From Bradyrhizobium barranii subsp. barranii (GTDB lineage Bacteria; Pseudomonadota; Alphaproteobacteria; Rhizobiales; Xanthobacteraceae), in the NCBI RefSeq assembly GCF_017565645.3, contig NZ_CP086136.1, positions 558,001 to 622,000 of the forward strand: DNA of 64,000 nt, written 5' to 3'. Under the pieces are notes generated by a model. The model searched no databases. It saw nothing but the letters and a program-made list of their open reading frames with translations, and was not told the origin of the DNA. Shown piece after piece: positions 1-64,000 of the stretch (position 1 is its first letter; each line of letters starts with the position of its first letter). The position numbers were made by a program, and so were the translations under genes.

Positions 1-439
1 GACCGGATCGCAAAACCTCGAGTCCTGATGCTGCAAGCCCCGATGGATCTGGCCGCGATGGCCGAGGCCTCAGCCTTTCGCCCGATTACCGGGTCCTGCG
101 CTCCTTGGTTGCCCGACCGGCGTATATCCCGACCACGGGGCAGGAGATCAGGACCGGCGTCCTGCTCGACACCGAGACGACCGTCCTCGATCATGCAAAG
201 GACGAGATCATCGAGCTCGGGATGGTCAAGTTCGACTACACGCCGGACGGCCGGATCGTCGGCGTCAGAGATACGTTCTCCGCCTTCACGATGCCGGTGA
301 TCCTGACCAGCCGGACGAGGCCGAGACCTGGATGACCGCGCCGGCCTACGAAGCGCTGAAGCTGCAGCGGCCTCTCCGGGACGGGGCGCTGCGGATCGTC
401 GCCCGCGGCGTGAAGGAAGATCCCGCGCCGGCCGCCTGA
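1..439 (+). pseudogene. Chimeric remnant: DEDDh exonuclease N-terminus joined to SRAP (YedK-type) C-terminus
   Basis: The first ~290 bases are a degenerate copy of the N-terminus of the exonuclease gene at 15701-16597. Both share the phrase DLAAMAEA/ELAAMAEA, the LLDTETT exonuclease motif and the VKFDYTPDGRI stretch. A frameshift near 70-80 separates the first residues from the rest. At about 290 the exonuclease stops (TFSAF) and the reading becomes MPVILT, then after one more frameshift ETWMTAPAYEALKLQRPL and RIVARG, ending in TGA at 437-439. That ending is what I recall for SOS-response-associated peptidases. Neither half can be functional. Confidence 0.75.
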
Positions 440-442
440 GCC

Positions 443-925
443 TCAGCGGTTCTTTTCGCAATCCATCAGCTTCTGGACGACTGCCGAGCTGTCGACCACT
501 TTGCCGTCGCGGCTGAGCGGCACATGCGCCGCCTTGCGCCCTACCGCGTCGGTGACCTCGATGACTTGGGGCATGGTGTCCGGATATTCGCCGGCGTGCT
601 CCCGGGTCTCGATCCGATAGCCCTCGAACCGCATGTCGCTGCCGTCCATTCCGGGATCCTGTGGCCGCTTCTCGGGCGGCATCGGCGGCAGGTCTGGCTC
701 GGCTGAATTCTTCGGATGAGGGCTCCAAGGAGGCGCTCCTCGCTGAAGCAAGCGCCGCAGTTCGTCGACGGCCTCTCCGCGCATTTCGAGCTCCTCGACG
801 GCCGCAACGACCTGGTCGCGATCGAGCACGTCCAGAAGATCGTTGATGGTCCGCTCGCAATTCCGCTCGCCCGGCTCCACGTAGCGCGCCAGGATGGTCT
901 GTCCCCGCTCGACGGCTTCCGGCAC
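443..925 (-). CDS. Hypothetical protein
   Basis: About 160 residues from a GTG start at 925. The frame stays open further upstream, but using that would overlap the end of the VIT gene and add a low-quality N-terminus. The N-terminal part is helical and acidic (ERTINDLLDVLDRDQVVAAVEEL). The C-terminal part (YRIETREHAGEYPDT, then VIEVTDAVGRKAAHVPL) looks like a small beta-rich domain. No catalytic motif is visible and I do not recognise the family. The start is uncertain because there is no ATG in the conserved-looking part. Confidence 0.5.
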   Translation of the reverse strand: MPEAVERGQTILARYVEPGERNCERTINDLLDVLDRDQVVAAVEELEMRGEAVDELRRLLQRGAPPWSPHPKNSAEPDLPPMPPEKRPQDPGMDGSDMRFEGYRIETREHAGEYPDTMPQVIEVTDAVGRKAAHVPLSRDGKVVDSSAVVQKLMDCEKNR

Positions 926-1050
926 CTGCTTCTCGGCATCTAAAATTTGCGCCCGCCCAGTGTAGGCGACGGGAGGAGGAAACTTCGAGGGCGCATAATG
1001 CCAGGGAAGCTGGAAGACCGCGTGAGGCGGCGTCGTAAGTGCCGCGACGC

Positions 1051-1746
1051 TCACACAACCTTGCCTACAACTGCGCCAATTCCGGCCGTCAGTCCCATCG
1101 CACAGGCCCCCCAAAATGTCACTCGTATGGTTGGCTTCAACAGGCCGGCGCCTCCTGCCTTAGCGCCGATCGCGCCGAGCAGCGACAGGAAGACCAGAGA
1201 ACCTGCAGCGACGGCCGGGATCAACACATTGGACGGCGAGACCAGGACAAGCGCAAGCGGCGCTACCGCTCCGACGGAGAAGGTCGCGGCCGATGCCAAC
1301 GCGGCCTGTACGGGACGAGCGGTGCTGATTTCCGAAATGCCAAGTTCAACCCGGGCGTGCGCACCCAGGGCGTCACTAGCCATCAATTGCATCGCAACCT
1401 CGCGGGCGAGACCGGCCTCGACGCCTCGCGCGACATAAATCTGAGCAAGCTCTTCCCTCTCAGACACCGGATCGCCTGCCAGTTCGCGCTTCTCACGCGC
1501 GAGGTCAGCATGTTCCGTATCGGACTGCGAACTGACTGAAACATATTCGCCAGCCGCCATGGACATGGCGCCCGCAACCAGCCCGGCGATCCCGGTCAAG
1601 AGAACGTCGCTTCGGGAAGCGGCAGCCGACGCCACTCCCAGGATAAGACTAGCGGTTGATATGATCCCATCATTGGCGCCGAGCACGGCTGCTCTCAACC
1701 AGCCGATGCGCGCAACGAGGTGGGTCTCTTTATGGAGGCGGCTCAT
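1051..1746 (-). CDS. VIT1/CCC1 family iron/manganese transporter
   Basis: 231 residues, the usual size for the vacuolar iron transporter family, which moves Fe2+ or Mn2+ across the membrane. The N-terminus carries the family signature LGANDGIISTASLILGVA, followed by a second membrane helix (AGAMSMAAGEYVSVSSQSD). A charged acidic insert (about 75-135) corresponds to the cytoplasmic metal-binding domain. Three further hydrophobic segments fill the C-terminal half. ATG start; transcribed alone, away from PPK2. Substrate is inferred from the family only. Confidence 0.88.
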   Translation of the reverse strand: MSRLHKETHLVARIGWLRAAVLGANDGIISTASLILGVASAAASRSDVLLTGIAGLVAGAMSMAAGEYVSVSSQSDTEHADLAREKRELAGDPVSEREELAQIYVARGVEAGLAREVAMQLMASDALGAHARVELGISEISTARPVQAALASAATFSVGAVAPLALVLVSPSNVLIPAVAAGSLVFLSLLGAIGAKAGGAGLLKPTIRVTFWGACAMGLTAGIGAVVGKVV

Positions 1747-1922
1747 CTGTCAAATACTCTCTTGACCGCTGTTACCTGGGTTGGGGAGGCCGGTTGAAGA
1801 GTTTGCTAACGGCAAATAGCCGAGGCGTCATTCAATCTCGTGATTTTCGATCACGATCACCGCTCAGGTGCTTGATGATCGACTCCTTTACGGCTTCCGC
1901 GATGATCTAAATCAACAGAGTT

Positions 1923-2711
1923 CTAAGCCTCGATCAGCCCGTGCTCATAACCGGCTTTATCGTAAGGAAACACGACGGCCGGATCGGGTCTGTGGAGGCG
2001 ACGGTGCTTTCCCGGATAGTTCAGCCGCCACAGCATGTCGCGAATGATATTAAGTCGCGCATGTTCCTTGTCGCCGGCCCGGACCAAGGTCCAGGGCGAG
2101 GTGACGGTGTGCGTCCGCTCCAGCATCTTGTCCCGTGCTTCGGAATAGGCCTTCCAATACTTCTGCGCCTTGGCATCGATGGGGCTCAGCTTCCATTGCT
2201 TCAGGGGATCCCTTTGGCGGTCGGCGAGCCGTCGCTTCTGCTCCTGTTTCGAAATATCGAGGTAGTACTTGAGCAGGGTAATACCCGAACGCTCGATCAT
2301 TGCCTCGAAAGCCGGCACGGTCTCGAGGAATTCCTCGGTTTCCTCCTTGGAGCAGAAGCCCATGACACGCTCGACTCCGGCACGGTTGTACCAACTGCGA
2401 TTGAACAGCACGATCTCTCCTGCCGCCGGCAAGTGCGAAACGTGACGCTGGAAGTACCATGAGCATTGTTCCCGATTGCTCGGCGGGCCCAGCGCCACGA
2501 CGCGGGTGTCGCGCGGGCTTAGATGCTCGACGATCGACTTGATGGTGCCATCTTTGCCGGCGGCGTCGCGACCTTCGACGATGACGAGGACACGCTGTCC
2601 GCGCTCAATCACGGAGCGCTGCAACTTCACGAGCTCGATCTGCAGCAGGTTCAGCAGCGCGTGATACCTGTGGCGGCTCAAATGTTTCGGAAGCGGTGGC
2701 CGGTTCTTCAT
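1923..2711 (-). CDS. ppk2: Polyphosphate kinase 2 (PPK2)
   Basis: 262 residues. PPK2 enzymes transfer phosphate between polyphosphate and nucleoside di- or monophosphates in the cytoplasm. Visible motifs are the Walker A loop GRDAAGKDG (47-55), the conserved FNRSWYNRAGVE segment (103-114) that stands in for Walker B, and the basic lid with DRQRDPLKQWKLSPID (around 163-178). The pattern fits the single-domain enzymes, which mostly use NDPs, but substrate class cannot be fixed by reading. ATG start preceded by AGGAGGAA. No operon partner is evident. Confidence 0.92.
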   Translation of the reverse strand: MKNRPPLPKHLSRHRYHALLNLLQIELVKLQRSVIERGQRVLVIVEGRDAAGKDGTIKSIVEHLSPRDTRVVALGPPSNREQCSWYFQRHVSHLPAAGEIVLFNRSWYNRAGVERVMGFCSKEETEEFLETVPAFEAMIERSGITLLKYYLDISKQEQKRRLADRQRDPLKQWKLSPIDAKAQKYWKAYSEARDKMLERTHTVTSPWTLVRAGDKEHARLNIIRDMLWRLNYPGKHRRLHRPDPAVVFPYDKAGYEHGLIEA

Positions 2712-2898
2712 GGCGTGTTCCTCCTGGTCGCCTCAGGTTTCAGTCATCTGGAGCGACATTTGCATGGGCTCGTCAACTCGGCCAAACTTCCCGACGGGGA
2801 CCGCCGGACAAGGGGCATGGCCAGAGGCTGACCGATCGGAGCTTCGTTGATTACGCTTAAAGGTTCTTCACACGACGACATATCGCTTCAACGAATCC

Positions 2899-3711
2899 GT
2901 GCGCCTGTTGCCGCACCGTCTGATGCTTCGGCCGCGCGAAAGCCGCGAGCTTCGTCTGATGTCGAGCAACGTCACGGTGACGCCGCCTGCGACCTTGACC
3001 TGGGCGCACGATGTGTACGGCAATACAATCGCGACGGCCACGTTTCAGATGACGGCCTCCAGCCTGGTGATCGCGAGCGTCGCTGAGCTTCAGCTCGACG
3101 CGGTCGCATGGCCGGTGTTCGATATCGCGGTCTCCGCGATGTCGTACCCGTTCCGCTATTCCGATGACGATTGGACCGATCTCGGCGCCCTCGCTCTCCC
3201 CCAGTTCTCGGACCCGGCCGGTGCTCTGCGAAATTGGGCACAAATGTTCGTTCGAGGAAGTCGGACGGACACGCTGTCGCTTCTAAAGGACCTCAGCACC
3301 GGCGTGTCTGAAGCTGTCCGGTATCAGAGCCGCGAGGATGAGGGCACCCAAACGCCGGTAGAAACCCTAAATCGCGGCTGGGGGTCATGCCGGGATTTCG
3401 CGGTGCTGTTCACCGAAGCGGCACGCATGCTCGGGTTCGGAGCAAGAATCGTCTCCGGCTATCTCTACAATCCGGAACAACGGAGCATCGGATCGAGCGG
3501 CGCGGGATCAACCCATGCGTGGGCGGAGGTCTTCCTGCCTGGAGCCGGCTGGATCACGTTCGACCCGACGAACCGCAGCCTCGGCGGCTTCAATCTGATC
3601 CCGGTCGCGGTTGCGCGCGATATCCGCCAGACGATCCCGGTGTCCGGCAGCTTCGTCGGTAGCACCGGCGCTTTCGCCGGGATGTCCGTAGAAGTTTTCG
3701 TCACGTCCTAG
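2899..3711 (+). CDS. Transglutaminase-like family protein (5' end probably frameshifted)
   Basis: About 270 residues from the GTG at 2899. It has a bacterial transglutaminase N-terminal beta domain followed by a papain-like core with the catalytic Cys in WGSCRDFAVLF, His in THAWAEVFLPG and Asp in WITFDPTN. The family normally begins ~15 residues earlier with a strand like LKVLHTTTYRFNESVRLLPH. That sequence is present just upstream in frame but has no start codon. A TTG at 2847 would supply one if the AAA at 2858-2860 had one A fewer. Function unknown; such proteins are thought to be proteases or cross-linking enzymes. Confidence 0.75.
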   Translation: MRLLPHRLMLRPRESRELRLMSSNVTVTPPATLTWAHDVYGNTIATATFQMTASSLVIASVAELQLDAVAWPVFDIAVSAMSYPFRYSDDDWTDLGALALPQFSDPAGALRNWAQMFVRGSRTDTLSLLKDLSTGVSEAVRYQSREDEGTQTPVETLNRGWGSCRDFAVLFTEAARMLGFGARIVSGYLYNPEQRSIGSSGAGSTHAWAEVFLPGAGWITFDPTNRSLGGFNLIPVAVARDIRQTIPVSGSFVGSTGAFAGMSVEVFVTS

Positions 3712-3788
3712 ATCGACCTGGGGCGGATTGCCGATCGGCCATAGCCAATTGATCCCCGCTGACGACAACCTGACAATCATCGAGCCTG

Positions 3789-4163
3789 TCACGCGATCGG
3801 CGCGAGCTTGAGGCGGGTAAGTATCGCGACCAGGTCTTCAAGTTTGAAGGGCTTCTTCAGCACAACCTTGTCGGGGTTGCTGTCTTTGACGCTTTGACCG
3901 GTGTTGCCGGTGGAATAGGCGAACGGAACTCCGCGCGCAAAGAGCGCCTCCGCTACCGGATAGCTATCGTCGCCGTTCAGGTTCATGTCGAGCAGCGCGA
4001 CGTCGAAGGTCTGTGCTTCAATCAGCGCCAGCGCCTTGTCGACCGTCGCGGCCGAAGTCACCGACTTGCAGCCGAGGTCGGCAAGCATGTCTTCAATCAT
4101 CATGACAATCAGCATCTCATCCTCGACCACGAGGACTCGCCGGCCGCAAAGCAACTCATCCAC
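3789..4163 (-). CDS. Single-domain response regulator (receiver)
   Basis: 124 residues from GTG at 4163, whose codon sits in the sequence GTGGATGA that also contains the TGA of the upstream kinase; AAGAGG lies 8 bases upstream, favouring this start over longer ones. Receiver features: acidic pair in VVEDE (14-16), phospho-acceptor Asp59 (VALLDMNLNGD) and conserved Lys104 (LKKPF). There is no output domain. Translational coupling with the HWE kinase makes it the obvious phosphorylation partner, as in many alphaproteobacterial general stress or light/redox circuits. Confidence 0.88.
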   Translation of the reverse strand: MDELLCGRRVLVVEDEMLIVMMIEDMLADLGCKSVTSAATVDKALALIEAQTFDVALLDMNLNGDDSYPVAEALFARGVPFAYSTGNTGQSVKDSNPDKVVLKKPFKLEDLVAILTRLKLAPIA

Positions 4164-5208
4164 CAGGGACACCTCTTGGAAACGGAATGACCATCGTGCA
4201 GATAAGCCCGCTCGGCCGATAGTCCAGTTGCACCTCACCTTCCAGCTCGTGAGCGAGGCCGCGCTCGAGCACGCGCGAGCCAAATCCCTTGTGTGCCGGC
4301 GGCGCGACGGGGGGACCGCCTCTCTCGCTCCAGCTCAGCACGAGCCTTTTCCCGGCCGGTGTCGTCTCCGCCGTCCACGAGATCTGGATTGATCCGACCG
4401 CGTTGGACAACGCACCGTATTTCACGGCATTGGTCGCAAGTTCGTTGAACGCAATACCAAGGGCCAAAGCTGATTTCGGTGGAAAGCGGACGTTCTCCCC
4501 CGTGATCACAATGCGATCCGCCCGTCCGCCGGAGACCCCGAACGGTTCCAGCGCATCGTGAGCGATATCGAGCAGGCCGGCACTCTCCCATTTCTCGCGG
4601 GTCAGCAGGTCGTGCGACCGGGAGAGCGCGGACAACCGGGATTCGATGGATTGTCGAATTTGTTCGGGGTCGGTCGTCGTTCGCAACGTCTGCCAGACGA
4701 TCGATTGCACCGTGGAAAGGGTATTCTTGACGCGATGGTTCAGCTCGTCGATCAGCATCCTGGATCGAGCTTCATCTTCCTTGAGCTTGGTGAGATCAAT
4801 CAGGGATGCAAAATATTGAACGACGTCGCCACCTTCATCGCGCACCGGACTGACGAAAACCGCGGCCCAGAATTCGCTGCCATCCTTGCGGCGGCAGAAC
4901 ACTTCGGCGCCGTTGGACGACCCCTCGAACTCGGCCTTGGCTCGCGTCAAGGCCTCGACATCCGAACCGCCGGCCATCAGGAAGTTGAAGTCTTTTCCGA
5001 GCACTTCCTCCCGGTCATACCCGGTCAGAGCGAGAAGACTGTCGTTGGCGAAGATGATCGGGTTGTCGGGTTTTGCCGCATCCGTGAACAGCATGGGCAT
5101 TCGGGTCGTTTCAGCGGCGACGACAAACGGGCCGAGGTCTTTCCGAAAGCCATCGACTTCGGCTTCGGCACCTTTCTGCCGGTCAGACTTTTCCGTTATC
5201 TCTGGCAT
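4156..5208 (-). CDS. PAS-domain sensor histidine kinase of the HWE/HisKA_2 class
   Basis: 350 residues, soluble. An N-terminal PAS domain (about 30-145) is followed by the phospho-acceptor helix with His158 (DELNHRVKNTLSTVQ) and an HWE-type ATPase with N box NELATNAVKYG (255-265) and a late glycine motif GFGSRVLERGL. The PAS core resembles LOV domains (NDSLLALTGYDREEVLGK), but the photoactive cysteine position reads GKDFNFL (71-77), so blue-light adduct chemistry is not expected. Overlaps the downstream receiver gene by a few bases. The signal is unknown. Confidence 0.88.
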   Translation of the reverse strand: MPEITEKSDRQKGAEAEVDGFRKDLGPFVVAAETTRMPMLFTDAAKPDNPIIFANDSLLALTGYDREEVLGKDFNFLMAGGSDVEALTRAKAEFEGSSNGAEVFCRRKDGSEFWAAVFVSPVRDEGGDVVQYFASLIDLTKLKEDEARSRMLIDELNHRVKNTLSTVQSIVWQTLRTTTDPEQIRQSIESRLSALSRSHDLLTREKWESAGLLDIAHDALEPFGVSGGRADRIVITGENVRFPPKSALALGIAFNELATNAVKYGALSNAVGSIQISWTAETTPAGKRLVLSWSERGGPPVAPPAHKGFGSRVLERGLAHELEGEVQLDYRPSGLICTMVIPFPRGVPGG

Positions 5209-5407
5209 GTCCCCGGTCGATCGATGCGCTTTGCAGGCAAGGCCGTGATCACGGTCCTGCAGGCTACTTCCTGAAACAAGCGCTTTGGTGATAGCATAAT
5301 GGTCATGCCACCGGGGAACTCATTGCGGTGGGTCAAGATCCCGATCGCCCGGGCCTGCTTAGCTGATCCGGTGATTCCCGGCTGATGAAACAGGGTGACG
5401 CGGGCGC

Positions 5408-7354
5408 ATGAAGGCTGACGTTGCATCACCTGCGGCTCCCGAGGCCGTTGCCCCACCGGCGGAGGCAATTCCGAAGCTGCCGCAGGCCGCAGATCCTCTG
5501 CTCCCGATCATGCCGGACGCGACGGCAAGACCTCCTCTCGCGGACGCGCTCATCAAAGCTGCGCCAGTACAAGATTTCAATCTTGCCCGGGACCTGGGCG
5601 TATTCGCGCGGGTTCGCGCCGAAGGCGGACGGCGCGTGGTAGCGATCTTCGCTGCCTCGACGGTCGTCACCATTGCCAATATGTTTGGACAAGTCCAGCT
5701 CAATGACTGGAACGGCCGGTTCTTCGACGCCGTCGGCCGCAAGGACCTGTCGGGCTTCCTCCATGACCTCTGGACGTTCGTTGTCATCGTCGTGATTTTG
5801 CTGGCGCTCACGGTCGCAAACACCTTTCTTCAGGAACGCCTGAAGTTTCGACTGCGGGAATGGATTACGCGTCACCTCCTGGCCGAGTGGCTCAAGCCAT
5901 TGCGCGTCTATCAGCTCGGCTTTGCTGGCGAATATGGACACAACCCGGACCAGCGCATCCAGGAGGATACGCGCCTCTTGGGCGACTACACCGCCGACCT
6001 CGGATGCGGCATGGTCTATTCCCTGCTTCAGCTCATCGCTTTCGTCGGCATGCTTTGGACCCTATCGGCGCAAGTCACGTTCCAGGTCGCGGGCTACGAC
6101 ATCGCCGTTCCCGGTTACATGGTCTGGTGTGCGCTCGCTTACGCCTTGACCGGGTCCGCACTGACCTGGATCGTAGGGCGGCCGCTGATTGCCCTGAACG
6201 GCGAGCGATATGCGCGTGAGGCGGAATTCCGCTTCGCGCTCGTTCGGGTCAACGAATCCGGCGAGAGCATTGCGTTGCATGGCGGCGAAACGGACGAACG
6301 ACGGCATCTCGAGGCCGCGCTCGCGGCCGTCGTGGACACGATGCGACGGATATCCTCCTCGCTCGCTCACCTGACGTGGATCACATCGGGCATCGGCTGG
6401 CTGTCGTTGGTCGTTCCGATACTGGTGGCAGCACCGGCCTATTTCGGCGGCAGCCTGACGCTTGGCGGCCTGATCATGGTGGCGGGCGCGTTCACCCAGG
6501 TACAGCTCGCGTTGCGATGGTTCGTCGACAATTTCTCGCGCCTCGCCGATTGGCGCGCGGCGGTCCATCGGGTCGCGCGCTTTCGCGAAGCGCTCGACAA
6601 TCTCCCTGCGATCGAACAGGGCGCCGAGGAGATCAAACGCGCTCTGCATCCGGAGGGACATCTCGCTTTCGAGGCCGTCCGCATCCTCTTGCCGGACGGA
6701 CATATCGTCATCGATGACGCGACGGTCCATATCACCCCTGGCGAGCGTGTCCTGATTGTCGGCGACACCGGAAGAGGAAAATCGACACTGTTTCGCGCCG
6801 TGGCAGGCCTTTGGCCATGGGGTTCCGGGACAATCCTCACGCCTCCGCTCGAGTCGATGGCATTCCTGCCGCAGCGCCCTTATCTGCCGCTGGGTACGTT
6901 GCGCAACGCCCTCAGCTATCCGAGCCCCGTCGACGCCTTCCCCGAAGCGAATGTTCGCCAAGCTCTTGCCCGCTGCGATCTCGGCGATCTCGTTCCCAAG
7001 CTCGACACGATCGAGCGCTGGGACAAGGAGCTTTCGCTTGGCGAGCAGGAGCGCCTCGCTTTTGCGCGCCTTCTCCTGCACAAGCCGGCATGGGTCTTTC
7101 TGGACGAAGCGACGGCCGCGCTCGACGAAGACAGCCAGCACCGCGTTATGGCTCTGTTCGACGATGAGCTGAAGCAGACCACCGTGCTGAGCATTGGTCA
7201 CCGCCCGGATCTGGCCGTCTATCACACCCGAACGCTTCAGCTTGTTCATGGACGTGACGGTGACCGCCTCAAACTCAAACCGCCGCCTGCGCCACCTCCG
7301 CCTCGACGCTGGCTGCAGCGGCTCGACGACTGGCTGCTAACTATCCGGCCATAA
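5408..7354 (+). CDS. bclA: BclA/YddA-like ABC transporter (SbmA/BacA-type membrane domain fused to ATPase)
   Basis: 648 residues. A proline/alanine-rich cytoplasmic N-terminus precedes a six-helix SbmA/BacA-like membrane domain (about 75-390) and an ABC ATPase with Walker A GDTGRGKS (from 452), signature LSLGEQERL (from ~542) and Walker B WVFLDEATAALDE. In Bradyrhizobium the related BclA imports antimicrobial peptides, including plant NCR peptides, and is needed for bacteroid formation; whether this copy does that is inference, since paralogues exist. ATG start; stands alone. Confidence 0.82.
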   Translation: MKADVASPAAPEAVAPPAEAIPKLPQAADPLLPIMPDATARPPLADALIKAAPVQDFNLARDLGVFARVRAEGGRRVVAIFAASTVVTIANMFGQVQLNDWNGRFFDAVGRKDLSGFLHDLWTFVVIVVILLALTVANTFLQERLKFRLREWITRHLLAEWLKPLRVYQLGFAGEYGHNPDQRIQEDTRLLGDYTADLGCGMVYSLLQLIAFVGMLWTLSAQVTFQVAGYDIAVPGYMVWCALAYALTGSALTWIVGRPLIALNGERYAREAEFRFALVRVNESGESIALHGGETDERRHLEAALAAVVDTMRRISSSLAHLTWITSGIGWLSLVVPILVAAPAYFGGSLTLGGLIMVAGAFTQVQLALRWFVDNFSRLADWRAAVHRVARFREALDNLPAIEQGAEEIKRALHPEGHLAFEAVRILLPDGHIVIDDATVHITPGERVLIVGDTGRGKSTLFRAVAGLWPWGSGTILTPPLESMAFLPQRPYLPLGTLRNALSYPSPVDAFPEANVRQALARCDLGDLVPKLDTIERWDKELSLGEQERLAFARLLLHKPAWVFLDEATAALDEDSQHRVMALFDDELKQTTVLSIGHRPDLAVYHTRTLQLVHGRDGDRLKLKPPPAPPPPRRWLQRLDDWLLTIRP

Positions 7355-7533
7355 TGGGCCGCTTCTGAACGCCTGCATCTTTGATTTGAGGCAAGCAGGC
7401 TTTGCTACTTCGCGACAGGATGAGTGCCTTACTGGGAACTTGCTTGGGATCGGCCGCTGGCCGCGCAAGTTCGAGGCGCAATGACGTCGCGACCAAACCG
7501 CAAAGGGAATCTATCGAAAAGGGAGCTATCGAA

Positions 7534-7698
7534 ATGTCGATCGGGACCATCGTTCTAATCATTCTGATCATCGCGCTGCTGGGCGGCTTCAGTGGGATCG
7601 GTGGCGGTCCGTTCTACGGTACTGGCTACTACGGCGGCGGAGGTCTTGGTCTTGTGATTGTCATTCTGCTGATCTTGCTTTTGCTCGGCAAACTTTGA
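7534..7698 (+). CDS. DUF3309 small membrane protein
   Basis: 54 residues: MSIGTIVLIILIIALLGG, a Gly/Tyr-rich loop, and a second hydrophobic helix rich in Leu/Ile ending LLLLGKL. This arrangement of two helices around a glycine-rich linker is typical of DUF3309, a common short inner-membrane family of unknown role in rhizobia. The ATG at 7534 is preceded by GGGAGC; the frame is open upstream but that part lacks family character. Confidence 0.8.
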   Translation: MSIGTIVLIILIIALLGGFSGIGGGPFYGTGYYGGGGLGLVIVILLILLLLGKL

Positions 7699-7807
7699 CC
7701 CAGCGGTGGCCGGCGAGGGTTGGAATGCGGCCCCATCCCATGGGTTGGTGAGATGCCTCTGCCTTGTTCGCTCGCCATGGCGCGGCGGAGGTGGTTGATC
7801 CAATCCA

Positions 7808-8471
7808 TTGCGGTCGGCCCTGAAGCAAGAGAGGAGGTCCAACCTGAAGCAGGCGCTACCCGCGGACGCCACAGCGTTTGTCCCCGCCTCGGTCTTGCTG
7901 CAGCGACTGCACGACGAGGCGCCGGTAGATCACTTTACCCTGGGTTGGCTGATGAGCCGCATGCACAAGCGCTCCTTCGGCCTCATCATGCTATTGCTCG
8001 GTGTGGTCGCTGTTGCACCGGGTGTCTCGATCGTTGCGGGCCTGCTGCTCATGATCCCCGCGTTCCAGATGATCCTGGGCCACAACATGCCGGTGTTCCC
8101 GCGCCGCATCGCCGCCCGTCCATTGCCCACACGGCACCTTGCTGCTCTGGTGCAGCGCGCCGTGCCCGTGCTGAGGTCTCTCGAGAAGCTCATTCATCCC
8201 CGCTGGCCGACTCCGTTCGACGCGACCAAGCGTCTCGTCGGCGCCGTCGTCGTGCTCCTGAACGTTGCCCTGCTGTTCACGCCGGTCCCTCTCAGCGACG
8301 TCGTTCCCGCCCTGGTGATCGCGCTGATCTCACTGGCTTATCTCGAAGAGGATGGACGGACTCCTGCTCTCGATTGCGCTGCTGGCCAGCGTCGTTGTGC
8401 TGGCGGTCGAATTAGCGGCAGTCTGGGAGACCGTCCTCGGCGCGAAATGGATCTTTGCCCTCTGGTATTAG
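7808..8471 (+). pseudogene. exoD: Exopolysaccharide synthesis protein ExoD, frameshifted by a 4-bp duplication
   Basis: The first ~180 residues match ExoD-like integral membrane proteins (FGLIMLLLGVVAVAPGVS, LLLMIPAFQMILG). At LEEDG the natural continuation LLLSIALLASVVVLAVELAA, ending VLGAKWIFALWY and TAG at 8469-8471, is in another frame. The sequence at 8356-8363 is GGAC twice in tandem; removing one copy restores the frame exactly. The frame used at present runs on to 8743 with a non-family tail. Start is uncertain (TTG 7808; no good ATG). Such proteins are linked to exopolysaccharide and nodule invasion in rhizobia. Confidence 0.8.
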
Positions 8472-8830
8472 CCCGGCTGCGACTGAATGCGCTCGGCCTG
8501 CCCGCTTTCGGTGCGCCGAGGCAAGCTGCTTGGGTCATTAGGTCAACTTCGTTGACGCGCTCTCTTGCTGACGGGCTTCATCGTCATTGCCCGCCTTTCC
8601 GCTCTTGCATGCTTGGCCCCTGGGGACACTTGCCCCGAGTGCGCTGCCGACGATTGACGACAACCGCAGCTGCACCTTCAGAGGTTCAGCCGTCACGCGC
8701 TTCCAGGATGAGTTCGCCGCCGGCAGTCCCCAGTTATCTGTGACAAGGGACTACAAGTGGGACGAGCCCCAAGAAGCATGCTAGGCTGCACGTCTTCTGC
8801 TCTCAGCATCATTGCCACGAGAGGTTGATT
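8472..8830. other. Intergenic, no gene seen
   Basis: About 360 bases between exoD and the DUF1330 gene. The only open frames are the read-through of the broken exoD and short unsupported ones. No clear promoter or terminator was recognised. Confidence 0.4.
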
Positions 8831-9118
8831 ATGCCCGCTTATTTTATTGTCCAAAACACCATCAAGGACGAAGCGCAGTACCAGAAATACGTGCAGGCCG
8901 TCGTGCCGTTCATAGCCAGCTTTGGCGGAAAGCTTGTAGCCAGACGAGCGAAGGTGGAGGTGCTGGAAGGCGAACACGATCAGCGCCCCGTCGTCATGTT
9001 CGAGTTTCCCGACATGGAGGCGATCCACGCATTCTGGAATTCGCCGGACTACGTTCCGATCAAGAAACTGCGCGAGGGTATAGCCACCATGAACATCTGG
9101 GCTTTTCCCGGCGCCTGA
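8831..9118 (+). CDS. DUF1330 domain protein
   Basis: 95 residues from ATG 8831, with GAGAGG upstream. A ferredoxin-like dimeric alpha/beta-barrel fold is expected. Family features are YFIVQNTIKDEAQYQKYV at the N-terminus, the central GGKLVARRAKVEVLEG strand and the C-terminal FPDMEAIHAFWNSPDYVPIKKLR. Members are cytosolic and mostly uncharacterised. Stands alone. Confidence 0.85.
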   Translation: MPAYFIVQNTIKDEAQYQKYVQAVVPFIASFGGKLVARRAKVEVLEGEHDQRPVVMFEFPDMEAIHAFWNSPDYVPIKKLREGIATMNIWAFPGA

Positions 9119-9155
9119 TCGGTGCACAACAGGTGGCTGGTGGCGGGCGCAGAGG

Positions 9156-10491
9156 CTAACCGGTGGCCGCGAACAGATCCCATTTGCCCGGCAGCCCCTT
9201 CAATTCGTACGAACCGCGCTCGCCGAACCGCAGTCCCGCGCCCGCGACGAGATCGGTCACAACTCGCGAAACCAGCACCTCGTCTGGCGCGGATTGCGAC
9301 ATGACGCGGGCCGCCGCGTGGACGGCGATGCCCCCAATGTCGCTGCCCCGCATCTCGATCTCGCCAGTATGCAGACCAGCGCGTACCGGCAAGCCGATCT
9401 GACGGGCGGCACTGCTGAACGACAGCGCGCACCGGATCGCACGACCTGGCCCGTCGAAGGTGGCGAGCACGCCGTCCCCGGTGGTCTTCACCAGATTGCC
9501 TCGATGCCGGTCGATGAACTGACGCGCAAGCGCGTCGTGCTCGTCGAGGCGGCCCCGCCACCGCTGGTCGCCTATTTCGGCCGCCTGCCGCGTGGAGTCG
9601 ACGATGTCGGTGAACATGACGGTCGCGAGAATGCGCTCGAGATCGGTGTCGCCCGCCTGGCGATGGCCGGTCACGAATTCCTCGATGTCGCCGACCAGGG
9701 TCTCGGTGTCCCCGGTCCAGAATGCGTGATCTCCGGACGGATACTCGATGTACTTCGCCCCGGGTATTCCCGCCGCCATCTTACGGCCCAGCGCTACCGG
9801 CACTTGGGCGTCGGTCGCCCGATGCAGAATCAAGGTCGGGGCGCGGACACACGGAAGGATGGCATTCACGTCTATCCGGCGATTGGAAATTATGTAGGAC
9901 CTGATGGCGCCCGGACTGCACGCCAGCTTTTCGAACTTCGCAATGCGCGCGGCCGCGTCCGGATTCGAGGCCTCGCTCGCGAACACGTTCGCCAGGAAGC
10001 TTCCGCTGCCCCAGCGCTTGACGAGGTTCGCCAGCCTTTCATCGGCCTCTGCAGGGGAAAAGCTCGGCGGAAACAGGTCGGCGATGCGGGCAAGGCCGCC
10101 GAAAAGAACCAGGTGGGAGACGCGATCTGGATAGGTCGTCGCGAACAGAACGCTCATGGAAGCGCCCTCGGAGAAACCGACCAACACGGCCCGTCGCGAT
10201 CCGATTGCGTCCATCACCGCCCGGACGTCGTCGATGCGGTCCTCGAGCGAAGGCACATCGGCAAGCCTGTCGGACAGGCCTTGTCCTCTCTTGTCGAAAG
10301 TGACGACCCTCGAGAACCTAGCCATCCGGCGGAGGATTTGCGTGTAGCCGGGCAGCATGCTGGTAATCGATATGCGAGATGATGCCAGGGACCAGGATGA
10401 TGTCGACAGGGCCGCTGCCCATGACCTGGTAGGCGATGCTGAAATCGCCGCTCTGCGCATATTGCGTCTCGGGCAATGCAAGTTCAGCCAT
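9156..10491 (-). pseudogene. Alpha/beta-hydrolase - class III adenylate cyclase fusion, frameshifted near the 5' end
   Basis: A hydrolase domain with nucleophile elbow LVGFSEGAS and His in SGDHAFW is followed by a class III cyclase domain: metal-binding FTDIVDSTRQA, KTTGDGVLATF and RAGLHTGEIE. The expected N-terminus MAELALPETQYAQSGDFSIA starts at ATG 10491. It is in a different frame from the body; the two meet at about 10358 (DYQHA then LPGYTQIL), consistent with loss of one or two bases. From the body frame alone about 440 residues are open but begin with a meaningless leader. In the substrate loop the usual Asn reads His (GIAVHAAARV). Confidence 0.78.
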
Positions 10492-10591
10492 GGCCAGCCC
10501 CGCTATGACGTCGCGGGGACTGAGTATTGGTCAGATCGTGGATGAGAGCAACTGGGGCGCGAGCATCCGAGGCGGGATCGTTGGCAAGTGA

Positions 10592-10762
10592 CTAGACCGT
10601 CTCTTCCGCCCCGCTGCGCTCGCGGCCGGACACCCGCAGGCGAGTGAGTTCAATCCACGCCAGCGCAGCGTTGATCCATCTCTGCCGTTCGGCTCCATCG
10701 GCTTCAGCGGCGAGCTTCATCGCCGCAACTGCCTCATGCTCGGGGTCGTACTCGGTCTCCAT
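10592..10762 (-). CDS. Short hypothetical protein
   Basis: 56 residues starting METEYDPEHEAVAA, with a helical core (AAEADGAERQRWINAALAWIEL). This pattern recurs in many short Bradyrhizobium proteins. The frame is open 12 codons further upstream. Function unknown. Confidence 0.6.
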   Translation of the reverse strand: METEYDPEHEAVAAMKLAAEADGAERQRWINAALAWIELTRLRVSGRERSGAEETV

Positions 10763-10906
10763 CGGGCGGAAATATAATCGCAGATCGTAAACGATCACGC
10801 GTCGATGGCACCGTAGGAATCCGGGGCCGCCGCAGAAACCGGGGCCGTGATCCTATGGCTCGGGAAGTACCACGCCCGTCAGCTCGCCCAGTTTGGATAA
10901 GAGCGA

Positions 10907-11563
10907 TCAGCCGTTCTTCGCGGCGCGATTGAAAGCTTGGACCTTCACCAGGTCTTTCGAGTGGGTGCCCTCGCTGTCGGTCTTCGTTTTTGAATCCACG
11001 CCGGCAGGTTGTACCGACCGGATAGCCTCTTTGACATTGTCCGGCCCCAGTCCGCCGGCGAGTATTACCGGAGTCCGAACGGTCTCGACGATCGTTCGGC
11101 TGATGCTCCAATCATGCGTGACGCCCTGCGCACCGATTTGAGGATCGCCAACGCGATGACTATCAAGCAGGATCCATTCGACAATTCCATCGTAGGCGCG
11201 CGCCACCTGCAGCGCCTCGGGTCCTGTCACAGGTACGCTACGCATGAACCTGACACCTGGCAAAGACCTTCGGAGAGCCGAGACATGGTCGGGGGCAAGC
11301 AACTCATTCGAAGCACCGAGGTGCACGATAGGCGGGCGGAGCTCCCTGGCCATCCGTTCGATCATCGCGACATCCGGCGAGAGGAACAGCGCCGAGAGTA
11401 AGGACGGCCCCCTGATAGCTTCCATAACCGCGGCCGCTTCGGAAACCGGAAGCTCCCGGGGGAAAGCGCCATCCCCGACAAGCACGCCGACATGATCGAC
11501 GCCGATTGCGGATATTGCTTCGGCTTCGGCGGGCGTCGCAACTTCGTAGATCTGCGTCAGCAT
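10907..11563 (-). CDS. TrpF-like (phosphoribosylanthranilate isomerase family) TIM-barrel protein
   Basis: 218 residues starting MLTQIYEVATPAEAEAISAI. The barrel pattern is that of TrpF: IGVDHVGVLVGDG early, VHLGASNE in the middle, and the phosphate-binding VILAGGLGPDNVKEAI followed by QPAGVDSKTKTDSEGTHSKD. The usual TrpF active-site Cys is not at the N-terminal position (TQIYEVAT in place of KICG), so tryptophan synthesis is unlikely and the substrate is unknown. It is not near other trp genes. Confidence 0.7.
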   Translation of the reverse strand: MLTQIYEVATPAEAEAISAIGVDHVGVLVGDGAFPRELPVSEAAAVMEAIRGPSLLSALFLSPDVAMIERMARELRPPIVHLGASNELLAPDHVSALRRSLPGVRFMRSVPVTGPEALQVARAYDGIVEWILLDSHRVGDPQIGAQGVTHDWSISRTIVETVRTPVILAGGLGPDNVKEAIRSVQPAGVDSKTKTDSEGTHSKDLVKVQAFNRAAKNG

Positions 11564-11603
11564 TGTTCGACACCGACTCTGATTAGGCAGATGAGATTGA
11601 AGA

Positions 11604-12530
11604 TCAGGCCGACTTGCGCCTCGCCCCAGCCGCCGGCTTTTTCGCCGCCGCATCCTTCGCCGGCTTCTTGCCGGCAATCGACATCAGCATCTCCTTCTGG
11701 CCCGCAGCAGCCTTCCGCGGCTTCTTAGCGGGCTTCCCGGCCTTCGCCGGCGCGGCCTCCTGACCAACGCTCCGACGCAGCGCCTCCATCAGGTTGACCA
11801 CGTTGGTCGCGGCAGGCTTTTCCTTCGGCGTGATCGGCTTGCCGGCGCGCTTCTGATTGATGAGCTCGATCAGCGCGGTCTCATAGTGGTCCTCGAATTT
11901 TTCGGGGTCGAACCGGCCGGCTTTCTGGTTCACGATGTGCCTGGCGAGATCGAGCATGTCCTTGGTCACTTTGACGTCCTGGATCTCGTCGAAATACTCC
12001 TGCTCGCTGCGCACTTCGTACGGGTAGCGCAGCAGCGTGCCGACCAGCCCCTTGTCCATCGGCTCGAGCGCGATGATATGCTCGCGGTTGGTCAGCACCA
12101 CCCGGCCGATCGCGACCTTGTCCATCTCGCGGATGGTCTCGCGGATCACGGCGAAGGCGTCGTGGCCGACCTTGCCGTCCGGGCGGATGTAGTAGGGCCT
12201 GATCAGATAGCGCGGGTCGATATCGGTCTTGTCGACGAATTCGTCGATCTTGATGGTGCGCGTGGATTCAAGTGCGATCTCCTCGAGCTCCTCCTTGGTC
12301 ACCTCGATGAACTGGTCCTTCTCGAGCTGGTAGCCCTTGACGATATCCTCGTTCGGCACCTCATCGCCGGTGTCGGCATCGACCTTCAGGTACTTGATCC
12401 GATGTCCGGTCTGCCGGTTGAGCTGGTTGAAGGAGATCTTCTCGCTCTCCGAGGTGGCCGGATACAGCACCACCGGACAGGTGACGAGGGACAGACGCAG
12501 GAAGCCTTTCCAGTTCGCGCGGGGGGCCAT
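11604..12530 (-). CDS. ku: Ku protein, non-homologous end joining
   Basis: 308 residues from ATG 12530 (MAPRANWKGFLRLSLVTCPV). The bacterial Ku core binds DNA ends as a homodimer and recruits LigD-type ligase. Core phrases include KYLKVDADTGDEVPNEDIVKGY, TIKIDEFVD, YYIRPDGKVG and HIIALEPMDKGL. The C-terminus is a Lys/Ala/Pro-rich tail (about 245-308), as in rhizobial Ku proteins where it aids DNA binding. A DNA ligase and an exonuclease lie 3-5 kb away. A longer frame adds 13 unlikely residues. Confidence 0.95.
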   Translation of the reverse strand: MAPRANWKGFLRLSLVTCPVVLYPATSESEKISFNQLNRQTGHRIKYLKVDADTGDEVPNEDIVKGYQLEKDQFIEVTKEELEEIALESTRTIKIDEFVDKTDIDPRYLIRPYYIRPDGKVGHDAFAVIRETIREMDKVAIGRVVLTNREHIIALEPMDKGLVGTLLRYPYEVRSEQEYFDEIQDVKVTKDMLDLARHIVNQKAGRFDPEKFEDHYETALIELINQKRAGKPITPKEKPAATNVVNLMEALRRSVGQEAAPAKAGKPAKKPRKAAAGQKEMLMSIAGKKPAKDAAAKKPAAGARRKSA

Positions 12531-13127
12531 GGTGAACGCAACGCTCCAGGGTACGGGACACGGACTCAAGACGAACGGCAGCAGCCGGTTCCGACAGGGA
12601 GCCCTGCCAGCGCGTGATTTTCATCCTTGCCAACCGTGCCCAACAAGCGAACTTTCGCGGTCTGTTCGCTAGGCACATATTCCTTGATGTCTCGCAAGGG
12701 TCGCCGGGTCACGGACTTCGGCGCGTGTCGGATTCCGTAGGCCGCACCATGGTTTGCTTCGCCATCGTCGGCTTGGCTCCCGGCGAACCAAAAGAGAAGG
12801 ACTCCTAGGCACTCTGGGTCCCGCCTTCGGCCGCTGCGTCAGCGACCGCCAAAGGCAGCCGGCTCCGAGAGCGGCTCGGTCGGCGAGTTCTACGGAACCA
12901 AAGCCGACGGTGCGGGTGGGATCGACGCAGCCCCCGATCAGACGTCACTGAACAATCGGCCTCGGCGCTTCTTTGAAGCCCGGGGCCGATCTGCCTTCGG
13001 CCTGAAGACGGAGCGTGGAGCCGAGAGAGGGCCGCCATGCCAGCGGACCTTCACCCAGACGACCTGACGCACGCGCTACGCGCTCGAGACCACGCGCGCG
13101 ACGACGGTCTGCCCTTTCCATCAAGAC
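12531..13127. other. Intergenic, no gene supported
   Basis: About 600 bases between ku and a small + strand gene. Several overlapping open frames exist on both strands but none shows motifs or a good start. The + strand 12840-13030 has coding-like composition (GSVGEFYGTKADGAGG) without a start codon, possibly a relic. Confidence 0.35.
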
Positions 13128-13313
13128 GTGATCATCCGGGTCGGCGACGACGCGGCCGAGAGCCACGCCTTCGAACGAGCCAAAAGAATAACCAAGAGCG
13201 ACGGATCGAGGTGGGACGGACAACCTCTGAAGGATGAGATTCGTCGCCAGCTTGGCGCTGCCGCGGACGGCCGCTGCCCCAAGTGTGACGCCGCCTTGGA
13301 TTCCAGCGCCTAG
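13128..13313 (+). CDS. Small hypothetical protein with C-terminal CxxC
   Basis: 61 residues from GTG 13128. Ends in AADGRCPKCDAALD, a probable half zinc site; the in-frame codons just upstream of the start read TTVCPFHQD, which would supply further Cys/His ligands but have no start codon after the preceding TGA. The 5' end may therefore have been lost or changed. Helical body ERAKRITKSDGSRWDG. Function unknown. Confidence 0.6.
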   Translation: MIIRVGDDAAESHAFERAKRITKSDGSRWDGQPLKDEIRRQLGAAADGRCPKCDAALDSSA

Positions 13314-13392
13314 CAGCCCGACAGCACGCCCCTCGGTCGGAACACGCCAAAGCCGAGCCCGTTGTACCGAGGGCGCATTCGGGAGTGTCGGT

Positions 13393-13632
13393 ATGTCGGT
13401 ACGACTTCAGATCGCGGCAATGGTCTTCATGAGCATCCAGGCAGTGATGTTCGGCGCGGGAATGCTTGTGATTCTCCTCACGCCGATCCAGTCGAACGCA
13501 ATGGCGGCTATTCCGACGATGATTGCCGTGAGCTTCGTGGCGTCGGCTGCAATCGCATGGCTGATAGCGCCCCGGCTTCGCCAGCGTTACTGGCGCGCGA
13601 GGGGCACACCTGGCGACGCCATCTCCGGTTAA
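13393..13632 (+). CDS. Small two-helix membrane protein
   Basis: 79 residues from ATG 13393. Two hydrophobic stretches (residues about 5-30 and 36-58) separated by a short loop, with a positively charged C-terminus (PRLRQRYWRARG). No motif; function unknown. Confidence 0.6.
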   Translation: MSVRLQIAAMVFMSIQAVMFGAGMLVILLTPIQSNAMAAIPTMIAVSFVASAAIAWLIAPRLRQRYWRARGTPGDAISG

Positions 13633-13724
13633 CGCCGCTGGCCCGGCCGAGCGTCCGCGGCAATCCCCCTCCCCACTCCGAACGGCGCGGGTGGATCGAG
13701 CCGCTGGACGCAGCGCCGCCGCCA

Positions 13725-13946
13725 ATGAAGGTGCCCATGCCGCGCTTCATCGTCCGCTTCATTAAGGATGTCCTCGGCGACAACGGCCAGATGCGAAGTC
13801 TGTCAAACGACAATCGAGCTGGATGCCCGAAACGACGGGAGGCCGAGCAGCAGGCCAAGGAACGCTTTTGCTATATCCACGCCACCCATGACTTGTCGCT
13901 CCATGCCGATCGCCTGAAGGTGGATCCCGCCGACTTTCCGTCGTAA
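13725..13946 (+). CDS. Small hypothetical protein with a possible compensated frameshift
   Basis: 73 residues. The ends look like a coherent rhizobial small-protein family (MPRFIVRFIKDVLGDNGQ and DLSLHADRLKVDPADFPS). Between about 13793 and 13845 the used frame reads an unlikely RSLSNDNRAGCPKRR while the neighbouring frame reads CEVCQTTIELDARND, which fits better. This suggests two opposite single-base indels flanking ~17 codons. The product may be folded poorly or not at all. Confidence 0.5.
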   Translation: MKVPMPRFIVRFIKDVLGDNGQMRSLSNDNRAGCPKRREAEQQAKERFCYIHATHDLSLHADRLKVDPADFPS

Positions 13947-13985
13947 GCCCGGAAAGGGCGCCGGCCAGGTCATGGGAGGCCGAAC

Positions 13986-14294
13986 ATGTCGAAAGCATTC
14001 AGATTGGTGGCTGCATGTTGCATGCTCGGCATCATCACGCCGTCTTTCGCAGCGGACGCCGTCGGCGGCAAGGATATCGCCAAGCGCTGGTGCGCAAGCT
14101 GCCACCTCGTGGAGCGAGATCAGACGACCGCCGCCGATCAGGCGCCGCCGTTCGCGTCCATCGCGAAGACACCCGACTTCGATCAGAACAGGCTCGCCTT
14201 TCTGCTGCTACTGCCTCACCCTAATATGCCGAACCTGTCGCTGAACCGATCCGAAATTGCGGACCTGGCCGACTACATCCGATCGCTGAAGTAG
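13986..14294 (+). CDS. Small periplasmic cytochrome c
   Basis: 102 residues. Sec signal peptide (MSKAFRLVAACCMLGIITPSFA, cleavage near AADA), one haem-binding CASCH motif (about 36-40) and a likely axial Met in HPNMPNLSLN. The C-terminal helix EIADLADYIRSLK is the class I cytochrome ending. ATG preceded by GGGAGGCCGAAC. The redox partner is unknown; no oxidoreductase gene is adjacent. Confidence 0.88.
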   Translation: MSKAFRLVAACCMLGIITPSFAADAVGGKDIAKRWCASCHLVERDQTTAADQAPPFASIAKTPDFDQNRLAFLLLLPHPNMPNLSLNRSEIADLADYIRSLK

Positions 14295-14341
14295 ACCGCG
14301 ATGCGATGCGGTCCGACCTTCCAAGGTCGCTGCGGGGCCGG

Positions 14342-14533
14342 TTACGTTTCGGGATCGGCCGGCGGCTTCAGCGGACTGTCTACCCATTTGCGGGCCGTCG
14401 GGTCGTGTAGCGGGTCGTCGTCGCAATTGGTGCAGACGTACCGCAGCCGTCTCTCCAGAGCTTCGCCGGGCACAGCCTTCATCGGCCTGCCGCAAACCGG
14501 GCACGCCTTCCGTACCGGATAGAGCTCTGCCAT
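14342..14533 (-). CDS. Small zinc-ribbon-like hypothetical protein
   Basis: 63 residues. Two CxxC pairs, CPVC (11-14) and CTNC (34-37), form a probable zinc ribbon. ATG at 14533 preceded by AGGGGAA. Convergent with the cytochrome gene. Confidence 0.7.
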   Translation of the reverse strand: MAELYPVRKACPVCGRPMKAVPGEALERRLRYVCTNCDDDPLHDPTARKWVDSPLKPPADPET

Positions 14534-14689
14534 CTGATTTCCCCTGCAATGGCCACTCTAGTTCAGCCGACGTCGGAAACTCAAGCCTGGCGTTAAAAAC
14601 TGTCTGCATCGACACTGCGGGGCATGGCCTCCTTGACTCCGCGACCGCAGGGTACTCAACTTCCGGCAGTGATGTTGTGGGGGTGCGTC

Positions 14690-14902
14690 ATGGAGCAGGA
14701 GTTCTACCTGGGTCTTGCGCAGCGGGTCCGGGTCATAGCCGAGAAGGCCGATCCGTTCACCCGCCGTCGGTTGCTGGATCTCGCCAAGCGGTACGATGCG
14801 AAGGGCAGTCCGACCTCGCGATCCGGAGCGACCGAGCGGCCGCTGCCGACCCCTCGCACCACGCCGCCGACCTCCATCTTCTCGGGACCGGGCGAAGCCT
14901 GA
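14690..14902 (+). CDS. Short hypothetical protein
   Basis: 70 residues from ATG 14690. Helical N-terminal half (LAQRVRVIAEKADPFTRRRL, then LDLAKRYDAK) of the kind shared by many short Bradyrhizobium proteins, then a Thr/Pro-rich tail. Function unknown. Confidence 0.55.
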   Translation: MEQEFYLGLAQRVRVIAEKADPFTRRRLLDLAKRYDAKGSPTSRSGATERPLPTPRTTPPTSIFSGPGEA

Positions 14903-14941
14903 CGCCCCAAGTGGCGTAGGTCACATCGGCTTGGCGCGCCG

Positions 14942-15448
14942 TCAGCCCGTCGCCTCCTCTGCCATCGGGACGTCATCCTCCGTGAGCTTGGTCTCGAGCC
15001 GAAGGCTCCTCAGCTTGGCGCTGCGATGCCGAAACCTGGTGCCACGCATCAGGACGAACTTGAATCTGGCCGAAATCAGCATCTGCAGGATTGGCGTTAG
15101 CGCGTCCCACGGGATGCCGATGTTGCCGTAGATCATGCCCCCGCGCACATCGAGTGTCCCGAGCGCGACCGGCTCGAAAGCCTTTCGCTGGTCCGTGACG
15201 AGCTCCGGGGAGGGCAACAGCGATAACTCGACCCTGTCCGTCTTCAGTCCCGTCGGCTGCAGCAGCCTGCCCCGGACCTGGAGGTGACGAAATTCGTGGT
15301 ATGGGTCGATCGGCCGCCGCTCCGCGTTGAGCGAAAACGAATAGCCCCAGTCCCAGCCGTCGATCTCGACGATGTAGCCGACGAACTCCTCCCGTTGCGC
15401 ACGGCGGGGTGTCTTCCTGATCGCTTTCGGTTTCAGCTCGGTGACCAT
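14942..15448 (-). CDS. Hypothetical protein, conserved-looking
   Basis: 168 residues from ATG 15448 (MVTELKPKAIRKTPRR). After a basic leader there is a well-ordered alpha/beta region (EEFVGYIVEIDGWDWGYSFS, HEFRHLQVRGRLLQP, VELSLLP). No signal peptide or catalytic motif is visible. The frame extends upstream to 15595 but with less ordered sequence. Function unknown. Confidence 0.65.
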   Translation of the reverse strand: MVTELKPKAIRKTPRRAQREEFVGYIVEIDGWDWGYSFSLNAERRPIDPYHEFRHLQVRGRLLQPTGLKTDRVELSLLPSPELVTDQRKAFEPVALGTLDVRGGMIYGNIGIPWDALTPILQMLISARFKFVLMRGTRFRHRSAKLRSLRLETKLTEDDVPMAEEATG

Positions 15449-15700
15449 CGCGGTCTCTCCCGGCTCCCGGGACGCAATGAGGCTATCCGAGTTGGTTCGT
15501 GGCGAAAACTCGGTGCCGTCGTGGGCGAGATCGCCGGCATCTAGCATCTGCACGTCGAGCACCACGCCCGCAAACCGGCTGAATCGGATCAACATGAGCC
15601 GAAAGCACCGTGAATGGCACGATTTTCAGATACCTCGTGGCCGGCGCCCCCGCTATTGTGCGACTAAACCGGCTACTAGGTAGGCTGACCTCGAGAAGAG

Positions 15701-16597
15701 ATGTTTCAAAACGCATCGGAACTGGCCGCGATGGCCGAGGCATTGGGGCGCTCGACGGACTACAGGGTGTTACGGCGCCTCGTCCCGCGACCGATATCCA
15801 CGCCAACCATCGGGCAAGAAACCAGGGTCGGGATCCTGTTGGACACCGAGACGACTGGACTCGATCACCGAACGGACGAACTCATCGAGCTCGGGATGGT
15901 CAAATTCGACTACACGCCGGACGGCAGGATCGCCGGGGTCAGGGACACTTTCTCAGCCTTCAACGAGCCATCAGTGCCGATCCCGGCCGAGATCACGGCG
16001 CTCACCGGCATCACCGACGAGATGGTGGCTGGCCACCGGATCGACGATGCCGCGGTCTCTGCGTTCGTCGACGGCTCGGTCATCACGATCGCGCACAATT
16101 CCGGCTTCGATCGCAAATTCGCCGAGCGGTATTGGCCCGTCTTCGAGCAAAAAGCATGGGCCTGCAGCGCGACCGAGGTCGACTGGCGGAAGCACGGCTT
16201 CGCAGGCGCCCAACTCGGCTACCTGCTGAACGGCGCCGGATACTTCCACCAGGCCCACAGGGCCGTCGACGACTGCCACGCGCCGCTGGAGATCCTGGAC
16301 TTCACGCTGCCGACGACCCGAGCGCCGGCACTCGCGCTCCTGCTTGAGATTGCGCGGAAGAAAACGGTGCGTATCTGGGCGGAGCAGTCGCCGTTCGAGT
16401 TGAAGGATTCGTTGAAACGGCGAGGCTATCGCTGGAGCGAAGGCACGGATGGCCGTCCCAAGTCCTGGTACGTCGACGTCGGCGAGTGCGCGGTCGACGA
16501 CGAGCTCGCATTCCTGAAGGCGGAGATCTACCTGCGCGACGTCGAGCCGCGTCTGCAGACGCTGACCGCCTTCACCCGCTTCTCCAGTCGGATCTGA
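15701..16597 (+). CDS. DEDDh-type 3'-5' exonuclease (DnaQ/epsilon-like)
   Basis: 298 residues. Exo I motif LLDTETTGLD with D48 and E50, Exo II HNSGFDRKF with D137, Exo III HRAVDDC with H186 and D190/D191, so the full catalytic set is present. The C-terminal ~90 residues (RGYRWSEGTDGRPKSWYVDV) form an added domain seen in similar rhizobial proteins. Role inferred as DNA end trimming or repair; Ku and a DNA ligase are close by. A decayed second copy sits at position 1. Confidence 0.88.
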   Translation: MFQNASELAAMAEALGRSTDYRVLRRLVPRPISTPTIGQETRVGILLDTETTGLDHRTDELIELGMVKFDYTPDGRIAGVRDTFSAFNEPSVPIPAEITALTGITDEMVAGHRIDDAAVSAFVDGSVITIAHNSGFDRKFAERYWPVFEQKAWACSATEVDWRKHGFAGAQLGYLLNGAGYFHQAHRAVDDCHAPLEILDFTLPTTRAPALALLLEIARKKTVRIWAEQSPFELKDSLKRRGYRWSEGTDGRPKSWYVDVGECAVDDELAFLKAEIYLRDVEPRLQTLTAFTRFSSRI

Positions 16598-16630
16598 GGC
16601 GGCAGCCGGGAAGTAGCCGCCACCTGGGCG

Positions 16631-16816
16631 TCAGCGCCCGAGACGCTTCTCGACCCGCTTGCGGGTGTTGCCGACCTTCTTGACCGCTTTCTTGACGGCT
16701 GACGCCGAGCGGCCAGTCTTCTTGGCTTCGTAGCCGACTTCGTACTTCTGCCCGCCGGCGACGCGGGCCCGGTCCTGCTTGCGTCCTCGCGTGGTTTTCT
16801 TTGCTGCCTTTGCCAT
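16631..16816 (-). CDS. DUF3606-like small basic protein
   Basis: 61 residues from ATG 16816, preceded by AAGGAG. Lys/Arg-rich (MAKAAKKTTRGRKQDRARV) followed by the DUF3606-like KYEVGYEAKKTGRSASAVKK, VKKVGNTRKRVE. Its charge suggests nucleic-acid binding. Lies between the exonuclease and ligase genes on the opposite strand. Confidence 0.72.
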   Translation of the reverse strand: MAKAAKKTTRGRKQDRARVAGGQKYEVGYEAKKTGRSASAVKKAVKKVGNTRKRVEKRLGR

Positions 16817-16926
16817 GGTCGGCTCCTTCATTGAACGATGCCGAAGCAACGTCACAAGGATTCACTAGTTCCGGAACGATTCCGCATGTGCCACCTTGAA
16901 TCACGTTTGTTGCGTGGAGTTAGTTC

Positions 16927-17847
16927 GTGGCGTTTGCGCGTAGGATGCGGGCCGATATCGGCATCAAGGCACCGTTCCCGGATTTCGTCGAGCCGGCCCT
17001 GGCATCCTCGATCGAGAGGGTGCCGTCCGGAGAGCGATGGATTCACGAAATCAAGTTCGACGGCTACCGCGTCCAGACCCACATCCACCACGATGCCGTC
17101 AAGATCTTTACGCGCCGCGGCCACGACTGGACGCACCGCTTCAGGAAGGCTGCCCACGACGCCTGGCGGATCAAAGCCACGTCTGCGGTCGTCGACGGCG
17201 AGATCGTCGTGCCCGCAGCCGACGGCACTACCGACTTCTCGGTCCTGCAGAACGAGCTCAAGGGTTCGTCCAACAAGATCGTGCTAGTCGCCTTCGACCT
17301 GCTCTACCTCGACGGCCGCGACCTCAGGAAGCTGCCGCTCTGGCAGCGCAAGGCCGCGCTGAAGAAGATCGTCGCAGGCACCGACGTCCAGTTCAGCGAA
17401 AGCTTCGAAATCGAAGGCGCGGAGATGTTCGCCCACGCCTGCAAGCTCGGTATGGAAGGCGTGGTCTCGAAGGTCCGCGACTCGACCTACCCCAAGGGGC
17501 GCAGCAACGACTGGGTCAAGAAGACCTGCGCGCAGCGCGAAACGCTGACCATCGCCGGCTTCGCGCTGGACGGCACCAAGTGGGACGGCCTCTATGTCGG
17601 CCGGCGAAAGGGCGCCGATCTCGTCTACGCCGGCAAGGTCGATCACGGCTTCGACAAGGTCTCTGCGGCCGAGCTCCGGAGGCGGCTGGAGCCGCTCGTC
17701 CGGAAGACGCAGGCCTTCGCGAAGAGGGTCGCGCACCAAGGCATCTGGGTTGAGCCCAAGTTGCTCGCCGAGATCGAGTACCGGGCAAAGTCGGCGGAGG
17801 GGAAGGTGCGACATCCGTTCTTCAAGGGGCTGCGCGAGGACCTTTGA
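16927..17847 (+). CDS. ATP-dependent DNA ligase, LigD-like
   Basis: 306 residues from GTG 16927. The nucleotidyltransferase core has motif I EIKFDGYR with the adenylated Lys43, motif III VAFDLLYLDGRDL, motif IV EGVVSK and motif V WVKKT, then an OB-fold C-terminus (IAGFALDGTKWDG to GKVRHPFFKGLRED). It corresponds to the ligase module of LigD without polymerase or phosphoesterase domains. With Ku 4.4 kb away it likely seals double-strand breaks. A related ligase at 36914 is split by an IS element. Confidence 0.92.
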   Translation: MAFARRMRADIGIKAPFPDFVEPALASSIERVPSGERWIHEIKFDGYRVQTHIHHDAVKIFTRRGHDWTHRFRKAAHDAWRIKATSAVVDGEIVVPAADGTTDFSVLQNELKGSSNKIVLVAFDLLYLDGRDLRKLPLWQRKAALKKIVAGTDVQFSESFEIEGAEMFAHACKLGMEGVVSKVRDSTYPKGRSNDWVKKTCAQRETLTIAGFALDGTKWDGLYVGRRKGADLVYAGKVDHGFDKVSAAELRRRLEPLVRKTQAFAKRVAHQGIWVEPKLLAEIEYRAKSAEGKVRHPFFKGLREDL

Positions 17848-17945
17848 GCCGCCGCGTGGAGCCTCGCCCGCAAGGCGGACGACGGCAACCGAACCATAGC
17901 CGCCGGAGTGAACGCGCGGGTGGTGCTCAGATTTCAACGTCTAGC

Positions 17946-18178
17946 TCACCTGTTTCTCGGCGAGCTGAACTCTGGCTCCGGAATGAAACCGTCGCGATTA
18001 GGCATCCTGATTTTCGGCAAGGAGTCCTTGTCGACCTTGCCGTCCGCGGGAACGATGCCGTTCAGGCTCAGAATGTAGGCGGTGACGGCGTAGGTCTCGT
18101 CGGTGCTGAGCGAGCCCGGCGTCGGGTAAGGCATCGCCCGATGGATGTAGTCGAACAGGGTCGTCGCATAGGGATCGG
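17946..18178 (-). pseudogene. C-terminal fragment of a SoxD-like cytochrome c
   Basis: The - strand frame gives PYATTLFDYIHRAMPYPTPG, TDETYAVTAYILSLNGIVPA and LPKIRMPNRDGF, the C-terminal part of SoxD-type or sulfite-dehydrogenase-type cytochromes. No haem CxxCH is present; everything upstream of PYATT is missing, replaced by the hairpin and the GST remnant. Confidence 0.75.
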
Positions 18179-18183
18179 CGGGA

Positions 18184-18205
18184 CCGCTGCGCGTTACCGC
18201 AGCGG
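18184..18205. repeat. Perfect inverted repeat at a gene-fragment junction
   Basis: CCGCTGCG and CGCAGCGG separated by six bases. It sits at the point where the cytochrome fragment stops and the GST fragment begins, so it may mark the break point or be a coincidental GC hairpin. Confidence 0.6.
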
Positions 18206-18231
18206 CTACGTCGTTCCCGGCGCCGTGGAGC

Positions 18232-18474
18232 AGAGTCGTGAAGTTTCGGGAGAACGACCTGCGGCCATTGCGCGCCACGCTCGCGGGACAACCTTATCTG
18301 GGTGGAGACAGCCCGACCTACGCGGACTATTACGTGTTCGGCGCCTTTCAGTGGGCGACGGCGATTAGTGAATTTCGCCTGCTTGAGGACGGCGATCCGA
18401 TTGCTGGCTGGCGGCATCGAATGCTGGAACTTCACGGGCGGCTTGCCGGAAACGCGCCGGGCTACGCGGTCTGA
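18232..18474 (+). pseudogene. C-terminal fragment of a glutathione S-transferase
   Basis: VVKFRENDLRPLRATLAGQP, then TYADYYVFGAFQWATAISEF and WRHRMLELHGRLA: a GST C-terminal helical domain. The glutathione-binding N-terminal thioredoxin domain is absent. The frame has a GTG at 18238 but no ribosome site is evident. Ends 13 bases inside the convergent reductase gene. Confidence 0.7.
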
Positions 18475-19463
18475 TCGATGCCGCCGCCAAGCCGTTGGCT
18501 GTCGTGTGGGGCGTCGAAGTCGAGCGCCGGTCCGACCGGGACGATGCCCGTCGGATTGATCGAGCGGTGGCTCGCGTAGTAGTGCCGTTTGATGTGGTCG
18601 AAATCAACGGTCTGCGACACACCTGGTGTCTGGAAGATGTCGCGCGTGTAGGACGACAGATTTGGGTAATCCGTTATCCGCCTGATGTTGCACTTGAAGT
18701 GGCCGTAATAGACCGCGTCGAATCGGATGAGCGTCGTGAACAGCCGGATGTCCGCCTCCGTAAGGCTTTCGCCCAAGAGAAAGCGCCTATCCGATAGGCG
18801 CAGATCCAGCCAGTCCAACGTGTCAAAGAGGGGGGCGACCGCCTCTTCGTAGGCCTCCTGATTGGTGGCGAAGCCGGCCTTGTAGACGCCGTTGTTCAGA
18901 GTGTCGTAGACGCGCGCGTTCACGCCATCGATCTCCTCGCGCAACTTCTTGGGATAGTAGTCGCCTTGTGCTGCGCCGATATCGTCGAAAGCGGAGTTCA
19001 GCATGCGGATGATTTCCGACGATTCGTTGCTTACGATCGTTTGCCGATGCTTGTCCCAGAGAACCGGAACGGTCGCCCGGCCGGTGTACTGACCATCGGC
19101 CTTGGCATAGATTTCGTATAGGAATTTCGCGTGGTTTACGTCATCGGGAACGACGCCGGCACCGTTCGCGAATGTCCAGCCATTCTCGGCCATCAGCCAA
19201 TGCACCACAGAAACTGATATCTTGTCTTCAAGCCTCTTGAGTGCGCGCATTATGAGGGTCCGGTGCGCCCAGGGACAGGCAAGGCTCACATAGAGGTGGT
19301 AGCGTCCCGTTTCAGCCTTAAATCCACCGGTGCCGCTCGAGCCTGGGCTGCCGTCGGACGTGATCCAGTTGCGAAAGGATGCGTCCTTGCGCACGAAGCG
19401 GCCACCGGTAGGCTTCGTGTCGTACCAGGCATCGCGCCATTCACCTTCAACAAGCAATCCCAT
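18462..19463 (-). CDS. Glutathionyl-hydroquinone reductase (Xi-class GST, YqjG/PcpF type)
   Basis: 333 residues. Reduces glutathionyl-hydroquinones using glutathione. The catalytic Cys63 lies in SLACPWAHRTLIM, the family signature. The region ATVPVLWDKHRQTIVSNESSE is the glutathione-binding cis-Pro segment, and YYGHFKCNIRRITDYPNL is the typical C-terminal stretch. Full length for the family. Useful in quinone or aromatic metabolism, but it is not in the catabolic operon nearby. Confidence 0.92.
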   Translation of the reverse strand: MGLLVEGEWRDAWYDTKPTGGRFVRKDASFRNWITSDGSPGSSGTGGFKAETGRYHLYVSLACPWAHRTLIMRALKRLEDKISVSVVHWLMAENGWTFANGAGVVPDDVNHAKFLYEIYAKADGQYTGRATVPVLWDKHRQTIVSNESSEIIRMLNSAFDDIGAAQGDYYPKKLREEIDGVNARVYDTLNNGVYKAGFATNQEAYEEAVAPLFDTLDWLDLRLSDRRFLLGESLTEADIRLFTTLIRFDAVYYGHFKCNIRRITDYPNLSSYTRDIFQTPGVSQTVDFDHIKRHYYASHRSINPTGIVPVGPALDFDAPHDSQRLGGGIDQTA

Positions 19464-19499
19464 CGGAATCCTCTTTCCGCCGTTTGAGCCGAGCCGAGC

Positions 19500-20287
19500 T
19501 TACGACGACGCATCCTTGTCCGAGTTGCTCGGCGTTTTTCGAGAGGTTGTCGTCGACGAGAATACGCGATCGGAAGCAATTTCCGCCGTGACGACCGCCG
19601 GAATGTCGGTGGCCAGAGCCCGCTGCGACGACGCGGTATGAAGCGCGCCCCGCAGCGAAGTTGCAAACGACCCGGGGGTGACTGGCGCATCGTCAGCCAC
19701 GACGTTTGGCGGAAGCGCAAATCCGATCACCTCATCGGAGTTCCTCGGTATCGCCGCGAGTCCGTGCGAATAGCTTCTGAATCGACGCTCAAACCGATTC
19801 CGGCGTGATGCATCGATCAGTGCGATCTGCTTTGCGGAGCCACGAAGGTTTCGACGTCGAGCCCATAGGTTCGCACATCGCGCTCGGACGAGACCGCTGA
19901 ATCAACGGGAAGTAGGTAGTTCGTATTTCGCGATTGGATTCCGTATCCACCGAACCATAAGAAGACGGTCGAGCCAGGGCGTATCTTGCTTTCAAGTAGT
20001 TCGACCGCGCTCGATATCTGCTCGCGGGCCGCGTCGCGCAGGAACGCAACGTCGTACCCGTTGCGGCGCAGGGCAGCCGCGACAGCGGAGCCGTCGTTTC
20101 CGGTGTTGGCGAGGGGTGCCTCCGCGTCGGGATAGGCCTCATTCGCTTTCACCAGCGCAAGGCGGCCGGACGTGATGGTGGGCGGCTTCTCGACAAGGGG
20201 CTGCTTTGGTCCGTGCCCGAAGGCGCTTGAAGCGAGCACGAGCAGAGTTGTAACGATCAGCATCGTTCGTCGACCCCGCATGAGCAT
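19500..20287 (-). pseudogene. Caspase-like (C14) protein lacking both catalytic residues, frameshifted
   Basis: Signal-peptide-like start (MLIVTTLLVLASSAFG), then the p20 fold: GRLALVKANEAYPDAEAPL and GYDVAFLRDA. The catalytic His motif reads WFGGYGIQSRN, with Tyr where active enzymes have His. After a frameshift near 19840 the same protein continues IALIDASRRNRFERRFRS, where active enzymes have DAC, and GFALPPNVVADDAPVTPGSF. So both dyad positions are substituted. The first frame stops at 19817; the second ends at 19500. Probably a decayed pseudo-caspase. Confidence 0.75.
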
Positions 20288-20371
20288 TTTCTTTCGCCGA
20301 AGTTCAGGGCTCACACATAGTGAGTTCGCCTGGATGCCGAAATTGAAACAAATGAAACTTATTGTTTCCAA

Positions 20372-20672
20372 AATTGACCATCAACGTACAGCTATCTGGA
20401 AGGGCGGCCGGATGGAGGCGCTGCGGCGGCTATCTGAAGAAGCGCCAGGTCGATACGCTCCTTCTTCCACCATTGATATCATTGAAGCCACTAGATCCAG
20501 ATCCGCTTGCACGCCGTCTGTTGTGCTTCGCGACACTCTGGCCTCTCGGCGTCGCAAGCGTAACCGTCCTCTCGCTTGCACTGAAACTGTGACTTTCACC
20601 GCCCTAGTATTGCCGAGTGGGACACCTGCCGCCAGCCCGGGTTGCGCGCGTTAATCCGCCGACCACCGTCGG
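20372..20672. other. Intergenic, no gene supported
   Basis: 300 bases between the pseudo-caspase and iclR. Open frames of about 72-76 codons exist on both strands (for example LARRLLCFATLWPLGVASV on +) but none has a convincing start or known family. Confidence 0.35.
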
Positions 20673-21458
20673 TTAGGCAACTTTTCCTCGCGCCTTGTTT
20701 GCCGCGGACCACCGCCGCTCGATTTCCTTCACCGCCGCCCGCATGCTGGGCAGATACTTTTTGGCGGCCGCCTCTGGGGTCATCGAGGACGAGAAGAAGA
20801 TCAGATTGAGACTGCCGAGAACGGGACCCCCGCCCGGAATGGCCAGCGCGATTGCACTAATGCCCGCCTCCGATCCACCAACGGACGATGCGTAGCCGTC
20901 CTTCCTTGTTTGAGAGAGAATTTCTTCGATGAAGTGGCGGTCCTTCGCCAACGCCGCGTCTTCCTCGACCAGCGATGCGGTGAGGTCCAGCATTTCACGC
21001 CTCAGCGCCGGCGCGGAGGCGGCTAGGATGGCTTTCCCGAGCGCGCTGCGCACCAAGGATCTTCTTCGTCCGACCATGGAGCGATGAACGGAGAACGGAC
21101 TGAAGGGATGTGTGCTCTCGCGGATAAGCACCGAGCCGAGCTCGAAGACACCGAAGTCGCTGGGCCAGGAGACGTCATCCAGGAGGCCGAACATCGCGGG
21201 CAGGGCCGCCTGGCTCGACAAGTCGCGCGAAGACACGCCTTCGCTCAAGGTGCGCACCTGGGGCGTCAGGCCGAACAACGCGTTCGTTTCATCAAAGGTC
21301 ACGTAGCCGTCTTCGCACAGCGTATCGAGCAGGCGATAGCAGGTCGTCCGGTTGAGACCGGTCCTCTTCGCGAGCCGAACGACGTTCGATGGCCCGCTTG
21401 CGTTTAGCTCGTTGATCAGAGCCAAACCTCTCGAAAGTGCCCTGACGTTGCGATGCAT
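20673..21458 (-). CDS. IclR family transcriptional regulator
   Basis: 261 residues. N-terminal winged helix-turn-helix (about 5-65; RLAKRTGLNRTTCYRLLDTL) and C-terminal ligand-binding domain (GKAILAA, KDGYASSVGGSEAGISAIA). Divergent from the catabolic operon, with the inverted repeat at 21473-21489 only 15 bases upstream of its ATG. It resembles MhpR-type regulators of phenylpropionate genes, so it is the probable local regulator; the effector is presumably the aromatic substrate. Confidence 0.92.
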   Translation of the reverse strand: MHRNVRALSRGLALINELNASGPSNVVRLAKRTGLNRTTCYRLLDTLCEDGYVTFDETNALFGLTPQVRTLSEGVSSRDLSSQAALPAMFGLLDDVSWPSDFGVFELGSVLIRESTHPFSPFSVHRSMVGRRRSLVRSALGKAILAASAPALRREMLDLTASLVEEDAALAKDRHFIEEILSQTRKDGYASSVGGSEAGISAIALAIPGGGPVLGSLNLIFFSSSMTPEAAAKKYLPSMRAAVKEIERRWSAANKARGKVA

Positions 21459-21472
21459 GGTCTCTCCGGACG

Positions 21473-21489
21473 TGTTCGCGGTGCGAACA
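21473..21489. promoter_or_regulatory. Candidate IclR operator 1
   Basis: TGTTCGC-GGT-GCGAACA, perfect 7-base arms. Lies in the 116-base gap between divergent iclR and the binding-protein gene. The same arms with a different spacer recur at 29006-29022. Confidence 0.7.
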
Positions 21490-21574
21490 TTTCACAGAGT
21501 CTGATGGAATCATAGTGCGAATGGCGGCAATCCATCGCCCAACCCGCTGAGACAGGCGGTGACGGGAGGAAACG

Positions 21575-22792
21575 ATGGTTCATTCAAGGTTTTATCTGTC
21601 CGCGGCCGTATGTTTGGCCCTCGCAATGCCCGCTGCGGCCCAGACCGCTGGCGGCAGCCCAAATCTGAGCGGTGGTAAGGTCAAGGTCGGTGTCCTGACT
21701 GACATCGCCGGCCCCACGGCCATGGCGAACGGCAAGGGCTCAGTGATCGCGGCTGAAATGGCCGCCGAGGACTTCGGCGCCGGCCTTAACGTCGAGGTGA
21801 CCTCGGCCGACCATCAGGGCAAGCCCGACGTCGGATCGCAGATCGCCGCACGCTGGTTCGACGTCGAAGGCGTGGACGCGATCGCCGACATGCAGGGATC
21901 CCCGATCGGCTTCGCCGTGCAGAACATGGCGGCGCAGAAGAGCAAGATCATGCTGTTGTCCGGTTCGACCTCCTCGGACTTCAACGGCAAGGCCTGCTCG
22001 CCGCTCACGGTCCAGTGGACGGTCGACACCTACAATCTCGCGAAAGGCGCCGCCAAGTCCGTGGTCGCGGCCGGCGGAACGAAGTGGTACTTCCTCACGG
22101 TGGATCAGGCGTACGGCAACGCCTTGACGCGCGATACGTCCGAGCAAGTCAAGCTAAACGGCGGGCAGGTGGTCGGCAACTCGGTGTTCCCGCCGAACAC
22201 GTCCGACTTCGCGTCGTTCCTACTCACCGCGTCCAATGCCGGCGCCAACGTGATCGCGATCGCGGCGTCGAGCGGCGATACGGTCACCGCGATGAAACAG
22301 GCGGACGAATTCGGTCTGAGCTCAGCGGCCAAGATCGTTCCGCTTCAGTCCGTGCTGACGGACGTCTACGCGGTAGGTCAAAAGATCGCGCACGACGCCT
22401 ACGAAGTGTCGCCGTTCTACTGGGACCGGACGCCCGAAACGCGCGCTTGGGCCGAACGCTTCTTCGCCAAGGCCAAGATCATGCCGACCGGATTCCATGC
22501 GGGCGTCTACTCCTCGGTCGTGCACTACCTGAAGGCGGTGAAGGCGACGGGTACCGACGATGCTCCGACCGTGATGAAGCAAATGGAGAAGGAGCGGGTG
22601 CACGACTTCTTCGCCGCTGACGGCTACATCCGTGCCGACCGCAAGATGATCCACGACATGTACCTGCTCCAGGTCAAGAAGCCCGGCGAGAACAAGGGTG
22701 CCTGGGATCTCTACAACGTCATCCAGACATTGCCCGGCGAGTCCGTGAACCGGCCTCTTTCGGAGAGCCCGTGTCCCCTAGTCAAGAAGTAA
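21575..22792 (+). CDS. ABC transporter substrate-binding protein, LivJ/type 1 periplasmic binding fold
   Basis: 405 residues. Signal peptide (LSAAVCLALAMPAAAQ) followed by a type 1 binding fold: VKVGVLTDIAGPTAMANGKG, SPIGFAVQNMAAQKSKIMLL, YFLTVDQAYGN. Related proteins bind branched-chain amino acids or aromatic acids and esters. No permease or ATPase gene accompanies it here, so it must use a transporter encoded elsewhere. Strong ribosome site GGAGGAAACG directly before ATG. First gene of the catabolic operon. Confidence 0.9.
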   Translation: MVHSRFYLSAAVCLALAMPAAAQTAGGSPNLSGGKVKVGVLTDIAGPTAMANGKGSVIAAEMAAEDFGAGLNVEVTSADHQGKPDVGSQIAARWFDVEGVDAIADMQGSPIGFAVQNMAAQKSKIMLLSGSTSSDFNGKACSPLTVQWTVDTYNLAKGAAKSVVAAGGTKWYFLTVDQAYGNALTRDTSEQVKLNGGQVVGNSVFPPNTSDFASFLLTASNAGANVIAIAASSGDTVTAMKQADEFGLSSAAKIVPLQSVLTDVYAVGQKIAHDAYEVSPFYWDRTPETRAWAERFFAKAKIMPTGFHAGVYSSVVHYLKAVKATGTDDAPTVMKQMEKERVHDFFAADGYIRADRKMIHDMYLLQVKKPGENKGAWDLYNVIQTLPGESVNRPLSESPCPLVKK

Positions 22793-22841
22793 CGGGCGGT
22801 AATCGATCGAAACTCAACTCGGCGTTCGAAGGAATCCGATC

Positions 22842-23792
22842 ATGTCAGTGGCCATCGTCTGCGCTTCCCATACTCCCCTGATGTACAAGGGGCCCGCCAG
22901 CAATGAGACCGAGCAGCGTGTTCGAACTGCGTTCGGACATCTCGGGACCTTCGTGAAAGAGTTCGCGCCGGACTACATCATCCAGTTCGCGCCCGATCAT
23001 TTCAACGGCTTCTTTTACGACCTGATGCCATCGTTCTGCGTCGGAGCGGGGGCCGTCTCCTTAGGGGACTGGGGAGGCGGGACGGGCCCGCTGGTAGTTC
23101 CGGAGAAGACGGCACTCGAGCTCATCGACCACGTGAGGGCCGAGGATTTCGACGTGGCCGTGTCGTATCGCATGCCGGTCGATCACGGCTTCGTCCAGTT
23201 GTGGGAGGCGATGCTCGGGGACTTCAAGTCGATCCCGATCCTGCCGATCTTCGTCAACGCCGCTGCGCCGCCCGTTCCGACCTACCGCCGAGCCCGGCAA
23301 CTCGGGGAATCCGTAGGTCGGTTCGCGACACGTTCCGGCAAGCGGGTGTTGTTTGCCGCGTCGGGCGGACTCTCGCACGATCCGCCGCTGCCTTCGATCA
23401 AGGACGCGCCGCCAGAGATCCGGGAGCGGCTGATCAATGGGCGAAATCCGACCGCGGAAGCCAAGGAAGCCCGCGAGAAGCGGGTACTCGAGGCGGGCGT
23501 TCTCGCAGAGGCGGGAAAGGGTCCGTGCCAGCCGCTCAATCCGGATTGGGACGCGGAGTTCATGGAGATCCTGCGCAGCGGGCAGATCTGGCGTGCCGAC
23601 GCGCTCGACACCGGCAAGGTCCGCGAAGTCGCGGGACGTGGCGCCAACGAGGTCCTCGCATGGGTCGCCGCCTTCGGCGCCTTCTCGACCGGCGGCCACT
23701 TCAAGATGGAGCAGGAATTCTACGAAGCCATTCCGGGCTGGATCGCCGGCATGGCGATGATGGCGGCCAAACAGGCCGACGGCACTCACTGA
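22842..23792 (+). CDS. mhpB: Extradiol ring-cleavage dioxygenase, MhpB type (class III, LigB superfamily)
   Basis: 316 residues, close to MhpB length. MhpB opens 2,3-dihydroxyphenylpropionate with Fe2+ and O2. Visible: CASHTPLMYKGP at the N-terminus, FAPDHFNGFFYDLMPSFCVG, the catalytic His in MPVDHGFVQL and the second in ASGGLSHDPPLP. The true substrate may be a related catechol. Second gene of the operon, with the monooxygenase immediately downstream. Confidence 0.87.
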   Translation: MSVAIVCASHTPLMYKGPASNETEQRVRTAFGHLGTFVKEFAPDYIIQFAPDHFNGFFYDLMPSFCVGAGAVSLGDWGGGTGPLVVPEKTALELIDHVRAEDFDVAVSYRMPVDHGFVQLWEAMLGDFKSIPILPIFVNAAAPPVPTYRRARQLGESVGRFATRSGKRVLFAASGGLSHDPPLPSIKDAPPEIRERLINGRNPTAEAKEAREKRVLEAGVLAEAGKGPCQPLNPDWDAEFMEILRSGQIWRADALDTGKVREVAGRGANEVLAWVAAFGAFSTGGHFKMEQEFYEAIPGWIAGMAMMAAKQADGTH

Positions 23793-23836
23793 TCACGAAA
23801 CCCCGCGCGAATGCGGAAGCATCGCGGAGCAGGCAA

Positions 23837-25648
23837 ATGGCATACGAAACAGACGTGCTCATCATAGGCGCCGGCCCGACAGGTTCGACGACCGCGCTGG
23901 CGCTCGCGAACTGCGGCGTTCGAAGTCACATCGTGTCGCGCGGCAATTGGATGGCTGACAGCCCGCGGGCCCACATCACGAACCAGCGTGCCAACGAGGT
24001 CTTCCGCGACCTCGGGGTCGCGGAAGACGTGGCCAGGTACGCGAGCCCCTGGGAGCTCATGGGCGACACGACCTTCACGACCAGCCTGGCCGGCTCCGAG
24101 TTGATCCGGATGCGGACGTGGGGAACCGGTGACGATCGCCGCGGCGACTATCTACGTGCCAGTCCTTGCGGAATGGTCGATATCATCCAGCCGCTGCTTG
24201 AGCCGATCCTGTTCCAGAAAGCCGCGGAGAAGGGCGCGACCTTCGCGTTCAACACTGAGTATGTCCGCCACGAACAGGACGCCGATGGCGTGACCGCAAC
24301 TCTGCGGGATCGCCTGGATGGGCGTGAGTACACCATTCGTGCGCGCTACATGGTCGGCGCGGACGGCGCCCGATCGATGGTGGTCGACCATCTCGATCTG
24401 CCGATCGAAGGCCAGATGGCGCGCGCCGGCACCGTCTACACCGTCTTCAACGCAGATCTCTCCAGATACAGCAAACATCGGCCGAGCATTCTGAACTGGA
24501 TCGTCACGCCGGACGCGAGCTTCGGGGAAATCGGCATGGGGCTGCTGCGGGCCGTGCATCCGTGGACGCAGTGGATCGCCGGTTGGGGCTTCGACATCAG
24601 CAAAGGCGAACCGGACCTGTCGCCGGAAGCGATTATTCCGAAGATCAAGGTGTTAATTGGCGATCCTTCGGTCGACATCGACATCTTGAGAACGTCGATC
24701 TGGTATGTGAACCAGGCCTACGTGACCCAATATTCGAAGGGCCGGGTGCTCTGCGGCGGCGACGCGGTCCACCGGCATCCACCATCGAGCGGGCTCGGCA
24801 ACAACACCTGCGTTCAGGACGGCCACAACCTCGGTTGGAAGCTCGCCTACGCCGTGAAGGGTTGGGCCGGTCCGAAACTTCTGGAAAGCTACTCGCAGGA
24901 GCGCGCACCGGTCGGAAAGCAGATCGTGCTGCGCGCCAACCAGTCCCGGCTCGATTACGCCCCGCTGAACGCATGCTTCCGCGTGCCGGGCGCCGAGAAC
25001 CCTGTCGCCGCGGGCATCGCGCGCTTCCGCGATCCCGGTCCGGAGGGCGTCGCCGCCCGTAAGGCGGCGCAGGCCGCGCTGGATCTGAAGCAGACCGAAT
25101 TCAATGCCCAGGGCACGGAAATGAACCAGCGGTACGAATCCTCGGCCGTGATTCCCGACGTCGGAGGCGAGCCTGAGCAGTGGCGGCGAGATCGCGGCCT
25201 CTACAATCAGCCGACGTCGCGCCCGGGTGCGAAGATCCCGCACGCGTGGCTCGTCGATCGCGATGGCTTGCGGGTGTCGACGCTCGACGTGACGGGCAAG
25301 GGCCTCTTCACTGTCGTGACGGGCCTCGCCGGCGCCGCGTGGAAGCAAGCGGCGCTGCACCTCGACCTGCCGTTTCTTCGCGTCGTCGTGACGGGCTCGC
25401 CTGAAGTGCAGGACCTCTATTGCGAGTGGCAGCGCATTCGAGAGATCGACGAGGCTGGAGTCCTGCTTGTCCGCCCGGACGGCGTGGTCGCCTGGCGCGA
25501 CATTGAGGGGACCTCCGACGCCGGCAAGGCCTTCGACCGGCTGAGCGCAGCCCTACGCGCGGTTCTCGATCTCCCGGACCTCTCGGCGATCCCGCGCGAG
25601 AAGACGACGAAACCTTCGAAGCCGAGCGGCACGCCGCTTTTCGCCTGA
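23837..25648 (+). CDS. FAD-dependent aromatic monooxygenase (TfdB/MhpA group)
   Basis: 603 residues from ATG 23837; the frame runs upstream through mhpB but that is shadow. FAD-binding GAGPTGSTTALALA, the PRAHITNQRANEVFRDLG segment, ADGARS, and the GGDAVHRHPPSSGLG motif. The sequence resembles phenol hydroxylases of the 2,4-dichlorophenol type more than E. coli MhpA. It has the C-terminal thioredoxin-like tail of this group. It probably ortho-hydroxylates a phenolic acid to give the catechol opened by the MhpB-like enzyme. Confidence 0.85.
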   Translation: MAYETDVLIIGAGPTGSTTALALANCGVRSHIVSRGNWMADSPRAHITNQRANEVFRDLGVAEDVARYASPWELMGDTTFTTSLAGSELIRMRTWGTGDDRRGDYLRASPCGMVDIIQPLLEPILFQKAAEKGATFAFNTEYVRHEQDADGVTATLRDRLDGREYTIRARYMVGADGARSMVVDHLDLPIEGQMARAGTVYTVFNADLSRYSKHRPSILNWIVTPDASFGEIGMGLLRAVHPWTQWIAGWGFDISKGEPDLSPEAIIPKIKVLIGDPSVDIDILRTSIWYVNQAYVTQYSKGRVLCGGDAVHRHPPSSGLGNNTCVQDGHNLGWKLAYAVKGWAGPKLLESYSQERAPVGKQIVLRANQSRLDYAPLNACFRVPGAENPVAAGIARFRDPGPEGVAARKAAQAALDLKQTEFNAQGTEMNQRYESSAVIPDVGGEPEQWRRDRGLYNQPTSRPGAKIPHAWLVDRDGLRVSTLDVTGKGLFTVVTGLAGAAWKQAALHLDLPFLRVVVTGSPEVQDLYCEWQRIREIDEAGVLLVRPDGVVAWRDIEGTSDAGKAFDRLSAALRAVLDLPDLSAIPREKTTKPSKPSGTPLFA

Positions 25649-25672
25649 CCAGCAAACCAACGAGATTCAGCT

Positions 25673-26554
25673 ATGAGCGACACGAGACCACAGAACTTTT
25701 CCAGCGTCTGGGCCGATCTGCGGGGAGTTTCCTTCAAGCAGCACTACATCGACGCCGGCGGAATCCGGACCCGCTGCATCGAGTCGGGCGACCCGTCCAA
25801 GCCGCTCGTCCTGGCGCTGCACGGTGTCGGCGGCCATGCGGAGGCGTACTCCAGAAACTTCGGCCCGCACGCCGATAACTTCTGGTTCGTCGCCATCGAC
25901 ATGTTGGGGCACGGTTGGACCGATAAGCCCGCGATCGACTACCAGGTCAAGGACTACGCCGACCACGTGCTCGCCGTCCTCAAGACACTCGGCAGGGACA
26001 AGGCGATGATCAGCGGTGAATCGCTGGGTGGATGGGTCGCGACCTATCTCGCCGTACATCGTCCCGCCGTGGTGGAGAAACTGGTCCTCAACACCGCCGG
26101 CGGTTGGACCGCGCACCCGCAGGTGATGGAACGACTGAAGAAGCTGTCGAATGAGGCCGCTTCCGATCCCTCATGGGAGCGGATCAAGACGCGCCTCGAA
26201 TTCCTGATGTGCGACAAGAGCATGGTCTCCGACGATCTGATCGAGACCCGCCGGGCGATCTACGCGCAGCCGGGATTCGCCGACACGATGAAGCGGATCA
26301 TGTGTCTGCAGGAGATGGAGATCCGTCGACCCAACATGATCACCGCCGACCAATACCGGTCGATCAAGGCTCCGACCATGGTCGTGTGGACCTCGCATGA
26401 TCCGACCGCCACGCCCGACGAAGGCAAGCAGATCGCGGACATGATTGCGGGCTCGAAATTCGTCGTCATGAACCGCTGTGGCCACTGGCCTCAGTTCGAG
26501 GACGCGGAGCAGTTCAACCGCCTCCACATCGAATTCCTCCGGACCGGCAAGTAA
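25673..26554 (+). CDS. mhpC: Meta-cleavage product hydrolase (MhpC-like alpha/beta hydrolase)
   Basis: 293 residues. Oxyanion HG in LALHGVGGHAEAY, nucleophile Ser in SGESLGGWVA, acid in VVWTSHDPTATP and His in NRCGHWPQFE. Family members split the C-C bond of the ring-opened dienoate. Spaced 24 bases after the monooxygenase, consistent with cotranscription. Confidence 0.87.
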   Translation: MSDTRPQNFSSVWADLRGVSFKQHYIDAGGIRTRCIESGDPSKPLVLALHGVGGHAEAYSRNFGPHADNFWFVAIDMLGHGWTDKPAIDYQVKDYADHVLAVLKTLGRDKAMISGESLGGWVATYLAVHRPAVVEKLVLNTAGGWTAHPQVMERLKKLSNEAASDPSWERIKTRLEFLMCDKSMVSDDLIETRRAIYAQPGFADTMKRIMCLQEMEIRRPNMITADQYRSIKAPTMVVWTSHDPTATPDEGKQIADMIAGSKFVVMNRCGHWPQFEDAEQFNRLHIEFLRTGK

Positions 26555-26565
26555 GGATCGTTCAG

Positions 26566-27348
26566 ATGAACCAGCAAACCAAGCACGGCGAGCTCGCCGC
26601 CCAGATCCGCGCAGCCTACGCCGGCACCCCGATCGCGCCCATCCGGACGCAACTCGCCGAACTCGATGTCGATGCAGCCTACGCCATCCAGCAGGAGAAC
26701 ACCGCCCACTGGGAGAAGGAGGGCCGGCGCGTGGTCGGAAGCAAGATCGGGCTGACCTCGCGCGCGGTCCAGAAGCAGCTCGGCGTCGATCGCCCGGACT
26801 TCGGCGTCCTCTTCGCCGATATGATCGTGGGAGAAGACGAGCCCGTCGCGGCGGGGCGCGTCCTGCAGCCGAAGATCGAGGCGGAAGTAGCCTTCCTTCT
26901 CGACCGCGACATCGAGGTCGAAACGCCGACCGTGGCCGACGTCGTGCGGGCAGTGGCCTATGCGATGCCCGCCCTCGAGATCGTCGGCAGCCGTATCACC
27001 AAGTGGGATATCGGAATCGTCGATACCGTTGCCGATAACGCCTCGTCGGGACTCTTCGTTCTGGGAGGACCCGTCCGACGGCTGGATGGCTTGGACCTCC
27101 GCGCCCTCCATATGCAGATGACGAGGAAGGACGAAATCGTATCGAAGGGGACGGGCGCCGCCTGCCTCGGCAATCCGCTCAACGCGATGGCCTGGCTCGC
27201 CGGCGAACTGGCCCGTCGCAAACGGCCGCTGCGCGCCGGTGACGTCGTTCTTTCCGGAGCCCTGGGGCCGATGGTGCCCGTGAATCCGGGCGACGCATTC
27301 GAAGCCAACATCGCCGGGCTCGGGACCGTTTCGGCGCGATTCGCCTGA
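26566..27348 (+). CDS. mhpD: 2-keto-4-pentenoate hydratase (MhpD-like)
   Basis: 260 residues. Adds water to 2-hydroxypenta-2,4-dienoate in the lower meta pathway. Features: RRVVGSKIGLTSRAVQKQLG, PDFGVLFADM, EAEVAFLL, LEIVGSRI and FVLGGPVRRL. Follows the hydrolase by 11 bases. Confidence 0.9.
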   Translation: MNQQTKHGELAAQIRAAYAGTPIAPIRTQLAELDVDAAYAIQQENTAHWEKEGRRVVGSKIGLTSRAVQKQLGVDRPDFGVLFADMIVGEDEPVAAGRVLQPKIEAEVAFLLDRDIEVETPTVADVVRAVAYAMPALEIVGSRITKWDIGIVDTVADNASSGLFVLGGPVRRLDGLDLRALHMQMTRKDEIVSKGTGAACLGNPLNAMAWLAGELARRKRPLRAGDVVLSGALGPMVPVNPGDAFEANIAGLGTVSARFA

Positions 27349-27372
27349 CGCCACGCACCAAAGGAACACCAG

Positions 27373-28242
27373 ATGAAGCTCGTCCGCTTTGGCAATCCCG
27401 GCGCCGAGAAGCCGGGACTCGTCGACGATCAGGGACGCCTGCGCGACCTGTCGAATGTGATCGCCGACGTCACTCCAGCCAACCTGTCGCGTTCAGCGCT
27501 CCAAAAGATCGCCGCGGTCGATCCGTCCACGTTGCCGCTGGTCGCCGGCGAGCCGCGCCTGGGTGTGCCAATCGTCGACGTCGGAAAATTCGTCGCGATC
27601 GGGCTCAACTACGCCGACCATGCCGCGGAGGCGAACCTTCCGCTGCCCTCCGAGCCCATCGTCTTTCAGAAGGCGATCACTTCGCTCAGCGGGCCCAACG
27701 ACGACGTCGTCCTGCCGAAGGGCTCGACGAAATCGGACTGGGAGGTCGAGCTGGGCATCGTGATCGGCACGCGGGCATCCTACGTGGAGCGCGCCGACGC
27801 TCTCGCCCACGTCGCCGGCTACTGCGTCGTGAACGACGTCAGCGAGCGCGAGTATCAGATGGAACGCGGCGGCACGTGGGACAAGGGCAAGGGCTGTGAT
27901 AGCTTCGGCCCGGTCGGGCCGTGGCTGGTGACGAGGGACGAAGTCTCCGATCCGCAGGCGCTCGACGTCTGGCTCGACGTCAACGGGCAACGCATGCAGC
28001 AGGGCAATACCCGTACGATGATCTTCGACTGCGCGGAGATCGTCAGCTACGTCAGCCGCTTCATGACGCTGATGCCCGGCGATATCATCGCGACCGGGAC
28101 GCCGCCCGGCGTGGGCATGGGCAAGAAGCCCGCTCCGATCTATCTCAAGCCGGGCGACGTCATGACGCTCGGCATCGAGGGGCTCGGAACTCAGCGTCAG
28201 CAGACCCGGGAGTGGTCGCCCGCTGCGGGGCAGCAGACATGA
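27373..28242 (+). CDS. Fumarylacetoacetate hydrolase (FAH) family protein
   Basis: 289 residues. N-terminal small domain, then the FAH core: VGKFVAIGLNYADHAAEANL, the metal-binding acids in DWEVELGIVIG, VVNDVSEREYQ and the late GDIIATGTPPGVGMG. Family members hydrolyse or isomerise diketo acids, for example 2-hydroxyhepta-diene-dioate isomerase. It may provide a second exit for the ring-opened product. Its TGA overlaps the ATG of the SDR gene (ATGA). Confidence 0.87.
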   Translation: MKLVRFGNPGAEKPGLVDDQGRLRDLSNVIADVTPANLSRSALQKIAAVDPSTLPLVAGEPRLGVPIVDVGKFVAIGLNYADHAAEANLPLPSEPIVFQKAITSLSGPNDDVVLPKGSTKSDWEVELGIVIGTRASYVERADALAHVAGYCVVNDVSEREYQMERGGTWDKGKGCDSFGPVGPWLVTRDEVSDPQALDVWLDVNGQRMQQGNTRTMIFDCAEIVSYVSRFMTLMPGDIIATGTPPGVGMGKKPAPIYLKPGDVMTLGIEGLGTQRQQTREWSPAAGQQT

Positions 28243-28991
28243 CCCTCTACAGCGGAAGGTTCGAAGGACGGACGGCCGTCGTCACCGGCGCGGCGTCCGG
28301 CATCGGCCGCGATGTCGCCCGTCGCCTGGCTGCCGAGGGCGCGCGCGTCTCCATGTGGGACTTGAACGCCTCCGCCCTCGCCACCGCCGCGGGTGAGGCC
28401 GGGGCGACGAATACGCAGCCAGTCGACATCGCGGCAGAAGACGCCGTCGAGGCGGCCATGGGGCGGAGCCTCGAGGCGCTGGGCGGACGACTCGACATTC
28501 TGGTCGCAAGCGCCGGCATTACGGGGCCGAACGGAGCCGTGAAGGACTATTCGGGCGCCGATTGGCGGAGGATCTTCGACGTCAATGTCAACGGCGCCTT
28601 CTACTGCAACCGCGCCGCGGTCCGCGCGATGGAGAAGGGCGGCTACGGACGCATCGTCAACGTCGCCTCCGTGGCGGGAAAGGAAGGCAACCCGAATGCG
28701 ACGGCCTACAGCGCATCCAAGGCGGCCGTGATCTCGCTGACCAAATCGCTCGGCAAGGAAACTGCGGCGACGGGCATTCGCGTCAACTGCATCACGCCGG
28801 CAGCGATCAAGACGCCCCTGTTCGATCAAATGACGGCGCAGCACATCGACTTCATGCTGTCGAAAATTCCGCTCGGGAGATTCGGCACGGTCGAAGAGGC
28901 GACCTCGCTCGTCTGTTGGCTCGCCAGCGATGAGTGCTCGTTCAGCACCGGCGCGGTATTCGACCTGTCCGGTGGGCGGGCGACCTACTAG
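28239..28991 (+). CDS. Short-chain dehydrogenase/reductase
   Basis: 250 residues from ATG 28239, overlapping the FAH stop. Classical SDR: TGAASGIG cofactor loop, ASAGITG, catalytic Ser in VNVASVAG and YSASK active-site pair, PAAIKTPL. Probably oxidises or reduces an intermediate of the pathway. Last gene before the operator-containing gap. Confidence 0.88.
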   Translation: MTLYSGRFEGRTAVVTGAASGIGRDVARRLAAEGARVSMWDLNASALATAAGEAGATNTQPVDIAAEDAVEAAMGRSLEALGGRLDILVASAGITGPNGAVKDYSGADWRRIFDVNVNGAFYCNRAAVRAMEKGGYGRIVNVASVAGKEGNPNATAYSASKAAVISLTKSLGKETAATGIRVNCITPAAIKTPLFDQMTAQHIDFMLSKIPLGRFGTVEEATSLVCWLASDECSFSTGAVFDLSGGRATY

Positions 28992-29005
28992 CCGAGCATT
29001 CGCCA

Positions 29006-29022
29006 TGTTCGCGTGGCGAACA
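29006..29022. promoter_or_regulatory. Candidate IclR operator 2
   Basis: TGTTCGC-GTG-GCGAACA. Arms are identical to those of operator 1 at 21473-21489, with the same three-base spacer length. Lies just after the SDR gene, about 260 bases upstream of the dehydrogenase gene, suggesting a second promoter of the same regulon. Confidence 0.7.
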
Positions 29023-29040
29023 ATCTGAATGAATGTGTTG

Positions 29041-29057
29041 TGACCCGGACCGGGTCA
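29041..29057. promoter_or_regulatory. Second palindrome upstream of the dehydrogenase operon
   Basis: TGACCCGG-A-CCGGGTCA, perfect 8-base arms around a single base, 18 bases after operator 2. It is unlike the IclR-type site and could bind another regulator or form a hairpin. Confidence 0.45.
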
Positions 29058-29109
29058 TTCGATAGTCGGACAAACAATAAAAAGCGCCGCAGAGCGTACG
29101 GAGGAAACG

Positions 29110-29139
29110 ATGACCAGCAGCAGAACCGAAACAGGTTGA
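29110..29139 (+). CDS. Possible leader micro-ORF (9 codons)
   Basis: ATG with an excellent ribosome site encodes MTSSRTETG then TGA. The 13 bases GGAGGAAACGATG are identical to those at the start of the binding-protein gene (21565-21577). It may be a translated leader or the relic of a deleted first gene. Starting the dehydrogenase here is impossible because of the stop. Confidence 0.35.
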   Translation: MTSSRTETG

Positions 29140-29281
29140 CGAGCGAAGCTATCGGCACGGCCGACAGCGCGCCCGAACTTCGCAAAACGAACGGACGACC
29201 CAAGCGACGACCCTTTCGGTCGGAGCACAGCGTCGTCTTGCGTTCCAGCAACCGTCACAAACGATCAAGGAAGGAAACCAC

Positions 29282-30391
29282 ATGGCCACAATGAAAGCGG
29301 CTCGGCTACACCAAGTAGGCACTACTTTTTCGATCGACGAGATCGCAGTTCCTAAACCGCGCCCCAACGACGTTCTGGTCAAGGTGAAGGCGTGCGGAAT
29401 CATTCCGAACATGAAGAACGTGATGGCGCACTACGCGGAGTGGTTTCCCTTCCTCCCGCTTCCGCCGCTGCCGGCCATCTACGGTCTGGACGCCTCCGGA
29501 GAGGTCGTCGAGGTCGGCAGTCAGGTCAAGTCCATCAAGACCGGCGACCGCGTGTACGTGAATCCGGGCACGTCGTGCGGGTCATGCCACGCCTGCCGCT
29601 GCGGACAGCCCATCAACTGCGACGCCTACACCTTCCTCGGATACTTCGGTTTCGGTCCTCGCTCGAGCCAGGTCTTCGTCGACTATCCGTACGCCGGCTT
29701 TGCCGAGTACATGACGGCACCGACCTCTTCGCTTGTGAAGCTTCCCCCGTCAGTGTCCTATGAGGCCGCTGCCCGCCTTGGATATCTGGGAACGGCGTAC
29801 TCCGCCTTGCGAAAGGCAGGCGCTCGTGCGGGAACGAGTGTGATCGTCAGCGGTGCGACCGGCACGCTCGGCCTCGGAGCGGTCATCCTCGCTCTGGGGA
29901 TGGGCGTCACCAAGATCTTCGGCGTGGCGCGGGACAAGAAGTTGCTCGAACGCCTGCGGGCGATCGCTCCTTCTCGGATTCACGTGCTGTCCGCCGGCGA
30001 ACGACCGGTGGACGAATGGGTACGCGAGCACACCGACGGCCTGGGAGCAGACATCTTCATCGATGCTGTTGGGCCGGGCGCTCCGAGCTCAACGTCGCTG
30101 GCCGGCATCAACGCGCTGAGACGCGGCGGCCGGATGGTGGACATCGGCGGCATGGCCGAGCCCCTGCCGTTGGAGATGTTTCGACTGATGTGCTTCCAGA
30201 TCAGCGTCATCGGCTCGCTCTGGTTCGACGTCGCGGAAGGCCAGGACATGGTCGAGATGGCGGCGGCCGGGACCTTGGATCTCTCAGTCTTCGAGCACGA
30301 GCGATATCCGCTGCGAGACATCTCCAAGGCGCTCGAAGCGGTCGATCGCAGGACCGGCGGCTTCAGCAACGTCGTGATCGTCCACGAATAG
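29282..30391 (+). CDS. MDR-family alcohol dehydrogenase-like protein without catalytic zinc ligands
   Basis: 369 residues, medium-chain dehydrogenase fold with NAD(P) motif SGATGTLGLGAV. The structural zinc lobe is intact: four Cys in TSCGSCHACRCGQPINC spaced 2-2-7. The three catalytic zinc positions are all changed: ACGII where GIC is usual, YGLD where GHE is usual and LGYLGTAY where a GC is usual. So hydride transfer, if any, is zinc-independent. Followed by the cupin gene 14 bases on. Confidence 0.85.
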   Translation: MATMKAARLHQVGTTFSIDEIAVPKPRPNDVLVKVKACGIIPNMKNVMAHYAEWFPFLPLPPLPAIYGLDASGEVVEVGSQVKSIKTGDRVYVNPGTSCGSCHACRCGQPINCDAYTFLGYFGFGPRSSQVFVDYPYAGFAEYMTAPTSSLVKLPPSVSYEAAARLGYLGTAYSALRKAGARAGTSVIVSGATGTLGLGAVILALGMGVTKIFGVARDKKLLERLRAIAPSRIHVLSAGERPVDEWVREHTDGLGADIFIDAVGPGAPSSTSLAGINALRRGGRMVDIGGMAEPLPLEMFRLMCFQISVIGSLWFDVAEGQDMVEMAAAGTLDLSVFEHERYPLRDISKALEAVDRRTGGFSNVVIVHE

Positions 30392-30405
30392 GAAGGAGAG
30401 ATCAG

Positions 30406-30945
30406 ATGTCTCGCTTGATTGTCACTTCTCATAAGGATGGGAAATCCTCGATTGGATTGGACCAATCAATACCCGCAATCCCGTTCAAATCGGTGCCGGG
30501 GTTCGACACCGCGCTGGTGTGGGGAACCGCGGCCGCTCCATCCGTTCCATGGGATGGTCGCAACGCCGCGAAGGGACACGAGAGCGTCCTGCCCGATGTG
30601 GGAGAGACGCGGTTGATGAAGGTGACCTTTCCCCCTGATTCCGTGATGATGTCGGCAGACTTCGATCCCGCGGCTGCCGGTGCGGAATACATGTCACGCA
30701 TACCGGGACTGGCGCAGCGGTTCGAGCCGGATAGCCCGGGGATGCACACGACCGACAGCGTGGACTATGGCATCCTGATCGAAGGGGAGATCTCGCTAGA
30801 ACTCGACGACGGGAAGACGGTCGCGCTCAAGCCGGGCGACGTCGTCGTTCAAAACGGCACTCGGCATGCCTGGCGCAATCCCGGGGCCAAGCCCGCCACG
30901 CTGATCTTCGTGCTGATCGGAGCCAGCCGTTCCGCGGACAAGTAA
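30406..30945 (+). CDS. Cupin-domain protein
   Basis: 179 residues. One cupin barrel in the C-terminal half: HTTDSVDYGILIEGEISLEL followed by DGKTVALKPGDVVVQNGTRH. Metal ligands could be the His at GMHTTD, the Asp/Tyr of DYG and His in TRHAW. The N-terminal half has a TALVWGTAAAPSVPWDG stretch. Might be a dioxygenase-like or binding protein of the same pathway; its reaction is not known. Confidence 0.75.
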   Translation: MSRLIVTSHKDGKSSIGLDQSIPAIPFKSVPGFDTALVWGTAAAPSVPWDGRNAAKGHESVLPDVGETRLMKVTFPPDSVMMSADFDPAAAGAEYMSRIPGLAQRFEPDSPGMHTTDSVDYGILIEGEISLELDDGKTVALKPGDVVVQNGTRHAWRNPGAKPATLIFVLIGASRSADK

Positions 30946-30953
30946 TTCATCGG

Positions 30954-31620
30954 ATGAACCGTGCAATGAGACTTTTCTCGACCGTGGTGGGTGCCGTCGC
31001 GGGCGTTCTTTTGCTCCAGGGTGCCTTCGCCCGAACGCAAACCGTGCCGCGCGTCGGGTTCGTGGCCGGTGCCGGTGGCTACCCGAAGATGGCAGTGACC
31101 AATCAAGCGTTTTTCGATGGCCTGTCGGATGCGGGCTACAAAGACGGTAGCACGCTGACTGTCGTCTTCCGGACGGCCGAGGGCAACATGAGCCTCATGC
31201 CCGAACTGATCGCGCAGGTCTTGGCTGAGAAGGTCGATTACCTGGTCGTGTCCAGCTCTCCTGGATGTGCAGCGGCACAGAAAGCGACGTCCACGGTGCC
31301 AGTTCTGTGCATCTCAGTTCAGGACAGTCCGATCAAAGAGGGGCTGACGACAACGCTCGAGCACGGGAATGAAAATTTGGTAGGGGTGCACAGCTATCTA
31401 CCGGACGGCATATTACAGCAATTGCGGATGCTCCAGCAATTAAAGAGCCAGGCCTAAAGAAGCTTGGCGTTTTGTTCAATCCCGCGAACGCCACGCACAA
31501 ACGTCTGTTGGCTGATTGGCAGGATGTCGCCGCCGCACAGAAGATCGAGGTCGTACCCATGCCGGCCGTCGGGCCGGCGGATCTCGAGAAGACTATTCTG
31601 AACCAACGCGGAAATTGCCA
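30954..31620 (+). pseudogene. ABC-type substrate-binding protein (PF04392-like), frameshifted and truncated
   Basis: Signal peptide and N-terminal lobe (VPRVGFVAGAGGYPKMAVTN, LVVSSSPGCAAAQKAT) are open to TAA at 31455-31457. The second lobe continues in another frame (EPGLKKLGVLFNPANATHKR, IEVVPMPAVGPADLEKTI) and is lost at ~31605, where it runs into the end of the glsB-like gene on the opposite strand. The gene is broken twice. It trails the cupin gene by 8 bases, as if once part of that operon. Confidence 0.75.
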
Positions 31621-31913
31621 TCGGCCTGCTCGGCGCCGATACGTATGGTCCGCATAGCCCGGCCGCTCCTGCCCGCCATCAGCCCATAGACGAACAGTAC
31701 GATGATCGCGCCGATGACGGCGCCGACCAGCCCCGCTCCTTCGCCAGGCCGATACCAGCCGAGCCCCTGACCGAGATAGGTCGCCACGAACGCTCCCACG
31801 ATTCCAAGGATCGTGGTCAGAACGAACCCAGTCGGCTCGTTGCCGCCGGGCATGATGAATTTCGCGATGACTCTTGCGATGAAACCGATGATGATCGTCC
31901 AGATGATGCCCAT
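31593..31913 (-). CDS. GlsB/YeaQ/YmgE family (transglycosylase-associated) membrane protein
   Basis: About 106 residues with three hydrophobic segments: MGIIWTIIIGFIARVIAKFI, LTTILGIVGAFVATYLGQGL and VGAVIGAIIVLFVYGLMAGR. The family normally stops soon after the last helix. Here the frame reads on for ~22 residues (from SGRAMRT) into the broken binding-protein gene, so the native stop has probably been lost. Stress-associated inner membrane protein of unknown mechanism. Confidence 0.78.
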   Translation of the reverse strand: MGIIWTIIIGFIARVIAKFIMPGGNEPTGFVLTTILGIVGAFVATYLGQGLGWYRPGEGAGLVGAVIGAIIVLFVYGLMAGRSGRAMRTIRIGAEQADGNFRVGSE

Positions 31914-31936
31914 TTTCCCTCCGAGTGCGCGTTGTG

Positions 31937-32398
31937 TTAACCAGCCGACGGAGAAGGAACGCGTCCATCGGGCGTGTATTTGTCCACGGCAGTCGGCAGC
32001 TCGCGGGACAAGCGGTCGAGTATCTCCTGCTGCGACAGTCCAGTCTGCTGTTCCAGCTTCTGCAGGACATCCGGACCGATCGCCTGCTTAAGTTCGGGCG
32101 GCGTGACCTCCCGGTTCGGCCCGTGATCGACCCAGGACTGCGCGGCGTCACCCTGACCGTTCTGTTTGAAGTGCTCGAGAAGTTCGCCGATCCCGCCGTT
32201 GAGCAGCGAACCCACGCCACCGCCGCCGACGAGGCCGCCCAAGTTGCCGAGCATGCCGCTTAGCGAGTCCTTGTTGCCTGCCGCCGGCTGCCCGGTGGTC
32301 GCGTTGCGAAACATCTCCGCCAGCTTGTCCCGATTCTGGTAACCGGCGAGAGCGAGCATGCCCAAGAGGGCGGTCATCGATGGCATTCCGCGGCTCAT
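31937..32398 (-). CDS. YidB family protein (DUF937)
   Basis: 153 residues from ATG 32398 (MSRGMPSMTALLGMLALAGY). Glycine-rich middle (LGGLVGGGGVGSLLNGG) and C-terminal GPDVLQKLEQQTGLSQQEIL, typical of YidB. Function unknown. A truncated second copy of its first 31 codons sits at 40970-41061. Confidence 0.82.
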   Translation of the reverse strand: MSRGMPSMTALLGMLALAGYQNRDKLAEMFRNATTGQPAAGNKDSLSGMLGNLGGLVGGGGVGSLLNGGIGELLEHFKQNGQGDAAQSWVDHGPNREVTPPELKQAIGPDVLQKLEQQTGLSQQEILDRLSRELPTAVDKYTPDGRVPSPSAG

Positions 32399-32431
32399 TT
32401 TCCGCTCCTGTATTCGATCGTTGTCGCGTGC

Positions 32432-32466
32432 AAAAAAAGGCGGCCCGCTTTGGAGGCGGGCTGCCA
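32432..32466 (-). terminator. Rho-independent terminator
   Basis: On the - strand: GGCAGCCCGCC, a short loop and GCGGGCCGCC followed by seven T. It ends the transcript of the gene at 32473-33093 and separates it from yidB. Confidence 0.85.
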
Positions 32467-32472
32467 ACCGAT

Positions 32473-33093
32473 TTACCGTACGCCTGTGCCGTAGAGTTGG
32501 CGCTCGCGGCGGACCTCGTCCGCGCCGTAAGGTTGCGCCGCCGGATCGTAGCTCTTCCACCCCGACTTTTGCCAAGCCGCGCTGCGGTCGCGCAGATTGA
32601 CGGCGGATTGGTCGAGGATTGCTTCGTACCGCGCACGGTCGCCGTCAGGAACGCGGGCCGAAACCATCGTGCCGCCGCGCCTTACGCCTTCGGCATAGAG
32701 AGGTGCTTCTTCCTCGGAAACGCCGGCTTGCGTCAGCGCACCGACGACTCCGCCCGTGGCGCCGCCGGCGACCGCGCCCAGCGCCGTCGAGGCGAGCCAT
32801 CCGGCCGCGACCACCGGACCCAAGCCCGGAATGGCCAGCAGTCCAAGGCCAGCGAGCAGACCGGCTGCGCCGCCGAGACCCGCGCCGACGCCGGCCCCCG
32901 TGGCAGCACCTTCGGCACGATCGTCGACACCGTCGCGGTCGCGATCGACTTTCTTGTCTGTGCTGTACCAGTTGTCCGAATTGTTCGCGACGATGCTCAC
33001 CTCCGAATGCGGCAGACCTGCCGCTTCGAGGCTCGTCACCGCGCGCTGTGCGTCGGAATAGTTGTCGTAGAGACGTGAAATCGTAACGGTCAT
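32473..33093 (-). CDS. General stress protein 17M-like domain protein
   Basis: 206 residues. N-terminal YflT-like alpha/beta domain (MTVTISRLYDNYSDAQRAV, LPHSEVSIVANNSDN), a Gly/Ala-rich membrane-associating middle (AGVGAGLGGAAGLLAGLGLL), then a second short domain with MVSARVPDGDRARYEAIL. This layout is common in rhizobial stress proteins. Own terminator downstream. Confidence 0.78.
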   Translation of the reverse strand: MTVTISRLYDNYSDAQRAVTSLEAAGLPHSEVSIVANNSDNWYSTDKKVDRDRDGVDDRAEGAATGAGVGAGLGGAAGLLAGLGLLAIPGLGPVVAAGWLASTALGAVAGGATGGVVGALTQAGVSEEEAPLYAEGVRRGGTMVSARVPDGDRARYEAILDQSAVNLRDRSAAWQKSGWKSYDPAAQPYGADEVRRERQLYGTGVR

Positions 33094-33130
33094 TTTGAAT
33101 CCTTGTCTGCGTTCGCTACGGCGCTCAGTG

Positions 33131-33451
33131 TTACTTGGCCGCGTTGACGTTGCCCTGAAAATCCAGGCTGAGGTTTGTCGATGTGCCGCCCTTGCTGGCC
33201 TTGCCGCGCCACACGCCGTTGTCGTCCTTCTTCAGGCCCGTGACGTCGGTGTAACCGGCCTGCTCGATCTTCGATTTGGCCTGGCCCTCGGTGAAGCTGT
33301 TGGCCCCCGAAACCGGTTTGTCGGAATTGTTCTGGCCGGAACTGTTGACCGCGTTGTTGTTCGGGCGGTCGGTCGCCGGCGGATTTTGCGCGAACGACGG
33401 ACCCGTCAGAAGCGAAGCGGCCGTCAGCAGCAGAAGAACTTTCTTGTTCAT
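33131..33451 (-). CDS. Small secreted protein, PepSY-like C-terminus
   Basis: 106 residues from ATG 33451, preceded by GGAGGACG. Signal peptide MNKKVLLLLTAASLLTGPSF; Asn-rich linker; C-terminal SFTEGQAKSKIEQAGYTDVT and DDNGVWRGKA, resembling a PepSY repeat. Periplasmic, function unknown. Confidence 0.75.
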   Translation of the reverse strand: MNKKVLLLLTAASLLTGPSFAQNPPATDRPNNNAVNSSGQNNSDKPVSGANSFTEGQAKSKIEQAGYTDVTGLKKDDNGVWRGKASKGGTSTNLSLDFQGNVNAAK

Positions 33452-33638
33452 GTCGTCCTCCAGTATTGGCCGGGCACAACATGCGCTGCGCCCAGAGGTT
33501 CCAAGGTTTCCCGGTCGGATTGACGCAGCACTCAGGCCGTGACGCCGACGCCGCGAGCCCGCCGCGGCGCCGGCGCCGGAGAATGAGACCCATGGCTGCT
33601 GATCGAACCATGAGGGGTAGCCGGCGTTTACTGACATC

Positions 33639-33917
33639 ATGTCAGACGCTTTCGACTATTTCCGCGCCTACGCAGTCCGGGCTCTTTGCAAGGCGCGAGC
33701 GATGCCGAAGGGCCGGATGAAGCACCTGCAGCTTGTGGTCGGCCGGATCTATAACCTCCTCAAGAAGGAGGCGGCTTACGGCCCGAACACGCAGCACCTC
33801 GAGGATTTTCGCGCGGCCCGGAAGCTGGAGAGCTCTCTCGATCGTCGGTCAAGCGACCGCCCCGGGGGTCGCCTTACTCCGGCGGCGCCGCGAAGCTCGG
33901 ACCGGGAGGCTGGCTGA
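33639..33917 (+). CDS. Hypothetical protein upstream of the PolX-like gene
   Basis: 92 residues: MSDAFDYFRAYAVRALCKAR, LQLVVGRIYNLLKKEAAYG. Helical, basic tail. Stop TGA abuts the ATG of the next gene (TGAATG), so the two are likely translated together. Confidence 0.65.
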   Translation: MSDAFDYFRAYAVRALCKARAMPKGRMKHLQLVVGRIYNLLKKEAAYGPNTQHLEDFRAARKLESSLDRRSSDRPGGRLTPAAPRSSDREAG

Positions 33918-35597
33918 ATGCCTTCGCTCGACGCGCGCGATGTGGCAAGTCTCCTGCGAGAGTACGCGCAGCGCACCGCCTTGCGAGGCGGCAATCCCTA
34001 CCGGGCGAAAGCCTACTCTCGGGCCGCCGACAGCCTGGCGGCTCTTGCCGTCCCTCTGGACGTGCTCATCGCCGAAGACCGGCTTACGGAGATCCCGGGG
34101 GTCGGCGACGCGATAACCGACATCATCACCAAGCTTCACATAACGGGCAGTCATCCCAGCCTCGAAAAGCTGCGGAAGGAGATTCCCGAGGGCGTGCTCG
34201 AGATGCTCGCTGTGCCCGGCCTTCGTTCGGAGAAGGTGCTGCGCCTCTACAAGGATCTCGGCATCGCTTCGCTCGCGGAATTGGAAGCCGCTGCCAAGGA
34301 CGACCGCATCAAGAAGGCAAAAGGACTCGGCGCCGCGCTGCAGACCAAAATCCTGCAGAACCTAGCGATCGCCAAAAGTGGAGAAGGTCGCCTTCACTTG
34401 CACCGTGCCGCCGCCTTGCTCGAGCACGCGCGTGATTCCATCCGGAATGCCCGGCCCGAACTCAAGCGCGCGACGTTCGCCGGTGATTTCCGTCGAGGCT
34501 GCGAACTCGTCGGCGACCTCGCAATCGTTGCGGAGGCGGCCAAGCCGGACAAGACCTTGACGCCACCGGCCCACGGGCTGCAAATCCGAGTATCTGACCG
34601 CAAGCACTTCGGCGCTGCTCTCCTCTTCGCGACAGGCTCCGCCACTCATATCGAACAACTCCGAGCTTTGGCTGCGGAAAAGAGGATGCGATTGGAGCCC
34701 GACGGCTTGCACAAGGGGCGCACCCTAATCGCCAGCGAGGAGGCGGAGATCTACCGCGCCCTCGGTCTGCCCTTCATCGACCCTGAGCTCCGGGAAGGGC
34801 GCGGCGAGATCGAAGCGGCTCTGAAAGGCAAGCTTCCAAAGCTCGTCACCGATCAGGACCTGCGCGGCATCCTTCACTGCCACACCGATGCCTCCGACGG
34901 CACCGAGACCCTGGAGACCATGGCGAAGGCGACGCGCCAGCGAGGCTTCGAGTATTTCGGCGTCGCCGACCATTCCAAGTCTGCCCACTATGCGGGCGGT
35001 CTCTCCGTCGAGGAGATCGCGCAGCAGCACCGGGAAGCCGACCGGCTGAACAAGCGCTTCGGCAAGGATTTCCGGATTCTGAAAGGCATCGAGTCCGACA
35101 TTCTGGCCGACGGCTCGCTCGACTATGACGACGACGTGCTGGAGCGCTTCGACTTCGTGGTGGCCAGCATCCACGATCGCTTCAAGTTGGATCGCAAGGC
35201 GCAGACGCAGCGCCTGCTTGGGGCTATTTCCGATCCCCACACGACCATCATCGGCCACATGACCGGGCGACAGCTCCAGCGGCGGCCGGGCTACGAAATC
35301 GACGTCGAGAAGGTGCTGCGTGCTTGCGCGAAGCACGATGTCGTCGTCGAAATCAATGCCCATCCATGGCGGCTCGACCTGGACTGGCGCTGGCACCAGG
35401 CGGCCCTCGACTTCGGCTGCATGCTGAGCATCAATCCGGACGCGCACTCGATTCCCGAGCTCGACCACATGCACTGGGGCGTCCTGATGGCCCGCAAGGG
35501 TGGTGTCCCCGCCGAGCGGGTCCTGAACGCGATGTCGCTTTCAGAGATCACGCGCTACCTACGCCAGAAGCGGCGCTCGCTCTCGCGGGCGGCCTGA
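33918..35597 (+). CDS. polX: PolX-like protein: family X polymerase domain plus PHP phosphoesterase
   Basis: 559 residues. N-terminal helix-hairpin-helix region (LTEIPGVGDAITDIITKLH), polymerase-X palm and C-terminal PHP domain with GILHCHTDASDG (from ~320), VADHSKSAHYAGG, HDRFKLD and SINPDAHS. The palm is damaged: after GDFRRGCELV the catalytic pair reads GDLAIV (199-204), so the second metal-binding Asp is Ala. The PHP nuclease ligands look complete. Likely a repair nuclease or PHP phosphoesterase. Confidence 0.87.
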   Translation: MPSLDARDVASLLREYAQRTALRGGNPYRAKAYSRAADSLAALAVPLDVLIAEDRLTEIPGVGDAITDIITKLHITGSHPSLEKLRKEIPEGVLEMLAVPGLRSEKVLRLYKDLGIASLAELEAAAKDDRIKKAKGLGAALQTKILQNLAIAKSGEGRLHLHRAAALLEHARDSIRNARPELKRATFAGDFRRGCELVGDLAIVAEAAKPDKTLTPPAHGLQIRVSDRKHFGAALLFATGSATHIEQLRALAAEKRMRLEPDGLHKGRTLIASEEAEIYRALGLPFIDPELREGRGEIEAALKGKLPKLVTDQDLRGILHCHTDASDGTETLETMAKATRQRGFEYFGVADHSKSAHYAGGLSVEEIAQQHREADRLNKRFGKDFRILKGIESDILADGSLDYDDDVLERFDFVVASIHDRFKLDRKAQTQRLLGAISDPHTTIIGHMTGRQLQRRPGYEIDVEKVLRACAKHDVVVEINAHPWRLDLDWRWHQAALDFGCMLSINPDAHSIPELDHMHWGVLMARKGGVPAERVLNAMSLSEITRYLRQKRRSLSRAA

Positions 35598-35675
35598 TCG
35601 GCGTATGCTGAGCGTTGGGAAGCAATCAAAAGTTTCCCGGACCGACCGATTATTATTGCTGACTGAGAGATACCG

Positions 35676-35915
35676 ATGACAGACATTTCTAAGATTAAGG
35701 AACACATGGACGTGATTTCGTCGGATAGGAAGATGGTCGGAAAAGTCGATCATCTGGACGGAACCGATAAGATCAAGCTGACGAAGCAGAGTTCGCCGGA
35801 CGGTCAGCATCATCACTTCATTCCGCTCTCATGGGTCGATCACGTCGATCAGCACGTGCATCTCAATAAGACAGGCGCCGACATCACCTCACACTGGCAG
35901 CACGCTCAAAGCTGA
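35676..35915 (+). CDS. DUF2171 protein
   Basis: 79 residues. MTDISKIKEHMDVISSDRK, VGKVDHLDGTDKIKLTK, HHHFIPLSWVDHVDQHVHLN: a PRC-barrel-like fold typical of DUF2171. Cytosolic; function unknown. Confidence 0.85.
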   Translation: MTDISKIKEHMDVISSDRKMVGKVDHLDGTDKIKLTKQSSPDGQHHHFIPLSWVDHVDQHVHLNKTGADITSHWQHAQS

Positions 35916-36043
35916 CCAACCGACCGGTCAACCCATGCATCACTGCGGCAAAGGCGTCCAAAACCACGTAGGCGCGCCACCTGCCCGACTCTAAGAACGG
36001 TCCCGCCGCCGGCCCGTTTCCAGCGCGAAGCCAAGGAGCAACA

Positions 36044-36394
36044 ATGGCGGATCAGGCACGATATGGAGCGCTGAAGGGCGCAGCCGCGGCAGGCGCATTC
36101 GCTCCGGTCGGATCAGCGGGGCACATTGCGCTCGGACAACATCGTAGGCACCACTTCAGCAAAGCGACCCTTGACCGCATAGTCCTGGTGGAAGGCCACG
36201 GCGTCGAAGGCGACGCCCACGCCGGCGCGTTCGTTCGGCACCGCTACCTTGTCCGTCGCCGCCTGCCCAAGTTCCGGCAGTTCCATCTGATCCCATCCTA
36301 GCTCTTGGCGTCCCTTCTTGATGCCGGCTTCGAGGTCCCTGCGGGCGACCTCGGCGAGAACATCACCACTGCCGGTCTGGACCTCGAGCGGATG
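36044..36394 (+). pseudogene. MOSC-domain protein remnant A (N-terminal half)
   Basis: After a foreign start (MADQARYGALKGAA) the frame becomes MOSC-like: HFSKATLDRIVLVEGHGVEG, DAHAGAFVRHRYLVRR, FHLIPS. A TAG at 36299-36301 interrupts it where family members have a Glu; the frame then continues DAGFEVPAGDLGENITTAGL and ends at DLERM exactly where a fragment of a different gene on the other strand begins (36395). The C-terminal half is missing here; C-terminal pieces of the same family sit at 44.4 and 49.1 kb. Confidence 0.78.
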
Positions 36395-36450
36395 ACGCCA
36401 CATCGAGGGCGCCTCGCTCAGTGCCTTGCGGCCGACCTGCGGCAATCTGA
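36395..36450 (-). pseudogene. C-terminal scrap of a small-protein gene related to 45239-45439
   Basis: The - strand reads LPQVGRKALSEAPSMWR. The gene at 45239-45439 ends with LRQVGRDALSRAPTMWR and a stop. Here the stop is lost and the sequence runs straight into the MOSC remnant, so this is a break point. Confidence 0.65.
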
Positions 36451-36591
36451 AACCCATCACAGTAGACGCACTAGCTTCGCCCGAACTGGAACAATTGTCC
36501 AAGCGATCTAATTGAAGTTTGTTACGACTTAGCTGGGATGACACGGAGTTTTCCTGGAGAAGCGTGTAGTTGATCAGGAAAGGTGCTTCAC

Positions 36592-36780
36592 ATGGATCAC
36601 GGACGAAAATCATCAAAAGCGGGGGAACAGGCCGCTGAAGGCTTGCGCGAGGCGACTGCTAAGGAAGAAGCGAAAAACGAGACCAAGTCGGGACACGATC
36701 TAGCTAAGGGCGCTGACCGCTTTGAAGAACGATCTAAAAGCTCCGATGGAAGAAGCGCAAAAGAAAAACAAAAAGGGTGA
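36592..36780 (+). CDS. Small Lys/Glu-rich hydrophilic protein
   Basis: 62 residues from ATG 36592 (ribosome site AGGAAAGG). Highly charged, no hydrophobic core (EGLREATAKEEAKNETKSG), as in disordered or stress-type proteins. No known domain. Confidence 0.5.
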   Translation: MDHGRKSSKAGEQAAEGLREATAKEEAKNETKSGHDLAKGADRFEERSKSSDGRSAKEKQKG

Positions 36781-36913
36781 ATGTAAGACCCGGCGTGGCG
36801 TCCGCCACTGGCTCATCTGCGAAGCGGTCCTGAGCCAACGAAGGTCCGCTCATCGAGGTACACTCCGACAATGCTCTCGGAGCGTTCGTCCGGTGGACGT
36901 TTTGGAGAACTGA

Positions 36914-37177
36914 ATGGGCCGCACGTCGAGTTTGCCGAAACGCCTGCAGCCGATGCTCGCGACCTTGACAGATGATCCGTTCGACGATCCCGCCTGGGTC
37001 TTCGAAGACAAATACGACGGCTTCCGTATGATTGCCGAAATCAGGGACGGCAGGGCCGCTCTCTACAGCCGCAACGGCAAGCTTATCAGCCGCAGCTATA
37101 CCGAGGTGGCCGCAGCGCTCGAGATGGTGAAGGGCGACGCCGTGATCGATGGCGAGTTGGTCGCGATCGGAAAAGAC
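36914..37177 (+). pseudogene. LigD-like ATP-dependent DNA ligase, 5' part
   Basis: First 88 codons of a second ligase. RLQPMLATLTDDPFDDPAWV, then motif I FEDKYDGFRM with the adenylation Lys, and DAVIDGELVAIGKD. The IS21-family element enters after GKD; the reading continues at 39897 as GVSHFQLLQ. Joined across the element, the two parts make about 316 residues, close to the intact paralogue at 16927. Confidence 0.9.
37169..37177. repeat. Target-site duplication, left copy
   Basis: GGAAAAGAC, repeated exactly at 39888-39896. Removing the element and one copy restores the ligase reading frame. Confidence 0.85.
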
Positions 37178-37283
37178 CCCGTGGGTCGGTCAAAATCCCC
37201 CGGGTATGGTCACTTGAAACTCCCCCACCTGATGATCGCCGTCAGCGCCGCTGAACAGCAGTAGCCGGTCAGGCAGGACGTTT

Positions 37284-39041
37284 ATGTTCGACCCCTTTAG
37301 CCAGCAAGGGGCCGGGGAGTTGAACGTCTTGAAGCGACATCTGCAAAGCACCGTACTTACATTACTTGATCGCAACACCAGCCAGCGCGAGATTCACCGG
37401 CTGACGGGTGTCGATCGCAAGACGATCCGGCGTTATCAGGCGCTGCGGGCCGGTGCGGAGGCAAATTCCCCCGGGGAAGTGACCACCGGCTCGGTGAGCG
37501 CGGACGGCCAAATTCCTCCACCCCGACCACCGGCTTTTGGGACATCGGAAGCGACGGTCACCAGCAGCCTGGCCCGTTCGGCTTGCGAAGCGCATCGGAC
37601 GTGGATCGAAGAACAGGTCCGGCTGAAGCGGAACGCGCAGGCGATTTACCAGGACCTGGTTGATCAATTTGGCTTTCCGTCCAGCTACCAGAGTGTCAAG
37701 CGGTTTGTGCGCCGGTTGCGGCACGCTGATCCTGAGCAGTTTGATCGTCTTGAGTTCCTCCCCGGCGAGGAAGCTCAGGTCGACTATGGCGAGGGCGCGC
37801 CGACGGTTGATCCGAAGAGCGGGCGGTACCGTCGTCCCCGCCTGTTCGTGATGACGCTACGCTACTCGCGGCGCAGCTTCCGGCGGGTAGTCTGGAAGTC
37901 CAGCCAACAAGTCTGGGCGCAGCTCCACGAAGAGGCGTTCCGGTATTTTGGCGGGGTCCCCAGCTATGTCGTGCTCGACAACCTGAAGGAAGGCGTCCTC
38001 AAGCCGGATTTGTACGAGCCCCAGCTCAACCCGATTTACAGCGCGATGCTGGCTCATTACGCCGTGGTCGCCGATCCCGCGCGCGTGGCCGATCCAAATC
38101 GGAAAGGATGCGTCGAGAATGCGATTCAACATACCCAGGGCACTGCGCTGGCCGGACGGCGCTTCGAGACGCTGGAGGCGCAAAACGAGTTCTTGAGGCA
38201 CTGGGAGGAGAACTGGGCTTCCAAACGCATCCACGGCAGCACGCGCCGTCAGGTCGAGGCGATGTTCCAGGAAGAGAAGCCGCACCTGCGGCCGCTGCCT
38301 GTCGCTCCCTTCCGCATCTTCACCGAAGTCGTCCGGACTGTCTGCGACGACACCACCGTACGCGTCGACAACAGCTATTACGCCGCGCGGCCCGCGCCGA
38401 TCGGCAGCCAGGTCGTCGTGCGCATCTACACCACCACGATCGAGATCCGTGATCGCCACACCCGTGCGCTGCTGCGTGTTCATTCCCGGATGGCGCACCC
38501 CGGTTCTGTCGTCCTGCCGACCAGCGAACGGCCGTTCAACCCGTCGCGGCAAACCGCCGTGCTGCTGGCGAGCGCCGAGCGCATCGGACCGCAGACCAGG
38601 GCCTTGTGCCAGCAGGTGTTCGACACCGAAGGGCGCCCCGGACAGCGCGCGATGTGGGGCATTGTCGGGCTGGGCCGGAAGTATCCGGCGCGGCTGGTCG
38701 AGCAGGCCTGCGCGCACGCCATCGACAACCGCATCTACCGCTACAAGCACGTGCGTGCGACCGTCGAGCGGTTGTTCGAACAGGCGATCGAGCAGGTTGG
38801 AGTGACGCCACAGCCGGCATCGCCGCTCACCCAGGATCATCCGCTGATCCGTACCCCCGCGGAATACGGCGACCTCTTCAGCCGCGCTGTGCGGCGCGAC
38901 GCCGACGACAATGGTCGGCAGGCCGAGGCTCACGACGATCACGCCACGGCAATCCGCGCTCGTGTCGCCTGCGCAACCCCGGCCAACTCCGGCGCCACGA
39001 GCGCTCCCGCTGCACCTTCTCACCTTAAACTGGAGACCTAG
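37284..39041 (+). CDS. istA: IS21-family transposase IstA
   Basis: 585 residues. N-terminal helix-turn-helix (RNTSQREIHRLTGVDRKTIR), then an RNase H-like integrase core with the acidic residues in EEAQVDYGEGA, SYVVLDNLKEGVL and the Glu of GCVENAIQHTQ. C-terminal beta-rich domain (VRVDNSYYAARPAPIG). Four bases separate its stop from istB. Confidence 0.95.
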   Translation: MFDPFSQQGAGELNVLKRHLQSTVLTLLDRNTSQREIHRLTGVDRKTIRRYQALRAGAEANSPGEVTTGSVSADGQIPPPRPPAFGTSEATVTSSLARSACEAHRTWIEEQVRLKRNAQAIYQDLVDQFGFPSSYQSVKRFVRRLRHADPEQFDRLEFLPGEEAQVDYGEGAPTVDPKSGRYRRPRLFVMTLRYSRRSFRRVVWKSSQQVWAQLHEEAFRYFGGVPSYVVLDNLKEGVLKPDLYEPQLNPIYSAMLAHYAVVADPARVADPNRKGCVENAIQHTQGTALAGRRFETLEAQNEFLRHWEENWASKRIHGSTRRQVEAMFQEEKPHLRPLPVAPFRIFTEVVRTVCDDTTVRVDNSYYAARPAPIGSQVVVRIYTTTIEIRDRHTRALLRVHSRMAHPGSVVLPTSERPFNPSRQTAVLLASAERIGPQTRALCQQVFDTEGRPGQRAMWGIVGLGRKYPARLVEQACAHAIDNRIYRYKHVRATVERLFEQAIEQVGVTPQPASPLTQDHPLIRTPAEYGDLFSRAVRRDADDNGRQAEAHDDHATAIRARVACATPANSGATSAPAAPSHLKLET

Positions 39042-39045
39042 CCAC

Positions 39046-39813
39046 ATGATGACCATGCCGGAAATTGAGCGTTGCCTACGACAGCTGCGCCTGTCGGGTG
39101 TCCGCGACACGCTGCAGACGCGCGTGCTCCAGGCGCAGGGCGCCAACCAGCCCTTCCTCGAGACCTTCTCCCTTATCCTGCAGGATGAACTGGACCGTCG
39201 TCAGTCCCGTCTTATCGAGCGGCGATACCAGCAATCCGGGCTCGACGAAAAGCTGACGCTCGCCGAGTTCGACTGGTCCTTCAATCCCAAACTGCCACGT
39301 CAGACCTGCTTCCAGCTCCACACCCTGGCGTTCATTGCCGCTGGCGAGAACGCTCTGCTTGTTGGCAAACCTGGCACCGGGAAGTCGCACATCGCCAAGG
39401 CGATTGCCTATCAGGCGATCCTGCAAAGCCACAAGGTCCAGTATCTTGAGACCGACGACTTCTTCCACCGCTACGCCCTGAACTCTCCGGCACAACGCGA
39501 GGTCCGGCTGCGAACCATCATCGACTGCGATCTCCTCGTGCTGGACGATCTATTCCTCGCACGCGCCATCCCCGACGACGCCGGCACTTTGCTGCAGACC
39601 CTGATCCATCAGCGTTACAAACTGCGCCGCAGCGTCATCGTCACCTCCAATCGCGTCGTGCAGGATTGGGGGGCATACCTTGGGGACAACACTATGAGCA
39701 CGACGATCCTCGATCGCCTTATGCATCATTGCCATCTGCTTGAGTTCGACGGACGCAGCTATCGGCTCAAAGAAGCCGCTGAAGCTCTTGCCCGGGAAAC
39801 AAACTCAAACTAA
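39046..39813 (+). CDS. istB: IS21-family helper ATPase IstB
   Basis: 255 residues. AAA+ ATPase: Walker A VGKPGTGKSHIAKAI, Walker B DCDLLVLDDLF, sensor VIVTSNRVVQDW and C-terminal TTILDRLMHHCHLLEFDG. Works with IstA to capture target DNA. Confidence 0.95.
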   Translation: MMTMPEIERCLRQLRLSGVRDTLQTRVLQAQGANQPFLETFSLILQDELDRRQSRLIERRYQQSGLDEKLTLAEFDWSFNPKLPRQTCFQLHTLAFIAAGENALLVGKPGTGKSHIAKAIAYQAILQSHKVQYLETDDFFHRYALNSPAQREVRLRTIIDCDLLVLDDLFLARAIPDDAGTLLQTLIHQRYKLRRSVIVTSNRVVQDWGAYLGDNTMSTTILDRLMHHCHLLEFDGRSYRLKEAAEALARETNSN

Positions 39814-39887
39814 CAGTCCCTTGTCCTGCCTCGCGGGTGGAGGAATTTGACTGACCACACCCGGAGGAATTTGAAGTGACCCGCGGG

Positions 39888-39896
39888 GGAAAAGAC
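39888..39896. repeat. Target-site duplication, right copy
   Basis: GGAAAAGAC, matching 37169-37177. Confidence 0.85.
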
Positions 39897-40583
39897 GGAG
39901 TATCTCATTTCCAGTTGCTTCAGAATGCCCTCCGCCATGAAGCGAAGCTGCTGTATTTCGCCTTCGATCTCATGTTCGCGAATGGAGAAGATCTGCGGAA
40001 GCGGCCTCTCCTCGAACGCAAGGAGCGGCTCAAAACCATTCTGCCGCGCCACGGGCTGATCGGTTTTAGCCGCCACCGCAAGGGGAAGGGCAGGAAGTTC
40101 TTCGCTGAGGCCGAGCGCGATGGGCTCGAAGGCATCATGGCGAAGCGCATCGACGGTGCATACGCGTCCGGAAGCCGGACTCCGGACTGGCTCAAGATCA
40201 AGACCGCGAAGCGCCAGGAGGTCGTCATCGTCGGCTTTACGGCGCCGAGGCGCACCAGGCCTTTCTTCGGTGCCTTAGTTCTTGCTGTCAGGGAGAAGGA
40301 GTCCTGGCGGTACATCGGGCATGTGGGAACGGGCTTCAGTCACCAAACGTTGGCGGAGCTTCACTCCAGGCTAACCCGGCTCCAAGTGGCGAAGTCGCCT
40401 TTTCCTGCGAAAGTGAAGGATGAGACAGTCACGACCTGGGTGAGACCTTTCTTGGTAGCCGAGGTAAAGTTCGCAGAGTGGACCACCAAGGGTGAACTGC
40501 GCCAGCCCGTCTACCTAGGCCTCAGATCCGACAAACAGGCGAAAGACGTCGTGCGCGAACAAGAGCGGCTTCGCTCGATGTGA
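39897..40583 (+). pseudogene. LigD-like ATP-dependent DNA ligase, 3' part
   Basis: Continuation of the ligase: LLYFAFDLMFANGEDLRKRP (motif III), DGLEGIMAKRIDGAY (motif IV), DWLKIKTAKRQEVVIVGF (motif V) and an OB-fold ending EVKFAEWTTKGELRQPVYLG. Reading starts right after the right direct repeat. Without the 5' part, which has the adenylation Lys, it cannot ligate. Confidence 0.9.
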
Positions 40584-40680
40584 GTCGTCTTGTCTTCCAC
40601 TCTTGGCAGCTCGAGGGAACGACGCTCAGGCGGGACCGTTCGAAAGACGTTGCAGAATTTCAGACCGAAAGGAGCGGCTG

Positions 40681-40969
40681 GTGCGCATACTCTTCGTCGA
40701 GTATGACTCGCTGATCCGGGAGCTCGTGGTGGAGGCTCGACGTCATCCACGCCTCGACCGGCGGAGAGGCACTGGCATCGTGCGGGCGAAGCGCCGCCGA
40801 TGTTCTCATCACCGACGTGCAACTGCTGGGAAGCGTCGATGGATGGCAGATCGCCGAACGCTCAAGCAGGATCCGGGATTGCGGGTTATCTACGCCATCG
40901 GCTTTTCGCCGGTCGCGCCTCGTCCGGCGGGAACGTGTTCCTGCGCAAGCCTTTCCCACCGGAGGTAGC
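40681..40969 (+). pseudogene. Response-regulator receiver remnant, frameshifted
   Basis: Three frames together give a receiver: VRILFVEYDSLIRELVVEA, then STGGEALASCG and ADVLITDVQLLGSVDGWQI, then DPGLRVIYAIGFSPVAPR and NVFLRKPFPPEVA. The phospho-acceptor Asp would be that of ITDVQL. At least two frameshifts. Ends where the yidB scrap begins. Confidence 0.75.
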
Positions 40970-41061
40970 CGAAACATGTCCGCTAATTTGTCGCGATTTT
41001 GGTAACCCGCGATTGCGAGCATGCCCAAAAGGGCAGTCATGGATGGCATTCCGCGGCTCAT
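40970..41061 (-). pseudogene. Truncated second copy of yidB (5' end only)
   Basis: MSRGMPSMTALLGMLAIAGY followed by QNRDKLADMFR, nearly identical to the first 31 codons of the gene at 31937-32398. After MFR the sequence changes to the receiver remnant on the opposite strand. Confidence 0.85.
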
Positions 41062-41131
41062 GTTAGGCTCCTAATTTTCCAAACGGGGGATCGTGGTTGC
41101 GCGAGAGGTCGGAAGCATGGGCCGGCAACTC

Positions 41132-41863
41132 TCACAACTGTTTGGTCTTTTCCTTCGCGGCCTGGGTGGCATCAGTCCCCGCTTGCCTCATCCGATCGAC
41201 TGCCTCGGCTCCCATGTCGCTCGCTTCGGCCACGAGCGTATCGGCAGCTTCGCGCAGCGCCTGAGACACGGCGGATCCGCGCCTGCTCAGATCATCCTTC
41301 ACTTCGTCGCTGACCTCGCCGATGTAGTTGTCTTCCATCTGAGACGTTCGAAATGCGCTCGCAAGTGCTGCGCCTATCGCCAAGCCAACGGCGCCGATTA
41401 CCAGGGGCTGTTTCTCCATGACGTCGCCGATTGAAGACTGAGCTTTCGCCAAGGTGTCTGCTGTCGGTAGAGGACTTCCCATCTTGGCGAACTGTTCGCG
41501 AGCGTAAGCCACGCCTTCGTCGAAGCGGTCGCGGACGCTGTCCGTTGCATCAGACATCGAGCCGGCCGCAGTATCGGCGGCTGTATCTACCGTCCCGCGC
41601 GAACCGCTCCCTTCATGATCCATGTCCGGGGCGGTCGGAGGCGCTGCGGTCCGCTGCAAGCCCGAGGCTGCAGCCCGCAGATTGGTCGCACCGGCGTCGA
41701 CGACGTCTGATGCGACGGTGGCCGCGGATCGCGCAGCCCCCTTCAACTTCGCGTCCCCGACCATCAGCCAAAGTGCTCCGCCGCCGATCAGCGCGGCGGA
41801 AAGCGGGTTCTCTCGGGCTGCAGCAAGGAGACTATCAAAAAAGCCGGTTTGCGGGCCGCTCAT
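41132..41863 (-). CDS. Membrane-associated helical protein, last gene of the DUF3618 operon
   Basis: 243 residues. One hydrophobic helix near residues 20-35 (LSAALIGGGALWLMVGD), a long amphipathic Ala/Asp-rich helical region, a second hydrophobic stretch (VIGAVGLAIGAALASAF) and an alanine-rich tail. Start ATG 41863 overlaps the TGA of the previous gene (ATGA). Confidence 0.7.
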   Translation of the reverse strand: MSGPQTGFFDSLLAAARENPLSAALIGGGALWLMVGDAKLKGAARSAATVASDVVDAGATNLRAAASGLQRTAAPPTAPDMDHEGSGSRGTVDTAADTAAGSMSDATDSVRDRFDEGVAYAREQFAKMGSPLPTADTLAKAQSSIGDVMEKQPLVIGAVGLAIGAALASAFRTSQMEDNYIGEVSDEVKDDLSRRGSAVSQALREAADTLVAEASDMGAEAVDRMRQAGTDATQAAKEKTKQL

Positions 41864-42276
41864 CGCATCATTCCCTTCACGGTATCTTTGTCCTTTTCAA
41901 GCTGCCTTATGGTCTCCCGCGGAGCCAGGCTGCGCGCGTCCAGCCGCTTGATGCCCATGGCAAACAAAGCGCCCGATATGGCAGCGGCGACAATCGTGGA
42001 AGTCAGGTAGGCTAATGTTGGCGAACACCCCCCGTTGATCAACGCGGATGCCAGGGCGAACAACGCCATGACGATGGCCGGGATGACAAGGACGGCGCCC
42101 CCGGCCAAAAGTCCAAATGCTTTGCCGAGCCTTTGCACCTTTTCGCCAAGTTCGGCCTTCGCCAGGTCGACCTCATTCTGGAAAAGCTTCGTGACCTGAA
42201 CCAGCGCATCTCCGACAAGGCCCGAAATGTTGCTAAGATCGCTTTTCCCCGTTTCGATGTTGTGCTCGATGCTCAT
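41860..42276 (-). CDS. Phage holin family (holin-X/PF07332-like) membrane protein
   Basis: 138 residues. Amphipathic N-terminus (LVQVTKLFQNEVDLAKAELG) followed by two membrane helices (LLAGGAVLVIPAIVMALFAL, LTSTIVAAAISGALFAMGIK). This is the shape of the holin-X family found in DUF3618 operons. Despite the family name no phage context is present. Coupled by ATGA at both ends. Confidence 0.78.
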   Translation of the reverse strand: MSIEHNIETGKSDLSNISGLVGDALVQVTKLFQNEVDLAKAELGEKVQRLGKAFGLLAGGAVLVIPAIVMALFALASALINGGCSPTLAYLTSTIVAAAISGALFAMGIKRLDARSLAPRETIRQLEKDKDTVKGMMR

Positions 42277-42938
42277 GATGCGCTGCCGTCCTGCGAAGGT
42301 GGCTTCTGCTGCTGTCCGGTCGGTGATCCCGTAGAGGTCTGGCCACCGAAGTCCTTGCTCGCATAAGCGGCTCGGCCGCCAGATGAGCCAGCTTCCGCGC
42401 CTGTCGCCGAGCCCGTCCGCTGCGCGGTCGAGCTGCCTCCCGAAGCCTTCAGAAACCGTACAGCGGCGAACCCAGCCAAGACAGACAGGCCAAGAAAAGC
42501 CGCGGGTTGTCGCTTCGCAAAATCGGTCGCACCGTCGACGAGGTCGCGAAAGCTGCCGTCGCGAACCTTTGCGGCCGCCTCTTCCACATAATCGGCGGCT
42601 GAGTTGATACCGCGTGCGGCAAATGGCACGTCAGTTTGGAATGCGCCGGCGGCCTGGCGGAAGGTTCCGGCCAAGCGCTGGATGAAGTCGGCGCTGGTCT
42701 GCTGCTGTTCTCGTGTCCGTTCTTGGATCTGGTCGACGGTGCCGCTGGCGACGTTCTTGGCTGCATCGGTGGCTTCGCTGAACTTGTCCCGTGCCATGTC
42801 CGCCGATGCCTGCAGGGCTTCTCCGGCGCGCTGCTTTATCTCGGCCCCTGCATCGCCGATCTGTTCCTTCAGACCGATGGAGGAGTTGCTCTTACCTTTG
42901 TTGAAGTTGGCCGGCTTGATGACGTCTGAATCGCTCAT
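42273..42938 (-). CDS. Alanine-rich helical membrane-associated protein
   Basis: 221 residues from ATG 42938. Long coiled helix (EIKQRAGEALQASADMARDK) with a late hydrophobic helix (AAFLGLSVLAGFAAVRFL) and a Gly/Ser/Gln-rich tail. Same style as its operon neighbours; function unknown. Ten bases after the DUF3618 gene. Confidence 0.7.
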   Translation of the reverse strand: MSDSDVIKPANFNKGKSNSSIGLKEQIGDAGAEIKQRAGEALQASADMARDKFSEATDAAKNVASGTVDQIQERTREQQQTSADFIQRLAGTFRQAAGAFQTDVPFAARGINSAADYVEEAAAKVRDGSFRDLVDGATDFAKRQPAAFLGLSVLAGFAAVRFLKASGGSSTAQRTGSATGAEAGSSGGRAAYASKDFGGQTSTGSPTGQQQKPPSQDGSAS

Positions 42939-42948
42939 GGTGTATCTC

Positions 42949-43911
42949 TCAGGTGCTAGAATTTCGGGAGGGGCTGAACGCCGCGTCGACAACTTCTGCG
43001 GCCGCTTCCTTGAGGTTGTCGGCCAGATTCCGGGTCATACGGCTCGCGTGCCGCCCCAGATCGGCTTCACTCACGCTCCTTGTCGCGGCGTCGGCGGCCG
43101 ACAACGTCGCATCCTTGGCCGTCTCGAAACCGGATTCAGCTGCTTCGCCTGCAGCGCGCTTCAGGCTATCGCTGGCGGGGCCGGCCGTCCGGTCTTCGAA
43201 CTTCGTTTCCGGCAGGGCCGCCGCGATTATTGCGCCGATGGCGATGCCAAGTCCTCCGATCAGCGCGGCATTATCACCGATAATCTGACGCGCTTGTTCT
43301 GGAGCGGCGTTCGCCGAATCCTTGATGGCGTCCATCCCTCTGGTGATGTTGTCACCGATCGCCCCTGCGGCCTCCGTTGCTCGAGCCTTGAGGTCGTCGG
43401 CTGATGTCTTGGCCGCATCCATGGCATCGTTGACCGCACCAGCGGCCCGCCCTTGGGACTCGGAGAGTTTCGCCTGCGCCCCACTTTTCGCTTCCTGCAC
43501 CCTCTCGGCAGTTTCGTCGATAAACCGACTGGCTCCATCCATCACGGGCGACACCGCTTCAGCAGCCCGGTCGCGCACGCTCTTGGAGGTAAGAGCGAGG
43601 CCCGCAGTAATCATGAGAAGCGGCAGGGGCACCCCTCGGGCCAATCGCAGCAGCGGCACAGCCACCGCGGTACCCGCGGCGACCGCGCCCAGCGGGTTAT
43701 TCATCATTTTCTGTTTGAGCTCTTTGACCCAGCCTTGAGCCGTGTCGCTCACATAGTCCGACACTTCCGATTTAATTCGCTGAGGCGTGACCATGTGACG
43801 CAGATCCTGCTTCGTGTCGGATAGTCCCTGCTTCAGACGGTCGACCGTGGCCGCCAGCTCCGCCCGGTTACGCTCGGACTCGCGTCGTAGCTCATCCACC
43901 GATCGTGTCAT
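42949..43911 (-). CDS. DUF3618 protein, first gene of a four-gene operon
   Basis: 320 residues. Start ATG 43911 chosen because AAGAGG lies 6 bases upstream; longer frames add unrelated sequence. N-terminal DUF3618 (SVDELRRESERNRAELAATV, SDTKQDLRHMVTPQRI), two hydrophobic stretches (NPLGAVAAGTAVAVPLLRLA; LIGGLGIAIGAIIAAALP) and long amphipathic helices. Likely an envelope or stress protein; mechanism unknown. Confidence 0.8.
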   Translation of the reverse strand: MTRSVDELRRESERNRAELAATVDRLKQGLSDTKQDLRHMVTPQRIKSEVSDYVSDTAQGWVKELKQKMMNNPLGAVAAGTAVAVPLLRLARGVPLPLLMITAGLALTSKSVRDRAAEAVSPVMDGASRFIDETAERVQEAKSGAQAKLSESQGRAAGAVNDAMDAAKTSADDLKARATEAAGAIGDNITRGMDAIKDSANAAPEQARQIIGDNAALIGGLGIAIGAIIAAALPETKFEDRTAGPASDSLKRAAGEAAESGFETAKDATLSAADAATRSVSEADLGRHASRMTRNLADNLKEAAAEVVDAAFSPSRNSST

Positions 43912-44115
43912 GTTCATCCTCTTGGGCTCATTTTTGGACACTGCTTCGAGGACGAACTCGCCTTTGGTTGGATCGTTCCTAGTTGCTCGTCCGGCGCTCT
44001 CGCGATCAAGAACGCTCGAAAGCAGGACAAACAGGTCTGGCGAATCCTTCCGCAAAGGCACGGAGGAACGGCCCTGAGTACTCCGCTGAACCGTCCACGT
44101 CCGGTTCTATCGCCG

Positions 44116-44240
44116 CCCACGTCGGCGGCATCGCCGCTTTCCCGGCTTCGCTCTCTTATGTCCCTCAGGTCCGGGAAGCATGGCGGCGGAGATTGGCGGA
44201 CGACCCGTCTGCAACATGCTCGCCGCCCTCAAGCTGGGCC
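44116..44240 (+). pseudogene. Probable SemiSWEET (MtN3-like) transporter remnant
   Basis: HVGGIAAFPASLSYVPQVRE, AWRRRLADDPSA then, after a frameshift, NMLAALKLGLSL: the first helices of a SemiSWEET half-transporter (PQV..AWR....D.S..ML motif). No third helix. Low-moderate confidence. Confidence 0.45.
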
Positions 44241-44403
44241 TTAGTCTCCCGGACAACAAGGAACGGGGCGAGTCTCCCCCTCGCGAGGTGAGCCTCGGCG
44301 CGACCAACATGCCCTCCAAGGTGCGATGGACTGCGGCTCCCTCGTGGCGGCGGCCGATCGCGTGCTCTAGGCCGCCAAGGACAGCGACCGCGATCGACTC
44401 GTC

Positions 44404-44622
44404 ACGGCGATCGTAGAACTGACCGGCCTCCGGACGCCCTGCGTCCTCATCGACCGCTTTCGGGCCGGCCTGAAGCGGCACTTGCTCTCGTCGGCAGAAA
44501 CAGGCCCACCATTCAAATGCGGGGTGCTGGGCGTTGTGCGGGCCGGCGGAGCGGTTGCGGGTGGCGATACCGCGCGGATTCGGCTCCCGTCCACATCGTT
44601 TCGCGCCTTACCGACTTTAAAA
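44404..44622 (+). pseudogene. MOSC-domain protein remnant B (C-terminal half)
   Basis: Open frame reading AIVELTGLRTPCVLIDRFRA, GLKRHLLSSAETGPPFKCG, VLGVVRAGGAVAGGDTARI and FRALPTL, the C-terminal half of the same family as remnant A (36044) and C (49046). No N-terminal half in front of it, and no start codon with a ribosome site. Confidence 0.75.
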
Positions 44623-44800
44623 GAACCTGGTGCACAACCCGGCAACCCCATCGCCGAATCGAAACGCGCTCGGTAGTCGGGCGGGCATGGCCGGAAACAA
44701 GGTAACGGCGGTACGCTTAGGGCTGGGGAGGCAATCGACAGTCCGGGACTAACCAAGCGGCCGCGCCCAGCCGGCGGTTTCTTTTTTCCTCGATATCACC

Positions 44801-45223
44801 TTAGGAGGCGTTCGCCCTCGCCCGTTCGCGCGCCTCGCGACGACGTTCGCGGCGTTCGCGGCGCCGCTTGGCACGGTCAGTAGGCTGAGGCAGGGGAGGA
44901 AGCTGGTTTGGAGTGACTATCGGAGCCGTAGCCTCCTCGACGAAAGGCGCCTGAATCGGTTCGGGCGCAGCGGGGCGAGCTTCCATGAACTCGAGCACTG
45001 CCCTCCCATTGGCCGTGATCTGCCATCCGCCGCTGATGCGTTCGACCAGCCCTTGTGAAAAGATGTCGAGATCCGGAACCCGGGCGGCGAGGCGCTTGGT
45101 TCGATCCGCCCATTCGCGGCCACTGGTCGCCAGGATGGCCATGTCGCGCTTGAGGTCTTCCATGAGGGCGAAGCCGTCCGAATAGCTCACCAGGATCTTC
45201 AGCACCGTGACCTGGAAATTCAC
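44801..45223 (-). CDS. Hypothetical protein with a winged-helix-like N-terminus
   Basis: 140 residues: VLKILVSYSDGFALMEDLKR, then GLVERISGGWQITANGRAVL, like a small winged helix, then a Pro-rich linker and an Arg-rich tail (RRRERRERRREARERARA). Could bind DNA. Next to the small gene at 45239, same strand. Confidence 0.65.
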   Translation of the reverse strand: MNFQVTVLKILVSYSDGFALMEDLKRDMAILATSGREWADRTKRLAARVPDLDIFSQGLVERISGGWQITANGRAVLEFMEARPAAPEPIQAPFVEEATAPIVTPNQLPPLPQPTDRAKRRRERRERRREARERARANAS

Positions 45224-45238
45224 GCCCGCCTCGACCGA

Positions 45239-45439
45239 TCAGCGCCACATCGTGGGTGCGCGCGAAAGGGCATCACGGCCTACCTGCCTGAGTTCTTCCA
45301 GCGATACCTCACCTTTGGTAGCAGCCTCCAGTATCTTTGAGGCAACATGGGTACGCGCTCCGATCTCGCGGTGCGAAACGCTCTCGCAAACTTCGTTTAA
45401 GACCGCGCGCAATAGCGCAGTAGTTGTCGGATCGAACAT
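45239..45439 (-). CDS. Short hypothetical protein
   Basis: 66 residues from ATG 45439 (MFDPTTTALLRAVLNEVCES), ending LRQVGRDALSRAPTMWR. This is a common rhizobial small-protein layout. A scrap of a paralogue is at 36395-36450. Fifteen bases upstream of the 44801 gene, so likely cotranscribed. Confidence 0.7.
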   Translation of the reverse strand: MFDPTTTALLRAVLNEVCESVSHREIGARTHVASKILEAATKGEVSLEELRQVGRDALSRAPTMWR

Positions 45440-45617
45440 GAATGCCCCCAGAGGGAAGACCCCATCACAGCCAACATTTCGCGTGCCGCGATTCAAAAAT
45501 GTTAACGATTGCGATAGGCCAGTTGGTCTGACCGACCTTTTGGAAATTGGCTCGACGGTGGACTTACCTTGCAATATCGGGCAATTCGTAAGGCTATCTT
45601 CGAGATCAGGAAGTCGC

Positions 45618-47024
45618 GTGTCGAGACCTCACCGAGCCTATAGGCAGGTCGTTCTTTCGATGTCGGTAGTCATGCTCCTGGCAGCTGGCGCCGCGGCCCA
45701 GGAGGACAAGAAGACCGACGACGACAAGCCGGCCGATCCGGACACGGGTGAGAGCACCGTGGAGGAAAAGACGCTCGGCATTCTGCCCAATCCGCTGCAG
45801 AAGTACGGCGTGAAGTTCGCGGCCACTTACATAGGCGAGGCGTTTGGTAACGCTACCGGCGGCCTGAAACAGGGCGCTATCTACGAAGGTCGCCTCAACC
45901 TCGCGGTGGATGTCGACCTGCAGAAGCTCGTCGGCATCGACAAGCTCACTTTTCACGCCAACATGTTCCAGATCCATGGCGACGGTCTATCGCGCAGTAA
46001 TCTTCAGAACTTCTTCGTCGACAGCGGCATCGAGGCCTTGCCGTCGACGCGACTTTACGAAGCCTATTTCGAGAAGCAATGGGGCGCAAAGAAAGTCTCG
46101 TTGAAAGTCGGCCAGCTTGCCGCCGACAGCGAATTCTTCAACACCAAATATACTGACGTGTTCACCAACGCCTCGATGGGTTGGCCCGCGATCACCTCGC
46201 TCGATCTTCCCAGCGGCGGACCGTCGCCACCTTTGGCGGCTATGGGCGCAAGGCTGCTGGTCAACGTGACTGACCAACTTTCGCTTCTGGGCGGGATCTT
46301 CGACGGCGACCAAGCCGGACCCGGCTCAGGCGACCCGCAGCAGCGCAATCGCTACGGCGTGAATTTTCGCGTCAACGATCCGCCGTTGCTTCTAGGTCAA
46401 ATTCAGTACGCCTGGAACAACAAGAAGGGCGACCCGAACCTGACCGGCCAGGTCAAGTTGGGCGGCTGGCGCCATTTCGGCTCTTTCGCCGATCAACAGC
46501 TCGCGTCTAATGGCGTCTCGTTCGCCGCTCCCGGCACTAGCGCGGAGCCTCTATTGCTGGCAGGAGATATCGGTGGCTGGGCAGTGTTCGAGCAACAGAT
46601 CTACCGGGTGCCTCACAGCGACGATCGTGGGATCGGTGTCTTCGCAAGGGCCGCTGGCGCGCCCGCCGATCGCAACCTGATCGATCTCTACGCCGATGCC
46701 GGCCTCGAGTTCATCGGCCTTCGCGACGACCGGCCCGACGACAAATTCGGGATCGCCGCGGGTTATGCGCATGTCTCAAAACGGGCGCAGGCGCTCGACG
46801 CCGACTACCGGACGTTGGTCAATCCAAGCTGGCCGATCCGAAGCTTCGAAGGATTGCTGACGGCCGTCTACCAGTATCAGATCAGGGATGGCTGGACGGT
46901 ACAGCCGAACTTTCAATACATCGTGCACCCCGGCGGTGGAGCAACATTACCCGTCGGCCCGCTGGCGGGGAAGATTCTCAAGAACGCTTCGGTGTTCGGC
47001 CTCAGGACCACACTCAAGTTCTAA
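45618..47024 (+). CDS. OprB-type carbohydrate-selective porin
   Basis: 468 residues from GTG 45618, with AGGA upstream. Signal peptide (VVLSMSVVMLLAAGAAAQ), acidic linker, then a beta-barrel: NPLQKYGVKFAATYIGEAFG, LPSTRLYEAYFEKQWG, GPLAGKILKNASVFGLRTTL. The Phe-ended last strand (LKF) is typical of outer-membrane proteins. Frame runs upstream to 45207 without good start. Overlaps the convergent Nramp gene by 4 bases. Confidence 0.87.
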   Translation: MSRPHRAYRQVVLSMSVVMLLAAGAAAQEDKKTDDDKPADPDTGESTVEEKTLGILPNPLQKYGVKFAATYIGEAFGNATGGLKQGAIYEGRLNLAVDVDLQKLVGIDKLTFHANMFQIHGDGLSRSNLQNFFVDSGIEALPSTRLYEAYFEKQWGAKKVSLKVGQLAADSEFFNTKYTDVFTNASMGWPAITSLDLPSGGPSPPLAAMGARLLVNVTDQLSLLGGIFDGDQAGPGSGDPQQRNRYGVNFRVNDPPLLLGQIQYAWNNKKGDPNLTGQVKLGGWRHFGSFADQQLASNGVSFAAPGTSAEPLLLAGDIGGWAVFEQQIYRVPHSDDRGIGVFARAAGAPADRNLIDLYADAGLEFIGLRDDRPDDKFGIAAGYAHVSKRAQALDADYRTLVNPSWPIRSFEGLLTAVYQYQIRDGWTVQPNFQYIVHPGGGATLPVGPLAGKILKNASVFGLRTTLKF

Positions 47025-48331
47025 GACGACGAGCCCATGAACATCGTGGCGACCATGCCAACGATGCAGAGAGCCATCGCGGCGGTCGCCGCCCAGCCCA
47101 ACCAGTACAAGGGCCCGGTGACGACAAGCTTGCCCATGACCTTCGGTCGCCGGACGAGCACCATCAGAAGGACCATCACAGGCGCGGCCAGCACTCCGTT
47201 GACCACAGCGCTCCAATAGAGGGCTTTGATCGGATCAATCGGGGTGAAGTTGAGCCCGATACCGCAGAACCCCGAAAGTGCCAGCACGGAGTAGAACGCG
47301 ATGGCCTCCTTCGGCTTACGGGACAGACCGACCTTCCAGCGACGCCCTTCGCCAATGGCGTATGCAGTTGAGCCGGCCAGGACAGGGATCGCCAACAGTC
47401 CGGTCCCGACGATGCCGAGCGCGAAGATGAGCTCGGCGAAAGGACCTGCGATCGGCTTCAAGGCTTCCGCCGCTTGCGCCGAACTTTCGATGTCGGTCTT
47501 GCCCTGGGCGTGAAGCGTCGCCGCGGTCGTCACGATGATGGAAAGCGCGATGAGGTTTGAGAAGGCCATGCCGATCATCGTGTCCAGCCGGATACGCCGG
47601 AATTCTTCCGGTGCGTCAGACGAATCCTTCTTTAAAGGCTTCTTGTCTGCGTCGATTCGCTGCTCCTCGGCTTCTTGCGACGACTGCCAGACGAAGAGAT
47701 AAGGCGATATCGTCGTGCCGAGAATGGCGACGAGCGTCGTCAAAAACGCAGCGTCCCAGCTTACGCGGGGGATTAGGACGCCCTTCAGCGCCTCCTCCCA
47801 AGGCACCTTTACGACGGCGAGAGCGATCACGTAGGCGAACAAGCTAAGCGTCAACCACTTCAGCACGGACACGTACCGGTCGTAATTGAAGAAGATTTGG
47901 GCGAGGACCGACAGAGTGCCGAACAGCACCACGTAGGCGATGCCGGGACCTCCGATCAAAAGCTTCAGCGCGTCCGCCATCGCGCCGAGATCGGCGGCGA
48001 TGTTGATCGTATTGGCGACGAAAAGCAGTCCCACCAGACTCCAGACCCAAGCTGCGCCGAAGTTCCGGCATACATTCCCCGCGATGCCGTGGCCGGTCAC
48101 TCGCCCTATCCGTCCGGAGATCTCCTGGATCGCAGCCATGAGGGGGTAAGAGAGCAGCATGGTCCAACCGATGCCGAACCCAAGCTGCGCGCCGGCCTGG
48201 CTGTAGGTGCCTATCCCGGACGGATCATCGTCGGACGCGCCGGTGATGAGGCCTGGTCCCAGCGTCGAGAGAAAGTTGCGGACGCGGAACGTCTTTCGCC
48301 TCTGAACCTTCGGTTCGATCGCCGCATCCAT
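47021..48331 (-). CDS. Nramp-family divalent metal transporter with altered metal-site motifs
   Basis: 436 residues, about 11 membrane helices. The first helix reads GASDDDPSGIGTYSQAGAQ where Mn/Fe Nramps have DPGN, and helix 6 reads TISPYLFVWQSSQEAEE where they have an MPH motif. So the Asn and Met ligands are absent. The set of substitutions suggests a divergent subgroup, possibly transporting another ion such as Mg2+. A cytoplasmic loop contains DADKKPLKKDSSD. Function inferred only. Confidence 0.85.
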   Translation of the reverse strand: MDAAIEPKVQRRKTFRVRNFLSTLGPGLITGASDDDPSGIGTYSQAGAQLGFGIGWTMLLSYPLMAAIQEISGRIGRVTGHGIAGNVCRNFGAAWVWSLVGLLFVANTINIAADLGAMADALKLLIGGPGIAYVVLFGTLSVLAQIFFNYDRYVSVLKWLTLSLFAYVIALAVVKVPWEEALKGVLIPRVSWDAAFLTTLVAILGTTISPYLFVWQSSQEAEEQRIDADKKPLKKDSSDAPEEFRRIRLDTMIGMAFSNLIALSIIVTTAATLHAQGKTDIESSAQAAEALKPIAGPFAELIFALGIVGTGLLAIPVLAGSTAYAIGEGRRWKVGLSRKPKEAIAFYSVLALSGFCGIGLNFTPIDPIKALYWSAVVNGVLAAPVMVLLMVLVRRPKVMGKLVVTGPLYWLGWAATAAMALCIVGMVATMFMGSSS

Positions 48332-48569
48332 TCGAATGGTTCTCCAAACATTCTGGGACAGTCTCTCATGCGCAGAACTAAGTCATCAAAGTGCTCGCCC
48401 GCCCCGGGCGCTCGGCCAAGGAGGGAGGAGCGAAGGCTGCTAGTGTCCGCGTCGCTCCGGGTAAGGGTAGGTTCCGAACGGCGCCTGATAACGGGCTGGA
48501 ACCCCCGACGTTCCTTGGCCGGGAGCGGCGAGATCTGCTTGCGGACTTGCTGGTAAGGGCGGCCTGATA

Positions 48570-49035
48570 GTGTCACGATGTGCTATCGACAAATCCGGGG
48601 GTGTGTCATGCGATCGCAGGTCCGGCTTCCCGATCCTCGCCGCCGTCTTCATCACGGAGCAGTTCGCCGACCGCCAGACTGCCGCGCCTGACTTCCTGCG
48701 CGAAAAACTTGCCATTCAGAACCTTGCTGAGGTGATGTCCGACCATCCGGATGAGGTGCTGCCCCGGCTGGTCAAACTCGGCATGGAAATCTGCGGGGCT
48801 CACTCCGCCGGCATCAGCATCTTCGAGCCGGAAGTCGGCCAGTTCCGCTGGTACGCGCTCGCGGGCGAACTGGCGACCTTCGACGGCGCGACGACTCCGC
48901 GGAATTTCAGCCCCTGCGGGGTCTGCCTCGATCTGGCCCAGCCCATCCTCATGGAACATCCAGAACGTGCCTACGACTGGATCCGAGACGCGGGAATCAC
49001 GGTGCCCGAGGTGCTGCTCGTCCCATTGACCATGA
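48570..49035 (+). pseudogene. GAF-domain protein N-terminal remnant
   Basis: FLREKLAIQNLAEVMSDHPD, EVLPRLVKLGMEICGAHSAG, RWYALAGELATFDGATTPRN and VPEVLLVPLTM: N-terminal GAF domain as in HWE histidine kinases. It ends inside the domain where MOSC remnant C begins. No kinase part follows. Confidence 0.72.
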
Positions 49036-49045
49036 AGGGGGCGGA

Positions 49046-49345
49046 CGCGGCTTCAGCAAGCCGGTGCAGACCATATTACGCTGATGAAAGGGGAACGGCG
49101 TCGACGGCGATGCCACCCGGACCTTGAAAAGATGCCGCTCGGCACACGCATCGTACGCGGTCGTCGAGCTGACGGGCCTGCGGACGCCCTGCGTGCTCAT
49201 CGATCGCTTCAGGACCGGCCTAAAAAGGCAGGTCGTGTGCCGATAAAAACGGACCCTGCATTCAGATGCGGCGTCATGGACGTGGTGCGAGCGGGCGGAC
49301 AAGTGGCAGAGTCATCCTGCCTGATGGATATCAAAAACGCTTCCT
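49046..49345 (+). pseudogene. MOSC-domain protein remnant C (internally deleted)
   Basis: Pieces in several frames: GFSKPVQTIL and NGVDGDA from the N-terminus, DLEKMPLGTRI, then VVELTGLRTPCVLIDRFRTG and AFRCGVMDVVRAGGQVAES. The part between NGVDGDA and DLEKM, where HAG..RHRYL belongs, is missing. Repeated frameshifts. Third piece of this family in the window. Confidence 0.72.
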
Positions 49346-49421
49346 TCGCTATAGCCCCGTGGCAAGCCGGAGGAACCAAGCCGCTACACCTCCGTTGGAG
49401 CTGGCTTTTGAGGACAGGTCC

Positions 49422-50054
49422 ATGACGAAGGGTGACGAACTCCACTACGGCGCTCCCCGGAACGCAGTCCATCTCTGCGTCGACATGCAGCGGATGTTCG
49501 CGGGAGGTACGGATTGGACGATGCCGTGGCTGCCGCGCGTCCTGCCGAACGTCGTCGCGATCACCTCCGCCCATCCCGAGCGGACAATCTTCACGCGCTT
49601 CATCCCGGCGCAAAGCCCAGGCCAGGGCGCCGGCATGTGGCGGCGCTACTACGAACGCTGGAGTTCGATGACTATCGACCGGCTCGGGCCGGAAATGGTC
49701 GATCTGGTGCAGGAGCTCGCCCGCTTCGTCCCGCCCGCGCGCACTTTCGACAAGTACGTCTACTCGCCTTGGACAGGGAGCGGCCTGCATGCGCAACTTC
49801 GCGAAGCCGGCGTCGAAACCGTCATCGTCACAGGCGGCGAAACCGACGTTTGCGTCCTCGCAACCGTATTGGGCGCGGTCGACTGGGGCTTCCGCGTGAT
49901 CCTCGTCGCCGATGCGCTTTGCAGCTCGGCAGACGAGACGCATGATTCCATGATGAAGATCTACATGAACCGGTTCGGCCAGCAGGTGGAGTGCGTCACG
50001 ACCGAAACGCTTCTCGCCAACTGGCCGGCCGACGGCCGGGCTAGGTCCCTCTGA
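49422..50054 (+). CDS. Isochorismatase-like cysteine hydrolase
   Basis: 210 residues from ATG 49422 (MTKGDELHYGAPRNAVHLCV). Catalytic Asp in CVDMQRMFAGG, Lys in ARTFDKYVYSPWTGS, Cys in GGETDVCVLATVLGAV. Hydrolases of this fold act on amides or vinyl ethers such as isochorismate or nicotinamide. The substrate is not clear. Its TGA shares a base with the next ATG (TGATG). Confidence 0.85.
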   Translation: MTKGDELHYGAPRNAVHLCVDMQRMFAGGTDWTMPWLPRVLPNVVAITSAHPERTIFTRFIPAQSPGQGAGMWRRYYERWSSMTIDRLGPEMVDLVQELARFVPPARTFDKYVYSPWTGSGLHAQLREAGVETVIVTGGETDVCVLATVLGAVDWGFRVILVADALCSSADETHDSMMKIYMNRFGQQVECVTTETLLANWPADGRARSL

Positions 50055-50368
50055 TGAACCGTTCCTACGTCGTGCAGATCCTCGTGCCGAAGGAGACCGG
50101 CAAGGGCGAGCCGGTTTCCAAGGAATGGTTCGACAAATTCCTGCAGAAGCTGACCGACGAGTTCGGCGGGGCTACCAGCTACATCCGGGCCCCTGCAAAG
50201 GGCCTGTGGCGCAGCGGCGACACGACCGAGCGCGACGATATCGCGGTCGTCGAGGTCATGGCCGCGAAGCTCGCACCAGAATTCTGGCGGTCCCTCCGCG
50301 AGCGGCTCGAACGAGAGCTCTCGCAGGAGGAGATCGTCATCCGCGCCCAGGAAATCATAGCTCTTTGA
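50054..50368 (+). CDS. Hypothetical protein coupled to the isochorismatase-like gene
   Basis: 104 residues: MNRSYVVQILVPKETGKGEP, FLQKLTDEFGGATSYIRAPA, LWRSGDTTERDDIAVVEVMA. Small alpha/beta protein, translationally coupled to the preceding hydrolase. No assigned function. Confidence 0.7.
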   Translation: MNRSYVVQILVPKETGKGEPVSKEWFDKFLQKLTDEFGGATSYIRAPAKGLWRSGDTTERDDIAVVEVMAAKLAPEFWRSLRERLERELSQEEIVIRAQEIIAL

Positions 50369-50721
50369 AGCCTTAGGAAGCGCGCGCCAAGTTTGCCGAT
50401 CGGATCCAATCAAGAGGAACGCCATGGGATCACCAATGACATCAAGACGCTCCATGCTCCGGTGGAGTTCTTCGCATTTTGACTGCGGACATCGCAGCCG
50501 TATCAGGATGGCTGCGATGGAATGCTCGGATCGAAAACGTCGTGAAGTGCACATTTTGAGTAATTTGAGCCGATTCTCTCGCCCTGCGAATTTAATCTTC
50601 GATAGCGAAACCGTTTCTGGACTATGGTAGTCTGTGTTCTATCACAGCCCGGTCCGTGGCTTTTATCTGTGATGAGAACGCCGGTAGCGCTCCCGCCTTC
50701 CTCGAAGGATAGGAGCGCGCC
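50369..50721. other. Intergenic, no gene supported
   Basis: 350 bases between two small-gene groups. No convincing frame; short overlapping open frames on both strands only. Confidence 0.35.
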
Positions 50722-50922
50722 ATGGCAAGTCGGCGTCGTTTCAAGCAAACAAGATCGCTCAAAGATCGGCTCGCGTCGTTCGCCAAGGATGCGCGAGAAA
50801 AGGCGTCGTCTCTCCCGCCTGGCGCAGAGAAAGACGAGCTGCTTCGCAAGGCGGGACAGGCCGACACCACGGCCCGCGCTGCGATCTGGATCAATTCGCC
50901 TGGCTTGCAGCCGCCGAAATAA
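50722..50922 (+). CDS. Short hypothetical protein
   Basis: 66 residues, start preceded by GGAGCG. Basic and helical: RFKQTRSLKDRLASFAKDAR, LLRKAGQADTTARAAIWINS. Its stop is followed by one base before the next GTG, so the two small genes are probably cotranslated. Confidence 0.7.
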   Translation: MASRRRFKQTRSLKDRLASFAKDAREKASSLPPGAEKDELLRKAGQADTTARAAIWINSPGLQPPK

Positions 50923-50923
50923 C

Positions 50924-51097
50924 GTGAAGGATTATCAAGCCTCCATTGAAAAGCTTCGCAAGGATGCTGCCGAGGCGGCGCTGATCCGCGACTCGGCTAT
51001 GGATGAAGCAAAACGTGAAGTATTCAATCGTCTATGGGAGCACCTCAATCGTCTCGCTGATGAAGTTGAGCAGGCGCTCCGAAAGGGGCAGACATAA
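50924..51097 (+). CDS. Short coiled-coil hypothetical protein
   Basis: 57 residues from GTG 50924. KDYQASIEKLRKDAAEAALI and LADEVEQALRKGQT: a single helical, charged stretch. Function unknown. Confidence 0.65.
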   Translation: MKDYQASIEKLRKDAAEAALIRDSAMDEAKREVFNRLWEHLNRLADEVEQALRKGQT

Positions 51098-51116
51098 GAG
51101 AAAAGGATCTACCTAA

Positions 51117-51330
51117 AAAAGCCTCCTGCTCAAAAGGAGCCCGAGGGGCTGAACGACTTTCGAGAGTTGGCCCGCGAGGGCATCGAGGAGCAGCGCGAGC
51201 AAGCGCAACAAGGCTTCCGGCGAGTTCATAGGCGTCAAAAAGCCCGCGAAGGGCAAGAAGGCTGCCAAAAAAATACAAGGGCGTGCGGGTCGAGAAGAAG
51301 GCCGCGAAAAGAAGAAGGCGCGACGATAGG
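51117..51330 (+). pseudogene. Possible small gene remnant
   Basis: Frames on + read EGLNDFRELAREGIEEQREQ and then, shifted, VKKPAKGKKAAKKIQGRAG. The first is phasin-like in spacing, the second a basic tail. No intact frame and no sure family. Confidence 0.25.
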
Positions 51331-51379
51331 AACGGACGACACAGGCGCCGGTTGAGCGCAACAACTCTGGAGGTTCGCC

Positions 51380-51679
51380 GTGAAAATAGTCCCGTTGATA
51401 ACAGCAGGCCTGATCGTCCTTTCGACTGCCGGTGCCTCGGCGCAATCAGGCGGCGCTCCGAGCGGACGAGGAGCGGTGACCGGTGATCCCGCGGCCAGCT
51501 CGACAGCGCCGAACGCGGATCCGCGCAGCACGACTGGCATGTCACCAGGCTCGCGCAGCGGTAGCGGCACGTCCACGTCCGGCGGGAAGGATGACAACGG
51601 CGATCAGGGGCGAGACAGAATGCCGGACAGCAATATGGCAGTAAGGCCGCAGAGCGATCAGCCGCAAAAGCCGCACTGA
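51380..51679 (+). CDS. Small secreted Ser/Gly-rich protein
   Basis: 99 residues from GTG 51380 (ribosome site CTGGAGG). Signal peptide MKIVPLITAGLIVLSTAGAS, then a low-complexity Gly/Ser/Pro/Asp region with no folded domain. Periplasmic or surface-exposed; function unknown. Confidence 0.65.
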   Translation: MKIVPLITAGLIVLSTAGASAQSGGAPSGRGAVTGDPAASSTAPNADPRSTTGMSPGSRSGSGTSTSGGKDDNGDQGRDRMPDSNMAVRPQSDQPQKPH

Positions 51680-51762
51680 CCCCCGATAGGAACGAGGCTG
51701 ACACCCAGCCGTTGGTTCCTTGAGGTGCTGGCATCTCCGCCCCCTGAGATGTCGGTACTGAG

Positions 51763-51798
51763 AGCCCCGTGGCGCCGCCGCTGCGGGGCTTGTCTTTT
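51763..51798 (+). terminator. Probable terminator hairpin
   Basis: AGCCCCG and CGGGGCT with a 14-base loop, followed by TGTCTTTTAA. It lies after the secreted-protein gene and 13 bases before a small ORF; it may also act as an attenuator for that ORF. Confidence 0.5.
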
Positions 51799-51810
51799 AA
51801 GGAGCCTACG

Positions 51811-51906
51811 ATGAGTGACCGTACAGGCAATGAACCTTCGCCGTTGATTATTTTCGGCATCGCGATCGTCCCCATCATTGCGGTACTGGCGTGGTTCGCT
51901 TTCTGA
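51811..51906 (+). CDS. 31-residue single-helix membrane peptide
   Basis: MSDRTGNEPSPLIIFGIAIV followed by PIIAVLAWFAF. Hydrophilic N-terminus then one transmembrane helix. ATG at 51811 has AAGGAG 8 bases upstream. Too short for ordinary annotation. Confidence 0.6.
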   Translation: MSDRTGNEPSPLIIFGIAIVPIIAVLAWFAF

Positions 51907-51952
51907 TCGCGACATTCAGCCCCACTCGGGCGCTAAATCGCGCGAGGCACCT

Positions 51953-52159
51953 ATGAAGATCGACCTACCTGGTGAGTTCTCACATTATGCGCAGATGACA
52001 TCGTCCGCTCAGCAATTCTACAAAGAGGCGGCGGCCTGCCGCGAAGAGGCATCTCGAAGCCTCAACGCTGTCGATCGCGAGGGCTGGGCAAAGCTTGCCC
52101 GCGAATAGGCGGAACTCGCGCTCGCGGCGGAGCGTGGCCAGATTTTCCGTCGGCGGTAG
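51953..52159 (+). pseudogene. Small helical protein interrupted by a nonsense codon
   Basis: From ATG 51953: FYKEAAACREEASRSLNAVD and WAKLARE, then TAG at 52106-52108 and an open continuation AELALAAERGQIFRRR to TAG at 52157-52159. Similar short proteins read LA.EW..LA at this point, so a Trp codon (TGG) probably became TAG. A 51-residue product may still be made. Confidence 0.5.
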
Positions 52160-52192
52160 GGTGGCTGCATCCCAAGGACGTGCTACTTGCTG

Positions 52193-52349
52193 GATTGAGC
52201 TTCCGAGCGCAGCCCTTTCAAGGCGCCGATGGCCGTAAGCGATGCCGCCGGGATTCTAGCGTCGTGGGCGAATTTCGCGAGTGTCGTGAATGCTGCCTCG
52301 CCGGATTCGAGGATTGCGACGCGTGCTTCCGAGCCCGCCTCGTCCGATA
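52193..52349 (-). pseudogene. PPC/DUF296 domain fragment
   Basis: - strand reads EARVAILESGEAAFTTLAKF and AHDARIPAASLTAIGALKG, the first strands and helix of a PPC (DUF296) DNA-binding-type domain. The rest is missing and the frame ends shortly after. No start codon seen. Confidence 0.6.
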
Positions 52350-52363
52350 ATTAGGCGCTCGTC

Positions 52364-52924
52364 TCATGCCCCGCTGCGCTGGGTGTGCCGACCTTCCTTG
52401 ACCTCTTCCACGATCTTGGCGCAGAAGGCCTCGAGATCGCCCGGGTTGCGCGAGGTGATGATGCCCTGGTCAACGACGACCTCTGCATCTTCCCACTTCG
52501 CACCGGCATTCGCGACGTCTGTCTTAATCGACCTAAAGGACGTCATCTTGCGACCTCTTGCGATTCCGGTCTCAATGAGAAGCCATGGGGCGTGGCAGAC
52601 GGCCGCCACGACCTTCTTGGCATCGAAGATATCCTTGATGAACTTCAGCGCCTTGGGCTCGACGCGCAGGAGATCCGGATTGATCTGCCCGCCAGGCAAT
52701 ACGATCGCGTCGTAGTCGGCGGCCGACGCCTCGTCGAGCGTCTTGTCGACCTTCACGGGCCGACCCCAATCCTTCTGGTCCCAGCCCTTGATCTCGCCGG
52801 CGGCGAGCGACACCACATCGACCGTCGCGCCAGCTTGCTTCAGGCGCTCTTGCGGCACTTCCAACTCGGCCTGCTCGAAACCGTTCGTGGCGAGAATGGC
52901 GATCTTTTTGCCGGTCAGATCCAT
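52364..52924 (-). CDS. DJ-1/PfpI family protein (type 1 glutamine amidotransferase-like)
   Basis: 186 residues. MDLTGKKIAILATNGFEQAE, YDAIVLPGGQINPDLL, nucleophile elbow VAAVCHAPWLLIE and DQGIITSRNPGDLEAF. Complete family length. Members are deglycases, proteases or chaperones; activity is not predictable by reading. Confidence 0.92.
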   Translation of the reverse strand: MDLTGKKIAILATNGFEQAELEVPQERLKQAGATVDVVSLAAGEIKGWDQKDWGRPVKVDKTLDEASAADYDAIVLPGGQINPDLLRVEPKALKFIKDIFDAKKVVAAVCHAPWLLIETGIARGRKMTSFRSIKTDVANAGAKWEDAEVVVDQGIITSRNPGDLEAFCAKIVEEVKEGRHTQRSGA

Positions 52925-53017
52925 GGGTCCAATCCTTCATTTCGGGGTTTCCTCCAACAATCGATCGTCTCGAGCGTCGTTCCTGAAAAGCTGGATCGGG
53001 CGGGAATTATGACCCGA

Positions 53018-53034
53018 CCGTCGCGGCGACGGTA
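53018..53034. repeat. Perfect inverted repeat in front of the broken SDR gene
   Basis: ACCGTCGC-G-GCGACGGT, in the gap between the PfpI-type gene and the SDR remnant. Could be an operator. Confidence 0.4.
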
Positions 53035-53061
53035 GAATTGAAAGCAGCAGGAGAGTTTCGC

Positions 53062-53819
53062 ATGGCCGACAGGTTCCACGGCAAGGTCGTTGCAGTCACT
53101 GAAGGGGCTTCCGGCATCGGAGAAGCGACAGCGCGCCGCTTCGTTACGGAGGGCGCGAAAGGCGCTGGTCGACCGCGAGGAAGCCTCACTCGAAAAGGTG
53201 GCCAGAGCCTGCCTGCCGACCAGGTCATGGTTCAGACGGACGACGTGTCGGATTCGCGTGCCGTCGATGGAATGGTCGCGGCCGTCGTCCGCCCCTTCGG
53301 ACGGCTAGACGTCATCGTGAACAACGCCGGCGTCCGTGAAGATCCCGCTTCAATCACTGACGAGAAATGGCGGAAGGTCATGTCGACCGACATCGATGGC
53401 GTGTTTTATGGCTGCCGCGCGTCGCTGCCCACCTCGAAAAGACCAGGGGCGCGATCGTCAACACGGCGTCGGTCTCTGGGATCGGCGGCGATTGGGGCAT
53501 GAGCCCATACAACGCGGCGAAGGGCGTCGTGGTCAATCTGACGCGTGCCCTCGCCCTGGACCTCGGCAAGAGGGGCATCCGCGTGAACGCGGTCTGTCCC
53601 AGCTTGACGGGAACCGGCATGACGGAAGATATGATGGACGACAAGAAGCTGCTGGCAAAGTTCGCCGAGCGGATCTCGTTGGGTGGCGTCTGCGAACCGC
53701 AGGAAGTCGCCGCGGTCATCGTGTTCCTGGCAAGCGACGACGCGAGCTTCATGACCAGTGCCAACGTCGCGGTCGACGGGGGCGTATCCGCCTCCAATGG
53801 ACAACCGCCTCAGGAATAG
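53062..53819 (+). pseudogene. Short-chain dehydrogenase, multiple frameshifts
   Basis: SDR of ~250 residues if repaired. MADRFHGKVVAVTEGASGIG, then a shift at the AAA of 53158-53160 to ALVDREEASLEKVARA, back near 53210 to LPADQVMVQTDDVSD and VIVNNAGV, and a third shift near 53430 to RGAIVNTASVSG, PYNAAKGVVV and VNVAVDGG. The first shift disappears if one A is removed. Glu replaces the first Gly of the cofactor loop (TEGASGIG). Confidence 0.82.
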
Positions 53820-53841
53820 CCGTCGAGCGTCGTCCACCGTT

Positions 53842-54519
53842 CTACTTTGCGAGCGCCGTGTCGTCGAAGCGTGCGTAGAGGGTGCTCGGTCCTGGGTACA
53901 CTTCGACGCACCCGGCCTCCCGCAGCGAATGTTCGGTAAATCCGCCGCAGAGGACGCCGATCGTCGGGATTCCGGCCTTGCGGGCCGCGATGGCATCGTA
54001 CGGCGTGTCGCCAATCGCGACCGCTTCGGCTCCTTCGATGTCTAGCTTCTTTAGCACGACCTCAAAGATGTCCGGGGCTGGTTTGGATTCGTCGACGTCT
54101 TCTGAGGACGTCGCGACGTCTACCAGACCTGAGATGGCCGCGATGTCGAGGTACTTCTTCAGTTCATCCTTCTTCGCCGAGGAAGCCACGGCGATGCGGA
54201 GACCGGTCTCGCGGACGCGCTGCAGGAGTTTCGGAACAGCCGAGAAGGAACGGACAAGGGGCAGATAAGTCGACTTGAACCAATTGCCGCGCCACTCCTC
54301 CAGATCTCTGCCGTGTTCATTCTGCTGTTGCTCGGACAGAAAAACGGGAATCAGCTTATCGCCGCCTTTCCCGATCTGGCTGCGCACTTGCTCGAAGGTG
54401 ACGTCGTGACCGAACTTGACCATCGCTTCTTGCCAAGCGAGCGCGTGGAGATCGACCGAGTCCAGAAGCGTGCCGTCAAGATCGAAAATGGCTGCTTTAG
54501 GCAATTCGAGATCCTCCAT
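53842..54519 (-). CDS. HAD-superfamily phosphatase, phosphoglycolate phosphatase-like
   Basis: 225 residues. Nucleophile Asp in IFDLDGTLLDSVDLHALAW, motif II RIAVASSAKKDELKKYL, motif III Lys and motif IV AVAIGDTPYDAIAARKAGIP. The cap domain lies between 20 and 90. Metal-dependent small-molecule phosphatase; substrate unknown. Confidence 0.9.
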   Translation of the reverse strand: MEDLELPKAAIFDLDGTLLDSVDLHALAWQEAMVKFGHDVTFEQVRSQIGKGGDKLIPVFLSEQQQNEHGRDLEEWRGNWFKSTYLPLVRSFSAVPKLLQRVRETGLRIAVASSAKKDELKKYLDIAAISGLVDVATSSEDVDESKPAPDIFEVVLKKLDIEGAEAVAIGDTPYDAIAARKAGIPTIGVLCGGFTEHSLREAGCVEVYPGPSTLYARFDDTALAK

Positions 54520-54748
54520 GACTAAAACTATCGAGCGACACGTACCACTCGGCGTAGCGTGTGTTCTTCACCCATGCGCCGGTTGAGGTCTGGAGCGCCG
54601 TCGTTCCAACATAAGGTCCACGGTCGCCCAGCGCGCGCTTGGCATCGTCGACGGCTCGACGCGCGGCGGATTCCGCATTCGGATCCGACGACGGCCTCGC
54701 GTCTCGATCGCTCCGGATCTCGTTCCGCTGAATTGGCGGAGCCCGGTC
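54497..54748 (-). pseudogene. Short-protein relic with compensated frameshift
   Basis: The - strand frame from the stop at 54749 reads ESAARRAVDDAKRALGDRGP and VKNTRYAEWYVSLDS, but the middle fits better in another frame (CWNDGAPDLNRRM). No start codon at the 5' end. It overlaps the HAD gene start by 23 bases. Confidence 0.45.
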
Positions 54749-54985
54749 CTACCCTTCCTTCAACGCCGACTTGACCTCACGCACCGGCCAGCTTTCGCCC
54801 CCGCGATCACGCGGACCTTTGCGTCTCCGCCGACCAGCATATGAGAACTCAGATCATCGTCGGCCGGCATGACGACGATTTCCGTCTCGGGCTTCGAGTT
54901 CAGCGCCAGATCGAGATCGCCGGGGAAATTCGCCAGCGCGAGCCATCCTCAAGCTCGACGAGGTGGCTCTCGGAGTGCGATCTGA
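54749..54985 (-). pseudogene. Hypothetical-protein relic
   Basis: - strand reads SHLVELEDGSRW, then in another frame FPGDLDLALNSKPETEIVVM, LSSHMLVGGDAKVRVIAGAK, and, shifted again, REVKSALKEG with TAG at 54749-54751. A coherent small protein if two frameshifts are ignored. Confidence 0.5.
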
Positions 54986-55016
54986 TCTTCATGGCGCGGC
55001 CCAGAGGTGCCCCGCG

Positions 55017-55238
55017 CTACTTCTGCCCCGATGGAGCCTGGGCGTTCGAATTATTCGGGTTTTGCTTATTGGCTTCGTGATGTCCGACCGCGCATCCCGC
55101 CGCAGCGCCAAGTTTGCCATGGCCCGCCATGTGGCCAGCGACGCCGCCAACGATGGCGCCCTTGATACATCCTTTGGCTTCCGCCGGTGAAGCCAGCGCG
55201 AGCACGGACAGGCAGGTGATGGCCAAGATTGTTCTCAT
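55017..55238 (-). CDS. Small secreted glycine-zipper protein
   Basis: 73 residues from ATG 55238 (signal peptide MRTILAITCLSVLALASPAE). Core KGCIKGAIVGGVAGHMAGHG with repeated GxxxG, then GCAVGHHEANKQN. Typical glycine-zipper envelope peptide. Confidence 0.72.
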   Translation of the reverse strand: MRTILAITCLSVLALASPAEAKGCIKGAIVGGVAGHMAGHGKLGAAAGCAVGHHEANKQNPNNSNAQAPSGQK

Positions 55239-55557
55239 GATCGTTCTCCGATTTGGCGACGTTCGGAGAATCAAGTCGCATGGGGGATCGTCGTTCCGCT
55301 CGGGCAGCCGATGGTCGCTGATTGCACGGTTCGCAGCACCGGAACCTCCCATTCGTGCCTCGCTGGGGAAATTCCTGAATCCCGAGATCCGGTTTTCCTC
55401 AGGGCGGCGGACTCGGAAGTCGCCACGCGCGCGCGGCAAAAGGCCGGCACAGAGTCTGGGGCTTGGACGGTGGCGCTGCGATCCTCTCCGAGTCGAAGCG
55501 GCCCCGTGCGTGCTCCCGAGAAAAAGGGAACCTTAACCCACCGGTCGCAACGTCATC
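55239..55557. other. Intergenic, no gene supported
   Basis: About 320 bases between the glycine-zipper gene and the 28-residue ORF. Overlapping frames on both strands without starts or motifs. Confidence 0.35.
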
Positions 55558-55644
55558 TCAACGCCGACGGGCGAACCACAGTCCCAACACGAAGGCCGTC
55601 AGCCCGGACGATTTCGTCATCGCTGCGGTTTCGCTGGCGTCCAT
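55558..55644 (-). CDS. 28-residue peptide with strong ribosome site
   Basis: MDASETAAMTKSSGLTAFVL then GLWFARRR, stop TGA. AGGAGG lies 5 bases upstream of ATG 55644. Weakly hydrophobic helix and a basic end suggest a small membrane peptide. Confidence 0.5.
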   Translation of the reverse strand: MDASETAAMTKSSGLTAFVLGLWFARRR

Positions 55645-55950
55645 GCCGTCCTCCTACGTCTGACAAAGCAAGCGTCTTGGGACCCACCGGTTCCTGGCCG
55701 ACTTGCGTTATCCCCGGCGCTTGGTTTCTTTACGGTCGCTTCCACTGCCTGCTTGCCCGGCCCTCGCAAGAGGAGGGGGTGCGAGCAATCGACCGCGAAT
55801 AAGAACTGTCGATTGCGGCTCTCGGACGTTGACGGAACGTGCGGCGGTCGAGGCAAGAGACTGGACCGGCCCGCTGCCGCGAGCGTCGGCCGTCATCGTT
55901 GTTGAGGAATTTTGAGCGCTCCGCGACGCCGATCGCTTAACGTGCCTAGC
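55645..55950. other. Intergenic, no gene supported
   Basis: About 300 bases with short open frames only and no recognisable motif. Confidence 0.35.
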
Positions 55951-56229
55951 CTAGGCAGATAGCCGCACGACATTGGCCGCCACGATCTTGCGATAGTTGT
56001 CAATCACGTGACCCGAATGCCCGCCTTGAATGAGAATGTTGCGGGCTTCCGCCATCGCGTTGACCTTTTCGTTCGCCATCAGGAACATCTCTTCAGATGT
56101 GCCTTTCCCGGCCGCGATAAGCTTCAGGCGCATGTCGATGACCTGCATGGCGTCCATCATCAGCGTCAGGGCGGGATACCAGAAAAGCATATTAGAACTC
56201 CGGGCCCAGATGTTGAGCCGATTGGCCAT
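55951..56229 (-). CDS. Conserved-looking hypothetical protein
   Basis: 92 residues. Starts MANRLNIWARSSNMLFWYPA; helical core with VIDMRLKLIAAGKGTSEEMF, LMANEKVNAMAEARNI. No domain assigned; the phasin-like helix spacing is suggestive only. Confidence 0.65.
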   Translation of the reverse strand: MANRLNIWARSSNMLFWYPALTLMMDAMQVIDMRLKLIAAGKGTSEEMFLMANEKVNAMAEARNILIQGGHSGHVIDNYRKIVAANVVRLSA

Positions 56230-56374
56230 AAGTCCCTAACCAAGCATACGGCAAACCGGTTGTTCCTAAGTCAGGCCTGGCACTCCGGGACGGCATTCTT
56301 GGGCGCGAGCTCCGAGCGGCCATCCAGGCACGTGGCCATCATCAGGAACGACACGTGCCGCTCTCCATTATCGG

Positions 56375-56563
56375 ATGGAGGGAAACGTGGTGTCATCATC
56401 GAAAGCCGACCGATTCACGAGCAAGGCGGAGGAATGTCGTCACCTGGCGGCACGGGCCGGAAGCGAAGTGGACAAGAACGCCTGGCTTCGGCTCGCTGAG
56501 GAGTGGGAAAGGCTTGCCGAGCATGCGTCTGAGGGACGAGGTATCTTCGACAGGTACGAATAG
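56375..56563 (+). CDS. Short helical protein
   Basis: Up to 62 residues. ATG at 56375, but GGAGGG lies just before the GTG codons at 56387-56392, which may be the true start. KAEECRHLAARAGSEVDKNA and LAEEWERLAEHA: single amphipathic helices similar to the broken small gene at 51953. Confidence 0.6.
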   Translation: MEGNVVSSSKADRFTSKAEECRHLAARAGSEVDKNAWLRLAEEWERLAEHASEGRGIFDRYE

Positions 56564-56659
56564 CTCAGGAATGGTCTGTCAGACATGGAGCACCTTGGTC
56601 GCCTATCGTAGACTGCTCGGGCTATCGACGATGGGAGGCATCATGTCGCGGCGCTCATC

Positions 56660-57424
56660 ATGAGCGCCGTAGCCGTGCCAGGGAGTGGTGGGCGAGGTCG
56701 GGCCAAAGCAGCGCCCGCGCTGCGGATCGGTACGGCCGGGTGGAGCATCGATAAACGCTATGCCGACGGACTTCCAGCATCAGGAAGTAATCTCGAACGC
56801 TATGCGCGACGTCTAAACGCCGTCGAGATCAATTCCTCGTTCCGAAGAAGGCACAAACCAAGCACATACGAGCGCTGGGCGAGTTCGGTGCCTGAAGAGT
56901 TCAGGTTCTCTGTGAAGCTCCCGGAAGAAATCACTCACGATCGGGGCCTGGTCGGCTGCGATGAAATCCTGAAAATCTTTGCGGCTGAAACTGCGGGCTT
57001 GGGATCGAAACTCGGGACGTGGCTCATTCAGCTGCCGCCGAAGCTCGCATTCGACGCGAAGACATTCGACAGCTTCTTCGACTTGGTCAATGGATGCAGC
57101 GATGCCATGGTCGCGATCGAGCCGCGGAATGCCACTTGGTTCACTGAGGAAGTCGAAAGCAGATTGATTGAACGACGCATCGCGCGGGTGGCAGCGGATC
57201 CCGCTAGGGTGCCGGGCTCCGGAGAGCCTGGTGGTTGGCGGGGTCTGGCCTATTTCCGTTGGCATGGGTCCCCCCGCATGTACTATTCCGACTACGACCG
57301 CCAGGCCCTTTTCTCACTGGGGCGGCGTCTCGAAAGCGCTCGCCTTTGGGGAGCCGAGACGTGGTGCATCTTCGACAATACGGCGGCTGGGGCCGCATTG
57401 GGAAATGCTCTGGAGCTATCGTAG
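56660..57424 (+). CDS. DUF72 family protein
   Basis: 254 residues. LRIGTAGWSIDKRY, LERYARRLNAVEINSSFRR, RFSVKLPEEITHDRGL, MVAIEPRNATWFTEEVE and YFRWHGSPRMYYSDY: the TIM-barrel-like DUF72 pattern. Biochemistry unknown. Upstream of the UvrA paralogue on the same strand. Confidence 0.88.
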   Translation: MSAVAVPGSGGRGRAKAAPALRIGTAGWSIDKRYADGLPASGSNLERYARRLNAVEINSSFRRRHKPSTYERWASSVPEEFRFSVKLPEEITHDRGLVGCDEILKIFAAETAGLGSKLGTWLIQLPPKLAFDAKTFDSFFDLVNGCSDAMVAIEPRNATWFTEEVESRLIERRIARVAADPARVPGSGEPGGWRGLAYFRWHGSPRMYYSDYDRQALFSLGRRLESARLWGAETWCIFDNTAAGAALGNALELS

Positions 57425-57578
57425 CTGTGGCGATGTTTCAGAGCCCGGGACCAGGCAACCCGTTCCAGAACGACCAAAGAGCCAAATGAATCAACCGACG
57501 GGCAAGGAACAGGCTGTTTCGTAGGGACTTTCCCATGTCGGAGCTGCCGCGGCTTTCGCGAGCGCCTAGGGAGGTCGC

Positions 57579-60122
57579 ATGAACAAGCTGGTCAGCTCCG
57601 TAGGCAGACGAGACATCGCAGATGGCGGCCTTGTTCGCGTTCGCGGAGCTCGAGAGCATAACCTCAAGGACGTCTCGGTCGAGATTCCTCGCAATGCGCT
57701 CGTGGTGTTTACCGGCGTCTCCGGATCCGGAAAATCGTCCTTGGCTTTCGGGACGCTGTATGCAGAGGCCCAGCGTCGCTACCTCGAGTCAGTCTCCCCG
57801 TATGCCCGACGGCTTTTTCACCAGATGGCAGTGCCCGAGGTGGATTCAGTAGAGGGGTTACCACCCGCGGTGGCATTGCAGCAGCAGCGCGGCTCGCCGA
57901 CCACGAGGTCGTCCGTCGGCAGTGTGACCACGTTGTCCAATCTGCTGCGTATGCTCTACTCGCGCGCCGGCGACTATCCGCGCAAGCAGCCCTTGCTTTA
58001 TGCGGAGTCGTTCTCGCCGAACACGCCCGAGGGCGCCTGTCCCACCTGCCATGGCATCGGCCGGATCCATGAGGTCAGCGAACGCACGCTTGTGCCCGAC
58101 GACTCCCTCACCATCCGGGAGCGGGCCGTGGCGGCATGGCCGACCGCCTGGCAGGGCCAGAACCTCCGGGACATCCTGGTGACCCTTGGCTACGACGTGG
58201 ACCGGCCATGGCGCGAGCTTCCGAAGCGGGATCGTGACTGGATCTTGTTCACTGATGAACAGCCGACCGTGCCGGTCTACGCCGGTTACACCGCAGCCGA
58301 GACGAAGCGGGCTCTGAAGCGCAAGGAGGAGCCGAGCTACCAAGGCACCTTCACGGGAGCCCGAAAATATGTCCTGCAGACCTTCGCCACGACGCAGAGC
58401 GCAATGATGAAGCGACGGGTATCGCGGTTTCTTTCGAGCTCGGACTGCCCTGTCTGCAAGGGTAAGCGGTTGAAGCCGGAGGCTCTGTCGGTCACCTTCG
58501 CCGGGATGGACATTGCTGACATCTCGCGATTGCCGCTCAAAGGCTTTAACGAACTTCTGCGATCGCATGCGCTCAGTGGGGGCGCCGCCTCCGGCGACCA
58601 TCCCGAAAAGGTTTTGGTGGTCCGGCGGATCGTCGAGGACATGCTCGCGCGCCTTGACGTATTGCTCGATCTCGGGCTCGGTTATCTGACGTCGGAACGT
58701 AGCACACCGACGCTGTCCCCGGGCGAATTGCAAAGGCTGCGCCTGGCGACGCAGGTTCGATCAAATCTGTTCGGTGTCGTGTACGTACTGGACGAGCCTT
58801 CGGCTGGTCTGCATCCGGCGGATACCGAGGCGCTGCTGCGCGCGTTGGACCGTCTCAAGGCTGCCGGCAATTCGCTGTTCGTCGTCGAACACGAGCTTGA
58901 CGTTGTCAGGCGAGCGGACTGGATTGTCGACGTCGGGCCGGGCGCCGGAGAGCACGGCGGCCAGATCCTGTACAGCGGACCGCTGTCGGGCCTCGCCGAC
59001 GTGAAGGCGTCGCGAACGCGATTATATTTGTTTGGTGAGGCCGAGAAGCGCATCAGAAAAACGCGTTCAGCAGCCAATTGGTTGAAATTGCGGGGAGTGG
59101 CCCGTAACAATCTTGATAGCGTCGACGTGGACATTCCCCTTGGCGTGTTCACATGCGTCACTGGAATATCAGGATCGGGAAAATCCAGTCTCATAAGCCA
59201 GTTCCTGGTGGACACGATCAGCGGCGGCCTGGGCCAGCGCGTGGACGTCATCGACGATGACGACGGTCTCGAAGCCCCGATTGAGACCCTGGGTGGGGAG
59301 ATCACCGAAGGGTTCGACCAGATCAAGCGTCTCGTCGTTGTCGACCAGAAGCCGATCGGGCGCACGCCCCGGTCGAACCTTGCAACCTACACAGGCCTGC
59401 TGGACCACGTCCGCAAGCTCTTTGCATCCACGAAGCAGGCGCGCGTCAGGCACTACGATGCCGGCAGGTTTTCGTTCAACGTCGCGAAAGGGCGATGCGA
59501 AACCTGCCAAGGTGAGGGCTTCGTCTGTGTCGAGTTGCTCTTCCTTCCCAGCGTTTATGCGCCTTGCCCGACCTGCAAGGGCGCTCGCTACAACGCCAAG
59601 ACGCTGGAGATCAAGATTCGCGGCAATTCGATCGCCGACGTGCTTAGAATGACCGTCGACGGAGCGTTTGAGTTCTTCTCCGCCGACGAGTCGTTGCGGC
59701 GATCGCTGGGTGTCCTCAGCGAGGTCGGCTTGGGCTATATCCGGCTTGGCCAGTCTGCCACGGAGCTGTCGGGAGGGGAGGCGCAGCGTGTCAAGCTTGC
59801 CACCGAACTACAGCGGGCTCAGCGAGGGGGTACGATCTATGTTCTGGACGAGCCGACGACAGGGCTGCATCCGTCGGACGTGGCGAAGCTGATGAAGCAA
59901 CTTGGCGGGCTCGTTGAGGCTGGAAACACCGTCGTCGTCGTCGAACACGACATGTCTGTCGCCGCGGGCAGTGACTGGATCATCGACATCGGCCCGGGGG
60001 CCGGCGACGAGGGCGGCAAGATTGTTGCGGTAGGTACGCCGGAGCAGGTTGCAGCCGGCTCTCGAAGTCGAACGGCGCGGTATCTCGCTGATTGCATCGG
60101 CGGCTCGCTCGATCGATCTTGA
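57579..60122 (+). CDS. uvrA: UvrA-like excinuclease ABC subunit, short paralogue
   Basis: 847 residues, about 100 shorter than housekeeping UvrA. Two ABC ATPase halves: Walker [21 protein letters not shown] and [15 protein letters not shown], signature [14 protein letters not shown] and [14 protein letters not shown]. Zinc motifs [24 protein letters not shown] and CPTCKGAR are present. The shorter length fits UvrA2-like proteins that lack the UvrB-binding domain, linked to drug or DNA-adduct tolerance. ATG preceded by GGGAGG. Confidence 0.88.
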
Positions 60123-60212
60123 AAGGGTGTGGGTTCGGGCTTAGAGGTCTTACCTGCCTGCGGCTTCATTTGGTGGAAGAGAAAGCGTGGGCGTGTCCAG
60201 CGAACTCCCGCA

Positions 60213-60650
60213 AGAGCCAATGTGAGCGCGGTATATTGGGCTATCGCCGTGGACCGCGCGGCTTCGAGGTGCTGCTGGTTCACCCTGGCGGTCCATTCTG
60301 GCGCAACATGGACGAGGGCGCTTGGTCGATACCGAAAGGAGAGATCGACGGTTCGGCCGAAGAGAGGGCCCATCGCGAATTTGCCGAAGAGCTCGGCCCC
60401 GCAACCACGATCGGCTCGCTAGAAGGTCTGGGAGGGGTCCAGCAGCGCGGGGCAAGCGCGTAATCGCCTTTTACGGTGAGGTAGACTTCGATGCGACAAC
60501 GCTATCGAGCAACACCTCGAGATCGAGTGGCCGCTCAGGAGCGGCCGGCGCCAGTCCTTTCCGGAGATGGACCGCGCTGAATGGCCCGATCTGGAAACTG
60601 CGAGGTCGAGGATTCTGTCCGGCCAGGCTGAACTCATTGATAGGCTCGCC
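60213..60650 (+). pseudogene. NUDIX hydrolase, frameshifted
   Basis: [20 protein letters not shown], then the Nudix box [20 protein letters not shown], in one frame; GKRVIAFYGEVDFDATTLSS after a shift near 60453; and FPEMDRAEWPDLETARSRIL after another near 60515. The box REFAEELG looks normal, but the gene is broken at least twice. Confidence 0.78.
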
Positions 60651-60783
60651 GCAGCGTCATGGCGCTCTACTAACTATAGTGTCCGTTGCAGTCCGTTCGA
60701 CTGGCGACGCCGAGGGCTTCAAGACCATCGCGATCATCCTGGCGCACGCGGCGCGGGTTGGGCCAAGCGCGGCGGCGCTCATC

Positions 60784-62937
60784 CTAATCTCGGCCACCGG
60801 CAGGAAGCTCAAGGATTCTTCTCAACAGCGTCGGATTCTCAAGGACCGCGCGCATTTCCAGCTTGTCGAACCAAGCGAGGACATCGTCCAAACTTTCACA
60901 TCGCGCGACCTTGGCGGTTGCGGTTGCAAGGGGCACGTCGACGGGCCCAAACCGGCGAGAGCTTGCAGGTGATTGCGAGCCCAAATGCTCGGCCAGCAAT
61001 TCCGGATCCCGGCTAAGCTGGCGTAGAGCCCCGGCCATTTCGGTGGGCTCAGCTGCGGCGAGCTCGTTCGCGCGGAGCACAACGGCAGGCGGCTCGTTGA
61101 TCTCCGGCGTGGCAAATACTCCTGGCGCGCTCAATTGCAATGAAGTCATAATGCCCAAAGGGATCGAAAGCAGGAGCCCCAGCACGACCGGCGACATCCA
61201 GAGAAGCAGAGGCAAAGAGACGGAATAAGCGCAGACCGATAGGACGAGACCGCAGAGTGTCGGCCCGGCGAGCTTTCGATAGACTTCGCCGCGGGCGAGC
61301 TGTCCATCGCCTCGGCGCTGCACTTGCCAACCTGCGTCTCGGCCAGCGAGAATTTCCATGACGGCCTTGGTCTGGAGGATCATCATGCAGGGAGCAAGCA
61401 ATGCCGCCACAAACGCCTCGCAAACGACCCCCGCCAGAACACGACCGCTTCCTGCAAATCCGGTCCGCTCGTCACGATTGCTGATCAGCACCAGATAAGC
61501 CAGCAGCTTCGGCAGGATCAGAAGTCCCATTGTCGCGGCAAAGACCCAGGCCGCAAGCACCGGGTCCTGTTGCGGCCAGGTGGGAAACAAACTGAAGCCC
61601 TTCGGAAAGTATTCCGGCCGGATGAAGTGCGCCTGCAGTGAAATGAGCAGACCGACCAACAGGAACAGAAGCCAAAGCGGCGCCGTCACGTAGGATCCGA
61701 TGCCGGTGAGCAGATGTAGCCTCGAGACCCAGTGCAGCCCGCGCGCGGGCAGGACCGCGAGATGCTGGAGGTTACCCTGGCACCAGCGACGGTCTCTCCC
61801 CGCAAAGTCCAGCAGCGACGGTGGAACCTCTTCGAAGCTGCCGCGAACGGCTGGGACCATATAGATCGCCCAGCCGGCGCGGCGCATCAACGCGGCCTCG
61901 ACGAAATCATGGCTGAGGATGTGTCCGCCGAAAGGTTTGCGACCGCGCAGCTCGGGCAGTCCGGCCTCCGCAGCGAAGGCCTTGAGCCGGATGATGGCGT
62001 TGTGGCCCCAATAGTTGCCGTCGCCATCGTGCCACCAGGCATTGCCCGCCGTGATGAGGGGGCCATACACACGCCCAGCAAATTGCTGCAGCCTGCTGAA
62101 CAAGGTACGCGCGTTGACGATGACGGGCTGCGTCTGGATCAGCGCGCAAGAGGGGGTGCGTTCCATTGCGTGCACGAGGCGAACGATCGTATCACCCTCC
62201 ATCAGGCTGTCCGCATCGAGGACGATCATGTGATCATAGGCCGCGCCAAACCTGGTGACCCAGTCGGCGATGTTGCCGGACTTCCGCGCGGTATTGTCGG
62301 AGCGGTGTCGGTAGTACAGCTGATCTCCACCGCAGGCGCGGCGTAGCTCGATGAAGGCCATCTCTTCGCTGATCCAGATGTCCGGGTCGGTCGTATCGCT
62401 CAGCAAGAACCAGTCGAATTGTTCGCCATATCCGGTCGCGTCGATGGATTCGTACATCGCGCGCAGCCGCGCCATGACATGATGCGGATCCTCGTTATAG
62501 GTCGGCAACAGCATCGCGGTGCGCGAGGTGACGTGAGGCAGCGGGCCTGTCGTGTCGATCGGCAGATTGGGCTGCCGGCGCGTCAGCAGCACGAAAAATC
62601 CGGCGAGGGCGGACATGAACGAGAATGCGACCCAGGCGAGCAGCACGAGGAACAGACCAAGCAGCAGCGCCTCGAGAAATGTCACACCGCCGACTTTCAC
62701 CACGTCGTACATGCCGTAGCCGCCCGCAAGCGTCAGCAAGGCCGTCCCGACGAAGATGAAGAGACGGCGAACGATCAAAGTGGCCCCGCGATGGACCGAC
62801 GATTGCCTGACTTCAGCCGCGCGGCCCAGCCGACACGGCAGCATCGAGAGCTGGCTTTCTTGCGGCAAGAACGGGCGGGTGGGGGCGCTTCGCAGCGGCG
62901 CCTGCGACTGCTTCAGGGCGTCCATCGATAGATCCAT
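60784..62937 (-). CDS. mdoH: Glucans biosynthesis glucosyltransferase H
   Basis: 717 residues. Makes the beta-glucan backbone of osmoregulated periplasmic glucans. Multi-spanning membrane protein with a GT2 catalytic domain: TSRTAMLLPTYNEDPHHVMA, YDHMIVLDADSLMEGDTIVR and the acceptor motif GRDRRWCQGNLQH. Membrane helices before and after the domain. Start codon 25 bases inside the end of the next upstream gene, mdoG. Confidence 0.94.
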   Translation of the reverse strand: MDLSMDALKQSQAPLRSAPTRPFLPQESQLSMLPCRLGRAAEVRQSSVHRGATLIVRRLFIFVGTALLTLAGGYGMYDVVKVGGVTFLEALLLGLFLVLLAWVAFSFMSALAGFFVLLTRRQPNLPIDTTGPLPHVTSRTAMLLPTYNEDPHHVMARLRAMYESIDATGYGEQFDWFLLSDTTDPDIWISEEMAFIELRRACGGDQLYYRHRSDNTARKSGNIADWVTRFGAAYDHMIVLDADSLMEGDTIVRLVHAMERTPSCALIQTQPVIVNARTLFSRLQQFAGRVYGPLITAGNAWWHDGDGNYWGHNAIIRLKAFAAEAGLPELRGRKPFGGHILSHDFVEAALMRRAGWAIYMVPAVRGSFEEVPPSLLDFAGRDRRWCQGNLQHLAVLPARGLHWVSRLHLLTGIGSYVTAPLWLLFLLVGLLISLQAHFIRPEYFPKGFSLFPTWPQQDPVLAAWVFAATMGLLILPKLLAYLVLISNRDERTGFAGSGRVLAGVVCEAFVAALLAPCMMILQTKAVMEILAGRDAGWQVQRRGDGQLARGEVYRKLAGPTLCGLVLSVCAYSVSLPLLLWMSPVVLGLLLSIPLGIMTSLQLSAPGVFATPEINEPPAVVLRANELAAAEPTEMAGALRQLSRDPELLAEHLGSQSPASSRRFGPVDVPLATATAKVARCESLDDVLAWFDKLEMRAVLENPTLLRRILELPAGGRD

Positions 62938-64000
62938 ACTTCCGAGACCGGCGCATCATTCTGCGCCAGGAAGGCACGTAGCTCGATGGACGCCTGCCCC
63001 TTGACCGAACATTGGAAGCTCAGACGCCATCCGCCGGTCACGGGATTTGGTTGCGTGACGATGTTGCTGATGTCGGCTTTTTCAGCGGTCACCACCCCTT
63101 TGATGGCTTTGGGATCAACGCCTTTGAGGTGGTCGCCCATCAGTTCCAGGACGAACAGCTTGCTGTCGTCTCCCCGGCTGCCGATTCCCGTTCTGGTAAA
63201 TCGTGCGAGCGCGTCGGCTTTCGGCGCGTCCGTGCCCCAGTGCAATCGATAGGTAAAGATGTGTTCGCTCTTTGCCGTCAGGGGCTGCTTCGGCTGCCAG
63301 AGTGCGGCGATATTGTCGTGGACTTCCTCCTTGGTCGGAATCTCGAACAGCTTGACCGCCCCTTCGCCCCAATCGCCGATCGGTTCGAACCAGAGGCTCG
63401 GGCGCGTTTCGAAACTGGATTCCAGATCCTGATAAGCGAGATAATTCCTTTCCCGCTGCATGAGGCCGAAGCCGCCCGGATTGACGTCGGCAAAACTGCT
63501 GACCTGCAGATCGTGCGGATTGTTGAGCGGTCGCCAGAGTTGTTCACCTCTGCCGTTGAAGATCGAAAGTCCATCCGAATCGTGGACGGCGGGGCGGAAA
63601 TCGTCGAAATCCTTTCGATCGTTCGGACCGAAGAAGAACATGCTGGTCATCGGCGCGAGCCCGGCGTGCTCGAGGTCGACCCGCGGATAGAGCGCCATCT
63701 CGACGTCGAAAACCGTGGTTTGGCCAGGCCGAATGGTGAAACGGTAGCTTGCGGCCGCGCTCTTGCTGTCGAGCAGCGCGTGGACCACCATCGAGGAGGC
63801 ATTCGGCGCCGGCTTCTCCAGCCAGAAAGCCTTGAACACCGGGAACTCTTCGCCTTTGCTTTCGCCGGTATCGATCGCGAGCCCCCGCGCCGACAGACCA
63901 TAGGTCTGTCCTTTCGCAACGGCCCGGAAGTAGCTTGCGCCGAGGAATACGCAAAGTTCGTCGTAATAATCCGGTTTGTTGATCGGGGCGTGCACGCGGA
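62913..64000 (-). CDS. mdoG: Glucan biosynthesis protein G, 3' part
   Basis: About 360 residues of the C-terminal half; the start lies beyond the right edge. DYYDELCVFLGASYFRAVAK, GLSARGLAIDTGESKGEEFP, MTSMFFFGPNDRKDFDDFRP and WRPLNNPHDLQVSSFADVNP are MdoG hallmarks. Periplasmic protein thought to act with MdoH on glucan branching or release. Overlaps mdoH by 25 bases. Confidence 0.92.
   Translation of the reverse strand, partial: RVHAPINKPDYYDELCVFLGASYFRAVAKGQTYGLSARGLAIDTGESKGEEFPVFKAFWLEKPAPNASSMVVHALLDSKSAAASYRFTIRPGQTTVFDVEMALYPRVDLEHAGLAPMTSMFFFGPNDRKDFDDFRPAVHDSDGLSIFNGRGEQLWRPLNNPHDLQVSSFADVNPGGFGLMQRERNYLAYQDLESSFETRPSLWFEPIGDWGEGAVKLFEIPTKEEVHDNIAALWQPKQPLTAKSEHIFTYRLHWGTDAPKADALARFTRTGIGSRGDDSKLFVLELMGDHLKGVDPKAIKGVVTAEKADISNIVTQPNPVTGGWRLSFQCSVKGQASIELRAFLAQNDAPVSEVWIYRWTP

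Follow-up and report, generated by a model that had tools for sequence, protein, structure and literature searches.

Two 17-bp palindromes with identical arms in the genome of Bradyrhizobium barranii subsp. barranii are, judged from sequence, very likely bound by one and the same IclR-family regulator, which is MhpR-like and probably an activator. The window, i.e. the whole stretch of 64,000 nucleotides that was analysed, contains TGTTCGC-GGT-GCGAACA (site 1) and TGTTCGC-GTG-GCGAACA (site 2), each consisting of two perfect 7-base arms around a 3-base spacer, as an earlier note on this DNA had described. The same note had proposed that a single IclR regulator controls iclR itself and both operons, and this proposal gains support from the co-occurrence of the site with iclR and of site 2 with operon 2, from a base change shared by the sites of Methylobacterium, from the motif class and from a spacing equal to that of E. 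coli MhpR/mhpA. The region is organised as follows:

20673..21458, minus strand: iclR, an MhpR-like IclR-family regulator of 261 aa (Pfam HTH_IclR and IclR_C, NCBIfam NF007341)
21473..21489, no strand: site 1, putative operator
21505..21510, plus strand: TGGAAT, weak -35-like hexamer, 15 bp after site 1
21575..22792, plus strand: periplasmic binding protein, first gene of operon 1 (Peripla_BP_6)
22842..23792, plus strand: MhpB-type extradiol dioxygenase (NF009910, 363.4 bits, cut-off 291)
23837..25648, plus strand: FAD monooxygenase in MhpA position (FAD_binding_3 and Rng_hyd_C, tested on 23861-25648, the start at 23837 being taken from the reading of the sequence; below every NCBIfam cut-off among the matches listed)
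25673..26554, plus strand: alpha/beta hydrolase in MhpC position (Pfam; below NCBIfam cut-offs among the matches listed)
26566..27348, plus strand: MhpD-type 2-keto-4-pentenoate hydratase (NF008461, 350.6 bits, cut-off 350)
27373..28242, plus strand: FAH-family hydrolase, 2,4-didehydro-3-deoxy-L-rhamnonate hydrolase-like (FAA_hydrolase above cut-off; NF053535 496.6 bits, just below 500)
28239..28991, plus strand: short-chain dehydrogenase (SDR), last gene of operon 1
29006..29022, no strand: site 2, putative operator, preceding the dehydrogenase operon in relatives
29038..29043, plus strand: TTGTGA, -35-like hexamer of a putative promoter for operon 2, 15 bp downstream of site 2
29061..29066, plus strand: GATAGT, -10-like hexamer of operon 2, 17 bp after the -35-like hexamer
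29110..29139, plus strand: mini-ORF MTSSRTETG* with ribosome-binding site GGAGGAAACG, in the operon 2 leader
29282..30391, plus strand: zinc-type medium-chain alcohol dehydrogenase, first full-length gene of operon 2 (ADH_N, ADH_zinc_N)
30388..30945, plus strand: cupin-domain protein, operon 2 (Cupin_2)
30954..31457, plus strand: ABC_sub_bind protein of 167 aa, operon 2, probably shortened as the match spans positions 12-113 of a 293-position profile

When up to three mismatches are allowed, TGTTCGC-N3-GCGAACA has seven matches in the window, the perfect pair and five with three mismatches, as compared to 5.3 +/- 2.2 in shuffles of the window, i.e. the total is at chance level and the perfect pair alone is exceptional. 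In the complete genome (11,399,526 bases, 4 contigs) the two sites are the sole perfect matches, with no third one; the wide scattering of the motif that was to count against a common regulator is thus not found. The reversed control pattern has no perfect match in the same genome. By chance, a genome as large as this one and with its base composition should contain about 0.046 perfect sites, so that two within 7.5 kb, both intergenic, are not coincidental. There is no overall excess at up to two mismatches, since 52 matches stand against 56 for the control pattern, whereas exactly one mismatch occurs at seven places versus ~2.0 expected. We read 3 kb around each of these seven via open frames filtered on third-base composition, and none was seen adjoining aromatic genes. 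One of them (L006) lies between an IclR-family gene with both IclR domains and a dihydrodipicolinate-synthase-type gene, both families being confirmed; two (L003 and L007) have identical sites, with the same gene starting downstream, two (L004 and L005) are inside open frames, and the remaining two (L008 and L009) have no clear setting within 3 kb.

Within the genus, the perfect site follows the regulator: among 265 Bradyrhizobium genomes it is present in 16 of the 18 with iclR (called at E <= 1e-60) but in only 10 of the 247 without it (Fisher 4e-17), and as the relatives mostly come from one genus these counts are non-independent events. The two iclR carriers without a perfect site are G043, which has a one-mismatch site at the right place, and G225, whose iclR is a remnant missing the first 41 residues. 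In all 19 intact Bradyrhizobium iclR genes read (18 from 17 genomes of the set, and L041) the site is located 13-16 bp upstream of iclR; its arms are perfect in 18, combined with eight kinds of spacer. Site 2, in turn, tracks operon 2, being present in 5/5 clusters with an adjoining dehydrogenase and in 1/13 without (Fisher 0.0007). In G073 the dehydrogenase operon and site 2 are both present although iclR is not matched at E <= 1e-60; therefore, either the site has been retained there after loss of its regulator or it is read by a different protein. Nine further genomes of the 265 carry an orphan perfect site without iclR, which we take as background, with no homologue of either operon within the 3 kb read per site. 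Three of these sites are inside open frames (L017, L028 and L034), L017 and L028 representing one stretch in related genomes, and near the rest the third-base filter retained no open frame; L030 and L036 have 231 bp in common. The control pattern is found in 5/265 genomes.

Both sites are placed alike relative to promoter-like elements. The centre of site 1 is 23 bp upstream of the iclR start and 94 bp upstream of the start of the binding-protein gene, and TGGAAT, TGGAAA, TGGAAG or TGGCAT stands at the matching place in all nine site-1 rows shown. Site 2 begins 15 bp past the last stop-codon base of the final gene of operon 1, leaving a gap of 14 bases. All seven Bradyrhizobium site-2 leaders, compared by alignment, have TTGTGA, TTGTGG or TTGTAG at an equal offset and GATAGT, GATAAT or GACAGT further downstream, giving the layout operator, 15 bp, TTGTRR, 17 bp, GATART. 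This equals the layout at E. coli MhpR/mhpA, i.e. GGTGCACCTGGTGCACA, 15 bp, ATTGTA, 17 bp, TATACT. The same operator/-35/-10 spacing is found in G929, and the -35-like hexamer and its offset only in G742 and G521; in G729, G690 and site 2 of Methylobacterium platani the hexamers were not seen at the 15-bp offset. The site 2 hexamers are weak (8/12 bases as we count them) and below the cut-off of the promoter scan, which called no promoter at either site. As the operator-to-promoter spacing equals that of MhpR/mhpA, we favour activation of both operons together with autoregulation and, given one regulator at both sites, would regard activation as likely.

Thus, we suggest that IclR dimers would read the TGTTCGC half-sites of both palindromes. 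From site 1, 14 bp upstream of iclR, the regulator may limit its own synthesis and activate the divergent operon 1 (binding protein, dioxygenase, monooxygenase, hydrolase, hydratase, FAH hydrolase, SDR), and from site 2 it may activate operon 2 (dehydrogenase, cupin, binding protein), being placed at either operon about 60 bp ahead of the predicted start of transcription. The trigger could be an aromatic inducer, possibly a phenylpropionate-type compound.

The regulator is a member of the IclR family (HTH_IclR 38.5 bits, cut-off 22; IclR_C 42.3 bits, cut-off 24), and its best NCBIfam model, NF007341, is also that of E. coli MhpR. With 204.2 bits, however, it stays below the cut-off of 269, in contrast to MhpR (343.9 bits). 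The region has in common with E. coli MhpR/mhpABCDFE, which serves 3-(3-hydroxyphenyl)propionate degradation, a divergent IclR-family gene, MhpB- and MhpD-type enzymes and an operator upstream of their genes that is a 17-bp palindrome of 7-base arms and a 3-base spacer, located 15 bp upstream of a -35-like, albeit weak, hexamer. The half-site differs, being TGTTCGC instead of TGTGCAC, and unlike in E. coli mhp there is an extra operon with its own operator, a binding-protein gene leads operon 1, and an FAH hydrolase and an SDR are found instead of any MhpF or MhpE match. The regulon would thus be MhpR-like with a diverged operator, but otherwise of a known type. E. coli, G929 and G729 have the half-site TGTGCAC (or GGTGCAC), while the sites of M. 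platani are TGTTCAT-GGG-GTGAACA and TGTTCAC-GCA-GTGAACA, with base 6 altered in all four arms; Reyranella, whose IclR is 69% identical, has kept the arms exactly. According to Suvorova and Gelfand 2021 (PMC8222616), the IclR motif class TGT-11-ACA, consensus TGTYCRYW3RYGRACA, is over-represented in aromatic regulons and the commonest IclR-family site position is -22 relative to the gene start. The arms of both sites fit TGTYCRY / RYGRACA at 3-base spacing, and site 1 is centred close to that position, whereas the A/T spacer (W3) of the class is replaced by free spacers (GGT, GTG). PcaU, PobR and PcaR are given there, in Table 1, as IclR-type regulators of aromatic catabolism whose palindromes are related, but the Bradyrhizobium protein is far below the cut-off of TIGR02431 (93.6 versus 284.75 bits).

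Inducer-released repression is typical of many IclR-family members, and a single regulator could likewise act at both sites as a repressor freed by its inducer. Repressor sites usually overlap the promoter, however, whereas both operon sites are upstream of the -35-like hexamer, as is the activator site of MhpR in E. coli, and we consider this variant of the one-regulator reading unlikely, even though the 23-bp distance of site 1 from iclR, near the commonest -22 of PMC8222616, suits self-repression of iclR. The orphan copies, three of them in open frames, and the 5/265 occurrences of the control pattern might suggest chance palindromes, but with about 0.05 sites expected per genome, two of them 7.5 kb apart and arms conserved in relatives, we regard the probability of this as negligible.

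As to site 2 alone, it might be read by a different protein, e.g. a second IclR-family regulator beside TGTTCGCATTCCGAACA, with the likeness to site 1 being secondary. G073, retaining site 2 without iclR, is in line with this, as is this second IclR-family gene, which adjoins the L006 palindrome, and because it has a near-identical palindrome upstream, cross-binding is possible; the arms of sites 1 and 2 are the same, however, and the Methylobacterium sites have a common base change, rendering a separate reader improbable. More improbable still is that site 2 is a remnant or a terminator part without regulatory function. Its start just behind the final stop codon of operon 1 would fit, but the palindrome is not followed by a T-run, the terminator scan made no call at either palindrome, with two nearby terminator-like calls on the other strand and elsewhere, the arms are conserved against varying spacers and flanks, and the site tracks operon 2 rather than the end of operon 1. 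A common regulator at both sites, the reading we prefer, has to accommodate not only G073 and possible cross-binding, but also the Reyranella L053 and G521 L102 stretches, where only iclR and the site are found without any operon-gene homologue, the weak, uncalled hexamers of site 2 and the deviating G729, G690 and M. platani site 2.

The end of the pathway may be unusual as well. MhpE (TIGR03217, 1e-40) was found in none of 18 genomes, i.e. 17 iclR carriers (G225 left out) and G073, nor in the 14 built-in control genomes, whereas four of five further genomes matched; the one exception, G521, lacked such a cluster in the part that was read. E. coli K-12 MhpE reaches 601 bits with this model, while the best weak match in the own genome has 81 bits (cut-off 286). 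MhpF (TIGR03215, 1e-30) was likewise absent from 19 genomes (18 with iclR, and G073), the positive control G929 being matched. The SDR and the FAH-family hydrolase may replace MhpE and MhpF: the SDR would oxidise the hydratase product to a 2,4-dioxo acid, which the hydrolase would split, the two steps standing in for the dehydrogenase MhpF and the aldolase MhpE. The idea stems from a sugar pathway where an FAH-type hydrolase acts downstream of a dehydrogenase (PMC6336799). Among the literature matches listed we recognised no account of a meta pathway ending in an SDR and an acylpyruvate hydrolase and no study of a Bradyrhizobium IclR operator. We only tentatively combine these elements into a split MhpR-type regulon in which regulator and operators co-diverged, along the series TGTGCAC (E. 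coli-like), TGTTCAC (Methylobacterium) and TGTTCGC (Bradyrhizobium, Reyranella), with a variant meta-cleavage end and a translated leader of 8-9 codons that would further tune operon 2. The circuit itself is an ordinary type of control, but it offers a testable two-operon regulon for aromatic breakdown in bacteria of soil and nodules, a natural set of operators and recognition helices with which to study DNA choice by IclR-family proteins, and a pointer to a possible alternative end of meta-cleavage.

The IclR protein has no match in plasmid records at 1e-50, and its eight matches among solved structures are distant IclR relatives only. Besides the own genome, a spread sample of the class contains one relative (42%; 2/385) and one of the order four (40-48%; 5/397, own genome counted). 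All six dehydrogenase-type leaders keep the mini-ORF of 8-9 codons, whereas the seventh site-2 leader (L078) lacks it.

The earlier note reported two inverted repeats with identical arms and proposed that a single IclR regulator controls iclR itself and both neighbouring operons, a proposal that many copies of the motif scattered through the genome would have refuted. Both repeats are present as described, and a genome-wide scan for perfect TGTTCGC-N3-GCGAACA returned these two sites only in the whole 11.4 Mb genome (~0.05 expected). Places with exactly one mismatch lie slightly above expectation (7 vs 2.0 expected), and at up to two mismatches there is no genome-wide excess (52 matches vs 56 for the reversed control pattern). 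The features of the region are:

20673-21458, minus strand: iclR, regulator gene, both IclR-family domains present
21473-21489: site 1, TGTTCGC-GGT-GCGAACA, between iclR and the binding-protein gene
21575-28991, divergent from iclR: operon 1, gene order: periplasmic binding protein, MhpB-type dioxygenase (above the model cut-off), FAD monooxygenase, alpha/beta hydrolase, MhpD-type hydratase (barely above cut-off), FAH-family hydrolase (barely below its nearest cut-off), SDR
29006-29022: site 2, TGTTCGC-GTG-GCGAACA, separated from the SDR stop codon by 14 bases
29282-31457: operon 2, gene order: alcohol dehydrogenase, cupin protein, ABC_sub_bind protein (probably shortened)

Among 265 genomes of the genus set Bradyrhizobium the perfect site occurs in 26 and the control pattern in five. 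When iclR carriers are defined by a match at E <= 1e-60 (n=18), 16 of the 18 have the perfect site, compared with 10 of 247 non-carriers (Fisher 4e-17, a value that overstates independence because the genomes have common ancestry). As to the two exceptions, G043 carries TGTTCGCAGTACGAACA at the expected place, and G225 retains only an iclR remnant, with cluster homologues absent from the 20 kb read. One of the ten orphan-site genomes, G073, has site 2 and the dehydrogenase operon without iclR; besides site 2, its reduced cluster (locus L080, G073:C11) retains the end of the hydratase gene, the FAH/SDR pair and the dehydrogenase and cupin genes. In the remaining nine, homologues of these genes were not found in the 3 kb read.

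Site 2 likewise goes with operon 2. Among Bradyrhizobium clusters carrying iclR, 18 were readable downstream (the window, L041, L077-L079, L081 and L083-L094), leaving out L082 of G023, where the contig ends, and G073 and G225, which are without intact iclR. The dehydrogenase adjoins the cluster in five (window, L041, L077, L079, L088), and site 2 is present in each of these, perfect in all but one, where a single base mismatches. Of the clusters without the dehydrogenase, 1/13 has site 2 (Fisher 0.0007, again overstating independence); in that one, L078, it precedes an acyl-CoA-dehydrogenase-like gene. The dehydrogenase genes of L077 and L079, and the FAH and SDR genes of L079, match in several pieces or frames only and look decayed, though site 2 is intact.

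The arms are conserved beyond what surrounds them. Across 19 intact Bradyrhizobium iclR genes (18 from 17 set genomes plus L041; the named loci L042-L052 overlap these genomes and were not counted a second time) the site lies 13-16 bp upstream of iclR, with identical arms in 18/19 and a spacer in eight forms. In Reyranella, whose IclR is 69% identical, the arms are exact, operon-gene homologues being absent from the stretch examined. In Methylobacterium platani (IclR 63%) operon 1 is preceded by TGTTCAT-GGG-GTGAACA and operon 2, in which a FUSC-type transport protein is the first gene and the dehydrogenase comes next, by TGTTCAC-GCA-GTGAACA, i.e. base 6 differs in both arms of both sites and base 7 in one arm of site 1. 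The segment that we take to be the recognition helix reads RTTTYRLL there and RTTCYRLL in Bradyrhizobium and Reyranella, a single case. Three distant relatives with adjoining MhpB- to MhpD-type genes have the operators TGTGCACCTAGTGCACA (G929), TGTGCACCAGGTGCACA (G729) and CGTGCACCAGGTGCACA (G690), similar to E. coli with GGTGCACCTGGTGCACA; G742 has TGTTCTCATAGCGAACA, and G521 has TGTTCGCATAGTGAACA with no such genes nearby.

Taken from sequence, the co-occurrence of site with iclR and of site 2 with operon 2, together with arm conservation, supports the single regulator. The finding is real and well supported, and its kind is already known. The top NCBIfam model of the iclR product, NF007341 (204 bits, below the cut-off of 269), is also that of E. 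coli MhpR (344 bits), which the K-12 annotation gives as an activator and whose binding is raised by aromatic inducers according to PMC11237407. In Suvorova and Gelfand (2021, PMC8222616), the IclR motif class TGT-11-ACA (TGTYCRYW3RYGRACA) is over-represented in aromatic regulons and its commonest site centre is -22, compared with -23 from iclR here. No paper on this regulator was recognised among the matches listed in a literature search. We infer that the iclR product would bind the predicted operators at both sites, activate both operons from ~60 bp upstream and limit iclR; activation is favoured over repression, position being the sole basis.

All seven Bradyrhizobium site-2 leaders share one layout (operator, 15 bp, TTGTRR, 17 bp, GATART, in one GACAGT), the spacing being that of E. 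coli (ATTGTA, TATACT). G929 has TTGTGA and AATAGC; G742 (TTGTCA) and G521 (TTGTGA) have a first hexamer, as does site 1 (TGGAAT at the common offset), the second not being clear in any of these. G729, G690 and M. platani site 2 do not follow this spacing. The hexamers are weak, and a consensus promoter scan called none; weak hexamers are common at activated promoters. In the six dehydrogenase-type leaders a mini-ORF of 8-9 codons (29110-29139, MTSSRTETG* here) follows a strong ribosome-binding site; the leaders differ in it by a gap of 3 bases and by several changes at third codon positions, which suggests that it is translated.

The MhpE aldolase model matches none of 18 genomes and the MhpF model none of 19, whereas relatives with the TGTGCAC operator do match (MhpE in 4/5 other genomes, MhpF in G929). 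At 27373-28991 the FAH-family hydrolase and SDR occupy the place of MhpF/MhpE, and we propose that they replace these enzymes. The pair is missing in six Bradyrhizobium clusters, four ending after the monooxygenase (G088, G154, G160, G241) and two after the hydratase (G102, G112); therefore such a takeover cannot apply to every carrier.

Elsewhere in the genome carrying the window, the palindrome TGTTCGCATTCCGAACA, one mismatch off the operator, lies at L006 (G000:C1:4539705-4539721) between a divergent pair formed by a second IclR-family gene and a dihydrodipicolinate-synthase-type gene.
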